DNA of 48,071 bases from NCBI GenBank assembly GCA_016873095.1, contig VGYC01000033.1, positions 1 to 48,071 of the forward strand. Direction: 5' to 3'. Of this stretch, positions 1-48,071 are shown piece after piece (positions within the stretch are counted from its first letter, which is position 1; each line of letters opens with the position of its first letter). This DNA comes from Planctomycetota bacterium. GTDB lineage: Bacteria; Planctomycetota; Planctomycetia; Gemmatales; Gemmataceae. The notes beneath the pieces were generated by a model. It was given only the letters and a program-made list of their open reading frames with translations, did no database searches and had not been told where the DNA came from. Made by a program: the position numbers and the translations under genes.

Positions 1-198
1 ACCCACCGCTACCGCGTCACAGACCAGGGCTGGCGCACCGCCATGTTCTGTACGCGCACCTATAACCGCATCCTGCGCCCCGGCCTGGCCCACGTCTGCG
101 CCGACGAACCTGACAGTGACAATCCGTTACGCCACAGCTTCGAACGCCTTGACGCAGACATCGACCATTGGATCGAGGCCCAGAAAGTGCCTGCATGA
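1..198 (+). CDS. C-terminal fragment of an unidentified protein (possible winged-helix end)
   Basis: An open frame enters from the left edge and ends at the TGA at 196-198, giving the last 65 residues of a protein whose start lies outside the window. It begins THRYRVTDQGWRTAMF, which resembles the wing of a winged-helix DNA-binding domain (a YRVT-x-x-G turn). A basic stretch (TRTYNRILRPGL) and an acidic tail follow. I do not recognise the family. A mobile-element-associated protein is possible, but nothing visible proves it. The frame and stop are clear; the function is unknown. Confidence 0.55.
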   Translation, partial: THRYRVTDQGWRTAMFCTRTYNRILRPGLAHVCADEPDSDNPLRHSFERLDADIDHWIEAQKVPA

Positions 199-494
199 AA
201 CTTGACTCAAACGAGATAACTTCTGGGGATCAAGGACGCTAGGGGCTGTCCAACTCGGAGAGAGGCCAATTGCGCTCGGGTGCCATGCCTTCGCGGGTCC
301 CTCGAGATTGCGGCATCCAATCGGTTGCACCGCGAAATCATGTGAAGCGCCACAACCTTCTCCCTGCGAATACCACAAGCAAGGCAACTCATCCATGCAG
401 ATCGGCAGGTTCCGATCCCCGGCATAGAAGCGGGCGCTTGACCAGATCCAATCGGTCGGCTCAACACACAGGTCATCGGAGGGCCGTAGATGTG
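199..494. other. Intergenic stretch, no gene seen
   Basis: This gap lies between the edge fragment and the minus-strand DUF2185 gene. Short open frames on both strands have compositions typical of chance frames in GC-rich DNA, and none has a credible ribosome binding site or a recognisable motif. No RNA gene or terminator hairpin was seen. Confidence 0.5.
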
Positions 495-1310
495 TTAGGC
501 CGGACCTGCCTGCTTTCGCTCGGCGACACTATTCACTAATTGACGGGCCTCGGCTTCGTCTTTCGGATCATCGAAGTAAATCGCTAATTGAAGATGGCCG
601 TCGTCGCTTAATACAAATCCATAGAGTGACTCGACTGGACCATCCTCGCTTTCATCACGCAGCCGGTAGCTATATCTTGTCAAGTTCCTGGCCTGGCTTT
701 CATCCTCGGCGAATCGCTCTGGCGAAACGGATTTCTTGACCCCTGCAAGACGCTTGCCTTGAGATTCCCCGTGTTCGTTGTTCCATGCAGTTAGCCAAAT
801 TGTAAATCCAGGACGCCAGAGCACCATCTGACCATCCTCCACACGCCGGGCAAAACGTTCCGGAAGGTGAATTGACCAAGTCGTGGTGAGCGGGTGATCG
901 CCTTCGACTACTGGGAAGCCCGGCGGGGGCCATTTCTTTGCAGGCACTGATTGCGTCGTGCCAGGTTGCCAGGCTTCTCCCGCGACCTGCGTGAACCCGC
1001 CGGACGGGCCGTCGCGCTCAAAGGCCGTGCCGGCCGGAGCGTCAAGGAATGGGATGATGTCGGGGTCGTAATTGGCGATGGTGTTCACATCGTAGATGCC
1101 GTGGTTATCGGCGTCGTCCATGTAGTGTTGGGATTCTTGTCCTGCGGTGAAAACCCATCCGCTGTCCTGATCGTTACGGGTTTCCTCCCGATACATGTAC
1201 CCAACCTTGCGGCCCTCGACGGTAATCATGTCGGTCGCGAAGCAGCCGCCTCGATTTTTGGCGAGCGGCTTGATCTGTTCGGCGCGAAGAGCGAATTGCT
1301 TCTTGGCCAT
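495..1310 (-). CDS. DUF2185 (Imm33-like) immunity-type protein
   Basis: A 271-residue soluble protein. Residues of about 20-95 carry the conserved block of DUF2185: a CFATD start, then VGYMYREE, DSGWVF, QHYMDDADNHGIYDVNT and NYDPDIIPFLD. This domain is listed among polymorphic-toxin immunity proteins (Imm33). The rest, about residues 130-271, looks like a second alpha/beta domain I do not recognise (TTTWSIHLPERF, and a C-terminal LQLAIYFDD). The ATG is preceded by AAGGTGG at good spacing. No toxin gene is adjacent; the left neighbour is only a fragment. The family call is good. The immunity role is inferred from the family. Confidence 0.8.
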   Translation of the reverse strand: MAKKQFALRAEQIKPLAKNRGGCFATDMITVEGRKVGYMYREETRNDQDSGWVFTAGQESQHYMDDADNHGIYDVNTIANYDPDIIPFLDAPAGTAFERDGPSGGFTQVAGEAWQPGTTQSVPAKKWPPPGFPVVEGDHPLTTTWSIHLPERFARRVEDGQMVLWRPGFTIWLTAWNNEHGESQGKRLAGVKKSVSPERFAEDESQARNLTRYSYRLRDESEDGPVESLYGFVLSDDGHLQLAIYFDDPKDEAEARQLVNSVAERKQAGPA

Positions 1311-1929
1311 CGTCCACCTTGAGGCCTAAGGTTCAAGGTTCAACGTTCAGGAATCATCTGGCAATGACGCGGCTCGCCGGCGGCTCGGGATAGATTCCTG
1401 TTGGATTTAACCGCGGGCCCTGCAGCACAAGACTATGGGGATTCAAGCAACCGGCAGCTTGCCTGCGTGCTGGCATGGATGGAGTGTAACGCTGCGGCGC
1501 GGTGTCCGGCAAGCATTTTTTCGCTACGCGTCGTTCGCAATATCGAAGTCAAACCTTCGTTGACATGTCCATTGGCTGTTGCGCTGGGTTTCGCGGGCGC
1601 TCGCCAAGCGCGGCAGCGTCGAAGACGCTACTGGTTTTTCCGTCGGCGCTCGGTTGTGCACCCGCGTTCGGCAACGGCGCTGGCAGCCGTCGCCGGACAC
1701 GGGAATTGTGTTTAGCATGAGTTCTGCTGGACGATTGCCGGGCGTGGCGTTAGAAAGGCGCAAGTTGTGATGTACGTTACAGATTGGTCATTTTGTCATA
1801 CTTGGTAATGCGCGGAGATGACATTTGCCGAGGGGGTGTATGTCACTTTCTGGACGAATCCTGGACGAATCCTTGGAATCATTTGTCGGGATAGCGCGGT
1901 GCCCGGGCGTGCTGCGCAGGGGGCTGCTC
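1311..1929. other. Intergenic region holding one copy of a dispersed repeat
   Basis: About 620 bases between two minus-strand genes. Overlapping short frames in several phases, with no ribosome binding site or known motif, argue against a gene. The only structure I can name is the repeat at 1827-1876, which recurs near 44.1 kb. The gap may be a decayed insertion site, but no terminal repeats or transposase remnant were recognised. Confidence 0.5.
1827..1876 (+). repeat. Dispersed repeat R1, copy A
   Basis: It starts GCCGAGGGGGTGTATG and continues into tandem CTGGACGAATC units. The same sequence, with a few changes, lies on the opposite strand at 44101-44160. The first 16 bases and the two tandem units are identical between the copies; the bases at about 17-19 and the third unit differ. 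It is non-coding in context and sits just downstream of the glycosyltransferase gene. It could be a miniature mobile element or a REP-type repeat. Confidence 0.75.
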
Positions 1930-3576
1930 TTATTTCCGGTCGCGCAGCAGGTAGACAACCACCTGGGCGCGATCTTCCGGCCCGTCGGCAGGCCAGTGGA
2001 ACACGAGGCTGGCGCCCCGGTTGCGGAGACGGCGTTCGATCTCATCACGGGCTCGAGCCTTGCCACGATGCGGGCTGCGGCTGATGACGACAAAGCGCTT
2101 GCCTGGCTTGCCGTGCGTGGTCGGCTTGCCTTCCTCGAACACCAGGCCGGCATAGTAATGGGCCCAGAAGTGGTCGTCATCGACAATGTCGCCCGGGCGA
2201 ACATGCTCCGCGAGCCAGCGTCCGGCGGCATGATGGCCGGCCCGATTGCCGTGCAGCGGCTGCAGCGTCTCGGACAGACAGATGCCGGTGACGACGAGCA
2301 AGGCCGCCAAGGCCAAGACGCCCGGATACCGCCGCGGCCGGAGCGCCGGCACGGGCGGCACATCTCCCGCGCGAGCGGCCTGGAAGCGGGCGAGCAGCCG
2401 CGCCGGCAGGTCGAGGAATCCAGCCACGGTCAGGTAGGTAGCCAGCAGCACCAGCACCATGACGTGGCGGTCGGAGACGTAGCCGGTCTTCACGCCCAGC
2501 CGGCACAGGACGGCGAGGTAGATCAGGCAGATCGCGGCCAGCACCCAGACGCCGGGAATGCGCCGCAGCCGTTCCTTGTGCCACCAGAAGCCGAGGAAAA
2601 GCGGCACGACACAGAAATAATGCAAGGCCTGGCAGAACTCACGGGCCACGGCCCAGAGGCTGCGCAAGAGCGGCCGGGTATTCTCTCGCCAGGTATCTGC
2701 CCAGATCAGCGCGTGCAGGCCAGCGCGGCGGGGCACTCGCGCGTCCGGAGCATCTTGCTTGAAGACGGCTGACGTGGCGGCTGGCGAGCCATTGATGATG
2801 CCCTTGACGGAAGGCTTGTTGGAGAAGCCGCCGATCGTGAGCGTGTGCAGGCCGCCGGTGGCGAGCGCGCCGGCAACGAGCGCGCTGCCGCAAAACACAA
2901 TCTGCCGCCATGCGCGGCGGCGTGCGGGGACGAATTGCATGACGAGCAACACGATCAGCGTGGCGAGAACAACCACGGCACCTTCCGGCCGGGTGAAGTA
3001 CGCGAGCCCGCTGCAAAGTCCGCAGGCCGCGAACAACCACGGTCGACTCCCTTCGACCGCCCGCACTGCCAGCAGCATGGCAGTCGTGCAGAGCAGCAGG
3101 AACAGGCCCTCCGAGACGCCGTCGGACAAGAGTTGCCCGCTAACCGGCAACACCTGAAACAGCAGCGCCGACCAGAAGCCCACCCGGCGGTTGAAGAGAA
3201 ACCGCCCCAGCAAGTACATCGGGACGGCCAGCAAGGCTCCGGACAGCGCGGTGACGAGCTGGGCGCTGAGTTGCATGGCCTCGGGCGTTGTGCCGCCGCA
3301 CAGGGCGCGAATCGGCCATGACATGGCCAGGATGCTCAGTGGATAGCCGGGATGCTGGTGGTTCTCACGCAAGACCTGCTGCCAGGGCTTGGTCTCGAAG
3401 GCCAGCGAATAGCGGATGTAACCGATGCTGTCGCGTGCCGCGACTTCAGTCTGCGCGATGACCCAGGCTCGGACCGCCATGCCGATGACCAGCAACAACC
3501 CGATCAGCAACAGGTCGGTGCGGTCCCGCAGGGGTCCGCTGGGGTTGCTCGACGCGGTTTCATCCGTGATCGCCAT
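1930..3576 (-). CDS. Glycosyltransferase family 39 (ArnT/PMT-like) membrane protein
   Basis: About 548 residues from the ATG at 3576, chosen because GAGG lies seven bases upstream. An ATG at 3618 would add 14 residues without a clear binding site. The protein is polytopic. The first hydrophobic segment (LLLIGLLLVIGMAV) is followed by an acidic loop (ARDSIGYIRY) and HQHPGYPL, the layout of the first periplasmic loop of GT39 enzymes. More than eight hydrophobic segments follow, then a soluble C-terminal part containing DDDHFWAHYYAG. Such enzymes move a sugar from a polyprenyl-phosphate donor to a lipid, glycan or protein outside the membrane. The acceptor cannot be told. It stands alone, with no glycan gene cluster beside it. 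Confidence 0.8.
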   Translation of the reverse strand: MAITDETASSNPSGPLRDRTDLLLIGLLLVIGMAVRAWVIAQTEVAARDSIGYIRYSLAFETKPWQQVLRENHQHPGYPLSILAMSWPIRALCGGTTPEAMQLSAQLVTALSGALLAVPMYLLGRFLFNRRVGFWSALLFQVLPVSGQLLSDGVSEGLFLLLCTTAMLLAVRAVEGSRPWLFAACGLCSGLAYFTRPEGAVVVLATLIVLLVMQFVPARRRAWRQIVFCGSALVAGALATGGLHTLTIGGFSNKPSVKGIINGSPAATSAVFKQDAPDARVPRRAGLHALIWADTWRENTRPLLRSLWAVAREFCQALHYFCVVPLFLGFWWHKERLRRIPGVWVLAAICLIYLAVLCRLGVKTGYVSDRHVMVLVLLATYLTVAGFLDLPARLLARFQAARAGDVPPVPALRPRRYPGVLALAALLVVTGICLSETLQPLHGNRAGHHAAGRWLAEHVRPGDIVDDDHFWAHYYAGLVFEEGKPTTHGKPGKRFVVISRSPHRGKARARDEIERRLRNRGASLVFHWPADGPEDRAQVVVYLLRDRK

Positions 3577-3726
3577 GCCATCGCCTCGGTTTGCCGTCGC
3601 CGGCGTGTCCTGCCGCATGACGGGTGGCCGATGGTATAGCGATGAAAATGAATGGTCAAGCCGTAGCGAGCGAAGCTGGCTCGAGATGGCTGCTGCAGTC
3701 AGCGCAGGTTGCCTGTTTGGCCTCGT

Positions 3727-4836
3727 TCAATCATAGCGCCCGCTCGCCTCGATCGGCCACAGTGCCTCGATCTTGCCCTTGCGGACAGCAACACAGTTGC
3801 GGTGCAGGTTCATGGTCGCGCAGCAATGGGCGGGGATCACCTCACGGTGGTCTCCGATCTTGACCTGGGTGTCATTGCTTTCGACCTTGGCGTGCTCTTC
3901 GGAGAGTTGCAGGACACGATCCGCGGGCCGGCCCTTGACGGAAGGCGTGCCGAAGTCGCGCGAGATCGCCTTGCTGCCGGCATCCAGGATGTAGCGTCCG
4001 GGCCTGCGGCTGATGATCGTCGTCCAGACCGATAGCGAGCAGCCGAACTCCGGCCGCACCGCATGGTAGGCCACATCCATGAGTACGAAAGACCCTGGCT
4101 GGATCTCGGTGACGCCGTCATAATGGCCGACGAACTCCCAGGTGCCCGTGCCCGCGCCGGTGACGATGTTGACGGGAATGCCGGCTTTCTCGATGAGCCG
4201 ACGCGTGCCGACGAGCTGGTCGAGAGATTGCAGGCAGCGGGTGCGCTTTTCCTCGCGGTTGTCGAGGAGCTGCAAATGGCCGTCATAGCCTTGCAGGCCA
4301 TCGAAGCGCAGCCCGGGGCTGGCGGCAATCTTTTTCGCCAGGGCCAGCGCGGGCTCGCCTGGATCCACGCCGCAGCGATTCATGCCGATATCGACCTCGA
4401 CCAAGATGCCGATCGTTGCACCGGCCTCGGTGGCTGCCTGGCTGAGCTGGGCGACGTTGGCCGCATCATCGACGCAGATGCGAAGCTGCACAAGCCTGGC
4501 GAGGCGTCCAATTCGGCCCATCTTCTTGTCGCCGACCACCTGATTGGCGATGAGGATGTCGCTGATGCCGGCGTCGGCGAGCACCTCGGCCTCATTGAGC
4601 TTGGCACACAAGAAGCCGTCGGCCCCGCGCTCGGCGATGTAGCTGGCCAGCCCGCCGCACTTGAGCGACTTGAAATGCACGCGCACGCCCACCGGCTTGT
4701 CCCGAAACGGCGCAAACATCCGCTCCAGATTGGCATCGACCACGTCCAGGTCGATGAGCAATTGCGGCGAATCGAGTACGTCGATGGGTTGCCCGATGGG
4801 GCTGGTTGTGGAGATCGGCTCGGAAATGGTGATCAT
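3727..4836 (-). CDS. D-threonine aldolase / DSD1-type PLP enzyme (alanine racemase N-terminal fold)
   Basis: 369 residues. The N-terminal barrel carries VRVHFKSLKC at 51-60, equivalent to the PLP-lysine motif of D-threonine aldolases and D-serine dehydratases, with K56 as the probable Schiff-base lysine. Near the C-terminus HCCATMNLH supplies the His and Cys that bind the divalent metal in this family. The expected chemistry is PLP- and metal-dependent cleavage or dehydration of D-beta-hydroxy amino acids (D-threonine, D-serine, beta-hydroxyaspartate). The exact substrate is open. The ATG is preceded by AGGAA at long spacing. It is divergent from the Kelch gene, and no other amino-acid genes flank it. 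Confidence 0.85.
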   Translation of the reverse strand: MITISEPISTTSPIGQPIDVLDSPQLLIDLDVVDANLERMFAPFRDKPVGVRVHFKSLKCGGLASYIAERGADGFLCAKLNEAEVLADAGISDILIANQVVGDKKMGRIGRLARLVQLRICVDDAANVAQLSQAATEAGATIGILVEVDIGMNRCGVDPGEPALALAKKIAASPGLRFDGLQGYDGHLQLLDNREEKRTRCLQSLDQLVGTRRLIEKAGIPVNIVTGAGTGTWEFVGHYDGVTEIQPGSFVLMDVAYHAVRPEFGCSLSVWTTIISRRPGRYILDAGSKAISRDFGTPSVKGRPADRVLQLSEEHAKVESNDTQVKIGDHREVIPAHCCATMNLHRNCVAVRKGKIEALWPIEASGRYD

Positions 4837-4962
4837 CGCTTAGTGGTTCCTGTGTCGCTGAATATCATGACATGGTAGAGTTTATGGTCGATCGTGCCAA
4901 ATGCCTACTTCCCGCTGCTGGCACATTGCCGACCTCGGCCTGGCGCCTGGGCGGAGTTGCTC

Positions 4963-6180
4963 ATGCAACCAGTGACACTCATCTTGCTGTCGGCGGCGTT
5001 TGTCTGTGAAGGTGACGCCGGCGGTTCTGCTGCGCGGCCGGCAAGCAAGGCCGTCGCGAAGCCATTGCCGGAGATGCTGACGATCTCGTGGAGGCGCGGT
5101 CCGGATCTGCCACAGGGGTTTCAGGATAGTGACGGCGGCATCATGGCGGGCACGCTGGTCAGTGTGGGCGGATTCTGCAGCGGACAAAAAAACGTGCCAG
5201 GAAAGCCGGACAAATATCCGCGCGGCTTTCTCAAGAAAGTGTGGGGCCTGCCTCTGGCCAACGATCGAAGCCGCTGGCTGGAGCTACCGGATTTTCCCGG
5301 TGCGGCCCGTCAGGGGTTGGATGCTATCTCGATTGCCGACACGCTTTATTGCTGGGGCGGCTTCAGCTATTCGCCTCCCCATTGTTATCGAGACGGCTAC
5401 CAGCTGTCGCGCGGACGGGATGGCTGGCGCTGGCGTTCGTTGCCGCCATTACCCTGGGCACTGACGGCACAGGGATCTTGCGCTATCGGTTCGAAAATCT
5501 ATGTCGTCGGTGGCGCTGATTACGACGGCGAAAAGGGTTTCTATACCCTGTCGGATCGTCATGGCCGCGTCAAGCGCCTTGGGGCGCGTCTGCTGATCTT
5601 CGACACCAACAGGCCGGAGGATGGCTGGCAGGAGCGAAGGCCGTGCCCGGGCACGCCGCGGTTTGTGCATGCCGTGGCCGCTGTCGCCGGAAAGGTGTAT
5701 GTGCTAGGCGGGGCAACCGGCAGCGATAACGCCGAGTCGGGCACTTTCACCGTCGTCGATAACTGGGTTTACCAGCCCGAGAAGAATGAGTGGACCGCGC
5801 TTCCGGACCTGCCTGTTGCGAGCGGCAACTTCCCGTCCGGGCGCGTCGTCTTCGCCGACCGTTACATTCTCCTGGTCGGTGGCTATCAATACGGAAAGGT
5901 CATGACACCGCGCGGACAGACCCGCCCGATCTACGGGCGCCCAACCCGACACGATCCGAAGAATGCCATGTGCAGCGACATTTTCGTCTTCGACACGCAA
6001 ACGGGCATCTTCGGACGTGCGAGCCCATTGCCGCTCAACAATAACCTGCCGATGACGGTGCTTGCCGGAGCGCAGCTTCACCTCATCGGCGGTGAAGTTG
6101 GCTCGGCCGTCATTGACGGCCAGCAATACGGGCATCACCCCGAATTGTATCTCATCGGCAGCATCGAGAAGGCGAAATAG
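4963..6180 (+). CDS. Exported Kelch-repeat six-bladed beta-propeller protein
   Basis: 405 residues from the ATG at 4963, preferred over 4894 because GGAG lies just upstream and the protein then opens with a hydrophobic signal peptide (MQPVTLILLSAAFV). Six Gly-Gly blade motifs follow in order: LVSVGGF, LYCWGGF, IYVVGGADYDG, VYVLGGATG, ILLVGGYQYG and LHLIGGEVG. This is the pattern of a closed six-bladed Kelch propeller such as sialate mutarotase. Planctomycetes carry many such secreted Kelch proteins of unknown ligand. Sialic-acid epimerisation is one possibility, but no sialic-acid genes are nearby. It converges with the PD40 gene downstream. Confidence 0.85.
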   Translation: MQPVTLILLSAAFVCEGDAGGSAARPASKAVAKPLPEMLTISWRRGPDLPQGFQDSDGGIMAGTLVSVGGFCSGQKNVPGKPDKYPRGFLKKVWGLPLANDRSRWLELPDFPGAARQGLDAISIADTLYCWGGFSYSPPHCYRDGYQLSRGRDGWRWRSLPPLPWALTAQGSCAIGSKIYVVGGADYDGEKGFYTLSDRHGRVKRLGARLLIFDTNRPEDGWQERRPCPGTPRFVHAVAAVAGKVYVLGGATGSDNAESGTFTVVDNWVYQPEKNEWTALPDLPVASGNFPSGRVVFADRYILLVGGYQYGKVMTPRGQTRPIYGRPTRHDPKNAMCSDIFVFDTQTGIFGRASPLPLNNNLPMTVLAGAQLHLIGGEVGSAVIDGQQYGHHPELYLIGSIEKAK

Positions 6181-6212
6181 CCGTGTCCATGCGGTGCGCT
6201 GCTCAGCACCTG

Positions 6213-7229
6213 CTACTTTCTCACCTGTACACTCAGCATGACCACGCAGGGATCGAAGTCGTCCTCCTTCGAGTTCAAGCCGGGCGTCTTGAGCAGCTTT
6301 GTCGTGCGCCGATCGTAGAGATAGACATCGCGCTCGCCGGCGCCGTCGAGTCGTTCGGAAACGAACGCGAGAAAGCGGCCATCGCCACTGAGGGATGGCG
6401 ATTGCTCGTGATCGGCGGAGTTGAGTCCCGGCAAAGGGAGCAGATTGCTGTCCACGCGGTCATAGAGGTAGATGTCGCGACCGCCTTCGCCGCCGCTTCG
6501 GTCGGAGGAGCAGGCGACGAGCCGTCCGTCGCCACTGAGCGCCGGCTGCATATCGAGGCTGTTCGAGTTCATGCCCGGTACGGCAACGATCTTCTTCTCG
6601 GCCAGGTCGTAGAGATAGACATCCGTGGCGCCCCTGCCGCCGGGCACGTTGGCGGCAAATGCCAGCCAGCGACCGTCAGCGCTCATGGCCGGCATGCGCT
6701 GGTCATGTTTCTGCCGATTGAGCCTGGGCGGCTCGACGTTGTTCTTGGCTGCCACGTCATAGAGAAACACGCCCCAGCGCGTCGTGCTGCCAGGCCGTGC
6801 CCAGGCGCTGTAAGCGATGAGCTTGCCATCGCCTGAGAGCGATGCGCCCATCTGGTGAATCTTGGGGTTTTCCTGAATGTCCGGCAATGATACGAGTTTG
6901 CCTTCCTTGCGATCCCAGACTTCGACGCGTCCGCCGTCGGCGACGCCGAATTGTGAGCAGAAGGCACAGAATCGGCCGTCGCGGCTCAGGGAAGGATGCA
7001 TGTCGGCTCGCGATTTGTTGACGCCGCCGCTGATGGTGTCCACGGCGCCAAGCAACTTGCCCGAGCCGATGCCGTCGTGCTCGTAGAAGTAGATCTTCGG
7101 ATAGGGGGGATCACGGCGCTCGCGTGTGGAGGCCAGCGCCAGCAGTAACTTCACTGGCTCGGCGGCAGGCTGGGCGCGAGCGTCGCTGAGCAGCGCGGCG
7201 ACAAGCAGAGTGCAGACAACGATTCGCAT
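6213..7229 (-). CDS. Exported PD40 (TolB-like) beta-propeller protein
   Basis: 338 residues from the ATG at 7229, which places a signal peptide (MRIVVCTLLVAALLSDARA) at the N-terminus; the upstream in-frame extension looks non-coding. At least five PD40-type blades are visible: PSLSRDGRFCAF, ASLSGDGKLIAYS, PAMSADGRWLAF, PALSGDGRLVACSSD and PSLSGDGRFLAFVSE. Two of the later blades end in a D(I/V)YLYDR strand. The fold is that of the TolB C-terminal propeller, but no TolB N-terminal domain is present and no tol/pal genes are near. It is probably a periplasmic or surface binding protein of unknown partner. GAGG precedes the start at about twelve bases. Confidence 0.8.
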   Translation of the reverse strand: MRIVVCTLLVAALLSDARAQPAAEPVKLLLALASTRERRDPPYPKIYFYEHDGIGSGKLLGAVDTISGGVNKSRADMHPSLSRDGRFCAFCSQFGVADGGRVEVWDRKEGKLVSLPDIQENPKIHQMGASLSGDGKLIAYSAWARPGSTTRWGVFLYDVAAKNNVEPPRLNRQKHDQRMPAMSADGRWLAFAANVPGGRGATDVYLYDLAEKKIVAVPGMNSNSLDMQPALSGDGRLVACSSDRSGGEGGRDIYLYDRVDSNLLPLPGLNSADHEQSPSLSGDGRFLAFVSERLDGAGERDVYLYDRRTTKLLKTPGLNSKEDDFDPCVVMLSVQVRK

Positions 7230-7343
7230 CGGTATGAAACCTCGAAGTCCATTCGGCTTTTCAGGTGTTATAGCAAATCGCCGCGGGCACATGGTCGCCA
7301 AGAGCTGTCGACGTGGAGGTCAACTGGCCAGCGGCGTGAAAAG

Positions 7344-7369
7344 ATGTATAACATGCACATATTATGCAT
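7344..7369. promoter_or_regulatory. Probable Rrf2/NsrR-type operator
   Basis: An imperfect inverted repeat, ATGTATAA and TTATGCAT (one mismatch, ten-base spacer), lies 16 bases before the ATG of the Rrf2 gene. It also holds two ATGCA boxes eleven bases apart. The AT-rich dyad contrasts with the GC-rich surroundings. ATGYAT-type half sites are known for NsrR. An autoregulatory operator overlapping the promoter is inferred. Confidence 0.5.
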
Positions 7370-7385
7370 ATTTGGAGCTGACACC

Positions 7386-7799
7386 ATGCGGCTGTCGTTG
7401 CAAACCGATTTCGCCTTGCGAACCTTGATGTATCTGGGCAGCGTCGGCGAACGTGCGACGATCGAGGAAGTTGCGGACTACTATCACATTTCGCTGGACC
7501 ATGTCGCCAAGGTCGTCAGCCAGCTGGTGCGGCTGGGCTGGGTGCGTGGCATTCGCGGCGCTGGCGGCGGCATCGAACTCGGCAAGCCCGCCGTTGACAT
7601 CTCCGTCGGTGCGGTCGTGGCCGCCTTCGAGGGAGATGTCCACCTGCTCGAGTGCCTGGGTCGCGACGGCGTCTGCATCATCGAATCATTCTGCAAGCTC
7701 AAGAAAGTCCTCGCCAGGGCCGAGGATCTGCAGCGCGACTACCTCGCCGGCGTCAGCCTGCAGGACGTGTTGCCATCACGAGCGAAACTCAAAACTTGA
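7386..7799 (+). CDS. Rrf2-family transcriptional regulator, NsrR-like with three cysteines
   Basis: 137 residues. The ATG at 7386 follows GGAG at good spacing and opens with the family signature MRLSLQTDFALRTLMYL. A winged helix (ATIEEVADYYHISLDHVAKVV, then a glycine-rich wing IRGAGGG) occupies the first 70 residues. C90, C97 and C103 lie in the region that binds an iron-sulfur cluster in NsrR and IscR, and CIIESFCKLKK matches the NsrR pattern well. It should act as a cytoplasmic NO- or redox-responsive repressor. The dyad at 7344-7369 suggests autoregulation. The DUF3365 haem gene starts 12 bases after its stop, so that gene is the likely target. Which signal it senses is inferred from the family. 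Confidence 0.87.
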   Translation: MRLSLQTDFALRTLMYLGSVGERATIEEVADYYHISLDHVAKVVSQLVRLGWVRGIRGAGGGIELGKPAVDISVGAVVAAFEGDVHLLECLGRDGVCIIESFCKLKKVLARAEDLQRDYLAGVSLQDVLPSRAKLKT

Positions 7800-7811
7800 A
7801 AGGACCATTCC

Positions 7812-8354
7812 ATGCGTCGAATCATTCATGTATCGCTTTTCGTGGCGCTGGCCTTGGCACTCAACATGTCGCTGGGCGGTGCGGCAGACTCGACCGCAGA
7901 GAAGAAGCCGGCGGAGCCCGATAGGGCTGCCGTCGAGCGCGCCCGCAAGACGGTACGCATGCTCGACGATATTTACAAGACAGCCGTCGTGCTCATCACC
8001 GACAAGTATGTGCACGACAAGAAGGACTTTCCGGCCGGCCGTGCCGCCGTCCACTGGTTCAAGGCGATCTCGAAGAAAGGCTGGCACGAGATCCGCATCA
8101 TCGATGCCACTGGCGAGCCCTATAGCCAGGCCAACGTCGCCCGCGATGCCTTCGACAAGGAGGGCATCCGCCGTCTCAAGGCCGGCAGCGATTTTTACGA
8201 CCAGGTCGAGACCAGGGACGGCAAGAGCTATCTGCGCGCCATCACGCCGGTCCCGGTAGTCATGCAGAAGTGCATCATGTGCCACGAGCACTACAAGGCT
8301 GCCAAGAAGGGCGAACCGGTGGGAGCGCTCACATATAAGGTGCCGCTCGATTGA
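7812..8354 (+). CDS. Exported DUF3365 (Tll0287-like) c-type haem protein
   Basis: 180 residues. A signal peptide (MRRIIHVSLFVALALALNMSLGG) is followed by a PAS-like DUF3365 domain at about 40-180. C154, C157 and H158 form CIMCH, a CXXCH site for covalent haem c, placed as in Tll0287-type proteins. AAAGGA lies upstream of the ATG. Haem attachment needs export, in line with the leader. It is probably co-transcribed with the Rrf2 regulator. A periplasmic redox or gas sensor is the usual guess for this family, and pairing with an NsrR-like regulator fits a nitric-oxide or oxygen response. No kinase or cyclase output domain is attached. Confidence 0.85.
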   Translation: MRRIIHVSLFVALALALNMSLGGAADSTAEKKPAEPDRAAVERARKTVRMLDDIYKTAVVLITDKYVHDKKDFPAGRAAVHWFKAISKKGWHEIRIIDATGEPYSQANVARDAFDKEGIRRLKAGSDFYDQVETRDGKSYLRAITPVPVVMQKCIMCHEHYKAAKKGEPVGALTYKVPLD

Positions 8355-8368
8355 TCAAGCAGCGGCCC

Positions 8369-9163
8369 TTACGCGCGCAGCGATCCACCCGCGTTCATCG
8401 CCAGGTTGCCGCCATCCATGGGTATCAGGGCGCCGGTGATCCACGACGAAGAATCGGATGCCAGGAATACGGCGAGGCCCTTGATGTCGTCGGGGTGGCC
8501 GAGTCGGCCGGCCGGGATACCGCTCAGGTACTTGGGCTTCAGGTTTGGATCGGCAGCCATGCGTTTTTCCAGGCTGGGGTTGATCACCTGTGCGGGGAGG
8601 ATGGCGTTGACGCGGACGCCACGGCCGGCCCACTCGGTGCTCAGCTCGCGCGTCATCTGCGCCACCGCCCCCATCGCCATACTGTAGGCGATATGCCCAC
8701 GGCCCAGCGCGCTGATGCTCGCCAGCGAGCCGATGTTGACAATGCTTCCCCGTCTGGCCGCTAGCATGCGCTTGCCTGCTTCCTGGCACATGTAGAACCG
8801 GCCCAGCACCAGGTTTCGCCAGGTCTGCTCCACGTCTTCAAGGGAGATGCTTTCGGGGCTCGGTCCCAGGATGCCTTCGCCGGCGACGTTGCCCAGAAAA
8901 TCGATGCGGCCGAAGTCGCGGTCGAGACGCGCGAACAGCTCGCGAATCTGCTGCGGGTCGGAGACGTCGCACGTCGCAGGCACTGCACGTCGGCTGAGTT
9001 TCGTGAGGTGTTGCGCGGTTTGCTCCAGGCCACCCTCGTTGCGATCGACCAGCAAGAGATCAGCTCCAGCTTCTGCAATGGCGGTGGCCATCGCCCGCCC
9101 AAGTCCCTGCGCGGCGCCGGAAACGACTGCTACGCGGCCGGTGAGGTTGAAAAGGTTTGACAT
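8369..9163 (-). CDS. Short-chain dehydrogenase/reductase lacking the catalytic lysine
   Basis: 264 residues from the ATG at 9163, with AAGGAA upstream. The Rossmann fold is intact: SGAAQGLG at 15-22 binds the nucleotide, the NNAG-type motif reads NVAG at 92-95, and S146 and Y160 are present. The segment that should read YxxxK reads YSMAM, so residue 164 is Met, not Lys. The DNA supports this codon (ATG on the minus strand). The C-terminal ITGALIPMDGG is typical of classical SDRs. Without the lysine, normal hydride-transfer chemistry is doubtful; the protein may be inactive, use altered chemistry, or only bind NAD(P). It lies downstream of two membrane-protein genes on the same strand, across a 77-base gap with a hairpin. 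Confidence 0.87.
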   Translation of the reverse strand: MSNLFNLTGRVAVVSGAAQGLGRAMATAIAEAGADLLLVDRNEGGLEQTAQHLTKLSRRAVPATCDVSDPQQIRELFARLDRDFGRIDFLGNVAGEGILGPSPESISLEDVEQTWRNLVLGRFYMCQEAGKRMLAARRGSIVNIGSLASISALGRGHIAYSMAMGAVAQMTRELSTEWAGRGVRVNAILPAQVINPSLEKRMAADPNLKPKYLSGIPAGRLGHPDDIKGLAVFLASDSSSWITGALIPMDGGNLAMNAGGSLRA

Positions 9164-9184
9164 GATTTGGGTTCCTTGCCCGTA

Positions 9185-9216
9185 TGCCGTGCCCACAGGT
9201 TTGCGTGGGCATGGCA
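9185..9216. terminator. Hairpin between DUF308 and SDR genes
   Basis: TGCCGTGCCCAC and GTGGGCATGGCA pair over 12 positions with one G-T step and an eight-base loop. No T run follows on either strand, so a rho-independent terminator is weakly supported. It may instead be an mRNA-stabilising hairpin or a REP-type palindrome. Confidence 0.35.
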
Positions 9217-9240
9217 CACAACTCCTGGCATGGTCAGAGG

Positions 9241-9819
9241 TCACGACATGAGCTTTTTCATGCGCCGGGCCGCCAGCGCCAGCGCGATCCACGACACGCC
9301 GCTGAACAGCAACTCGATGGCGATGAAAAGGCCGATGATGAACAGGCTGCTTTCGGGCCAGCGGGCGACGATCATGCCGCCCAGGGCCACGCTGACCACG
9401 CCGCCGAGGGCGACCATTGGCCAGGCGGGGAAATTGCGATGCGACACTGCAAGGATGATCCGCGCGATGCCGTTGAAGACCAGCGCGAACCCGATGATGA
9501 GCGTGAGGACCGCGGCCCCGCGCAATGGATCGAACACCAGGCAGACACCCGCTGCCAGGTATAGCAGTCCAATCAGCATCTCCAGAAAAAAACCGCCCCA
9601 GTGCCGCATGAACAAGGCGTGAACCAGATGCGCTCCAGCGCCGACAACCATCAGGATGCCGAAGAACTCCACGGACAGCAGCGTCAGAAAGACGGCCATC
9701 CCGTCTTGGAGGGCGATCAAGCCGAGCAAGACCAGGGCAATGCCCAGCACCAGCAGCCAGCCCCATTTCTCCGCGAGGGGGTGCAACGGACTAGTTGGTG
9801 TCGGCGGTGCGTTGCTCAT
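9241..9819 (-). CDS. HdeD/DUF308-family membrane protein
   Basis: 192 residues from the ATG at 9819, which has GGAG upstream and overlaps the stop of the preceding gene by four bases (ATGA), implying translational coupling. Six hydrophobic segments can be drawn, for example WGWLLVLGIALVLLGLIAL and LLYLAAGVCLVFDP, with the repeated two-helix units and the LRGAAVLTLIIGFALVFNGIARI block of HdeD/DUF308 proteins. A short Pro/Thr-rich N-terminus is cytoplasmic. HdeD of E. coli is tied to acid resistance, but the molecular role of the family is unknown. Its partner here is the suffix-like membrane protein upstream. Confidence 0.82.
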   Translation of the reverse strand: MSNAPPTPTSPLHPLAEKWGWLLVLGIALVLLGLIALQDGMAVFLTLLSVEFFGILMVVGAGAHLVHALFMRHWGGFFLEMLIGLLYLAAGVCLVFDPLRGAAVLTLIIGFALVFNGIARIILAVSHRNFPAWPMVALGGVVSVALGGMIVARWPESSLFIIGLFIAIELLFSGVSWIALALAARRMKKLMS

Positions 9820-10364
9820 GGTAGTCTCCGTTCGGGGGCGACGGCTGCTGTCACAGTTGGCGTGTCTTCCCAGGTGAACAGTTTCTTGAGTTTGTCCCAG
9901 AATTGCGAGCCCAGCACAAACACGCTGATTAGCATGACCACATCGCAAACCAGATTCAAGTAGAGCGTTATCTGGGGAGACAGGTCATTGCTGAACAGCG
10001 CCGGCCCATAGGCCAGGACGAACAATCCCAGGTTCGCGCCAAGTAACAACAAGATACCGATGTTGTAGCGAAGCCGGCCCGCAGGTCTCGTTAGCCCCAA
10101 CCATTCGAGCATCTTTCCCAGGCGATTTTTTACGGCTTCCCAGGCCTCCTTTCCAGCGAGGGCGATGCCGGCAATCAGGAAAACCTCGGGCCCGCCCACA
10201 ACCAGGAAGCCGATCAGCGCCGCGGTCGCAGCCGCCGAGAAGCCTAGATACGGCACCAATAGCGCCGAGAGGGGGGAAAGTAGCGCCAGTATCAAGCAGC
10301 CCACGCCCAGACGATACGCCACGCTCCTGGCTGGCCGCGACTCGGAAATAGGGTTATTCGTCAC
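9816..10364 (-). CDS. Small four-helix membrane protein (transporter-suffix-like domain)
   Basis: About 182 residues, read from a GTG at 10364 because TGGAG lies eight bases upstream and longer starts run into the divergent glpD promoter. Four hydrophobic segments are visible: LGVGCLILALLSPLSALLVP, AATAALIGFLVVGGPEVFLIAGIAL, YNIGILLLLGANLGLFVLAY and LYLNLVCDVVMLISVFVLG. A basic GKEAWEAVKNRLGKM loop lies between helices 2 and 3. The GGPE-x-x-L-x-A and GKE pattern recalls the stand-alone suffix domain found after RND transporters; I hold this family call loosely. Its stop overlaps the DUF308 start by four bases, so the two are probably made together. Confidence 0.7.
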   Translation of the reverse strand: MTNNPISESRPARSVAYRLGVGCLILALLSPLSALLVPYLGFSAAATAALIGFLVVGGPEVFLIAGIALAGKEAWEAVKNRLGKMLEWLGLTRPAGRLRYNIGILLLLGANLGLFVLAYGPALFSNDLSPQITLYLNLVCDVVMLISVFVLGSQFWDKLKKLFTWEDTPTVTAAVAPERRLP

Positions 10365-10414
10365 AGTGCGACTCCACTGAATTCGTGAGGGGTGTCGCTG
10401 ATAGACTAACAAAC

Positions 10415-11929
10415 ATGAAACGGAACGTGGAGGCATTGACCGATGGGACCTTCGACCTGCTGGTCGTGGGAGGAGGCATCACCGGCGCCGGTGTGGCCCT
10501 GGATGCGTCGCTGCGCGGTCTGCGTGTCGCTCTCATCGACAAGGGGGACTTCGCTTCCGGGACCAGCAGCGTTTCCTCGAAACTAGTGCACGGCGGGCTG
10601 CGCTACCTGGAGCACGCCGGTTTTCATCTTGTCCATGAAGCGCTGCACGAACGCGGGCGACTGCTGCACAACGCCTGTCATCTGGTGCAGCCATTGCGAT
10701 TCATCCTGCCCTTCTACGACGGTGCACGGCTATCGCCCTGGAAATGGCGGCTCGGGCTCACGCTGTACGACTTCCTTGCCGGGACCAGCAACATCCACCG
10801 GCATCGACCGTTGCGGCGTCGCGAGATTCGCCGCGAATTCCCCACGCTGGTTCGACATGGCCTGCAGGGGGGCGCCGAGTTCTTCGACGCCCAGATGGAC
10901 GATGCCAGGCTGTGCATCGAGGTCATGCGCACCGCTGCCGAATGCGGCGCGACGCCGGCCAACTATGTCGAGGCGACGGCCTTCACGTCGCGCAATGGCC
11001 GTATTACCGGCGTTCGCGCGCGCGACCATGTCGGCGACCGTGAGATCGTTATCGCGGCACGGCAATTCTTGAACGCTGCCGGTCCGTGGGTGGATCGCGT
11101 CTGCCAGCTTGCCGGCGACGACTCAGGGCCGCGCCTGCAGCCCACGCGCGGCGTTCACATCCTCACTGCCGACCGTGGCTTGCGTGCCGCATTCCTGCTG
11201 CTGCATCCCAGCGACGGCCGAGTGCTGTTCATCATCCCCTGGATGGGCAAGACGCTGATCGGCACGACCGACACATTCGCTGACACCGGCCCGGATGATC
11301 TGCACGTGACCGATGGCGAAATCGCCTATCTTCTGGAAGCGCACAATCACTATTTCCAGCCCGGGCTGCAGCCATCCGACGTGATGGGCAGCTTCATCGG
11401 TCTGCGACCCTTGATTCGCTCGGAACGCGGTGGACCGTCATCCTTGTCGCGCGAGTTTCGTGTTTTCACGTCGCCATCCGGGCTGGTGTCAGTCGCCGGC
11501 GGTAAATACACGACGTTCCGGCAGATGGCGGAGGACATTACTGACGTTCTGGTGGCAAGACTGGACGGCCCGCGGCGTCGCTGTAGCACCAGGCGCTTCC
11601 CTCTCAGCGGCGTGCCGTCTGAGCCATGGCTCGAATATTCGGCCAGCGCCAGCGCCGAACTGGAGCAGCGCTTCAAGTTGCCGCGCGCGACGGCGCAGCA
11701 CCTCGTGAATCGCTACGGGCGGCATGCCCTTGAGCTAGCCCATTACCTGGACCAGTCTCCCGAGGCGCGACAGCCGGTCTGTGCCGGTGAGCCGGAGTTG
11801 CGTGGTGAATTCGCGTACCAGCGCGATCACGAGATGGCAGTCTATCCCGCTGACCATTTGCTGCGTCGCACGCGCCTGGGCATGTATCATCCGGATTTGC
11901 TGCGTGGAAAAATCCGGGAATCTTCTTGA
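10415..11929 (+). CDS. glpD: Aerobic glycerol-3-phosphate dehydrogenase
   Basis: 504 residues from the ATG at 10415; a GTG at 10385 would add ten residues without better support. The FAD-binding motif VVGGGITGAGVALDA starts at about residue 17, followed by the GlpD blocks GTSSVSSKLVHGGLRYLE, PTRGVHI, WMGKTLIGTTDT, GLRPLIRS and SVAGGKYTTFRQMAE. The helical C-terminal domain (about 395-504) is present, so the length is normal. It oxidises glycerol 3-phosphate to dihydroxyacetone phosphate at the inner membrane face and passes electrons to quinone. No glpF or glpK lies next to it. It is divergent from the small membrane-protein pair, with about 50 bases between starts. Confidence 0.93.
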   Translation: MKRNVEALTDGTFDLLVVGGGITGAGVALDASLRGLRVALIDKGDFASGTSSVSSKLVHGGLRYLEHAGFHLVHEALHERGRLLHNACHLVQPLRFILPFYDGARLSPWKWRLGLTLYDFLAGTSNIHRHRPLRRREIRREFPTLVRHGLQGGAEFFDAQMDDARLCIEVMRTAAECGATPANYVEATAFTSRNGRITGVRARDHVGDREIVIAARQFLNAAGPWVDRVCQLAGDDSGPRLQPTRGVHILTADRGLRAAFLLLHPSDGRVLFIIPWMGKTLIGTTDTFADTGPDDLHVTDGEIAYLLEAHNHYFQPGLQPSDVMGSFIGLRPLIRSERGGPSSLSREFRVFTSPSGLVSVAGGKYTTFRQMAEDITDVLVARLDGPRRRCSTRRFPLSGVPSEPWLEYSASASAELEQRFKLPRATAQHLVNRYGRHALELAHYLDQSPEARQPVCAGEPELRGEFAYQRDHEMAVYPADHLLRRTRLGMYHPDLLRGKIRESS

Positions 11930-12241
11930 CACCGACACGTCGGCGCGAGTTAATTCAAGCAGATGCACTTCATGGAAACTCAATGAAAGGAGGCGATAAT
12001 CGAAAGTCCACCGACCTGTTCAGGGGAAACCTGTCGGCCGCGCGGATTTCGGCTCATACGGACTTGGGTGTTGAACCCCTGCTAATGCCAGGGATGTCCC
12101 CCAAAAGCTGCCACAGTAACCACCGATCCGCAAGCCTTCACGGTTTCCTGAGTTAGAAAAAACAACAGCCCGCGGCGTCACGATGCATCCATCGGTCGCC
12201 GCGGGCTGTCGCGTTTTTCCCATCGTTCACGACTAAACCTA
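11930..12241. other. Gap after glpD with a terminator; no convincing gene
   Basis: The stretch between the glpD stop and the Gfo/Idh/MocA stop. A frame of up to 76 codons crosses it, overlapping the glpD stop, with an internal ATG at 11983. It has no recognisable motif and no clear binding site, so I do not call it. The strong hairpin at 12157-12218 is the one clear element. Confidence 0.5.
12157..12218. terminator. Bidirectional rho-independent terminator
   Basis: ACAGCCCGCGGCG (12165-12177) pairs perfectly with CGCCGCGGGCTGT (12197-12209), a 13-base GC-rich stem. A five-T run follows at 12214-12218 and an A run (12157-12162) precedes it, so it can end transcription from either side. It lies between the convergent glpD and Gfo/Idh/MocA genes, exactly where a shared terminator is expected. 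Confidence 0.88.
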
Positions 12242-13675
12242 TCAGCTCACGGTGAAGCCGCGACGATTCTGTCGGCTCAACATGCGATTGGCTTCCTGGT
12301 CGTTGGTGAATCTCTCCGCATTCGCTTCCAGCGTGAGGCGGCGGCCGACGCGCAGCTGCATATCCTGCAACTTCAGGTTGCGATCACGCAGGTGTTCTTC
12401 CATGCGGGCCAGGGCATCGTTGGCGTCCTTGTTGTCGCCGAAGGCGCGGGTACGCGGGTTGAAAGCGGCGTTGCTGCCCAGCCGATACGAGATGTTGGCC
12501 AGGTGGCACAACGCGCTGGAGTAGTGGCCCTCCAGGATGTCGGCGTTCAGGTCGTCCTGGCGGCGGCTGCGGACGGCGGCGATGAAGTTCGTGAAGTGGT
12601 CGTTGCCGGGCCGGCGGCGAACCTCGACTTCCGGCAACGGCGCCGGCCTATCGCTGCCGCGCGGGAAGAACTGCGTACCGGCGATGATGCCCGCCTCGAG
12701 CTTGAAGACATTGCCGACTCCCTGGCGATGGAAGGGGCGGGTCTCCAGGCCGCGGACCTCGAAGATCAGCTGCGTCTGGCCGAAATCCATGAGCGCGATT
12801 TGCGTGTTTGGCGTTTCGGCCTGATCGCGTGGGCCAAAGCGGCCGCCGACGCTGACGACACTGCGCGGCAGCGTGGCACCCTGGATCGCCCAGCGGGCGA
12901 TGTCCATCTGATGCACGCCTTGGTTGCCCAGGTCGCCGTTGCCGAAGTCCCAGAACCAGTGCCAGCGATAGTGCACCAGGTTTTCGTGGTAGGGACGCTC
13001 GGCCGCCGGCCCAAGCCAAAGATTGAAATCCAGTTCGCGCGGCACGTCGATACGGCGAACGGTCGGCGACATGCCCGAGGCGTTGTCGCGGCGCTTGTAG
13101 CACAATCCGTAAGCAACTTGCAGCCGGCCCAGCTTGCCGGAACGGATCACTTCGATGACGCGCTGCCAGCCGCCTTCGGTTCGGCTCTGGGTGCCGTGTT
13201 GCACGATCTTCCGCGTCTTGCGGGCGATGTCCACCATCTGCCGCCCTTCAGCGACGTTGTGGCTGCACGGCTTCTCCACGTAAACGTCCTTGCCCGCCTG
13301 GCAGGCCCACATGGTCATCAAGGCGTGCCAGTGATTGGGCGTGGCAATGGACAGCACGTCGAGGTTCCGGTCGTCCAGGGCACGGCGGACATCCTGCACA
13401 GTCTGCGGCCGCTGCCCCGAGCGCTGTTCTACCCCCTTGGCCCTGGAGGCGAACAGGCGGCTATCCACGTCGATCAGGTGGGTAACGCGGACGCCCTTCA
13501 TGCCAGTGAAGGCGCTGATGTGTGAGCCACCCCGGCCGTTGATGCCGGCCACGCCCACGCGGATGTCCTCGTTTGCGCCCAGCACGCGTCCCGAGGACTT
13601 GGTGCCGGCAATGGTGACCGTGGCCGCTGCGGCCAGGGTGTTCTGCAAGAATCGCCGTCGGGAGAGCTGACGCAT
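12242..13675 (-). CDS. Tat-exported Gfo/Idh/MocA-family oxidoreductase
   Basis: 477 residues from the ATG at 13675, with AAAGGA upstream. A Tat leader (SRRRFLQNTLAAAATVTIAG) is followed by a Rossmann domain (GVAGINGRGG at 41-50) and the family EKP motif at 134-136 (VYVEKPCSHN), whose lysine is catalytic. The larger alpha/beta domain contains HWFWDFGNGDLGNQGVHQMD, typical of the exported Gfo/Idh/MocA paralogues that planctomycetes have in large numbers. It probably oxidises or isomerises a sugar or sugar derivative with tightly bound NAD(P) in the periplasm. The substrate is unknown. It converges with glpD on the shared terminator and follows the two-component genes on the same strand. Confidence 0.9.
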   Translation of the reverse strand: MRQLSRRRFLQNTLAAAATVTIAGTKSSGRVLGANEDIRVGVAGINGRGGSHISAFTGMKGVRVTHLIDVDSRLFASRAKGVEQRSGQRPQTVQDVRRALDDRNLDVLSIATPNHWHALMTMWACQAGKDVYVEKPCSHNVAEGRQMVDIARKTRKIVQHGTQSRTEGGWQRVIEVIRSGKLGRLQVAYGLCYKRRDNASGMSPTVRRIDVPRELDFNLWLGPAAERPYHENLVHYRWHWFWDFGNGDLGNQGVHQMDIARWAIQGATLPRSVVSVGGRFGPRDQAETPNTQIALMDFGQTQLIFEVRGLETRPFHRQGVGNVFKLEAGIIAGTQFFPRGSDRPAPLPEVEVRRRPGNDHFTNFIAAVRSRRQDDLNADILEGHYSSALCHLANISYRLGSNAAFNPRTRAFGDNKDANDALARMEEHLRDRNLKLQDMQLRVGRRLTLEANAERFTNDQEANRMLSRQNRRGFTVS

Positions 13676-13853
13676 CGGCAGGTCCTTTCTTCGTGCGATG
13701 GAATCTTCGACTGAAGGCGGGTTTCTTCTCTTATAGCCGCCGAGTCGAGGGCTTTCAAGCAACAAATCGGGAAATTCGCGGATCCAGGAGCCGAAAGCGA
13801 CAGCGGTACCGGCCGAGCCCGTAGCACCAGCAAAGTGCCGCGAGAAGTGGGCT

Positions 13854-15740
13854 TCACACCTTGGCTGGCAGCCGCAGCACAAAGCAAGCGCCCTGCCCAT
13901 TCTGTCCCGGCTGGATGGTCAGCTGCCCGCCCAGAAGGCTGGCCCAGCGCTGTGCCAGCGCGAGTCCCAAACCGACGCCGCCGGCGGTGACGTCGGCGGC
14001 GTGACCGCGGCGAAAGGGGCGAAAGATCGAGCGGCGCTCCTGGCGCGGCACGCCAGGGCCGAGATCTTCGACCTCGAAGACGGCCGACTTGCCTTCCTGG
14101 CGGGCGCGCAACCAGAGCCTGGGATCGCTGGCGGCTTGACTGTACTTGCAGGCGTTGTCGATCAAATTGCCGAGCAACTGGGTCACTACCTGGCTGTCGG
14201 TATCAATGATCGCGTTGCTGGGCATGCTGTTCTCGATGATCATGTCCTTGCCGCAATCCTGGCAGCGCATCTGCCAGGAGGTTTGCAAGCACTCGAGCAA
14301 TTCGGCAACTGAAACGGGCTTGTGCTCAAGCCGGGGTCGCTGATTTTCCAGCCGCGAGAAATCGAGAACGTTGTTGACGAGCCGATTGAGACGATCCGTC
14401 TCGCCGTTGAGCGTGTGCAAATACTCGTCGCGCTGCTTGTCGTTCTGGACCATGCCTCCGGTAAGCATGTCGAGATAGAGTCGCAGTGTGGTCAAGGGGG
14501 TACGCAGCTCATGAGTGACTGTCGAGACGAAGCGGATACGACGCTGTGACAGGTCGATGAGGGACCAACCGCCCAGACCGACGGCGAGCAGGGCGATGAG
14601 GGCGGCGGCCCAGGCCAGCACCAGTCCGATGCGCAGGGGCTTCCAGCCGAGTTCCAGTGCTGCGACCGGGCCAGGATCGAGTTCCACCGGCAGGGCGGTC
14701 ATGGTCCGCTCTGGATGGGACGGCGTTTTCCTGGTCATCGGCTGCAATCGAGCCTCCGGGAACAAGTCCTCAATTTGTTCAAGCAGTCGCTTCTCGAGTG
14801 CCTGCCAGTTGAGCAGCAATCCCTGGGCGACCGATCTGCCGCCGACCTCGACGCGCCGCGCGACAACCAGACGCTCGTCCTTGGATCCACTTTCCAACCA
14901 GAAGGCAGACATGGGTCCGGGGCGAACGGTCTCGGCGCGCGCCTTGCCGCCGCCGGGCCGCAACAGGCCCTCGCCGTTGGGAGTCAGCTTGCCGATCAAC
15001 GAATTCTGGCTGGGAGGATTCAGGTTGGGAGACTGATTGCCGCGGTAGTTCTCCTGGGGACCATAGATTGGCATGCGGCTTGTGAATTCTTTCTGAGACT
15101 TGGCAATCGGTGATTGAACGTCCCAGCGCTGGTCGCGATTCGCGTCACGATTCTGGCCTCGGTTCTCCTCGGCGAGGATCGCGGAGTTCGCGATGGCCAA
15201 GTTGGCTGTCGGCAGCTTCGCGAGCAAATCCGCGCGCGATACGTTGCACTCGAGGTCCTTGAGCAGACGGTCGCGCTGCCCTGCGTCTTTTGGCTTCGTG
15301 GTCAGCGCTCCAGGCAACTTCTTCTTTAAAGAGGTCGACAGCACCTGCGGCGACCACCAACCCGCCTCGTCGGCGGTGGAAAAATGTAACGACACCCAGT
15401 CCGGCAGCTCGGCGTCGAGCAACGGCGACATCTCGAGGCAACGGCCGGGGACGCCCGGCTTCAGCGACCAGTCGAAGATCGGCGCCGGAGCATAGATGGC
15501 ATTGTAATGTGAGAACGGCCGGCTTGCCTCGCGGGCCAGTTCCGGGATCATGTAGCTATCGAGCCGCCATAGCGCCAGCCGCAGCCGGGCATGCAGCTCT
15601 GCCTCGCTGCGTGCGGCCTGCTGTTCCTCCTCGAGGCGTAGTGTTGCCGCCGTGACCCAACCCAGTCCTCCGGCCACCAACCCCGCGATCATGATGAAGG
15701 CAAGCAATCCGCCCGCCTTGCCGCGCAGCCAGCGTGTCAT
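13854..15740 (-). CDS. Membrane sensor histidine kinase
   Basis: 628 residues from the ATG at 15740, whose first four bases overlap the stop of the response-regulator gene (ATGA). An N-terminal helix (GGLLAFIMIAGLVAGGLGWV) and a second one near 370-395 bracket a large extracytoplasmic region of about 330 residues with no recognised sensor fold and an Asn/Gln/Pro-rich stretch near 195-250. The kinase core follows: H-box FVSTVTHELRTPLTTLRLYL with H410, N-box LLGNLIDNACKYS, G1 DLGPGVP and G2 GGVGLGLALAQ. It autophosphorylates H410 and should phosphorylate the partner regulator. No HAMP domain is evident. The signal is unknown. Confidence 0.92.
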   Translation of the reverse strand: MTRWLRGKAGGLLAFIMIAGLVAGGLGWVTAATLRLEEEQQAARSEAELHARLRLALWRLDSYMIPELAREASRPFSHYNAIYAPAPIFDWSLKPGVPGRCLEMSPLLDAELPDWVSLHFSTADEAGWWSPQVLSTSLKKKLPGALTTKPKDAGQRDRLLKDLECNVSRADLLAKLPTANLAIANSAILAEENRGQNRDANRDQRWDVQSPIAKSQKEFTSRMPIYGPQENYRGNQSPNLNPPSQNSLIGKLTPNGEGLLRPGGGKARAETVRPGPMSAFWLESGSKDERLVVARRVEVGGRSVAQGLLLNWQALEKRLLEQIEDLFPEARLQPMTRKTPSHPERTMTALPVELDPGPVAALELGWKPLRIGLVLAWAAALIALLAVGLGGWSLIDLSQRRIRFVSTVTHELRTPLTTLRLYLDMLTGGMVQNDKQRDEYLHTLNGETDRLNRLVNNVLDFSRLENQRPRLEHKPVSVAELLECLQTSWQMRCQDCGKDMIIENSMPSNAIIDTDSQVVTQLLGNLIDNACKYSQAASDPRLWLRARQEGKSAVFEVEDLGPGVPRQERRSIFRPFRRGHAADVTAGGVGLGLALAQRWASLLGGQLTIQPGQNGQGACFVLRLPAKV

Positions 15741-16480
15741 GCGCTTTTCCCGTTGGCTCGAGTTGATTCGACGGGCACGAGGTCCGGCCCGGCCATGTAA
15801 CCTTGCGAGCGAACCGTGAGGATCGCCTCCGGCGTGTTCTTGCCGCTCGGATCGCGCAGCTTGTTGCGCAGCCGGGCGACATGCATGTCGATGGTCCGCG
15901 TCTCGATCCCCTGGGGACTGAGTCCCCACAGACGGCTCAGCAGCTCCTCGCGTGAGATTGCCCGTTCCCGATTGGTCAGCAGGAAACGGAGCAAGGCGCC
16001 TTCCGTTTCCGATCTCTCGGCACGTTGCTTCTCGGACCAGCGGATCTCGCGGCGCTCGAAGTCGATGCGGGCGTGTCCGAGGCGGGCAGCGCAGACGTCT
16101 TGCGGCCGGCCGGCGGCGCGCCGCAGGATCGCCTCCACCCGCGCTAGCAGTTCCCGCGCGGAGAACGGCTTGACGACGTAATCGTCCGCGCCCATCTTCA
16201 GGCCACGCACCCGATCATCCTCGGTGCCGCGGGCCGTGAGGATGATGACCGGCAAGGTCGGCCGCACTTTGCGCAGCTCCATCAGGACGTCAAGACCGTC
16301 CTTGCGCGGCAAGAGCAAATCAAGCAATACCAAATCGACACCGGCCTGCGCAGCCTGTCTGAGCCCCAGCTCGCCGTCGGCGGCCTCGCTGACCCGGTAG
16401 CCCGTGGCCCGCAAGGCATCCACGATGCCGCGGCGGATGGCCGGCTCGTCCTCCACGACGCAGATCTGTCCTGGTGCCAT
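15737..16480 (-). CDS. OmpR/PhoB-family response regulator
   Basis: 247 residues from the ATG at 16480, with a strong GAGGAGG upstream. The receiver domain at 3-115 has the acidic pair D11/E12, phospho-acceptor D54, T82 and K104. The winged-helix DNA-binding domain at about 135-235 shows LLRFLLTNRERAISREELLSRLWG and TRTIDMHVARLRNKL, the recognition helix of the PhoB type. Its stop overlaps the kinase start by four bases, so the two form a coupled two-component operon. The neighbouring genes do not point to a single target process. Confidence 0.93.
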   Translation of the reverse strand: MAPGQICVVEDEPAIRRGIVDALRATGYRVSEAADGELGLRQAAQAGVDLVLLDLLLPRKDGLDVLMELRKVRPTLPVIILTARGTEDDRVRGLKMGADDYVVKPFSARELLARVEAILRRAAGRPQDVCAARLGHARIDFERREIRWSEKQRAERSETEGALLRFLLTNRERAISREELLSRLWGLSPQGIETRTIDMHVARLRNKLRDPSGKNTPEAILTVRSQGYMAGPDLVPVESTRANGKSA

Positions 16481-16572
16481 GTGGTCCTCCTCGGTCCTCG
16501 TAGCGACAAGCCGCTCGCATGTCAGCCTGTGCCGGTGGCAAGGCGCTGCGCGCTTGTGGCGACGTCGGAATA

Positions 16573-17280
16573 TCAGCGGGCCGCCGCGGCCAGGATGATG
16601 TTGAACGTCCCGCTCTTGTAGGTCGCCTTGGCGGCGGCGCGGTTCTCCCGCAGGTCGATGATCAGCGAATCGCGGATCCAGTTGTCCGTTTTCTGATGCT
16701 CGTCGCCGCGGAAGTAGAGCTGCGTGATCAGCTCGCGGTAGCGCGGCGCCCGCACCCAGTAGTGGATGTGGCTGGGCCGCCACGTCTTCGGTCCGATGCG
16801 GTACGGGCCAGGCTTGATCGTCTCGAACTCGTAGTAACCATTCTCGTCGGTGATGACGCGAGCGCGGTTGACAAACACATTGGCAGCCGGCGGGCGCTTC
16901 GGGTCATCGTTGTCGTAGCGGCCCTGATGGTTGGCCTGCCAGACATCGATGACGGCATTGGCCAGCGGCCGTCGCGTGTCGAGCCCGAAGACGCGGCCGC
17001 TGACCAGCAGGACCGTGCCGGGTTCCAGCGGTGGCGTCACCTTGGCGCGGAAGGGCGCGCCACGGCGATGGAACGGCCCAAGGATATTGTCCTCGGTCGC
17101 CACCCAGTTGGCCGGCTGCCCGGCGCCGTTACGCGCCGGCGGCTTCTCTTGCTGATAGCGGGCATAAGCGCCCAGGTCGCCGCTGGCCTCCGTCGGCTCG
17201 GCGTCGGCGCCAAGCACCAGCCCCGCGGCCGCCAGGCCGCAGCCGCGCTTCACAAAGTCGCGCCGGCTTGTTTCGGACAT
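16573..17280 (-). CDS. Exported intradiol ring-cleavage dioxygenase
   Basis: 235 residues. The ATG at 17280 follows a perfect AAGGAGG. A Tat-like leader (SRRDFVKRGCGLAAAGLVLG) precedes the catalytic domain. All four non-haem Fe(III) ligands are visible: Y122 (GRYDND), Y160 (GPYRIGP), and H171 and H173 (RPSHIHYWV). LANAVIDVWQAN is the usual core strand. The reaction is O2-dependent ortho-cleavage of a catechol or protocatechuate-like ring; the export signal suggests an extracytoplasmic aromatic substrate. No other beta-ketoadipate genes are adjacent. It is divergent from the HpcH/HpaI aldolase, with a 135-base shared upstream region. Confidence 0.92.
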   Translation of the reverse strand: MSETSRRDFVKRGCGLAAAGLVLGADAEPTEASGDLGAYARYQQEKPPARNGAGQPANWVATEDNILGPFHRRGAPFRAKVTPPLEPGTVLLVSGRVFGLDTRRPLANAVIDVWQANHQGRYDNDDPKRPPAANVFVNRARVITDENGYYEFETIKPGPYRIGPKTWRPSHIHYWVRAPRYRELITQLYFRGDEHQKTDNWIRDSLIIDLRENRAAAKATYKSGTFNIILAAAAR

Positions 17281-17415
17281 GCGCTCCTCCTTTTGCATGA
17301 ATAGACGGCCCCGCCCCCCGCCTGGATTTTCCACCAGAAAGGACGCGGTCTTGTCGCTATTGTAACAGCGTGATTCCGCGGTTGCGTAACGAACTGGTAA
17401 CAGCGAAAGGCGAAC

Positions 17416-18189
17416 ATGGCGCGTTTCGAGAATCGTGTGAAGAAACGGCTGGCCGAGGGCAAGACGGCGTGGGGCGCCAGCCTGGCGGACGCTTCCGACC
17501 TGGCGGCCAAGTTCACGGTCAATGCGGGGGTCGATTTCCTCTGGGTGGACCTGGAACACCGGCCCTACGACGTGGCCGAGGTTCGCTGGGTGCCGATCAT
17601 CTGTCGGCACAAGGGTTGCGACTGTCTGATCCGCGTTGCAGGACTCGACCCACAACTGATCAAGAAGTCGCTCGACATCGGCGCCAACGCCATCATGGTC
17701 CCGCAGGTGAACACCGCCGACGAGGCCCGGCTAGCCGTGCAATACGCGAAGTATCCGCCGCAAGGCACGCGCGGCATTTCGCCCTTGTGGACTTTCTACA
17801 TGGATGTGCCCTGGGACGATTACCTCCCGGCCGCCAATGCGGAGACCTGCATCGTTGTCCAGGTCGAGACGCCGCAGGGCATTGCCAACCTGGACGAGAT
17901 TGCCGCCGTCGAGGGCGTGGACGTGGTGTTCGCCGGCCCCATGGACCTGTCGGCATCGCTGGGCCACATCGGCAAGCCAGGCCACCCGGACGTGCAGCGC
18001 TTCCTCGAGGAGTTCCCGCGCCGTGTCGCGTTCCACGGCAAGGCCGCGGGCATCACCTTCGGCGATTTCGACTCCTGCAAGAGGGCCCATGCGCAAGGCT
18101 ACCGTTTCATCAACTTCGGCAACATTCTCAGCCACGGCGCCACGGCACTGGCGGCAGATTTGCAACGGTTGAAGAAAGCGGAGGATTGA
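17416..18189 (+). CDS. HpcH/HpaI-family aldolase
   Basis: 257 residues; AAAGG precedes the ATG. The barrel carries the class II aldolase residues of HpaI: H48 in VDLEHRPYD, R73 in LIRVAG, E151 in VQVETPQGI and D177 in AGPMDLSASLG. E151 and D177 are the metal ligands. The reaction is retro-aldol cleavage of a 2-keto-3-deoxy acid such as 4-hydroxy-2-oxo-heptanedioate or 2-keto-3-deoxy-rhamnonate, giving pyruvate plus an aldehyde. The exact substrate cannot be chosen. Being divergent from an intradiol dioxygenase hints at aromatic degradation, but HpaI belongs to a meta-cleavage route, so the link is only suggestive. Confidence 0.9.
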   Translation: MARFENRVKKRLAEGKTAWGASLADASDLAAKFTVNAGVDFLWVDLEHRPYDVAEVRWVPIICRHKGCDCLIRVAGLDPQLIKKSLDIGANAIMVPQVNTADEARLAVQYAKYPPQGTRGISPLWTFYMDVPWDDYLPAANAETCIVVQVETPQGIANLDEIAAVEGVDVVFAGPMDLSASLGHIGKPGHPDVQRFLEEFPRRVAFHGKAAGITFGDFDSCKRAHAQGYRFINFGNILSHGATALAADLQRLKKAED

Positions 18190-18304
18190 GAACGCCAGCG
18201 CCGCGTGTGCTGCGCGATCCAGGGGGCTGCGACAGGGGGCAACGGCGAATCGTCGGAATGGCTTGCCATTCATCTTCGAGAGATTTACCCCCGGATGGAT
18301 CATC

Positions 18305-19309
18305 TTACATTGTCAAGATGCGCACCTGCTGATCGAGCCCGAAGCCGAGGACATAGCCGATGTAGTGAAATGCGGCCGGGGCCACGAGGATGAGACTGTC
18401 GAAGCGGTCGAGCAGGCCGCCGTGGCCGGGCAGCAGGACGCCCATGTCCTTGATGCCCAGGTCGCGCTTGATCGAGGAGAGCATCAGGTCGCCAAGCTGC
18501 CCGGCCACGCTGATGATGGCGCCGAGGCCGGCGAGCAGCCAGGGCGAGTCCATCTTCGTGCCGGCGAACACGGCGCTGCCGAGCAACATCACCAGGACCG
18601 TCGTGAGCATCAGCGCTCCCATCGAGCCGGCCAGCGTCTTGTTGGGGCTGGTCTGGGGCATCAGCTTGTGGCGGTCGAGTGTCTTGCCCACGATGAAGGC
18701 GAAGACATCGTTCAGTTCGACGCTCAGGAATATCAGGATCAGCACCGGGCGATAGCGGGCGTCGTTGGCGATGTAGCCCAGGTGCGCAAGGCAGGTGCCG
18801 AACAGCGTGAAGCCGAAGACGCCGAGGGCGACGCGCTGGATGTAGCCGCGCGGACGATCGACGAGAATCGACAGTGCCGCGATGGTCACGACGCACAGCG
18901 GCGTCAGCGCCTGGAAGAAGCCATACCAGTGATCGAGGACCGCGAAGTTGACGGCCAGGATGCCGAGCGTCACCAGCAGGCTGACCAGCTTCTCGCGGAA
19001 GAGTCCGGTGGCGCGGGCATATTCGCGATAGCACAGCAGGCTCAGGGCCGTCACGCCGAGAATGGTCCAGAAAGCGCCGAGCAGGATCGGGATCAGCAGC
19101 ACCGGCGTGATGACGAGCCAGGTGGCGTAGCGTCGCAGGAGTTCCGTTCGCGTGGCGGCATTGATGCGCCTCGTCCGGCTCAGGATGAGAATGACGACCG
19201 GCGTCGCCAGCAGGACCGCGCCCATGGCGATGGTCGCCACCAGCGTCACGGGATCGTCGAACGCATGCTCGTAGCCAAACCAGCGCTCACGCGTCTCCGG
19301 GCGCAACAT
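18305..19309 (-). CDS. ynbB: CdsA/YnbB-type phosphatidate cytidylyltransferase
   Basis: 334 residues from the ATG at 19309 (GGAG upstream); an in-frame TTG at 19324 is the alternative. About eight hydrophobic segments are followed by the complete CDP-diglyceride synthase signature at 278-302: SS-x-KR, then K-D, then LPGHGGLLDR. SPNKTLAGSMG at 221-231 is a second conserved block. It makes a CDP-activated lipid from CTP and phosphatidate at the membrane. It is read as YnbB rather than housekeeping CdsA because YnbA-, YnbC- and YnbD-type genes lie within 8 kb. The catalytic motif is intact. The housekeeping alternative cannot be excluded. Confidence 0.85.
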   Translation of the reverse strand: MLRPETRERWFGYEHAFDDPVTLVATIAMGAVLLATPVVILILSRTRRINAATRTELLRRYATWLVITPVLLIPILLGAFWTILGVTALSLLCYREYARATGLFREKLVSLLVTLGILAVNFAVLDHWYGFFQALTPLCVVTIAALSILVDRPRGYIQRVALGVFGFTLFGTCLAHLGYIANDARYRPVLILIFLSVELNDVFAFIVGKTLDRHKLMPQTSPNKTLAGSMGALMLTTVLVMLLGSAVFAGTKMDSPWLLAGLGAIISVAGQLGDLMLSSIKRDLGIKDMGVLLPGHGGLLDRFDSLILVAPAAFHYIGYVLGFGLDQQVRILTM

Positions 19310-19382
19310 CCGCTGCTCCGACAATGAGATTCAAGGCGCCAGCAAAGAATGGCTTGCCATCACGCTGGCTGTAGCGGATGAT

Positions 19383-20774
19383 ATGGCTTTGTGGAGGGCC
19401 GCCAACGTGCTGAGCCTGACGCAGCGTCGATTCGCGGGAGATGCCGGCTGCACGCGCCGGGAATGGCTGCGCATCGGCACGCTGGGGCTGACCGGCCTCG
19501 GCTTGAGCGATGTGCTGGCGATGCGCGCGACGGCAGCCGACCAGCGAACGGTCACGGACACGTCTGTGGTCTTGCTCTTTCTGACCGGCGGGGCCAGTCA
19601 CATCGAGACGTTTGACCCGAAGATGGCCGCCCCGGCCGAGTATCGCAGTGTCACGGGTGCGACAACCAGCCGGCTGCCCGGCGTGGCCTTTGGCGGGACC
19701 TTTCCACGGCTGGCTGCCTGTGCCGACAGAATGGCCGTCGTTCGTTCCTTCAGTCACAACATCAGCGATCACACACGGGCGGTCGAGCATGTCATTCGCG
19801 GCGGCAACCGCGCCGAGGCGGGCATGGGCGCCGTTGTGGCCCGCCTGCGCGGCACGACCGCCGGCAGCATGCCCGGCCACGTCCATGTCAACGCCCGCGA
19901 GATCGATCCGCAGTTCGACAAGGAGCGGATGCGCTTGCTGGCGGCCGACGGCCCAGGCCATCTCGGCGGCATGTACACGCCTTTCCAGCCCGGCGGCAGC
20001 GGCAACGCCAATCGTGACATGCGACTCAACATCAACCGTGACCGGCTGCTCGATCGCCGCGCCCTGCAAGTCGCCTTCGATCGACTGGAGCGACAGATTG
20101 ACGCCAGCGGGGCGATGGCCTCGCTCGACGCCTTCGAGCGGCAAGCTTATGAGCTGATTCTGGGCAGGGCGCGGACGGCGTTCGATCTGTCGCGCGAGGA
20201 CCGCCGCCTCGTCGATCGCTATGACACGAGCCGATTCCACCCGGGAATCCGTCGCCACGGTCCATCGTCGCTGGGGCAGCAATTCCTGCTGGCCCGCCGG
20301 CTGTGCGAGGCCGGTTGCGGCTTCGTGACCATTCACAACGCCGGCTGGGACATGCACGGCGGCGACACGCAGTACGCGATCGCGCGCGGCATGAACGAAC
20401 TGGGCACGCCCGTCGATCATGCCGTGTCCGCGTTCCTCGAGGACGTGGAGCAGCGCGGTCTGAGCGACAAGATCCTGCTGGTGATCACCAGTGAGTTTGG
20501 CCGATCGCCGCGCATCAACCGCAGCGCCGGCCGTGACCACTGGCCGCAGCTATCGACCCTGGCACTGGCGGGCGGCGGGCTCAAGATGGGCCAGGTTGTG
20601 GGCCGTTCCAGCGCCCGCGCCGAACAACCCGTGTCGCGCCCGATAGCGCCGGAGAATCTCTTGGCCACCGTGCTGCATGCGCTCTTTCACGTCCCCTCGC
20701 TGCGCCTGCAGCGCGGCTTGCCGCAGCCCATCGCATCGGCCATCGATCATGCGCCGATCAACGAGCTTGTGTGA
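19383..20774 (+). CDS. DUF1501 protein with Tat-like leader
   Basis: 463 residues. The N-terminus has a twin-arginine leader (CTRREWLRIGTLGLTGLGL) and the DUF1501 start SVVLLFLTGGASHIETFDPK. Later blocks are also typical of this sulfatase-like fold: VVRSFSH, GWDMHGGD, LLVITSEFGRSPRIN and GRDHWPQ. In planctomycetes such genes usually follow a DUF1549/DUF1553 cytochrome-type gene; here that partner is missing, so this copy is an orphan. Its biochemical role is unknown. It lies divergent from the CdsA-like gene with only 73 bases between starts, inside the spread-out ynb-like locus. Confidence 0.9.
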   Translation: MALWRAANVLSLTQRRFAGDAGCTRREWLRIGTLGLTGLGLSDVLAMRATAADQRTVTDTSVVLLFLTGGASHIETFDPKMAAPAEYRSVTGATTSRLPGVAFGGTFPRLAACADRMAVVRSFSHNISDHTRAVEHVIRGGNRAEAGMGAVVARLRGTTAGSMPGHVHVNAREIDPQFDKERMRLLAADGPGHLGGMYTPFQPGGSGNANRDMRLNINRDRLLDRRALQVAFDRLERQIDASGAMASLDAFERQAYELILGRARTAFDLSREDRRLVDRYDTSRFHPGIRRHGPSSLGQQFLLARRLCEAGCGFVTIHNAGWDMHGGDTQYAIARGMNELGTPVDHAVSAFLEDVEQRGLSDKILLVITSEFGRSPRINRSAGRDHWPQLSTLALAGGGLKMGQVVGRSSARAEQPVSRPIAPENLLATVLHALFHVPSLRLQRGLPQPIASAIDHAPINELV

Positions 20775-21087
20775 AAACACTGAAGGCAATGCTGTCAGAT
20801 TCATTGCGTTTTCACCCCCCTCTGAGTACCCCGGCAACGAATCGCTGCGGAGGTGCGATATCGTAACTGACGTTCGTGAAGGAGTTTGCGACCTGACATC
20901 ATCGGGCGGATTCGTTGCCGGGGGTGGCGAAGCGTGTACGAGCAAGGTTGCCGGCCAGCGCCAGCGTGTGGCCGGCAACGCTGAACTCTGGTAGCTTCTC
21001 AATGCGTCCGGGCGCAGCGGGCCTCGCAGTGTGTGCGTGTGTGCAAAACTCGCAGGCGCCATGCAATCCACAGTTGTTTGACCCCGC
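20775..21087. other. Gap with inverted repeats before the YnbA-like gene
   Basis: No gene is seen. CCCCGGCAACGAATC at 20829-20843 is perfectly repeated in inverse at 20909-20923, 65 bases apart. A second perfect 11-base stem (GTTGCCGGCCA, 20947-20957, with 20969-20979) follows. Neither has a T run. They may be REP-type palindromes or part of a structured leader for the downstream gene. Confidence 0.45.
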
Positions 21088-21765
21088 ATGGACAGTTACC
21101 AACCAGCCTGGCGACGGCCGATCGGCGCGATCTTCCGGGCCACGGCGCGCATGCCGGTGCGCTGGTGCGTCGCGCTCGGTATCCATCCCAACTGGGTCTC
21201 GTACAGTTCCGTGGCCGCTTCGGCCGGGGCGGCGCTTTGCTTCTGGAGGGCAGGGGCCGAACCGTGGCTGCTCATCCCGGCCGTCATCCTCTGTTACGTT
21301 CGCCTGTGGTTCAACATGCTCGACGGCATGGTGGCGCTCGCCTCCGGCAAGGCCAGTCCGACCGGCGAGATCGTCAACGAATTGCCGGATCGCATCTCCG
21401 ACGTGGTCATCTTCGTCGGCGTCGCGCACAGCGGCCTGTGCCATGTCCTCTCCGGCTACTGGGTCGCCATCTTCGCGCTCTTCGTTGCCTATGTCGGCAC
21501 GCTCGGCCAGGCGGTCGGCGTGCAACGCGAGTTCAGCGGCATCATGAGCAAGCCCTGGCGCATGGTGACGCTGCATGCCGGCGCCTGGATCACGCTTGCG
21601 CTGCTCTGGTGGAATGACGGGCAGATTGAATACGGCGGCCTGACCGTGCTCGACTGGACGAGCATCGCCATCATCGCCGGCTGCGTGCAAACCGTTTGCG
21701 TGCGGCTGACGCGGATCGTGCGAGCGCTGCGGGAGCAGGAAGGAGATCACCATGCATCTCGATAA
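21088..21765 (+). CDS. ynbA: YnbA-like CDP-alcohol phosphatidyltransferase with variant motif
   Basis: 225 residues with about six hydrophobic segments. The CDP-alcohol transferase signature D-x2-D-G-x2-A-R-x8-G-x3-D-x3-D is recognisable at 76-101 but altered: N76 for the first Asp, D79-G80 kept, L84 for Arg, G93 kept, N97 for the third Asp, D101 kept. This NMLDG plus NELPDRISD form is how I remember YnbA-type proteins, but I could not check it. Family members join a CDP-lipid to an alcohol at the membrane; with two of four Asp changed, the acceptor or chemistry may differ. The SUKH gene overlaps its 3' end by 14 bases. Confidence 0.85.
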   Translation: MDSYQPAWRRPIGAIFRATARMPVRWCVALGIHPNWVSYSSVAASAGAALCFWRAGAEPWLLIPAVILCYVRLWFNMLDGMVALASGKASPTGEIVNELPDRISDVVIFVGVAHSGLCHVLSGYWVAIFALFVAYVGTLGQAVGVQREFSGIMSKPWRMVTLHAGAWITLALLWWNDGQIEYGGLTVLDWTSIAIIAGCVQTVCVRLTRIVRALREQEGDHHASR

Positions 21766-22357
21766 CGTGACCTTTACCGGGAGCCGAATTGACGACGAAG
21801 AGTTGCTCGTGCGCCTGCCGAGCAATCTTGCTGGGCTGCTTCGACAGGTTAATGGGTTTATTCAGTTTCATGGCGGCTTGCACGTGCGCGGCGCCTGCCG
21901 GGAACCGACCTGGCACTCGCTTCGGGATGCTTGGGACGGAAAGTTCGCATTTCATCGGCTGTACTCGGCAGTGCGGTCCGATGACATTCCGTTTGCCGAA
22001 GACTGCATGGGCGATCAGTTCTTGCTGAGAGACAGGCGAATTTGCACGCTTTGCGCAGAGACGGGCGAGATCGAGTCGCTGGGCCTTGGGCTTCGCGAAT
22101 TCTTCGACGCCGTAGCCGAAGATCCGGTGGAATTCCTGTCAATGCACCCCCTGCTCCAGTATCAGCAGGACGGCGGCAACCTCCAACCAGGTCAACTACT
22201 GTCTGGATTCCCACCTTTCTGCATCAAGGAATCAGAAAATGGTGTCGCGCTGCGGGCAGTGGACGCCGAAGACCGTCGCCGCTTTCTGGCCAGCTTGGCG
22301 AATAAGCTCCGCGACGTGCCCGACGGGGAAAAGGTTGATTTCCGAATTGTGGACTGA
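21752..22357 (+). CDS. SMI1/KNR4 (SUKH) family protein
   Basis: 201 residues. The ATG follows AGGAAGGAG and overlaps the end of the YnbA-like gene. It shows the SUKH layout: LLVRLPSNLAGLLRQVNGF near the start, then WHSLRDAW, DDIPFAEDCMGDQFLLRD and the acidic loop before IESLGLGLREFFDAV. SUKH proteins are common immunity proteins against nuclease or deaminase toxins and occur as orphans. No matching toxin shares its strand; the nearest toxin-like fragment is 23075-23683 on the other strand. Immunity is inferred from the family. Confidence 0.85.
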   Translation: MHLDNVTFTGSRIDDEELLVRLPSNLAGLLRQVNGFIQFHGGLHVRGACREPTWHSLRDAWDGKFAFHRLYSAVRSDDIPFAEDCMGDQFLLRDRRICTLCAETGEIESLGLGLREFFDAVAEDPVEFLSMHPLLQYQQDGGNLQPGQLLSGFPPFCIKESENGVALRAVDAEDRRRFLASLANKLRDVPDGEKVDFRIVD

Positions 22358-22401
22358 CTCGGATCGTGCGCGTCTGGCTCGGCGCGGCTTGCTTGCATGC
22401 A

Positions 22402-23067
22402 TTACTCGAATGGCGCGGACTCGTCGCTGAAACCGTGACGATGCACCACGTCGATCAAATCGGAATCCCAGGACGTGATCGTCCCGTGCAGCCGGCTTTC
22501 CCAGGAGACCAGGGAATCGTGCAGCCGTTTGCGGTTCTTGGCAGCAGCGGGCGCAAACGGGATCGGCACGGCATCGAAGCGGCGCTCGCGCTTTTGCAAG
22601 CGGTGGATCGTGTCGGTGAAAAGATTCGGATAGATCGTCAAGTCGATGCTTGCCGTGTCCGTATTCAGGCGATCCATGACCAAGTACCCGGCATGCGGGA
22701 TTCTCGACGAACCCAGCCGCCGCTCGGCGTCGATCCAGTACAGGCAAAGATCCAGTGTCGCGGCCAAGCCGTTGCAGCCGACATCGCCCCGACCGGCGGA
22801 TTCAAGCCGGGGTAAGGCGTGAGACTCTGGTGCATCACAGGCGACGCGTCGTCCATCGCTGTAAACGATCTCTAGCCCTGAGACGCTGGCCCAGGGAAAA
22901 CACTCGAGCGTTTGCGAGAGAAGAGGTTTCACCCAGTCTGTGGAATGCCATGTTTCCCCGGAAATATCCATGGTCCACTGGCCGGCGCGATAGCGCCTTT
23001 CGATGGCCAGCACATTGTCCCGGAGAAAACCCGGAACCTCGACGGTTTCTGCAATCGTTTCGGTCAT
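22402..23067 (-). CDS. Unidentified protein, candidate immunity protein to the adjacent toxin fragment
   Basis: 221 residues from the ATG at 23067, with TGAGGCG upstream. No membrane segment and no family I recognise. It is rich in Trp, Asp and Arg; visible blocks include QWTMDISGETWHSTDWVKPLL, LCLYWIDAERRLG and the C-terminal SWDSDLIDVVHRHGFSDES. It begins seven bases after the stop of the toxin-like fragment on the same strand, which is the usual toxin-then-immunity order of polymorphic toxin loci. The immunity role is inferred from position alone. It converges with the SUKH gene. Confidence 0.65.
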   Translation of the reverse strand: MTETIAETVEVPGFLRDNVLAIERRYRAGQWTMDISGETWHSTDWVKPLLSQTLECFPWASVSGLEIVYSDGRRVACDAPESHALPRLESAGRGDVGCNGLAATLDLCLYWIDAERRLGSSRIPHAGYLVMDRLNTDTASIDLTIYPNLFTDTIHRLQKRERRFDAVPIPFAPAAAKNRKRLHDSLVSWESRLHGTITSWDSDLIDVVHRHGFSDESAPFE

Positions 23068-23074
23068 GTTCGCC

Positions 23075-23683
23075 TCAGGGCGGGCTGAAGGCAATCACAC
23101 CATCCGAACAGATGACTGCGATGGTGCGGACAAAACCACCAGGCATCGGGCTGAGCGGCGGCATCACCGCCACCGCCGACCAGCGTCTGGCAACCGCTAG
23201 AGTCGTCGTTGCCGTGGCAAGAACGTAGACATCGACATCCACGAATCCCGTGGCCTTGGCCTGGGCATAGGCCTCATTGGCTCGCTCGACAACCTGGCGA
23301 GGCTGATTGTGCGGCTTGGCCCCGGTCACATTCTTCAGTGACACCGCCCGGTCTTCGGCTTGATAAACGCCGTCAATGCCTGGCTGATTCTTCGTCGGCG
23401 CCAGGACGATTGCTCGACCAAACCGAGCTTGAATGGCGTCCCCGACCTCTACTTCCTTGCGTGGCGAACTTGTGCCTCTGATCCGAAACACCTGTCCGGT
23501 CGCGGAGCCGGGAGAAACCTCCTGGTCCGAGAAGTCGTAGCCTTGATCGCCGAATAACTCCTTGGTTGGCGAGGACACATTACGACCAGTATCTCGCAAC
23601 AGGACAAAAACACCAATGAAGGGATTATAGCCGTGACGCGCTCCCGCGCGAAGAGCTCTCGACGGCGCATCGTTTGCCCGCAT
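23075..23683 (-). CDS. Probable toxin C-terminal domain (restriction-endonuclease-like fold), likely a displaced fragment
   Basis: 202 residues from the ATG at 23683; a TTG at 23707 is also possible, and neither has a binding site. The last 130 residues read like a PD-(D/E)xK-type toxin tip: VGDAIQARFG, a conserved Asp in GIDGVYQ, then VSLKNVTG with the Lys, then a long helix VVERANEAYAQAKATG followed by a VDVDVYVLAT strand. No secretion, RHS or other trafficking domain precedes it, and the frame ends at the divergent hydrolase gene. It therefore looks like an orphan toxin module left by recombination, followed by its immunity candidate. The nuclease call is by pattern only. Confidence 0.55.
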   Translation of the reverse strand: MRANDAPSRALRAGARHGYNPFIGVFVLLRDTGRNVSSPTKELFGDQGYDFSDQEVSPGSATGQVFRIRGTSSPRKEVEVGDAIQARFGRAIVLAPTKNQPGIDGVYQAEDRAVSLKNVTGAKPHNQPRQVVERANEAYAQAKATGFVDVDVYVLATATTTLAVARRWSAVAVMPPLSPMPGGFVRTIAVICSDGVIAFSPP

Positions 23684-23772
23684 CAGACCGTGGCCCGCTT
23701 GACACAACGCCCGCGCTTAGCGGACAATCCCCATGTCGGACACGCTTTATTTGGAGACACGGAGTCGGCCTC

Positions 23773-25503
23773 ATGATCGCAACGTCCCTCCAGGCCACCG
23801 AGCACACGGTCACGCTTCGCGACGGCACGTCGCTCTTCTATCGCGCCTGGTTGCCGGCGACGCCCACGGACAGGGCGTTGCTGCTGTTTCATCGCGGGCA
23901 TGAGCATTCCGGGCGCTGGCAGGAAACCGTCGAGGCGCTCGGCCTGGAGGATGTCGCGGTCTTCGCCTGGGATGCGCGCGGACATGGGCGGTCGCCGGGG
24001 GAGCGCGGCGCGGCGCCGGACCTGAGGGTGGTCGTCAAGGACGCGGATGAGTTCGCCCGGCATGTTGCTCGCCACCACGACATTCCCGTCGAGAACATGG
24101 TGGTGCTCGCGCACAGCGTCGGCGGCGTGATCGCCACGGCCTGGGTGCACGACTATGCTCCGCCGATTCGGGGACTCATCCTGGCCACGCCGGCGTTTCG
24201 TGTGAAGCTCTATGTGCCGTTCGCCGTGCCGCTCTTGCGGCTGCGTGAGAGGCTTCTTGGCCCAGGCTTCGTCAAGAGCTACGTCAAGGCGACGATGCTG
24301 ACGCACGACCGCGCACAGGCCGAAGCATACCGGGCCGATCCGCTCATCTTCCCGCAGATCTCCGTGCGCATGCTGCTCGATCTGCATGACACATCCACGC
24401 GGTTGCTGGCCGACGCCGGGGCGATCACAGTGCCAACGATGCTGCTCGTCGCCGGATCGGACTGGGTCGTGAAGGCATCGGCGCAGCGACGTTTTCTTGC
24501 GGACATTTCATCTCCGGTCAAGCGCATCGAGACGCTGCCCGGCTTCCATCATGCCATTTTTCACGAGAAGGATCGCCACCTGGTTGTCGACAAGGTTCGC
24601 GAGTTTGTCCGCGAGCTATTCGACCGGCCGCCGTCGGCGACCTCTCTGCTCGCCGCCGACAAGCACGGCTACACGAAGGCGGAATATGCCCGCCTGTGCC
24701 GGCGCGGCGGTCTGCGCTACGCACCGGTACGCTGGCTGATGAAGACAATCGGCCGGATCAGCGGCGGCGTGTCGCTCGGCTGGCGGAGTGGCTTCGATTC
24801 CGGCGTGATGCTCGACTATGTCTATGAAAACCGTCCGCAAGGCTTCACGCCGCTGGGTCGCATGGTGGACCGGTCTTACCTCGACAGCATCGGCTGGCGC
24901 GGCATCCGCGTTCGCAGGACCAACCTCGAACAGCTCTTGCAGCAGGCCATCGAGGAGATCGCGGCCGCTGGGCGTCCCGTCCGGCTGCTGGACATCGCCT
25001 GCGGCGGCGGCCGGTATCTACTCGACACGATCCATCGCCTCAAGCACATCCCGATCACCGCCGTGCTCCGCGACTACAAGCAGGAGAACCTCGACGCTGC
25101 GAAGCGCCGGGCCGACGAGCTTGGCTTGACGAATGTCCGCTTCGTCCAGGGAGACGCATTCGATCGCGCAGCGCTCGCGGCCATCGAGCCGAGGCCGACC
25201 ATCGCCATCGTCTCTGGACTCTATGAGTTGTTCCCGGAGAATGAGCCGGTCCTGCGTTCCCTGCACGGCCTGGCCGATGCGCTCGAACCTGATTGCCGGC
25301 TCATCTACACCAACCAGCCCTGGCATCCGCAGGTCGAGTTCATTGCGCGTACGCTGACCAATCGCGAGGGCCGGCCGTGGATCATGCGCCGCCGCAACCA
25401 GACGGAGATGGATGAGCTGGCCAGGACGGCCGGCTTCGACAAGCTGTCGCAGGAGATCGATCCATGGGGGATCTTCACGGTATCGCTGGCGAGACGGCGC
25501 TGA
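23773..25503 (+). CDS. ynbC: YnbC-like alpha/beta-hydrolase-methyltransferase fusion
   Basis: 576 residues from the ATG at 23773 (GGAG upstream). Residues 1-285 are an alpha/beta hydrolase of the monoglyceride-lipase type: LLLFHRGHEHSGRW, the nucleophile elbow AHSVGG with S115, D230 in AGSD, and H259 or H260 in GFHHAIFHE. A linker (about 290-390) leads to a SAM-binding domain with motif I LLDIACGGG at 405-413. The fusion and length match E. coli YnbC (about 585 residues as remembered). It probably acts on a lipid product of the neighbouring YnbA/YnbB-like enzymes. The next gene follows directly. Confidence 0.88.
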   Translation: MIATSLQATEHTVTLRDGTSLFYRAWLPATPTDRALLLFHRGHEHSGRWQETVEALGLEDVAVFAWDARGHGRSPGERGAAPDLRVVVKDADEFARHVARHHDIPVENMVVLAHSVGGVIATAWVHDYAPPIRGLILATPAFRVKLYVPFAVPLLRLRERLLGPGFVKSYVKATMLTHDRAQAEAYRADPLIFPQISVRMLLDLHDTSTRLLADAGAITVPTMLLVAGSDWVVKASAQRRFLADISSPVKRIETLPGFHHAIFHEKDRHLVVDKVREFVRELFDRPPSATSLLAADKHGYTKAEYARLCRRGGLRYAPVRWLMKTIGRISGGVSLGWRSGFDSGVMLDYVYENRPQGFTPLGRMVDRSYLDSIGWRGIRVRRTNLEQLLQQAIEEIAAAGRPVRLLDIACGGGRYLLDTIHRLKHIPITAVLRDYKQENLDAAKRRADELGLTNVRFVQGDAFDRAALAAIEPRPTIAIVSGLYELFPENEPVLRSLHGLADALEPDCRLIYTNQPWHPQVEFIARTLTNREGRPWIMRRRNQTEMDELARTAGFDKLSQEIDPWGIFTVSLARRR

Positions 25504-25505
25504 CA

Positions 25506-26777
25506 ATGACTCGCAAGGCTGTCGCCTCGGCCGGGCTGTCGCTGTTTTTCTTGCTCGTCTATGGCGGCGCCAACTGGATCACGACGCTGCGCCCCGACGT
25601 CGGCACCTGGTACTTCGACTGGGAGCTGGAAATCCCACTCGTGCCGGTCATGATCGTGCCGTACATGTCGATCGACCTGTTCTTTGTCCTTGCCCCGTTC
25701 CTGTGCAGTTCTCGCCGCGAGCTGGCGACGCTGGCCAGGCGAATCGTCTTCTCGATACTGGTGGCGGGAACATTCTTTCTCATCATGCCGCTGACCCTGG
25801 GGTTCCGGCGCGAGCCGGTGCCGGGCATCTTCGGCCCGATCTTCGAATGGTTTCGCGGCATGGATGCGCCGCACAACCTCTTTCCATCGCTGCACATCGC
25901 GCTGCGGACCTTGCTGGCGGAAATCTATGCCCGGCACACGCGCGGACTCCTGCGTGTGATCATTCTCGCGTGGTTCAGCCTGATCGGCTTCTCGACGGTT
26001 CTGACGCATCAACATCACCTGGTGGACATTGCGGGTGGCTTCTTGCTGGCCGGCTTCGCGTTCTACTTCTGCCGCGAATCCAGCGTCTGGCTGCCGGTCG
26101 TGCCGAACATTCGGGTCGGCATTCTGTATGGCATGGGGGCGGTGCTGGTGCTGACCGCCGCGCCTCTGGTCTGGCCGTTGGGCGCCTTCTTCTTGTGGCC
26201 GGCGACGGTGCTCGCTATCGTGGCCGCGGCGTACTTCGGCCTGGGGCCGGGCATTTTCCGCAAGAGCGCTGGCCGGCTGCCTTGGAGCACGCGCTTCGTG
26301 TTCGCGCCGCTGCTCTTCGGGCAGCATCTCTCGCTTCTCTACTATCGCCGGCAATGTCGGGCCTGGGATGAAGTGACGCACAACGTGCTCGTCGGCCGAC
26401 GGCTGAATGACTCGGAGGCGGCCGACCTGGTCCGCCGGGGTGTCACGGCGGTGCTGGACCTCACGGCCGAGTTCTCCGAAGCGACGCCGTTCCTGGCGCT
26501 GCGTTATCGCAATCTCGCCATCCTTGATCTCACCGCGCCGACGACCGCGCAGCAGCAAGAAGCCGCTCTTTTCATCGCCGAGGAGTGTGTCAACGGGAAG
26601 GTGTACGTGCACTGCAAGGTCGGCTACTCGCGCAGCGCCGCCGTGGTCGGAGCCTATCTTCTCGCCAGTGGACAGGCCGCCGGCGCGGAGGAAGCCGTGG
26701 CGATGTTGCGGCGCGCACGACCGGCCATCATCGTGCGCCGTGAGGCGCTGGCGGCTCTGCGAAAAGGCGAAACATGA
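25506..26777 (+). CDS. ynbD: YnbD-like PAP2-dual-specificity-phosphatase fusion membrane protein
   Basis: 423 residues from the ATG at 25506, two bases after the hydrolase stop. An ATG at 25464 has a better binding site (AGGAG) and would overlap the upstream gene by 40 bases. The N-terminal half is a multi-helix PAP2 unit with PSLHIA (PSGH equivalent) and STVLTHQHHLVDIAGG, holding the His and Asp of the third PAP2 motif. After further helices a cytoplasmic tyrosine/dual-specificity phosphatase domain carries VYVHCKVGYSRS, the complete HCxxGxxRS loop. Two phosphatase types in one membrane protein is the YnbD design. It is probably a lipid phosphate phosphatase of the same pathway. Confidence 0.88.
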   Translation: MTRKAVASAGLSLFFLLVYGGANWITTLRPDVGTWYFDWELEIPLVPVMIVPYMSIDLFFVLAPFLCSSRRELATLARRIVFSILVAGTFFLIMPLTLGFRREPVPGIFGPIFEWFRGMDAPHNLFPSLHIALRTLLAEIYARHTRGLLRVIILAWFSLIGFSTVLTHQHHLVDIAGGFLLAGFAFYFCRESSVWLPVVPNIRVGILYGMGAVLVLTAAPLVWPLGAFFLWPATVLAIVAAAYFGLGPGIFRKSAGRLPWSTRFVFAPLLFGQHLSLLYYRRQCRAWDEVTHNVLVGRRLNDSEAADLVRRGVTAVLDLTAEFSEATPFLALRYRNLAILDLTAPTTAQQQEAALFIAEECVNGKVYVHCKVGYSRSAAVVGAYLLASGQAAGAEEAVAMLRRARPAIIVRREALAALRKGET

Positions 26778-26781
26778 AGCC

Positions 26782-28431
26782 CTATCTTCCTAGCAACTCT
26801 ACCGCCGGCGGGCACGTCAGATGCCGTTGCCAGCTGTTGTCGTCGCGCTTCGGGTAGTCGGCGCGGAAGTGAGTGCCGCGCGATTCCTCGCGCTGCTGCG
26901 CGGACCAGATCATCAGACGGGCGATGGTGAGGAGATTTTGCAGCTCCCAGCCGGAGCGGTCGTCGAACTCGCGGTCGAGTACGTAACGGCACCAGAAGGC
27001 GACGTCGCGCTCGGCCTCGGCCAGTTCGGCGCGGATGCGGACGACGCCCATGTGCCGGAACATCGAGCTGCGCAGCGAGTTGGTGATGTCGGCCACATCG
27101 AGGCTGCCACTGGTTTCCGGCTCGAACCGACTTGCGATCGACCGGACCGCCAGGGCATCGGGCATGTGTGCTGCCGCTTCGGCCGCGCCCGTGCCGCAGG
27201 CTGCCCCGAATACCAGGCCTTCGAGCAAGCTGTTGGACGCGAGTCGATTGGCGCCATGCAGTCCGCTAGACGTGACCTCCCCCGCAGCCCAGAGGCCAGG
27301 CACGGTCGTGTGGCCCTCGGCGTCCACGGTGACGCCGCCGACCATGTAGTGGGCGCCAGGCCGGATCGGGATCAGGTCGTCGGCAATGTCGAGGCCGAAA
27401 TCGCGGCAGACCTTGGCAATGCCGGGAAAGCGCCGGCGGACCTTGTCGGCATCCAGATGCCGCAGATCGAGATACACGCATGGGTGGTGCGTCCGCTCCA
27501 TGCAGCGGACGATGGCCTGGGCGACGACATCGCGCGGCGCCAACTCGGCGCGCGGGTCCTCGGCCAGCATGAAGCGTTGCTGGTTCTTGTCGCGCAAGAA
27601 AGCGCCCTCGCCGCGTACCGCTTCGCTGATGAGAAAACGGCTCGACCCGGCCACGTACAGCACCGTCGGATGAAACTGCATGAACTCCATGTCGCGGAGC
27701 TGGGCGCCGGCACGATAGGCCGCCGCCATGCCGTCGCCGGTAGCCACTGGCGGGTTTGTCGTCTCGCGATAGACCATGCCGCAGCCGCCGCTGGCAAGGA
27801 TCGTTTGCTTAGCCCAGATGAGCATCCGGCCGACGCCCGGCCGTTGCACGATCGCGCCCACGCAGGTCTCGTTTTCCGTGAGCAGGTCGATGGTGAAGGT
27901 CCTGTCCCAGATGTTGATGTTCGGCTGCTTGAGCGCGCGGGCGATGATGGCACGCATCACCTCATGGCCGGTGGCGTCGCCCAGCGCGTGTACGATGCGA
28001 CGATGGCTGTGACCACCCTCGCGCGTCAGCGCCAGCCGGCCTGCTTCCTCGTCGAAGTTCGTTCCCCAGCGGATGAGGTCGGCGATCTGCTCGGGGGCCT
28101 CGCGGACGACCATCTCGACGATGTCCGGATGACACAGCCCTCCTCCGGCCGTGAGCGTATCCTCGATGTGGTTCTCGAAGCGGTCCTCCGGGGCGAGCAC
28201 GCCGGCGATGCCGCCCTGGGCGTAGCTGCTGTTGCTCTGCTGCACGCTGTCCTTGGTGACGACGAGCACGTCAAGCGCTCTCTCGCCGCGTGCCTCTTTC
28301 CCAGGGTTCGAGGAGATCTGGAGGGCCGCTCGCAAGCCGGCGATGCCGCCGCCGATCACCAGGATCTCGGTGAAATAATGCGGAACCTGCCGAGGTTGAA
28401 AACGCACCAGATAACGATGGCCGGCGGGCAT
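26782..28431 (-). CDS. nadB: L-aspartate oxidase
   Basis: 549 residues from the ATG at 28431, which begins four bases after the stop of the large WD40 membrane-protein gene. FAD-binding VIGGGIAGLRAAL lies at 25-37. NadB/fumarate-reductase flavoprotein blocks follow: SSYAQGGIAGV, TREGGHSHRRIVHALGDATG, MEFMQFHPT, ISEAVRGEGA, HYMVGGV and GLHGANRLASNSLLEGLVFG. It oxidises L-aspartate to iminoaspartate for NAD synthesis. No nadA or nadC is in the window. The helical C-terminal domain is complete. It converges with the YnbD-like gene, leaving only four bases between stops. A succinate dehydrogenase subunit is unlikely given the SSYAQGG motif and the lack of sdhB/C. Confidence 0.93.
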   Translation of the reverse strand: MPAGHRYLVRFQPRQVPHYFTEILVIGGGIAGLRAALQISSNPGKEARGERALDVLVVTKDSVQQSNSSYAQGGIAGVLAPEDRFENHIEDTLTAGGGLCHPDIVEMVVREAPEQIADLIRWGTNFDEEAGRLALTREGGHSHRRIVHALGDATGHEVMRAIIARALKQPNINIWDRTFTIDLLTENETCVGAIVQRPGVGRMLIWAKQTILASGGCGMVYRETTNPPVATGDGMAAAYRAGAQLRDMEFMQFHPTVLYVAGSSRFLISEAVRGEGAFLRDKNQQRFMLAEDPRAELAPRDVVAQAIVRCMERTHHPCVYLDLRHLDADKVRRRFPGIAKVCRDFGLDIADDLIPIRPGAHYMVGGVTVDAEGHTTVPGLWAAGEVTSSGLHGANRLASNSLLEGLVFGAACGTGAAEAAAHMPDALAVRSIASRFEPETSGSLDVADITNSLRSSMFRHMGVVRIRAELAEAERDVAFWCRYVLDREFDDRSGWELQNLLTIARLMIWSAQQREESRGTHFRADYPKRDDNSWQRHLTCPPAVELLGR

Positions 28432-28435
28432 GTCA

Positions 28436-31400
28436 TTACTTCTTGTCGGGCAGGGCAGGGGAGGGCGTCCCGCGCGTGAACTCGCGATGGGCCTGACGGA
28501 ACTCCGGCGGCGGCAGGAAATGGCTGCCTTGCAGGGCTTCGAGCGGGTCGTTCTTGCCGTTGCCGACCTGGAAGGGGCCGCTGCTCTTGAGCTTGCTGTT
28601 GCCGCCGCGGGTCTTGTCGAACTTGGCCTGGGCGCGGGATTTTTGCAGCGCTTGCTCGTAGGCTTGCACGTCTTTTTTGAACTTCTGCCAGTCGGCATCG
28701 GAGATGCCGGCCTGCTTGCGCTCGGCGGCACTGGTCTTCTTGATCAGCTCCTTCATGTCTTCGAGCGTGAGGTTGCCGCCGCGTTTGCCGGCTTCCTGGT
28801 CGGGGGCCTGCGGCTTGTGATCGCCGGCGAGGCCGTGCTGGCCGCCGCCGAAGTCGCCGGCCTTCTCGCCCCCCTTGGTCTCGCCCCCCTTGGTCTCGCT
28901 CTGCGCGGTGTCTTGCTTTCCGGACTCGCCTTTGCCGGTGGCCGGCTTCTGCGATGGGAAGTCGCCTTTCACCTTCGGTCCCTTGATTTCCTGACCGCCT
29001 TTTTCGCCCTCGCCCTTGGGGATGGCCTGGGCCTGGTGTTCCTCGCCCGGGCCGTTGCCCTTCTTGGCACGGGCCGGATTGCGGTTGGCTTGCTGGAGAG
29101 CATCGTCAGCAGCGTCGCGCACCTTCGGGTCGCGGGCGTTCCGGCGAATCTTGGAAAGATCCCGCTCGGCCTTCTCCTGCGCGGCCGGGTCCTTCTGCTT
29201 GTTGAGATCGTCGGCCGCGCTTTTCACATCATCGAGGCTTGGCTCGCGGTCGCCGGCCTTCTCGGCGCCGGGATCGCCCTTGGCCTGGGCAGAGCGCCTG
29301 GCATCGTCGGGATTCGACTGCTTGGCCTGCGATTTGTCGCCGCTGCCCTTGCCGGAATCGTTGCCCGCCTTGGCGGCCGCGGATTTGTCGCCGCCGGATT
29401 TGGGGCTGTCCTTGGCCGTGCTCGGCGGTTCCTTCTTATCTTCGCTCTTGGCGGCCCCGTGTGAACCGCTCTTGCCGGCCTCGTCCTTGCCCTTGTCCTT
29501 GGCGCTGGCCTGTTGCTCCCCCTTGCCGTTGTCCTGGTCCTTGGCCTGGGCTTGATCAGTGCCGCCCTTCTTGGGTTCGGACTTGTCCTGAGCGGATTTC
29601 TGACCGCCTGAGCCGGACTTGTCGTCCTTGGCCTGAGAGTCGGGCTGCTCCTTGCCGGCCTGCTTTTCCTTCCCCTTTGCCTGCGGGTCGTTCTTCTGTT
29701 TCGGATCCTCCTGCTTGGCCTGGCCGGGGCTATCTGCTTTCAAACCTTTGTCCTTGCCTTGCTCCTTGGCCGTACCGCTGGATTTTTCCGGTGACTGCTT
29801 GGCGGCACTCTTGTCCTCCCCCTTGTCGGTTTTCGGATTGGAATCCTGCTTGTCGGCAGTGCCCTTGGGGCCCGCGTCGGACTTGTCGCCTGGGCCCTTG
29901 GCCTGGGCCTCGCCGTTCTTGTCCTTGGGACCTTTCGGATCATCCTTGCGGCCGTCGTCGCGAGCCTGACCGGGCTTCTGCTCGTCGCCCTGCTTGCCGG
30001 CGTCCTTCTGCGCGCCGGGCTTGTCCTGGTCCTTGTCGCCCTTGTTCTCCTTGGCAACGGCTTCGTTGTTCTCGCCCTTCTTGGTGTCACTCTGCGGACC
30101 GTCCGTGCCCTTGGCTTCACCCTTGTCGTTCTTTGATTCTTGCTTGTCGTGTTGCTTGGGGTCGTTCTTGTTGAGCTGATCCTTCAGCTTCTGGGCCTGG
30201 TTGTCGAGCTCGTCGCGCTTCTTCTCCTGTGCCTTCTGCTCGGGCGTCTTCTGATTGTTGGCCTGCTGCTCCTCCTCCCTGGCAGCCTTGTTTCTGCGCT
30301 CGAGGTCCTGGTCCTGATTCTTCTGATGCTCCCTGGCGCCCTGCTCGGCTTTCTGCTGATCCTGCTTGGTCTTCTTCGCGTCCTTCTCCGGTTCGTCGAT
30401 GAGGATCTTGTGCGCGACGCTCTTGCCGAGATTGCCGCTGACGCTGGGGTAATCCGAGTTATCGACGGCCTCCAGCCAGAACTCGAGTGTCATGCCTCTC
30501 TTCAAGGCAAACGGCTGTTCCTTGGCGGGCTTGATCCTATCTGAATTCGTCAATGACGATACGTCCCATAAGCGCACGGTCTTATCAGCGCTTGCCGAGG
30601 CAAGCGTATTACCATCTGAGCTGAAGACCACACATGTGACATCTGCTTCATGTCCTTTGAGAACGGCCTTGATCGTTTGTGTGTCTAGATCCCAGAGGCG
30701 CACCGTCCTGTCATGACTGCCCGAAGCAAGCGTCTTGCCATGAATTGCTACTGACGATACCCATTTCTCATGTCCCCTGAGAATGGCTTTCACCTTACCG
30801 GCCGCGGGATCCCATAGATTGATTTTCCCTTCATCATCTCCCGAAGCCAAGGTCATGCCATCCGCGCTGAACGCAACGCAAAGTTGGGGGTTCTTGTCCG
30901 TCAGCTTACCTCGTTGCTTGCCGGACGGTATGTCCCAAAGAGTGATTCCAGGGGGAAGATTGAAGCCCAATCCGGCCAGCGTTTTGCCATCGGGCGCGAA
31001 GCGCACACCTACCACGGGACCGATTCGCTTACCTTGCAAGTCGGCCTGAATTCTTGCTGAGTCCAAATCCCACAGTTTGATTTGATCCATTATGGCGATC
31101 ATTTCAATCAAACCGCCCGCAGCCAGCATCTTGCTGTCGGGACTGAACGCCAGACTCGTGACCTTGTCGTCCTTGAGCGTGCCCTTCTGCTTGAGATTAT
31201 CCACATCCCAAAGCCTAATCGCCTTGCCGTTCGACGTGGCAATCGTCTTCCCATTAGGGCTCAGGGCCATCATCCAAGTATCGCCCGGCTTCTCGTCAAA
31301 GACGGTAGCGGCCTTGCCGGAGCCCAGGTCCCATAGCTTGAGCTGCGAACCTTGCGGTTGCTTCGATTGATCGTGACTCAAGGTAATTAGCTTGCCATCT

Positions 31401-32965
31401 GGGCTGAAAATGATGGCTGGGATCGGATCCGGGAAATCTCTCAACACCGCCCGAAGTGGCACCGTGACCTTTGCATCCAAAGAGACGAAGTCCTTGTATT
31501 CCAGGAAATCCGGGTACTTGCCGTTCGCAAGCTGGAAGGACTTGCCGGGTCGATACGGCTTCGGTTCGAGAACGTGAATTGCGCCCTGGTCATGAGCCCT
31601 TAGTCGAAGGACCATGCTCTTGATGCCGAAGTCGTCGCGTGCGGACCCTTCCAGCGGGACCGTGCCGTTGGCCGGATACACGTCCTTCTCCGGCTTCTTC
31701 AGTTCGACCAGCGGCGACAGATCGGGAATGATCTCGATCTTGTGAGCCGAGCGATCGATGTTGCGCTCGCCCTGCTTCGAGACGAACAGCACGTGGAAAA
31801 AGCCGTTGCGGTCGAGCAACAGCTTGGGAAAGCGCATCGCCAGTGGATCATCGGGCAACACTTCGCCTGGCAGGTCCACGTATTCCTTCTTGCCTTCCGT
31901 CCATTGCACGCGCAGCTTGCCCTCGCGGATCGGGCAGTTGGCGTGGATGACCAGGCGCACCTCGGTGCCGCGCGGCGCCTTCAGGCCGGCGAACAGACCA
32001 GGCGAATACCGATGCGAGCGTTCGTGGATGCGTAGATACGGGCGATAGCGGTAGGCGGGCACGAACGCGCGGACCTGCGGGGTCGGCACAACATTGATCC
32101 GAAATTCCGACGTCTCGGCGTCGTTGGCCGTGATCTTGTACCAGAGCCCGCCGTTGAGAAGCTGATCGGCCGGCAGCGTCACGGCATAGTTGCCGTCCCG
32201 GTCCTGCTCGAGGGGCATGCCCGCGAAGTCGTCAGCCTGGTTGTAGCGGAAGTGCAAGCGTGGCGCGCACTCGTTGTTGATGGCGGGCACGCGGCCATCA
32301 ATCGCAGCGCGAATCGTCAGTGGCCGGCTGGGCGGCACCGTGGCGTTGCCGCCTTCCGGCTCGACTATTGAGATCGAGGTCCGGGTGGCGATGCCGACTT
32401 CCTGAAACGGCGCGAAGGCCCGCCCCATCAGCGACATGAATTGCCGCGGACTGGCTGCGAACAGGATCACGACGCCAAGCACCAGTCCCGCGAGGACGCC
32501 CGCCAGAATCCAGGTCGGGCCGACGTTGACTGCCTGCTCCGGGTCCGCCTTGCGCAGGTCGCGCGCCGCGCGGTTCCCCAGCGCGCTCAAGATGACGGGT
32601 GGCAGCTTCTCGTCGCGCAGATCCAGCCAGTTGACGACGCTGTTTTTGGCGTCCGGCAGCGTCTCCTCCAGCATGCGGGCTGCGTAGTAGGGATTGATCC
32701 GACGATAGAGTGACAGCAGCACCGAGCCCGCGAGAAACAGCGCTGCCAGGCAATAGACGATGAAGCCGGTGAGACGAACCCACGTGGGCAGTTCCAGAAG
32801 GCGATCCAGCCCGGCGGCAAAGAGGGCATACGCAAACGTGACCACGAAGAACCACAGGATGGCCCGCCCGGCGTCCAGCGAACGGATACGTCCGCGCATG
32901 CGCGCGAGCTGATCTTCCACGAAGACTTCATGCTTGGCAATCGGCTTCGTCTGCACGGTGGACAT
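28436..32965 (-). CDS. Large membrane protein with inserted seven-bladed WD40 propeller and Lys/Asp/Gln-rich tail
   Basis: 1509 residues from the ATG at 32965 (GGAGG upstream). Three hydrophobic segments lie in the first 170 residues (ILWFFVVTFAYALFAAGL, LTGFIVYCLAALFLAGSVLL, WILAGVLAGLVLGVVILFA), followed by Ig-like extracytoplasmic domains. About residues 505-810 form seven WD40 repeats (SPDGK...LWDL units). The Ig-like sequence resumes with PFALKRGMTLEFWLEAVDNSDYP. Residues of about 860-1390 are low-complexity and highly charged, and a short helical domain (LTLEDMKELIKKTSAAERK) closes the protein. The N-terminal plan is that of a planctomycete family I know without the WD40 block. Function unknown. 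nadB follows four bases downstream. Confidence 0.85.
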   Translation of the reverse strand: MSTVQTKPIAKHEVFVEDQLARMRGRIRSLDAGRAILWFFVVTFAYALFAAGLDRLLELPTWVRLTGFIVYCLAALFLAGSVLLSLYRRINPYYAARMLEETLPDAKNSVVNWLDLRDEKLPPVILSALGNRAARDLRKADPEQAVNVGPTWILAGVLAGLVLGVVILFAASPRQFMSLMGRAFAPFQEVGIATRTSISIVEPEGGNATVPPSRPLTIRAAIDGRVPAINNECAPRLHFRYNQADDFAGMPLEQDRDGNYAVTLPADQLLNGGLWYKITANDAETSEFRINVVPTPQVRAFVPAYRYRPYLRIHERSHRYSPGLFAGLKAPRGTEVRLVIHANCPIREGKLRVQWTEGKKEYVDLPGEVLPDDPLAMRFPKLLLDRNGFFHVLFVSKQGERNIDRSAHKIEIIPDLSPLVELKKPEKDVYPANGTVPLEGSARDDFGIKSMVLRLRAHDQGAIHVLEPKPYRPGKSFQLANGKYPDFLEYKDFVSLDAKVTVPLRAVLRDFPDPIPAIIFSPDGKLITLSHDQSKQPQGSQLKLWDLGSGKAATVFDEKPGDTWMMALSPNGKTIATSNGKAIRLWDVDNLKQKGTLKDDKVTSLAFSPDSKMLAAGGLIEMIAIMDQIKLWDLDSARIQADLQGKRIGPVVGVRFAPDGKTLAGLGFNLPPGITLWDIPSGKQRGKLTDKNPQLCVAFSADGMTLASGDDEGKINLWDPAAGKVKAILRGHEKWVSSVAIHGKTLASGSHDRTVRLWDLDTQTIKAVLKGHEADVTCVVFSSDGNTLASASADKTVRLWDVSSLTNSDRIKPAKEQPFALKRGMTLEFWLEAVDNSDYPSVSGNLGKSVAHKILIDEPEKDAKKTKQDQQKAEQGAREHQKNQDQDLERRNKAAREEEQQANNQKTPEQKAQEKKRDELDNQAQKLKDQLNKNDPKQHDKQESKNDKGEAKGTDGPQSDTKKGENNEAVAKENKGDKDQDKPGAQKDAGKQGDEQKPGQARDDGRKDDPKGPKDKNGEAQAKGPGDKSDAGPKGTADKQDSNPKTDKGEDKSAAKQSPEKSSGTAKEQGKDKGLKADSPGQAKQEDPKQKNDPQAKGKEKQAGKEQPDSQAKDDKSGSGGQKSAQDKSEPKKGGTDQAQAKDQDNGKGEQQASAKDKGKDEAGKSGSHGAAKSEDKKEPPSTAKDSPKSGGDKSAAAKAGNDSGKGSGDKSQAKQSNPDDARRSAQAKGDPGAEKAGDREPSLDDVKSAADDLNKQKDPAAQEKAERDLSKIRRNARDPKVRDAADDALQQANRNPARAKKGNGPGEEHQAQAIPKGEGEKGGQEIKGPKVKGDFPSQKPATGKGESGKQDTAQSETKGGETKGGEKAGDFGGGQHGLAGDHKPQAPDQEAGKRGGNLTLEDMKELIKKTSAAERKQAGISDADWQKFKKDVQAYEQALQKSRAQAKFDKTRGGNSKLKSSGPFQVGNGKNDPLEALQGSHFLPPPEFRQAHREFTRGTPSPALPDKK

Positions 32966-33087
32966 GACGGCGCCTCCAGCGACAACTTCCCACAAATGAC
33001 ATTATAGTCCCTGACGAGAGAGGCTGGCGACGGGAATTGTAACGGTGGGCCGGTGAACACCGCCAATCGTCGGTGCCCATCGCTGGT

Positions 33088-34551
33088 TTAGACCTCGAGC
33101 ATCTGCTGCACCTGCGTTGTCACGCTGGCAAGTAGCATTTCCAGCGAACCTGCCGCCAGCACCGCGATTGATTCTTGGTAGATGCCCTTGCCGTAGGCTT
33201 CCGCCGTCGGCAAGTAGGTACAGCGCGAGCCGTTCAGAAGGGTGCAGAAAACGATGGGCACGCCTGGGAAACGGTTCCGCAGCTCGCGCTGGAAGACGTT
33301 ATACAGTTCGCCTTCTAGGGCCAGCCAGATCGCCTGGCCAGTTTGCCACATGACGACCGGCAGCGGAAACGTCGGTCCGGGCGGCAGGACTTCCAGGCGA
33401 GTGAGCCAGCGCGTCATGCGCTCGGCCATTGCGCGGCAATCGGCAGCGCGGGCGGCATCGCCGGCGGCACGCGCGGCCCGTTCCTGGGCGCTCCAGTCCT
33501 CCAGCTCCTGGCGAGTTTTCTCCAGAGTGCGAATGTCGCCGCGATAAGGGAGATCGACCGTGAAGCGGCGAACGTGCCAGCGCTCCAGCCTGGCGAGATC
33601 TTCGGCGCGCAGCGGCCGATGTTCCCAGGTGCCGATCGTCGCACCGGAGATTGTCGGGCCCTTGTACGCGAAACGCGTCAATGGCGGAGGGAGTGCTTCG
33701 AGGGCGGCGAGAACGCTGTGGCCAAGCTGCCGGCCATTGCGGTCGGCGACGGCGGTGTCACCGACGAAGCCCTCGCGCGGGCCGATGTCGCCGGAGGCCC
33801 CTTGCAGGAACACGCAGGGCGCTCCCGTCGATCCTTCGACCAGCTCGCGCATGGCGCCGGGAAAGTCCGGGCTGATGAGCGTGTTGTCCCAGGCCAGTGT
33901 CGTCGGATGGCAAGCGTAGTTGACGATGCAGGCGAGGAGGCGTCCGTCGCTGGCCGAGATCCGGGCGATGACGATGGTGTCATCTGTCGGGCCGTCTGGA
34001 TTGAAACCGCAAACGATCTGCTTGCTTGCGAGGTCGGGAAAATCGCGATGGGCGGCGAGAGGGCAGCGGCCGGCGCCAAACGTGATGATCGCGGGCTGCG
34101 CCTGCTGCCGGGCAGCTTGAACCACGCGGGCAATGCTAACGGCCAGTCCTTCCAGGTATTCGGCAATCAGCTCGCCGCCCGGGAGGTGTGACCGTTTCCG
34201 GTCCATGAGGCCGGCGGCGTGCGTGTGCGAGAAATTGACGGCGAGCGACTCACGGGAGACCGACGCTTGTTGACAGACCGTTGTCAGCAGTGCGTTCATC
34301 TCCGGAGCCCAGAGCAGGCAATGATCGACGGCGACCAGGACTTGCTCGGCGGTCGCCTGCGGCACCTCATTGAACGGGTGGGCGGGATCGCGAAATACCA
34401 CGGCCGTCGCTGTCAAGGGACGATGCACGCCGGTGGCGCGGTCGTGGGCAGCGGCGCCCCACATGCGGTGGTAAATGCCGGGCGGCGGCGTGATATCGCA
34501 ACGCGCCACGCCGACGTTGCAACGTGCCTGCGGTGTCTCGACGGTCGTCAT
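33088..34551 (-). CDS. Neutral/alkaline ceramidase-like protein (N-terminal domain type)
   Basis: 487 residues from the ATG at 34551, two bases after the stop of the MFS gene. The start CNVGVARCDITPPPGIYHRMWG is typical of the PF04734 fold. NFSHTHAAG (H109, H111), NYACHPTTL and FLQGASGDIGPRE correspond to the zinc-binding and active-site regions of neutral ceramidase. No signal peptide is visible and the C-terminal immunoglobulin-like domain of true ceramidases seems reduced, so the substrate need not be ceramide. Planctomycetes carry many such short homologues, usually of unknown substrate. Probably an operon with the MFS transporter. Confidence 0.82.
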   Translation of the reverse strand: MTTVETPQARCNVGVARCDITPPPGIYHRMWGAAAHDRATGVHRPLTATAVVFRDPAHPFNEVPQATAEQVLVAVDHCLLWAPEMNALLTTVCQQASVSRESLAVNFSHTHAAGLMDRKRSHLPGGELIAEYLEGLAVSIARVVQAARQQAQPAIITFGAGRCPLAAHRDFPDLASKQIVCGFNPDGPTDDTIVIARISASDGRLLACIVNYACHPTTLAWDNTLISPDFPGAMRELVEGSTGAPCVFLQGASGDIGPREGFVGDTAVADRNGRQLGHSVLAALEALPPPLTRFAYKGPTISGATIGTWEHRPLRAEDLARLERWHVRRFTVDLPYRGDIRTLEKTRQELEDWSAQERAARAAGDAARAADCRAMAERMTRWLTRLEVLPPGPTFPLPVVMWQTGQAIWLALEGELYNVFQRELRNRFPGVPIVFCTLLNGSRCTYLPTAEAYGKGIYQESIAVLAAGSLEMLLASVTTQVQQMLEV

Positions 34552-34553
34552 GT

Positions 34554-35831
34554 TCACGCACCACTTGCGGTTTCGCGCGCCGTCGCGCTGGCCGTGAGCG
34601 GCTCCTTTTCGATGAAGAGCAATCCCCACAAGATCGCGGCGCAGCCGTACAGCGCCGCCAGGAAGATCAATACCACGTCCCAGCGCAGCCTGGCAACAAC
34701 CAGAGGCAGCAGGAAGGCGCCTGCGTTGCCGCACAGGTTCATGATGCTGAACACTGTGGCGACGCGATTGCCGGCCATGTCAATCGTCGTGGTGTAACCG
34801 GCTGGTCCGGACATGCCGGCGAAAAAGCCGCTGGCGATGATGCACACGACCGCCAGCTTCAGGTCCGGCATGATCTGCGCCAGCAGCAGAAAGCCGCCGG
34901 CCGCGAGGACGGCGAACAGCCCCACGCCGCGGCGGCTCAGCCGCCGGCTGCCGCTGCGCCGCCAGATGCGATCGATGATCACGCCACCGCTGGTGCTGCC
35001 CGCCACCACCCCCAGCAGTGGCAGGCTGGTGAGCAAGCCCGATTCCGCCACGCTCACGTCGCGCGCTTCTTGCAGATAGCTGGGAAACCACGTCACATAA
35101 AAGATATAGCACGCAGCCCGAAAGAACTGTTGGCCGCAGATGAGATAGATCCCTGGCTGTGCCAGAAGTTCGCGCCAGAATGTCTCGTCGCCGCCGCCGC
35201 GCAGCCGCCGTTCGGTATTGCCGCTTTCAATGTAGCGGATCTCGGCGGCGTTCACCCAGGAGTGTGCGCCCGGGCGGTCCCGGAACCAAAGATAGAAGCC
35301 GATGGCGAACAGTATGCCGGGCGCCGCCAGGATGAGGAAGCACTGTGGCCAGGCGACTATGTGGAGAAGCCCGGCCGCGACGAGGCTCGCCGTCGCCGCT
35401 CCGACCGACATGAAGGCGCCCAGCAAGCCGCTGGGCAACGCCCGCTCCGCTTCCGGAAACCAGCGTGTGAAGGAGTTGATGGCGCAAGGGAAGATGCCGG
35501 CCTGGGCCACGCCGTTGAGAATCCAGAGTGTGAACAGCCATTCGAAACTCCGCGTCAATCCCATCATGCCGGTAGCCAGCGACCAGACGATCGCGAACAG
35601 CGTCAAGGCCGACCGCGTGCCCAGCCGATCACCGAGCCAGCCTCCCGGGATCTGAAAAAGCGTGTAGCCGAGAAAGAATGAACTCATGATCCAGCCCATC
35701 TGTGTATCGCTGAGAGCGAGATCGGCTTGCATGGACGCTGCCGGCACGGAGATGCAGCTACGATGGATGTACGCCATCGTCGCCGCCAGACACAGGACTG
35801 CGAGCACGAGGTAGCGGACTCGCGTCGGCAT
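34554..35831 (-). CDS. MFS transporter (anion:cation symporter-like)
   Basis: About 425 residues from the ATG at 35831; a TTG at 35867 with AAGGGA upstream would add 12 residues. Twelve hydrophobic segments can be placed. The loop after helix 2 reads GGWLGDRLGTRSAL, the major-facilitator motif, and IHRSCISVPAASMQADL in helix 1 resembles hexuronate/glucarate or ACS-family carriers. A long central loop (about 200-240) separates the two six-helix halves. Transport of an organic acid or sugar acid is likely; the substrate is unknown. The ceramidase-like gene starts two bases after its stop, suggesting a shared transcript and perhaps a shared substrate. Confidence 0.87.
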   Translation of the reverse strand: MPTRVRYLVLAVLCLAATMAYIHRSCISVPAASMQADLALSDTQMGWIMSSFFLGYTLFQIPGGWLGDRLGTRSALTLFAIVWSLATGMMGLTRSFEWLFTLWILNGVAQAGIFPCAINSFTRWFPEAERALPSGLLGAFMSVGAATASLVAAGLLHIVAWPQCFLILAAPGILFAIGFYLWFRDRPGAHSWVNAAEIRYIESGNTERRLRGGGDETFWRELLAQPGIYLICGQQFFRAACYIFYVTWFPSYLQEARDVSVAESGLLTSLPLLGVVAGSTSGGVIIDRIWRRSGSRRLSRRGVGLFAVLAAGGFLLLAQIMPDLKLAVVCIIASGFFAGMSGPAGYTTTIDMAGNRVATVFSIMNLCGNAGAFLLPLVVARLRWDVVLIFLAALYGCAAILWGLLFIEKEPLTASATARETASGA

Positions 35832-35893
35832 GACGGAAGACGCTGACTGGTATTCGTCAGTTGACAAGGGTGTCCCTTCGAGCGCTGCTTCGA

Positions 35894-35918
35894 GGCGACA
35901 CGCTGCCAGCGTGTCGCC
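35894..35918. repeat. Perfect 11-base hairpin between divergent genes
   Basis: GGCGACACGCT and AGCGTGTCGCC flank a three-base loop, upstream of both the MFS gene and the CehA-type gene. There is no T run, so a terminator is unlikely. It may be a REP-type palindrome or a regulator site. Confidence 0.5.
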
Positions 35919-36019
35919 CGGTAACGGCGATTTTCTGCTTTCGTTCGCCCATGACTCGGAGTATCCTAACTCAACGTACGCCTTGCGATTGATCGTGGCG
36001 ACGGCATCAGGAGACTACC

Positions 36020-38386
36020 ATGAGTTACCCGCGCATCATTCTGGTCTGGAGTCTGCTGGCGCTCATGAGCGCCGGCTACCTGGCGGTTCCCGCCGGTGGG
36101 CAGGAGTTGGAACCCGTCACGGTGGAGGGGCAGCCGCTTGCCAGCAACGCCACGCGCGTCGTGCAGGCGTTGAGCCTGCTGGGCGCGCCGTTGCCGCCTG
36201 ACAAGGTCGCCGCCTTGAACAAGGCCATCAAGGCCGAGGACGCCAAGAAGATTCAGCAAATCCTCGATCCGCATGTTTTGGTGGTCGTGACGCTCAACCC
36301 GGAGGCGCGGGTGAAGGCCAAGCGCGGGCCGGCCGAGGCCTTTCTCCAGCAGGGCGGTGCCACGCCGGTACTGCTAAAGGTCGTCAACGACAGCACCGTC
36401 GCCAAGGCGCTGCGCGTCAAGAGTCCGCAGGTGAAGCCGCTCTTCTCCGGCGGGGCCGCGGGCCGATTCTTGCCGCACGATGTCGAGATCTTCAGCAAGC
36501 AACCCATGACCGAGAAGCTCAGCGGGCTCGCGGTCGAGTACGCCATCGCTCTCATCTACAGCCCGGAAGCCGGCAAGCGCGAATACGTGCTGAGCTTTGA
36601 CGTTGGCCAGGGCACCCAAGACCTGGGCTTCCGCGGCGAGGTGCCGGTGACGTTCAATGTCCGCCCGGCCATCCCGGTCACGCTGCGCATCAAGGACCAC
36701 GACGGCAAGGCCACCACCGGGCGCTTCACCTTCAAGGACAAGCTTGGCAACGTCTATCCGCCGCAACCCAAGCGCCTCGCGCCGGACTTCTTCTTCCAGG
36801 AACAGGTCTATCGCCACGATGGCGGCATTGTCGAGCTGCCGCCTGGTGAATTGACGATGACCTACAGCCGCGGGCCCGAATACGTGCAGAAGACTCGCAA
36901 GATCGTTGTCCCGAAGAAGGGCCCGCTCACGCTCGATGTTGAACTCGAACGCTGGGTGAACCCGATGGACTACGGCTTCTACAGCGGCGATCATCACATC
37001 CACGCCGCCGGCTGCGCGCACTACACCAACCCGACCGAGGGCGTGTTCGCCAGGGACATGTTCCTGCACGTGAAGGGAGAGGCGCTCAATGTCGGCTGCA
37101 ACCTCACCTGGGGCCCGTGCTACGATTTCCAGCGGCAGTTCTTCGAAGGCAAGCCGCACAAGATCAGCGAGCCGCTCACGGTGCTGCGCTACGACATCGA
37201 GGTTTCGGGCTTTGGCTCGCAAGCCCTCGGCCATGTGTGCCTGCTGAATCTGCGCGATCAGACCTATCCCGGTTCGGAAGGGACCAAGACCAAGGGCTGG
37301 CCAACGTGGACGACCCCCCTGATGAAGTGGGCCAAGGCGCAGGGCGCGTACACCGGTTACGCCCACTCGGCCAGCGGCCTGGGCATCAACCCCAAGCTGG
37401 CCGCCAAGCGCAAGCTCGCCGAACTCGACACCGACAAGGACGGCAAGCTCTCCGCCGAGGAAGCCGCCAAGGGACTGCTGCCCGAGCCGTTCGCGACCAT
37501 CGACGCCAACAATGATGGCAGCATCGCGCTGGGAGAGCTGATGCAGAGCATCGGCCGCGTCTCGAACCAGTTGCCGAACCTGGCCATCCCGGAAATGGAC
37601 GGCATCGGCGCCCAGGAGATCTGCGTGACGACGGCCCAGGGGCTGTGCGACTTCATCAGCGCCATGGACACGCAGCGCATTCCCGAATGGAACTGCTGGT
37701 ACCACATCATGAACTGCGGCTTCCCCCTGAAGGCCAGCGGCGAGACCGATTTCCCGTGCATCAGCGGCAGCCGCGTCGGCGAGGGCCGCGTCTATGTCCA
37801 GCTCGGCAAGGTGGACAAGGTCGATTTTGCGGCCTGGTGCGACGGGCTCGCCAAGGGCCGGTCCTACGTCTCCGACGGCTACGCCCATGCGCTGCAGTTC
37901 AGCGTCAATGGCAAGACGCCCGGCGGCAAAGTTGATCTCGAGGAAGCCGGCAAGGTCAACGTGAATGCGAAGGTCACATTCGCTTCTGCGACGCCGCTCG
38001 GCACCGCCAAGGGCGGTTCGGTCCCGCCCGGCAAGGACCGCCTTGTGGAGCTGATCGTTAACGGCAAGGCCGTCGCGTCCCGCAAGGTTCCCGCCGACGA
38101 TAAAGAGCACGACATCTCGTTCGAGGTTCCGATCGAGCGCAGTAGCTGGGTCGCTTTGCGGCAATTCCCGCAAATGCACACCAACCCGGTGAACGTCATC
38201 GTCGGCAAGCAGCCGATCCGTGCCTCGCGCTCGAGCGCCCTGTGGTGCATCGGCACCATCGAGCAACTCTGGCGCGTCCGCAACGGCGTCATCGCCAAGG
38301 GAGAGCGCGCCGAGGCTCAAGAGACCTTCCTGCGCGCGATCGAGCAATATCGCAAGATCGCCGCCGCCAGTCCGGAAGGAAGCTGA
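36020..38386 (+). CDS. Exported CehA/McbA-type PHP metallohydrolase with EF-hand insert
   Basis: 788 residues; GGAG precedes the ATG. A signal peptide (ILVWSLLALMSAGYLAVPAGG) leads to about 290 residues of beta-rich domains, then a PHP-type metal site beginning DHHIHAA at 324-330 and continuing through GYAHSASG near 446-453. Two canonical calcium-binding EF-hand loops, D470-E481 and D495-E506, sit between that motif and the next conserved block (AIPEMDGIGAQEIC). A beta-sandwich C-terminus follows. CehA/McbA enzymes hydrolyse phosphoester, carbamate or similar bonds; the substrate here is unknown. The EF-hands suggest calcium control or stabilisation outside the cell. Confidence 0.83.
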   Translation: MSYPRIILVWSLLALMSAGYLAVPAGGQELEPVTVEGQPLASNATRVVQALSLLGAPLPPDKVAALNKAIKAEDAKKIQQILDPHVLVVVTLNPEARVKAKRGPAEAFLQQGGATPVLLKVVNDSTVAKALRVKSPQVKPLFSGGAAGRFLPHDVEIFSKQPMTEKLSGLAVEYAIALIYSPEAGKREYVLSFDVGQGTQDLGFRGEVPVTFNVRPAIPVTLRIKDHDGKATTGRFTFKDKLGNVYPPQPKRLAPDFFFQEQVYRHDGGIVELPPGELTMTYSRGPEYVQKTRKIVVPKKGPLTLDVELERWVNPMDYGFYSGDHHIHAAGCAHYTNPTEGVFARDMFLHVKGEALNVGCNLTWGPCYDFQRQFFEGKPHKISEPLTVLRYDIEVSGFGSQALGHVCLLNLRDQTYPGSEGTKTKGWPTWTTPLMKWAKAQGAYTGYAHSASGLGINPKLAAKRKLAELDTDKDGKLSAEEAAKGLLPEPFATIDANNDGSIALGELMQSIGRVSNQLPNLAIPEMDGIGAQEICVTTAQGLCDFISAMDTQRIPEWNCWYHIMNCGFPLKASGETDFPCISGSRVGEGRVYVQLGKVDKVDFAAWCDGLAKGRSYVSDGYAHALQFSVNGKTPGGKVDLEEAGKVNVNAKVTFASATPLGTAKGGSVPPGKDRLVELIVNGKAVASRKVPADDKEHDISFEVPIERSSWVALRQFPQMHTNPVNVIVGKQPIRASRSSALWCIGTIEQLWRVRNGVIAKGERAEAQETFLRAIEQYRKIAAASPEGS

Positions 38387-38402
38387 GTAAGATGACTGCC
38401 AC

Positions 38403-38445
38403 AGCCCGACGCGTTAGCGAGGATCCCTCGCTAACGTGCCGGGCT
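38403..38445. repeat. REP-like palindrome
   Basis: CGTTAGCGAGG (38412-38422) pairs perfectly with CCTCGCTAACG (38426-38436) around a three-base loop. The stem extends with AGCCCG and CGGGCT at the outside. Palindromes with a GTTAGCGAGG core are, from memory, common between planctomycete genes. It lies in the 88-base gap before the second Gfo/Idh/MocA gene and could also end transcription of the metallohydrolase, though no T run follows. Confidence 0.65.
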
Positions 38446-38474
38446 CTGCGCTGTCTTTGTTCATGGAATCCAGC

Positions 38475-39512
38475 ATGACTATTCATCGAAACTGCCTGGC
38501 ATTTGTTGCCGTTGTCAGCTTGCTTGGTCCCGCCTGGGGCCAGGCGCCGCGTCCCGTGCGCGTCGGCGTCCTGGGTCTCGACAACTATCAGGCGGTGGCC
38601 TACGCGCAGCTCTTCAATGATCCCAAGGCAAGCGGCGACCTGGCCGGCGTGCGCGTCGTGGCGGCGTATCCTGCCTCCGCAAGCCCGGACATCCCGGAGA
38701 GCGTGGACGGCTTGCCGAAGTGGAAGAAGCAGATCGCCGCCTTCGACGTCAAGCTGGCCCACTCGGTCGATGAACTGTTGCGTGGCTGCGACGCAGTGAT
38801 GATCATGAGCCTGGATGGCCGAAAACACCTGGAGCAGGCGACAGCGGTCTTGAAGGCGGGCAAGCGGCTGTACATCGGCCGGCCTCTGGCGGCGTCATGG
38901 GCCGATGCCGTCGCCATCATGAAGCTGGCGAAGGAGTCCGGGACGCCGTGCTGGACCAGCTCGCAGCATCGCTTCAGCCCCGGCTTCAGCGGCATGCGCA
39001 ATCACCCGGAAGTCGGCCGCGTGGTCGGCTGCGACATTTACGGCGGCTGTCCCACCGAGCCGAGTCACGCCGAACTGTACTGGCATGCGCTGCACAGCAT
39101 TGAGGCGCTGTACGCCATCATGGGAAGCGGCTGCGATACCGTCCGCTGTGCCTCGACCCCCTATGCCATCGCCATCACTGGCGTCTGGAAGGATGGCCGC
39201 GTCGGCACGTACCGTGGCATCAAGAAAGGAGCCGTCAAGTACAGCGCGACGGTCTTTGGCGACAAGGGTGTGTCAGTGGCCGGCATCTACGGCCACGGCG
39301 TGCCGGTCAAGGGAATCGTTCCCACCAATGACAGGTACATGGGCTACGAGGGGATCGCCATCGAGATGGCCAAGTTCTTCAAGGGCGGCGCTGTGTCCGT
39401 GTCCGCCGCCGAGACGCTCGAGATCTTTGCGTTCATGGAAGCTGCCCACGAAAGCAAGCGACAGAATGGGGCTGCGGTGCGCATCTCGAACATCTTGAAG
39501 AAGGTCCAGTAA
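38475..39512 (+). CDS. Exported Gfo/Idh/MocA-like protein with degenerate catalytic motif
   Basis: 345 residues from the ATG at 38475 (GGAA upstream; an ATG at 38463 is also in frame). A signal peptide (CLAFVAVVSLLGPAWG) precedes a Rossmann-like domain. The dinucleotide loop GVLGLDN lacks the full GxGxxG, and the family EKP motif reads GRP at 135-137, so the usual catalytic Lys is Arg. The C-terminal domain (HALHSIEALYAIMG, then GYEGIAIEMAKFFKGG) is typical of a planctomycete subgroup of this family. It may bind a sugar without classic redox catalysis. It follows the CehA-type gene on the same strand, and a small membrane protein follows 21 bases later. Confidence 0.83.
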   Translation: MTIHRNCLAFVAVVSLLGPAWGQAPRPVRVGVLGLDNYQAVAYAQLFNDPKASGDLAGVRVVAAYPASASPDIPESVDGLPKWKKQIAAFDVKLAHSVDELLRGCDAVMIMSLDGRKHLEQATAVLKAGKRLYIGRPLAASWADAVAIMKLAKESGTPCWTSSQHRFSPGFSGMRNHPEVGRVVGCDIYGGCPTEPSHAELYWHALHSIEALYAIMGSGCDTVRCASTPYAIAITGVWKDGRVGTYRGIKKGAVKYSATVFGDKGVSVAGIYGHGVPVKGIVPTNDRYMGYEGIAIEMAKFFKGGAVSVSAAETLEIFAFMEAAHESKRQNGAAVRISNILKKVQ

Positions 39513-39533
39513 TCTCGGAACAAGGAGGCACTC

Positions 39534-39947
39534 ATGAATCGGCTGCTCGTGTTTGTCGTCATCGTGGCGATCGGCGTCGGCATCCTCGGATACTCGCGCG
39601 GCTGGTTCGACGTGACCAAGGAAGGGAATGTCGCTGTCGATCGCGAGAAATTCGAGCAGGACAAGCTGGCCTTCAAGAAGATGGTCGGCGAGAGGGCCAA
39701 GGCGCTGAAGGAATCGGTCGCCAATCTCTGGAAAAAGACCAAGCTGTCCGGCGCCGACAAGGAGAGCGCTCAGAAGGAGCTCGACGAATTGCACAGGAAG
39801 CATGACAAGCTGGAAGCGCAGCTCAGGGAGCTGCGCGAGGCCGGCGAACAACGCTTTGAGTCCCTGAAGAAGGACCTTGAGTCGGAGCTTGCCGACGTCG
39901 AGAAGCGCTCCGCGGAACTGATGAAGAAGCTGGACAAGAAGAGTTGA
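39534..39947 (+). CDS. Small single-helix membrane protein with coiled coil
   Basis: 137 residues with a strong AGGAG upstream. One N-terminal helix (LLVFVVIVAIGVGILGYSRGW) is followed by a short linker and then about 90 charged residues with heptad character (KELDELHRKHDKLEAQLREL, LESELADVEKRSAELMKKL). No family was recognised. The layout suits an inner-membrane-anchored, cytoplasmic or periplasmic coiled-coil scaffold. It lies in a run of plus-strand genes but shows no functional tie to them. Confidence 0.8.
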   Translation: MNRLLVFVVIVAIGVGILGYSRGWFDVTKEGNVAVDREKFEQDKLAFKKMVGERAKALKESVANLWKKTKLSGADKESAQKELDELHRKHDKLEAQLRELREAGEQRFESLKKDLESELADVEKRSAELMKKLDKKS

Positions 39948-40014
39948 AGCATCGCTGGACCGCTACAATAGGACTGGTTGAATCGCTCCGTGACGATTGC
40001 CGGAGGAACAAGCA

Positions 40015-40494
40015 ATGACAGCCGCCGATCTGCGCGAGTTCATGGAATTCTCCCGGAAAAAGACGATTGACTTGCTGGAGACCATCGCCAAGCGGCCGGA
40101 CGCGGCCAAGGTGCTGGCGTGGCGGCCGGGGCAGGGCAGGGCACCGATCGCCTGGCAGTTCATGCACATCGCCGCCACCGATGATCGGCATCTCTACGTC
40201 CGCATGCGTGGCGGTGAGCCCAAATCGCCTGACAACGTCCGCCGCTTTGCCGGCGGCAGCACCCCCGACGATGACACGCCGTCCATCGACACCATTCGCG
40301 GCTACCTGGCCGAGCGCCGCAAGGAGATGCTCGACCACCTCGCCACCATCGACAGCGCCGCCCTGGCAACGAAGCCAAACCCGCAAGCGCCGTGGACCTA
40401 CCACGAATGGTTCCAGGTGCTCGCCTGGCACGAGGCGCATCACCAGGGGCAGGCGCACCTGACGTTCAACCTGTACAAGGCGGCGCACGATTAA
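40015..40494 (+). CDS. DinB-family metalloprotein
   Basis: 159 residues from the ATG at 40015, with GGAGGA upstream; a start at 39997 is less likely. The four-helix DinB fold is shown by the metal-binding histidines H51 (FMHIAATDDRH), H139 and H143 (LAWHEAHHQGQ). The family binds a divalent metal and includes thiol S-transferases for bacillithiol or mycothiol, besides many members of unknown role. Nothing nearby narrows the function. Confidence 0.87.
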   Translation: MTAADLREFMEFSRKKTIDLLETIAKRPDAAKVLAWRPGQGRAPIAWQFMHIAATDDRHLYVRMRGGEPKSPDNVRRFAGGSTPDDDTPSIDTIRGYLAERRKEMLDHLATIDSAALATKPNPQAPWTYHEWFQVLAWHEAHHQGQAHLTFNLYKAAHD

Positions 40495-40635
40495 AGGTCC
40501 GCTGCAGACAGGCGTGACGCAACGCCGCTCGGCGGTCGCGCGAGAAATCGCGTGCAACCGGCCAAGCGAGCTTGGCACGCTCGTGGCCGCGCAGTCCCCG
40601 ATCGACCGGATGTGCTGCGCAATATAATCTCGTGA

Positions 40636-43202
40636 ATGGCAGGAAACGACAATCTCTCAGCGACCAGCGACGGCCCACGCGAGCTGGCTTATCGCCCCGT
40701 CGTCGGGCCGCATGACGAGATGCTGGCGGAATCCGGGGCGTTACGCCCGCAATGGCGTGGACTGTGCGGCGCCCTTGCCGATCTGGGCATGGCGGAGCTG
40801 AACCGGCGCTGGGAGGAAGCGCGGCAGCTGATCCGCGAGCACGGCGTCACTTACAATTTGCACGGCGATCCGCGCGGCCTCGACCGGCCCTGGCAGCTCG
40901 ATCCTGTTCCCCTGATGATCTCGGCGGCCGAGGCCAGCGCCATCGCCGCCGGTCTCGTGCAGCGGGCTCGACTCTTCGAGAAGGTCCTGGCCGATATCCA
41001 CGGCCGCCAGGATGTGCTGAGCCGCGGCTTGTTGCCTGCCGAGCTCGTTTTCGGCAATCCCAGTTTCTTGCCACCCTGCCATGGCGTGGCCTTGCCGGGC
41101 AACCGCCATCTGCACTTCTACGCCGCCGACCTGGGCCGGGCGCCGGACGGTTCCATCTGGGTGCTGGGCGATCGCACGCAAGCGCCTTCCGGAGCGGGCT
41201 ACGCCCTCGAGAATCGCATCGTCATGTCGCGCATGCTGCCGGAGGTCTTTCGCGACTGCCAGGTGGACCGACTGGCCCTTTTCTTCCGTGCCTTTCGCGA
41301 GACCATGCGCACGGCCGCCCCGTACAACCGTGACAATCCCCGCATCGTGCTGCTGACTCCCGGGCCGTCGAACGAGACGTACTTCGAGCACGCCTACCTC
41401 GCCCGCTATCTCGGCTACACGCTGGTTGAAGGCGCGGACCTGACCGTGCGCGACAACCGCGTCTATCAGAAGCTGCTGGGCGGGCTGCAGCCGGTCGATG
41501 TGATCCTGCGCCGGCTGGACGATCATGATTGCGATCCGCTTGAATTGCGCGGCAGCTCCCTGGTGGGCGTGCCGGGGCTGGTGCAGGCGGTGCACGCTGG
41601 CAACGTTGCCATCGCCAATCCGCTCGGCAGCGGCTGGATGGAGTCGCCGGCGCTGGTCCCATATCTCGCGGGGCTTTGCAAGCACCTGCTCGGCGAGGAT
41701 CTCAAGATCCGGTCGGTGGCTTCCTGGTGGTGCGGCGAGGCCGACGGCCGCGACCACGTGCTCTCCAACCTCGAGCGCATGGTGATCAAGCACGCGTTCT
41801 CGCCGGCGCGCTTCGAGCCGATCTTCGCCGGCGAACTGTCCGCGGCGGATCGGACGGCACTGGCCGCATCCATTTGCGCTCGACCGAACGAGTATGTCGG
41901 GCAGGAGCAGCTCAATCTGTCCACGGCGCCGGTGCTCGTCGACGAACAGTTGCAGCCGCGGCATCTGGTCATGCGCGTCTTCCTGACGGCGAGCGGCGAT
42001 TCGTTCGCCGTCATGCCCGGCGGCTTGACGCGCGTGACGGCGTCGGCGCAAACGCTGGTCGTCTCCATGCAGCAGGGGGGCGGCAGCAAGGACACCTGGG
42101 TGCTCGCCTCCGGACCGGTGAGCACCTTCAGCCTGTTGCAGCCGGCGGTGCAGACCGTGGAACTGACACGCGGCGGCGGCGACCTGCCCAGCCGCGCCGC
42201 CGACAACCTCTTCTGGCTTGGCCGTTATGTCGAGCGGGCCGAGGGGACGGTGCGCCTGCTGCGCGGCATCCTGGTGCGGCTCACGGAGAAATCGGGACTG
42301 GCCGACGTGCCCGAGTTGCCGCACCTGATGCGGGCCTTGAGCCAGCAGACGCAGCTCTTTGCCGGCGCCGGCAGCAGCGCCGCCTTCAGCGCGTCGGAAG
42401 CCGAACTTGCCGCGTTTCTTTACGATGTCCGCCGATCGGGTAGCCTCGCCGCCACGCTGGCGGAACTGGATCGCGTCGCCGGCATGGTGCGCGACCGCAT
42501 CTCGATGGACATGTGGCGCATTCTCTCCAGCCTCTATCTCAACGAAACGCCCACCCATGCCGAGGCGAATGGCCCCCTCGATTTTCCCAGCCTCACGCTC
42601 AGCGACGCCCTGGAACTCCTGAATCGCACGGTGCAGACGCTGGCGGCGTTCGGCGGGCTGGCCGCCGACAGCATGACGCGCGGCTACGCCTGGTGCTTCC
42701 TCGACATGGGCCGCCGCCTCGAACGCTCCGCGCACCTCCTCAGCTTGCTGCGCAGCACCGTCGTGCAGGCGAACGACGCCGAGGGCCCGCTGGTCGAGGC
42801 ACTGCTGGAGATTGCCGATAGCTGGATGACCTACCGGCGTCGCTACCTGCATCATCGCTCGCTGGCGCCGCTGCTCGACCTGCTGCTCGCGGATGAGAAC
42901 AATCCACGCTCGCTGGCCTTTCAGCTCATCGCCATCGGCGAGCAGCTTGACCGCCTGCCCCACGATCCCACGCTGGCGCGGCGGACGCCGGAGCAGCGCG
43001 TCGTCCTCGCCGGCCTGACCGCCCTGCGCCTGGCCGACATCAACGACTGGATCGCGACGGATGCGACCGGCTATCGTCCCCGGCTGGCCGAGGCGTTGAC
43101 CCGGCTGGCCGATGACCTGCCGGTGCTGTCCGACGCCATCACACTGCGCTTCCTCAGCCATTTGCAGCCGTCGCGACACCTGGCCGAGCCGGGAGGGTCG
43201 CG

Positions 43203-43206
<4 letters not shown>
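40636..43206 (+). CDS. Circularly permuted ATP-grasp and alpha-E domain fusion
   Basis: 856 residues. Residues of about 1-490 form the circularly permuted ATP-grasp type 2 domain (DUF404/DUF407), with blocks GDPRGLDRPWQLDP, RIVLLTPGPSNETYFEHAYLARYLG, VDVILRRLDDHDCDPLELR, ANPLGSG and VGQEQLNLSTAP. From about 515 the alpha-E domain (DUF403) starts with SRAADNLFWLGRYVERAEGTVRLLR and runs to the end. The gene overlaps the transglutaminase gene by four bases (ATGA). This trio was proposed from comparative genomics to be a peptide-ligase system that makes or tags a small peptide; its product is unknown. Here the two ligase-side domains are one polypeptide. Confidence 0.9.
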
Positions 43207-44099
<893 letters not shown>

Positions 44100-44100
44100 C

Positions 44101-44181
44101 CCAGATCCGTCCAGAGATTCGTCCAGGATTCGTCCAGAAACAGGCATACACCCCCTCGGCGCATCCCGACCTGGACGAATC
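44101..44181 (-). repeat. Dispersed repeat R1, copy B
   Basis: On the minus strand, 44160-44101 repeats the sequence at 1827-1876: the GCCGAGGGGGTGTATG start, then three tandem CTGGACGAATC-type units, the third changed to CTGGACGGATC. On its other side, 44148-44181 is shared with 44848-44881 (34 bases, one mismatch), so the family is modular. It begins two bases after the transglutaminase stop. Confidence 0.75.
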
Positions 44182-44310
44182 GACGCGGATCGGGTTGCTC
44201 GATTGGATTCGCGCCAAACTTTCTCGACTTTTTGACAGTTTTTGATGAACCTTTGGCCCGGAATGACGTCCTTCCATTCCTGGCGACAGCCTCGCAGGTG
44301 GGAAATCGCA

Positions 44311-44396
44311 GGTGTCAGAAACCGTTTCCGGTAACCCATCCTCGCGCTCCCTCGCGCGTCAAATCAAAGAAACGTCTGGAAACGGTTCCTGACACC
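44311..44396. repeat. Inverted pair of GGTGTCAG-AACCGTTTCC repeats
   Basis: GGTGTCAGAAACCGTTTCC (44311-44329) and GGAAACGGTTCCTGACACC (44378-44396) form a 19-base inverted repeat with one mismatch, 48 bases apart. A third copy, GGTGTCAGGAACCGTTTTC, is at 44819-44837. I remember this sequence as a frequent intergenic repeat in planctomycetes, possibly tied to REP-associated transposases. No such transposase is in the window. Confidence 0.7.
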
Positions 44397-44501
44397 TGAG
44401 TTTGCTCCTGCTTTAGAGCCACCGAAGATTGCAGGGTGCGTGCTTTAGACCGGCGAGGATTCATCCCAGATGTGTGCAGCTGGTACTTGGGTGGAATCTT
44501 T

Positions 44502-44745
44502 CAGCCCCGTTCACGGGGCTTTCTGCGAAGCGGTCCTAGGCCCGCCGTTGACGGCGGGTTCAGCGAGGGAGCACTCGTTTCGAGCCCCGTTTGACGGGGC
44601 TTCTCGGAGTTTGGCTTCAGCCTTCGCTAAAAGCGGAACAGCGAGAAGGCCCGTGAACGGGCCTCGTGGCTCTCGCGTCGCCGCTTTACCCGCCGTCAAC
44701 GGCGGGCCTAGGACCGCTTCGCGGAAAGCCCCGTGAACGGGGCTG
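44502..44745. repeat. Cluster of six REP-like palindromes forming a large inverted repeat
   Basis: Six short palindromes with a GTTCAC/GTTGAC-type centre occur in a row: 44503-44520 (AGCCCCGTTCACGGGGCT), 44541-44558 (CCCGCCGTTGACGGCGGG), 44583-44601, 44647-44664, 44689-44706 and 44727-44744. The outer parts mirror each other: 44502-44559 and 44688-44745 are 58-base inverted repeats with one mismatch. The whole can fold as separate hairpins or one long cruciform. It is non-coding and REP-like. Confidence 0.85.
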
Positions 44746-44818
44746 AGTGGTCGCGATCCCACCCAAACAAAAAAACGCACACCCGGGGCACGCCCTGATG
44801 TCATGAGGGAAAACACCC

Positions 44819-44881
44819 GGTGTCAGGAACCGTTTTCGTCGAACAAGACACCCCCTCGGCGCATCCCGACCTGGACGGATC
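44819..44881 (-). repeat. Composite of GGTGTCAG repeat and R1 copy C
   Basis: 44819-44837 is the third GGTGTCAGGAACCGTTT-type repeat. Ten bases later, 44848-44881 matches 44148-44181 with one mismatch (R1 copy C, without the tandem CTGGACGAATC block). Two repeat families side by side suggest a mobile or recombinogenic cassette. Confidence 0.65.
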
Positions 44882-45059
44882 TCGACCAAACCTCCGACCC
44901 GAGCTTGCATGTTCAATTCTCCCGCCCCTCAGCGTCCGGTCCGGCGTCGGCACTGCCGTCGGACAGGGCGATGCTGACCGCCGCTGGGCCTTATATAGAT
45001 TCTGTACGCGCCTTTCGCGCGGATCTGAATGTCCTTGCTACTGACCAGAGCCGCCGCGC

Positions 45060-45655
45060 ATGAGCAGCAACCGCCGAGTGCCGGTTCACGATATCGACCT
45101 GAGCTCGCGGGCGTTCAAGGAAGACCCGTTCCCGACCCTCGCTGCGCTGCGTGCGCTGGGGCCGGTCGTCCGGGTGCGTTTTCCGATCTTCGGCGCGGTC
45201 TGGCTGGCCACGACCTATGAATCCGTCAATGATCTGCTGCGCGATCACGACCGTTTCGTGCAGAGCCCGACGGCGGCCGGCAATCGCTGGATGGGCGCCA
45301 TCGTCCGCTGGCTGCCGGGAGCGCTCAAGCCGCTGGCGACGCACATGCTGTTGCGCGATCCGCCGGATCATCGACGCTTGCGCAGCCTGGTCGATCAGGC
45401 TTTTCTGCGCCACAACGTCGAGACGTTGCGGCCTCGACTCGAGGCGCTGGCGGACGAGGCTGTCTCGGGCCTGGAGAAACAAGCGGCGCGCGGAACCGGC
45501 GTGGACTTGCTCGCCCACTTCGCGCGGCCGTTTCCGCTGGCGGTCATCTGTGAGATGCTCGGCCTGCCGCCGGTGGATCGTCCGCGCTTCACGCGCTGGG
45601 CCTCGATTCTTTCCACATCAACAAGCGTTGCGGGTATCCTCCTCACGCTCTTTGG
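45060..45655 (+). pseudogene. Cytochrome P450, N-terminal half only
   Basis: The ATG at 45060 opens a frame that reads like a bacterial P450: DIDLSSRAFKEDPFPTLAALRALGPVVRV, then HMLLRDPPDHRRLRSLVDQAF (the C-helix region with HxxxR), then FPLAVICEMLGLPPVDRPRF and STSTSVAGIL. After about 195 residues the homology ends near 45650 and the next 70 codons are an out-of-frame reading of the nitrilase gene. The I-helix, ExxR and haem-ligand Cys loop are all absent, so no haem enzyme can form. The break is either a genomic deletion fused to the nitrilase or an assembly join. Confidence 0.8.
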
Positions 45656-45667
45656 CGGCCTTACAAG

Positions 45668-46588
45668 ATGCGCAAGGCAGCGTCGTTCGCCAACTTCTCG
45701 CGCCAGGTGGCTTACTTTCTCGACGTGGCCGCCGACTACGGATCCGACTTCGTGCTGCTGCCGGAGTTGTTCACGCTCCAGCTCCTGTCCCACCTCAACG
45801 CCCTGTCGCCGCAAGAGGGCATCAAGAAGCTATCTGAATACACGCCCAAGCTGCGGAAGTTCTTGAGCGACAGCGCCCGCAAGCATGGCCTGACCATCAT
45901 CGGCGGCAGCCATCCGGTGCACCAGAACGGCAAGCTTTACAATGTCTGCCATGTCTGCCTGCCCGACGGCCGCGTCATCGAGCAGTACAAGCTGCACATC
46001 ACGCCCAATGAACGAAAATGGTGGGGCATCAGCGGCGGCAACCAGCTCGCCGTCATCGACACGCCCAGGGCCCGGGTAGGCATCATGATCTGCTACGACA
46101 TCGAGTTTCCCGAGCCGGTTCGCTACCTGGCCGACGTCGGCGCCGAGATCATTTTCGTCCCCTTCTGCACCGATAATCGCCAGAGCTACCTGCGCGTCCG
46201 CTACTGCGCCCAGGCACGCGCCATCGAGAACCACGTCTACGTGGCCCTGGCGGGCAACGTCGGCAACTTGCCCGATGTCGCCAACATGGACGTGCAGTAC
46301 GCCCAAGCCGCGGTCCTGACGCCTTCGGACTTCGCCTTCAGCCGCGACGGCGTCGCCGCCGAGGCCGAAGCCAACGAAGAAACCGTGCTCGTCTGCGACC
46401 TCGATCTGGACGCCCTGCATCATTCCCGCAATGCCGGTACGGTGACGCCGCGTCTGGATCGCCGCTCGGACATTTTCCAGTTCGTCGCGACCTTTCCCGG
46501 CGGCGTGAAGCGCCTTTACCCTGCTCATGAGGGGCCGCTCGGTGACCAGCTCTTGACCGCAGCGCCCACGGCTCCCGAAGGGCAATAA
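45668..46588 (+). CDS. Carbon-nitrogen hydrolase (nitrilase superfamily), 5'-truncated
   Basis: 306 residues if translation starts at the ATG at 45668. The catalytic triad is complete: E33 (LLPELFTL), K108 (EQYKLHITPNE) and C142 (MICYDIEFPE). The family's first strand (VAAVQY-type) is missing: homologues I remember read QY-x-MRK-x-x-SF, and the codons just before the ATG still read Tyr-Lys, so the break lies within a few bases upstream. Relatives are often fused to an N-terminal GNAT acetyltransferase domain, which would also be lost. It hydrolyses amide or nitrile C-N bonds; the substrate is unknown. Expression from the P450 promoter is possible, but no binding site is clear. Confidence 0.82.
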   Translation: MRKAASFANFSRQVAYFLDVAADYGSDFVLLPELFTLQLLSHLNALSPQEGIKKLSEYTPKLRKFLSDSARKHGLTIIGGSHPVHQNGKLYNVCHVCLPDGRVIEQYKLHITPNERKWWGISGGNQLAVIDTPRARVGIMICYDIEFPEPVRYLADVGAEIIFVPFCTDNRQSYLRVRYCAQARAIENHVYVALAGNVGNLPDVANMDVQYAQAAVLTPSDFAFSRDGVAAEAEANEETVLVCDLDLDALHHSRNAGTVTPRLDRRSDIFQFVATFPGGVKRLYPAHEGPLGDQLLTAAPTAPEGQ

Positions 46589-46666
46589 CGGCGACCGGGC
46601 AGATGGGCTACGAAGATGAACCCGCTTGCATCACGCGGCGCGTGATGCCATGATGCCATCGCATGC

Positions 46667-47674
46667 TCACGGCTCGCCGATGGCGTCGCCGAGCGTTGCA
46701 GGCTTTTCGTGGAGGTGCAGACGGGGGCTGGGCTTGATCACGTCCCAGGCCAGGCCGATCTTCTGGAGGATCCAGATGGTGATGTAGGTGACGTCGAATT
46801 CGAACCAGCGGTGGCCGTGGGCGGCGCTGCGCTGGTCGGCGTGGTGGTTGTTGTGCCAGCCTTCGCCGTTGCTCACCAGGCCCACGAAGAAGTTGTTGCG
46901 GCTGTTCTCGCCAGTGGGATAGTTCTGATAGCCCCACATGTGCGTCACCGAGTTGACCGACCAGGTGATATGCCAGACGGCGACGGTGCGGACGAATACC
47001 CCCCAGACCAGCAGGCTGAGGCCGAACTGCACGCCTTCCATGTACTCGCCGTTCCACGCCCAGCCGATCGCGAAACCAATCATGTAAAACAGCACCGCAT
47101 GGGCCAGGTAGACCCACGCCCAGAGCAGGTGCTTTTCCAGCCGGAAGTAGAACGGATCGCGGAGCACGTCGCGGGCATAGCGCTCATAGGTGGCCACGCT
47201 GTTGAGCCGCTCATTCTTGACCAGCAGCCATCCCATGTGCCCCCAGAAGAAGGTGACCAGCGGGCTGTGCGGATCCTCTTGCTCGTCGGAGTGCTGGTGA
47301 TGGAAGCGATGGATGGCGACCCAGCGGCCGGGCGTGTCTTGCAGACAGCACACGCCGATGGTGGCGAAGAAGCGCTCCAGCCACAGCGGGCACGCAAAGC
47401 TGCGATGCGTTAGCAGTCGGTGGTAGCAGAGGTTGATGCCGAGCGTGCCGAACAGATAGAGGCCGCACACCGCCAGGGCAACGCCTGTCCAGCTAAAAAG
47501 CCAGGGGATGAAGGCCAGCAGGGCCAGGGCGTGGATGGTAAGAAGGGAAATCAAGTAAGGCCAGAGAATCTGGCGTTTCTGTACTGTCGAGGGCAGAGGC
47601 AGATGGCCCATCGAACCATGCTGGTCCGCTGGACCAGCGTGAGGGGCGGCTTCGTTCGCTTGCACTTGAGCCAT
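46667..47674 (-). CDS. Membrane fatty-acid (acyl-CoA type) desaturase
   Basis: 335 residues from the ATG at 47674. Four or more hydrophobic segments and the three histidine boxes of delta-9-type desaturases are present: HRLLTH at 85-90, HRFHH at 122-126 and HNNHH near residue 276, which together bind the di-iron centre. It introduces a double bond in a fatty acyl chain at the inner membrane with O2. The His-rich ordering and length fit stearoyl-CoA desaturases rather than acyl-lipid delta-12 enzymes. It converges with the nitrilase gene. A binding site upstream is weak (GAGAAA). Confidence 0.9.
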   Translation of the reverse strand: MAQVQANEAAPHAGPADQHGSMGHLPLPSTVQKRQILWPYLISLLTIHALALLAFIPWLFSWTGVALAVCGLYLFGTLGINLCYHRLLTHRSFACPLWLERFFATIGVCCLQDTPGRWVAIHRFHHQHSDEQEDPHSPLVTFFWGHMGWLLVKNERLNSVATYERYARDVLRDPFYFRLEKHLLWAWVYLAHAVLFYMIGFAIGWAWNGEYMEGVQFGLSLLVWGVFVRTVAVWHITWSVNSVTHMWGYQNYPTGENSRNNFFVGLVSNGEGWHNNHHADQRSAAHGHRWFEFDVTYITIWILQKIGLAWDVIKPSPRLHLHEKPATLGDAIGEP

Positions 47675-47982
47675 GATTTCTCGCCCAAACCTGCGTAGTT
47701 TACGCGATCTCGCGCGGAATGGTATGATAACCGGACACAAGTCCAGAGTCAATCAGGGAATGCGGTCGATGAGCCCGTTGCGATGTACGACGAGCCAGTC
47801 TTTTTTCGGTTCTCACCAAGGGGCAAAAATCTCTTCCCCCGCAGAACTCTCGACTTCGTAAGAATAAGCCCGCGGTTGCAGTTTTTTTCAGAATTTTTCG
47901 ACCATCCTCCAAACCAAACGGGGATATATTGCGTTGTAATGGTAGCGCCCGCCACCTTCCCCGTTCGGCATTGGAGGCCGTC
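47675..47982. other. AT-richer gap before a transposase start
   Basis: About 308 bases with runs of T and A (for example near 47800-47810 and 47883-47890) that stand out from the GC-rich flanks. No gene is seen. It probably holds the desaturase promoter on the minus strand and the leader of the insertion element on the right; I could not identify a terminal inverted repeat. Confidence 0.45.
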
Positions 47983-48071
47983 ATGAAAATCGCGATCACC
48001 AAACCACTTTTCGCCTGGGACGCCCTGGAGGATTCGCCGTCGCTGCAATCGCTGCGTGTCCTTCTCGAGGC
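47983..48071 (+). mobile_element. Start of a probable insertion-sequence transposase, cut by the window edge
   Basis: The ATG at 47983 follows GGAGG at five bases. The 29 complete codons read MKIAITKPLFAWDALEDSP, then SLQSLRVLLE. The LEDSPSLQ-x-x-R pattern is how I remember the N-terminus of a planctomycete IS transposase family (DDE type), but too little is present for a firm call. The AT-rich leader supports a mobile origin. Confidence 0.5.

Follow-up and report, generated by a model that had tools for sequence, protein, structure and literature searches.

The protein encoded at positions 28436–32965 of the minus strand carries a complete seven-bladed WD40 propeller of 312 residues (K499–R810, positions 30536–31471), which lies between the host residues A498 and I811 of an Ig-like membrane protein. 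The window, which is the whole stretch of DNA analysed, covers 48,071 nucleotides from a Gemmataceae genome. It is quite probable that the propeller was inserted whole and in frame into a loop of the third Ig-like domain on a Gemmataceae lineage, without loss of host sequence, and it may act there as an added binding platform. The features of the host gene and its neighbour are as follows.

28436–32965, minus strand: host gene, DUF4175-like membrane protein with an Ig-like ectodomain, a nested WD40 propeller and a charged tail (ORF, Pfam)
32795–32878, minus strand: predicted transmembrane segment 1, within residues 30–57 (Kyte-Doolittle scan)
32696–32791, minus strand: predicted transmembrane segment 2, within residues 59–90 (Kyte-Doolittle scan)
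32426–32533, minus strand: predicted transmembrane segment 3, within residues 145–180 (Kyte-Doolittle scan)
31472–32416, minus strand: host ectodomain before the insertion point, residues 184–498 (AlphaFold2 model of the homologue L086, Foldseek, alignments)
30536–31471, minus strand: inserted seven-bladed WD40 propeller, K499–R810, 936 bp (alignment edges, LWD ends, GC and GC3, codon bias, AlphaFold2, VIA-align)
30356–30535, minus strand: resumed host sequence, residues 811–870, last strands of the third Ig-like domain with the LEFWLEAVDN motif (alignments, models)
28439–30355, minus strand: low-complexity tail rich in K, D, A, Q and G plus C-terminal segment, residues 871–1509 (composition of residues 871–1300)
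26782–28731, minus strand: neighbouring ORF, next downstream of the host gene, with the real start inside the ORF (tblastn)

The host gene is a single frame without interruption, which starts with ATG at 32965 and encodes 1509 residues. Residues 184–498 span two Ig-like domains plus the beginning of a third, with limits read from the strands of the model. The sequence-only reading had called the host an Ig-like membrane protein. By its profile match the host is more precisely a distant Gemmataceae relative of Pfam DUF4175 (PF13779), because residues 1–502 score 24.5 bits (E 8.4e-6), below the gathering cut-off of 27.3 for membership, whereas the homologue of Limnoglobus roseus scores 29.6 bits, above this cut-off. 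The host profile gave two weak matches among solved structures, KIAA0319L (E 0.0042) and spore coat protein V (E 0.42). Foldseek with the host ectodomain matched many tandem Ig proteins, all at low TM-scores, and the ectodomain is therefore assigned to the Ig-like fold and to no specific family. Judging from the hydrophobic segments, the Ig-like domains, the propeller and the charged tail are predicted to lie outside the cytoplasm. No Pfam domain was matched in the charged tail (residues 871–1509), and an NCBIfam search gave one sub-threshold match (E 0.03). The DNA of the tail (28439–30355) shows an extreme AT skew, to -0.8 on the plus strand.

The insert matches Pfam WD40 (PF00400) with 133.3 bits (E 1.3e-39) against a gathering cut-off of 27, and is thus a member of this family. 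Seven LWD ends are found at residues 544, 585, 631, 676, 717, 757 and 799. These data confirm the WD40 propeller inside the host protein. The block had been placed at 30545–31450; it is indeed complete and seven-bladed, and its true extent is slightly wider, 30536–31471. Seven host residues, IKPAKEQ, stand between the end of the insert and PFALKRG. A frame error at the junctions was looked for and no frame break was found: the 312 codons of the insert contain no stop, and 28436–32965 is one open frame. A target-site duplication or microhomology at the edges was considered and rejected, since no repeat was found at the insert edges beyond chance, and 2385 of 5000 random pairs score equally well.

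Host homologues were found in 95 of the 98 other genomes of the relatives sample. In an alignment of 29 homologues the site was empty in all 29, and the window protein alone had 312 residues in between. In every aligned protein except that of the window, ...LEYKDFVSLDA is followed directly by the counterpart of IKPAKEQPFALKRG...LEFWLEA. A second alignment, with genomes partly shared with the first, showed the empty site in 30 of 30 homologues. Two close homologues read LDKIKTAKGEPFALKPG (L086) and LDALRNAKGEKFEAKPG (L073) at the site, stretches as long as that of the window protein minus residues 499–810, which indicates that no host residue was lost.

The complete homologue set contained 105 homologous ORFs from three retrievals. 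With duplicates merged, 78 distinct homologues remain, which come from Gemmataceae and from further families of its class. No WD40 match was found at E 1e-3 in any of the 78 (105 ORFs), while the same search recovered 29 of 29 other WD40 loci as a positive control. With the exact insert as query, this set gave only three chance matches (E 8–9), to other ORFs. Fifty-one of the 78 homologues align through the site, and the next host strand, with an EYWLEA-type motif, follows directly in 50 of these 51; the exception, L176, is a distant protein in which no such motif was detected. For the remaining 27, the alignment covers only parts upstream of the site, and the main criterion was that the available stretch gave no WD40 match. 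The expectation that the two flanks are adjacent in homologues was therefore borne out, as was the absence of the block from them, and the opposite outcome, a propeller at this place in all homologues, was seen in none of those examined. These results show that the insert is absent from every homologue examined. For a propeller that was ancestral to the family and lost everywhere else, no supporting evidence emerged, and this reading is extremely improbable, because the propeller is found in 0 of 78 distinct homologues across Gemmataceae and other families of the class, because the composition of the insert is unlike that of the host, and because repeated clean loss is implausible.

The family was also searched with a query of the N-terminus plus the propeller, with the best nine first-look candidates per genome scored. 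At least 83 N-terminal matches from at least 82 of 94 other genomes were obtained, and all those listed end at or before query residue 507; for 12 of the 94 genomes there was no N-terminal match among those listed. Some WD40 matches of this search overran the insert edge by up to 18 residues, beginning as early as residue 481 or reaching residue 828. In the six that were retrieved, host flanks were absent (best E 0.38 and 0.75).

The base composition of the insert differs from that of the genome. Its GC content is 0.541 and its GC3 is 0.615, compared with 0.634 and 0.820 for the rest of the gene; GC3 of the host parts is 0.807 before and 0.828 after the insert. Within the contig, 905 windows of 936 bases were taken in steps of 50 outside the insert, and every one of them is richer in GC than the insert (minimum 0.565, mean 0.638, sd 0.025). 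As a genome control, 162 ORFs in 400 kb of this genome gave 452 windows of 315 codons, and for the comparison the insert was taken as residues 499/500 to 814/815, slightly wider than 499–810. None of the 452 coding windows was as GC-poor as the insert (mean 0.644, sd 0.024), 18 had a GC3 as low, and 3 had a lower codon score than the insert (-0.349 versus a mean of 0.011, sd 0.118). Many of the low-GC3 ORFs in this control read like shadow ORFs, which would make the control conservative. Other WD40 stretches of the same genome were compared as well, in an analysis in which two reference genes had been taken in a wrong frame. After two of the 29 best stretches were dropped (one out of frame, one without a literal WD), the remaining 27 had GC3 values of 0.676–0.926 with a median of 0.798, and the insert was lower than all 27. 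Therefore, low GC3 is not a property of WD40 coding.

In steps of 60 codons, GC3 was 0.70 in host codons 440–499, 0.52–0.78 in the insert and 0.87 by codon 820. The proposed plot thus does show GC and codon usage both falling over the insert, with a sharp right edge that matches the alignment and a left edge that is blurred over about 60 host codons. The dip is also uneven inside the insert, here again taken with the slightly wider limits (GC3 0.70 in the first third and 0.54 in the last). Of the G+C counts reported earlier for three 60-base stretches, 32/60 and 30/60 were right and the third is 45/60 rather than 46/60. Such a deviant composition could also be expected if a foreign WD40 fragment had been joined into the gene during assembly, and the genome is a fragmented draft (548 contigs, 8.36 Mb, 3.32% estimated contamination). 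However, an artefact would require two false joins that meet precisely where two host residues adjoin, keep the frame and lose no residue. The genome search also returned no uninterrupted copy of the host gene, only a paralogue (C148) that is 25% identical to the host and has no LWD-type repeat in the 884 residues examined. An assembly artefact is thus very improbable.

The nearest relatives of the propeller alone are, as the check suggested by the sequence-only reading brought out, ordinary bacterial WD40 domains, with best identities of 38–44%. The best full-length propeller of the own genome (C117) is 38% identical to the insert. Over most of the domain, the best values among the matches listed were 43% in a Gemmataceae genome of the relatives sample, 43–44% in the phylum sample and 44% in the plasmid database PLSDB, on a plasmid of Ca. 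Chlorohelix; shorter stretches among the matches listed reached 59% identity (111 residues, relatives). The queries were residues 499–817 for the own genome and the relatives, residues up to 814/815 for the phylum and the exact insert for PLSDB, and the best 22 first-look candidates per genome were scored in the 98 relatives and the best 5 in the 391 phylum genomes. Neither the own genome nor the 98 relatives, the 391 phylum genomes or PLSDB yielded a close donor, with identities of at most about 44% across most of the domain among the candidates scored. Because the best identities over most of the domain are only 38–44%, no donor is named.

The propeller might instead have come from another propeller of the same genome and diverged since, and so not be foreign DNA. 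WD40 domains abound in this genome (150 matches scored) and C117 offers a full-length relative, but DNA-level matches to the own-genome propellers are only 28–59 bases long, and normal GC3 values were measured in the 27 other WD40 stretches. We regard this origin as possible, with a chance well short of even. A direct copy of a paralogous propeller was rejected as a candidate, since no long DNA-level match exists in the own genome. For the proposed in-frame insertion, sequence comparison places the event after the split from the nearest homologues compared, which are 47% identical in the N-terminal part. The earlier claim of a recent domain acquisition is consequently supported as to acquisition, while "recent" has no tighter limit than the divergence from these homologues of about 47% identity. 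The composition hints at a later date.

Structure models were made with AlphaFold2. Residues 401–871 of the window protein were modelled with 30 homologues covering only the flanks and none of the propeller, and this chimera reached a mean pLDDT of 80.9 with a pTM of only 0.59. The Ig-like halves had pLDDT values of mostly 86–97, with 81 just before the insert and 52–60 just after it, and the propeller blocks ranged from 53 to 90. Residues 503–801 of the model aligned to PkwA (PDB 5yzv), the best match, by VIA-align over 281 residues with Z 37.4, rmsd 1.8 and 36% identity, and Foldseek gave a TM-score of 0.90 by target for the same structure. A ring of seven blades is indicated by the seven LWD ends together with this alignment of a predicted structure. 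The model of the uninterrupted homologue L086 had a mean pLDDT of 91, and its strands read as three Ig-like domains. The insertion point in L086 is the loop between strands 302–310 and 329–338, which correspond to residues 487–495 and 826–835 flanking the propeller in the window model. The propeller is thus nested by two measures: its flanks are adjacent in 50 of 51 homologues, and the same strands flank the site in both models. The models predict a seven-bladed propeller on an Ig domain whose two halves remain confidently folded.

The host family shows changes of size in other homologues. In five homologues from other Gemmataceae genera (L158, L160, L161, L169 and L173), WLEA lies 132–144 residues after the expected LDA position, not 10–40, and the N-terminal query gave two overlapping matches, which suggests an extra Ig-like domain. 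In seven others (L106, L107, L151, L153, L154, L155 and L166), a second stretch matching query residues of about 192–496 was found at ORF positions 533–885; as it follows the first match, it is read from the sequence as a repeat of the ectodomain.

On the lineage to this Gemmataceae genome, DNA for one whole WD40 propeller would have entered a conserved membrane-protein gene in frame. It would have entered at a loop that links two strands of the third Ig-like domain, with no host residue lost. Since the first and last residues of a closed propeller are close neighbours, such a domain can be carried on a loop while the Ig domain stays intact. WD40 domains in general form a platform for a peptide or protein partner. 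From these general roles and the predicted topology, the propeller is likely a module for interactions outside the cytoplasm, carried by a DUF4175-like membrane protein, and as an added binding platform it may tie the envelope protein to a new partner. A bolder version is that a new receptor or scaffold is seen here soon after its birth, with a foreign-looking propeller, codon usage not yet adjusted and a new extracytoplasmic partner in this genus alone; this version is offered tentatively. It is also conceivable, and in our view unlikely, that the propeller was inserted as proposed and is a neutral passenger in a permissive loop, with the host working as before. The displaced WLEA of the five homologues and the ectodomain repeats elsewhere show that the host family tolerates size change, and no second genome shows the insert conserved. 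Against a functionless passenger stand the 312 stop-free codons and the close match of the model to seven-bladed propellers, which point to a maintained fold, except in the case of a very young insertion.

The ORF just downstream of the host gene (26782–28731) we take to be L-aspartate oxidase, nadB. By tblastn, 17 of the 36 homologue loci have a nadB-like neighbour immediately downstream of the host gene; at the other 19, including those of the close homologues L078 and L075, there was no nadB match in the stretch available. Because of the neighbouring nadB in the 17 loci, the window gene is most likely an orthologue at a conserved place and not a stray copy. In L086 the neighbourhood is conserved beyond nadB: the 788-residue product of the ORF at 36020–38386 (plus strand) is 70% identical to a homologue that lies about 1.6 kb before that genome's host gene (L086:1–2349). 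Two other places in the window were recorded. At 45060–46588, one ORF ends abruptly and overlaps the start of the next, a possible truncated gene; we assume these to be the N-terminal part of a cytochrome P450, followed by a carbon-nitrogen hydrolase-like ORF. At 25464–26777, a single ORF seems to join two phosphatase parts, presumably a PAP2-like membrane phosphatase and a dual-specificity phosphatase motif (VHCKVGYSRSAAV).

Most nested domain insertions are encountered as architectures that are old and already fixed. Dozens of homologues with an empty site and one filled site with defined edges make the window gene a usable case for propeller movement. It would show how whole propellers move into existing proteins in the WD40-rich planctomycetes, and an insertion with no lost host residue and a compositional dip would be a clean example of module gain. 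It also offers a way into the study of an envelope protein that is uncharacterised and often adjoins nadB. In the literature searched (titles and the starts of abstracts), no description of a DUF4175 or Ig-like protein with an inserted WD40 propeller was found. The nested propeller as such is known from prolyl oligopeptidases, and the searches made returned no other case of this host and architecture. Excerpts of two papers describe planctomycetes as enriched in WD40 proteins, many with kinase domains in the same protein (PMC5587647), and many of their ECF sigma factors as carrying WD40 repeats (PMC8567305).

PkwA of Thermomonospora curvata (5yzv) has the same fold and repeat as the insert (Z 37.4). 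PkwA is named a probable serine/threonine kinase, whereas the insert lies within an Ig-like domain of a membrane protein. The host ectodomain shares its DUF4175 likeness with AdvA of Acinetobacter baumannii, the single experimentally studied DUF4175 protein in the literature searched, which the excerpted report describes as essential and critical for division, with a DUF4175 domain and two predicted TM helices (PMC7481262); none of the examined homologues has WD40. Carrying the division role of AdvA over to the window protein would be a guess by analogy. In the prolyl oligopeptidase family, including bacterial oligopeptidase B, a seven-bladed propeller lies between two regions of another domain and, in oligopeptidase B, is joined by two peptide strands, according to the excerpt of PMC8533160. 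This family is, so far as that excerpt goes, a precedent for a nested propeller and resembles the window protein in this respect; the host there, however, is an unrelated alpha/beta-hydrolase, and the nested propeller is family-wide and restricts access to the active site. In integrins the inserted alpha I domain sits in a propeller, so that a domain lies inside a propeller there, whereas a propeller lies inside an Ig-like domain in the window protein. The alpha I domain was gained by insertion into a surface protein and widened ligand binding, as stated in the excerpt of PMC10659397. To that extent it illustrates, as a parallel case, the way in which an inserted module can function.
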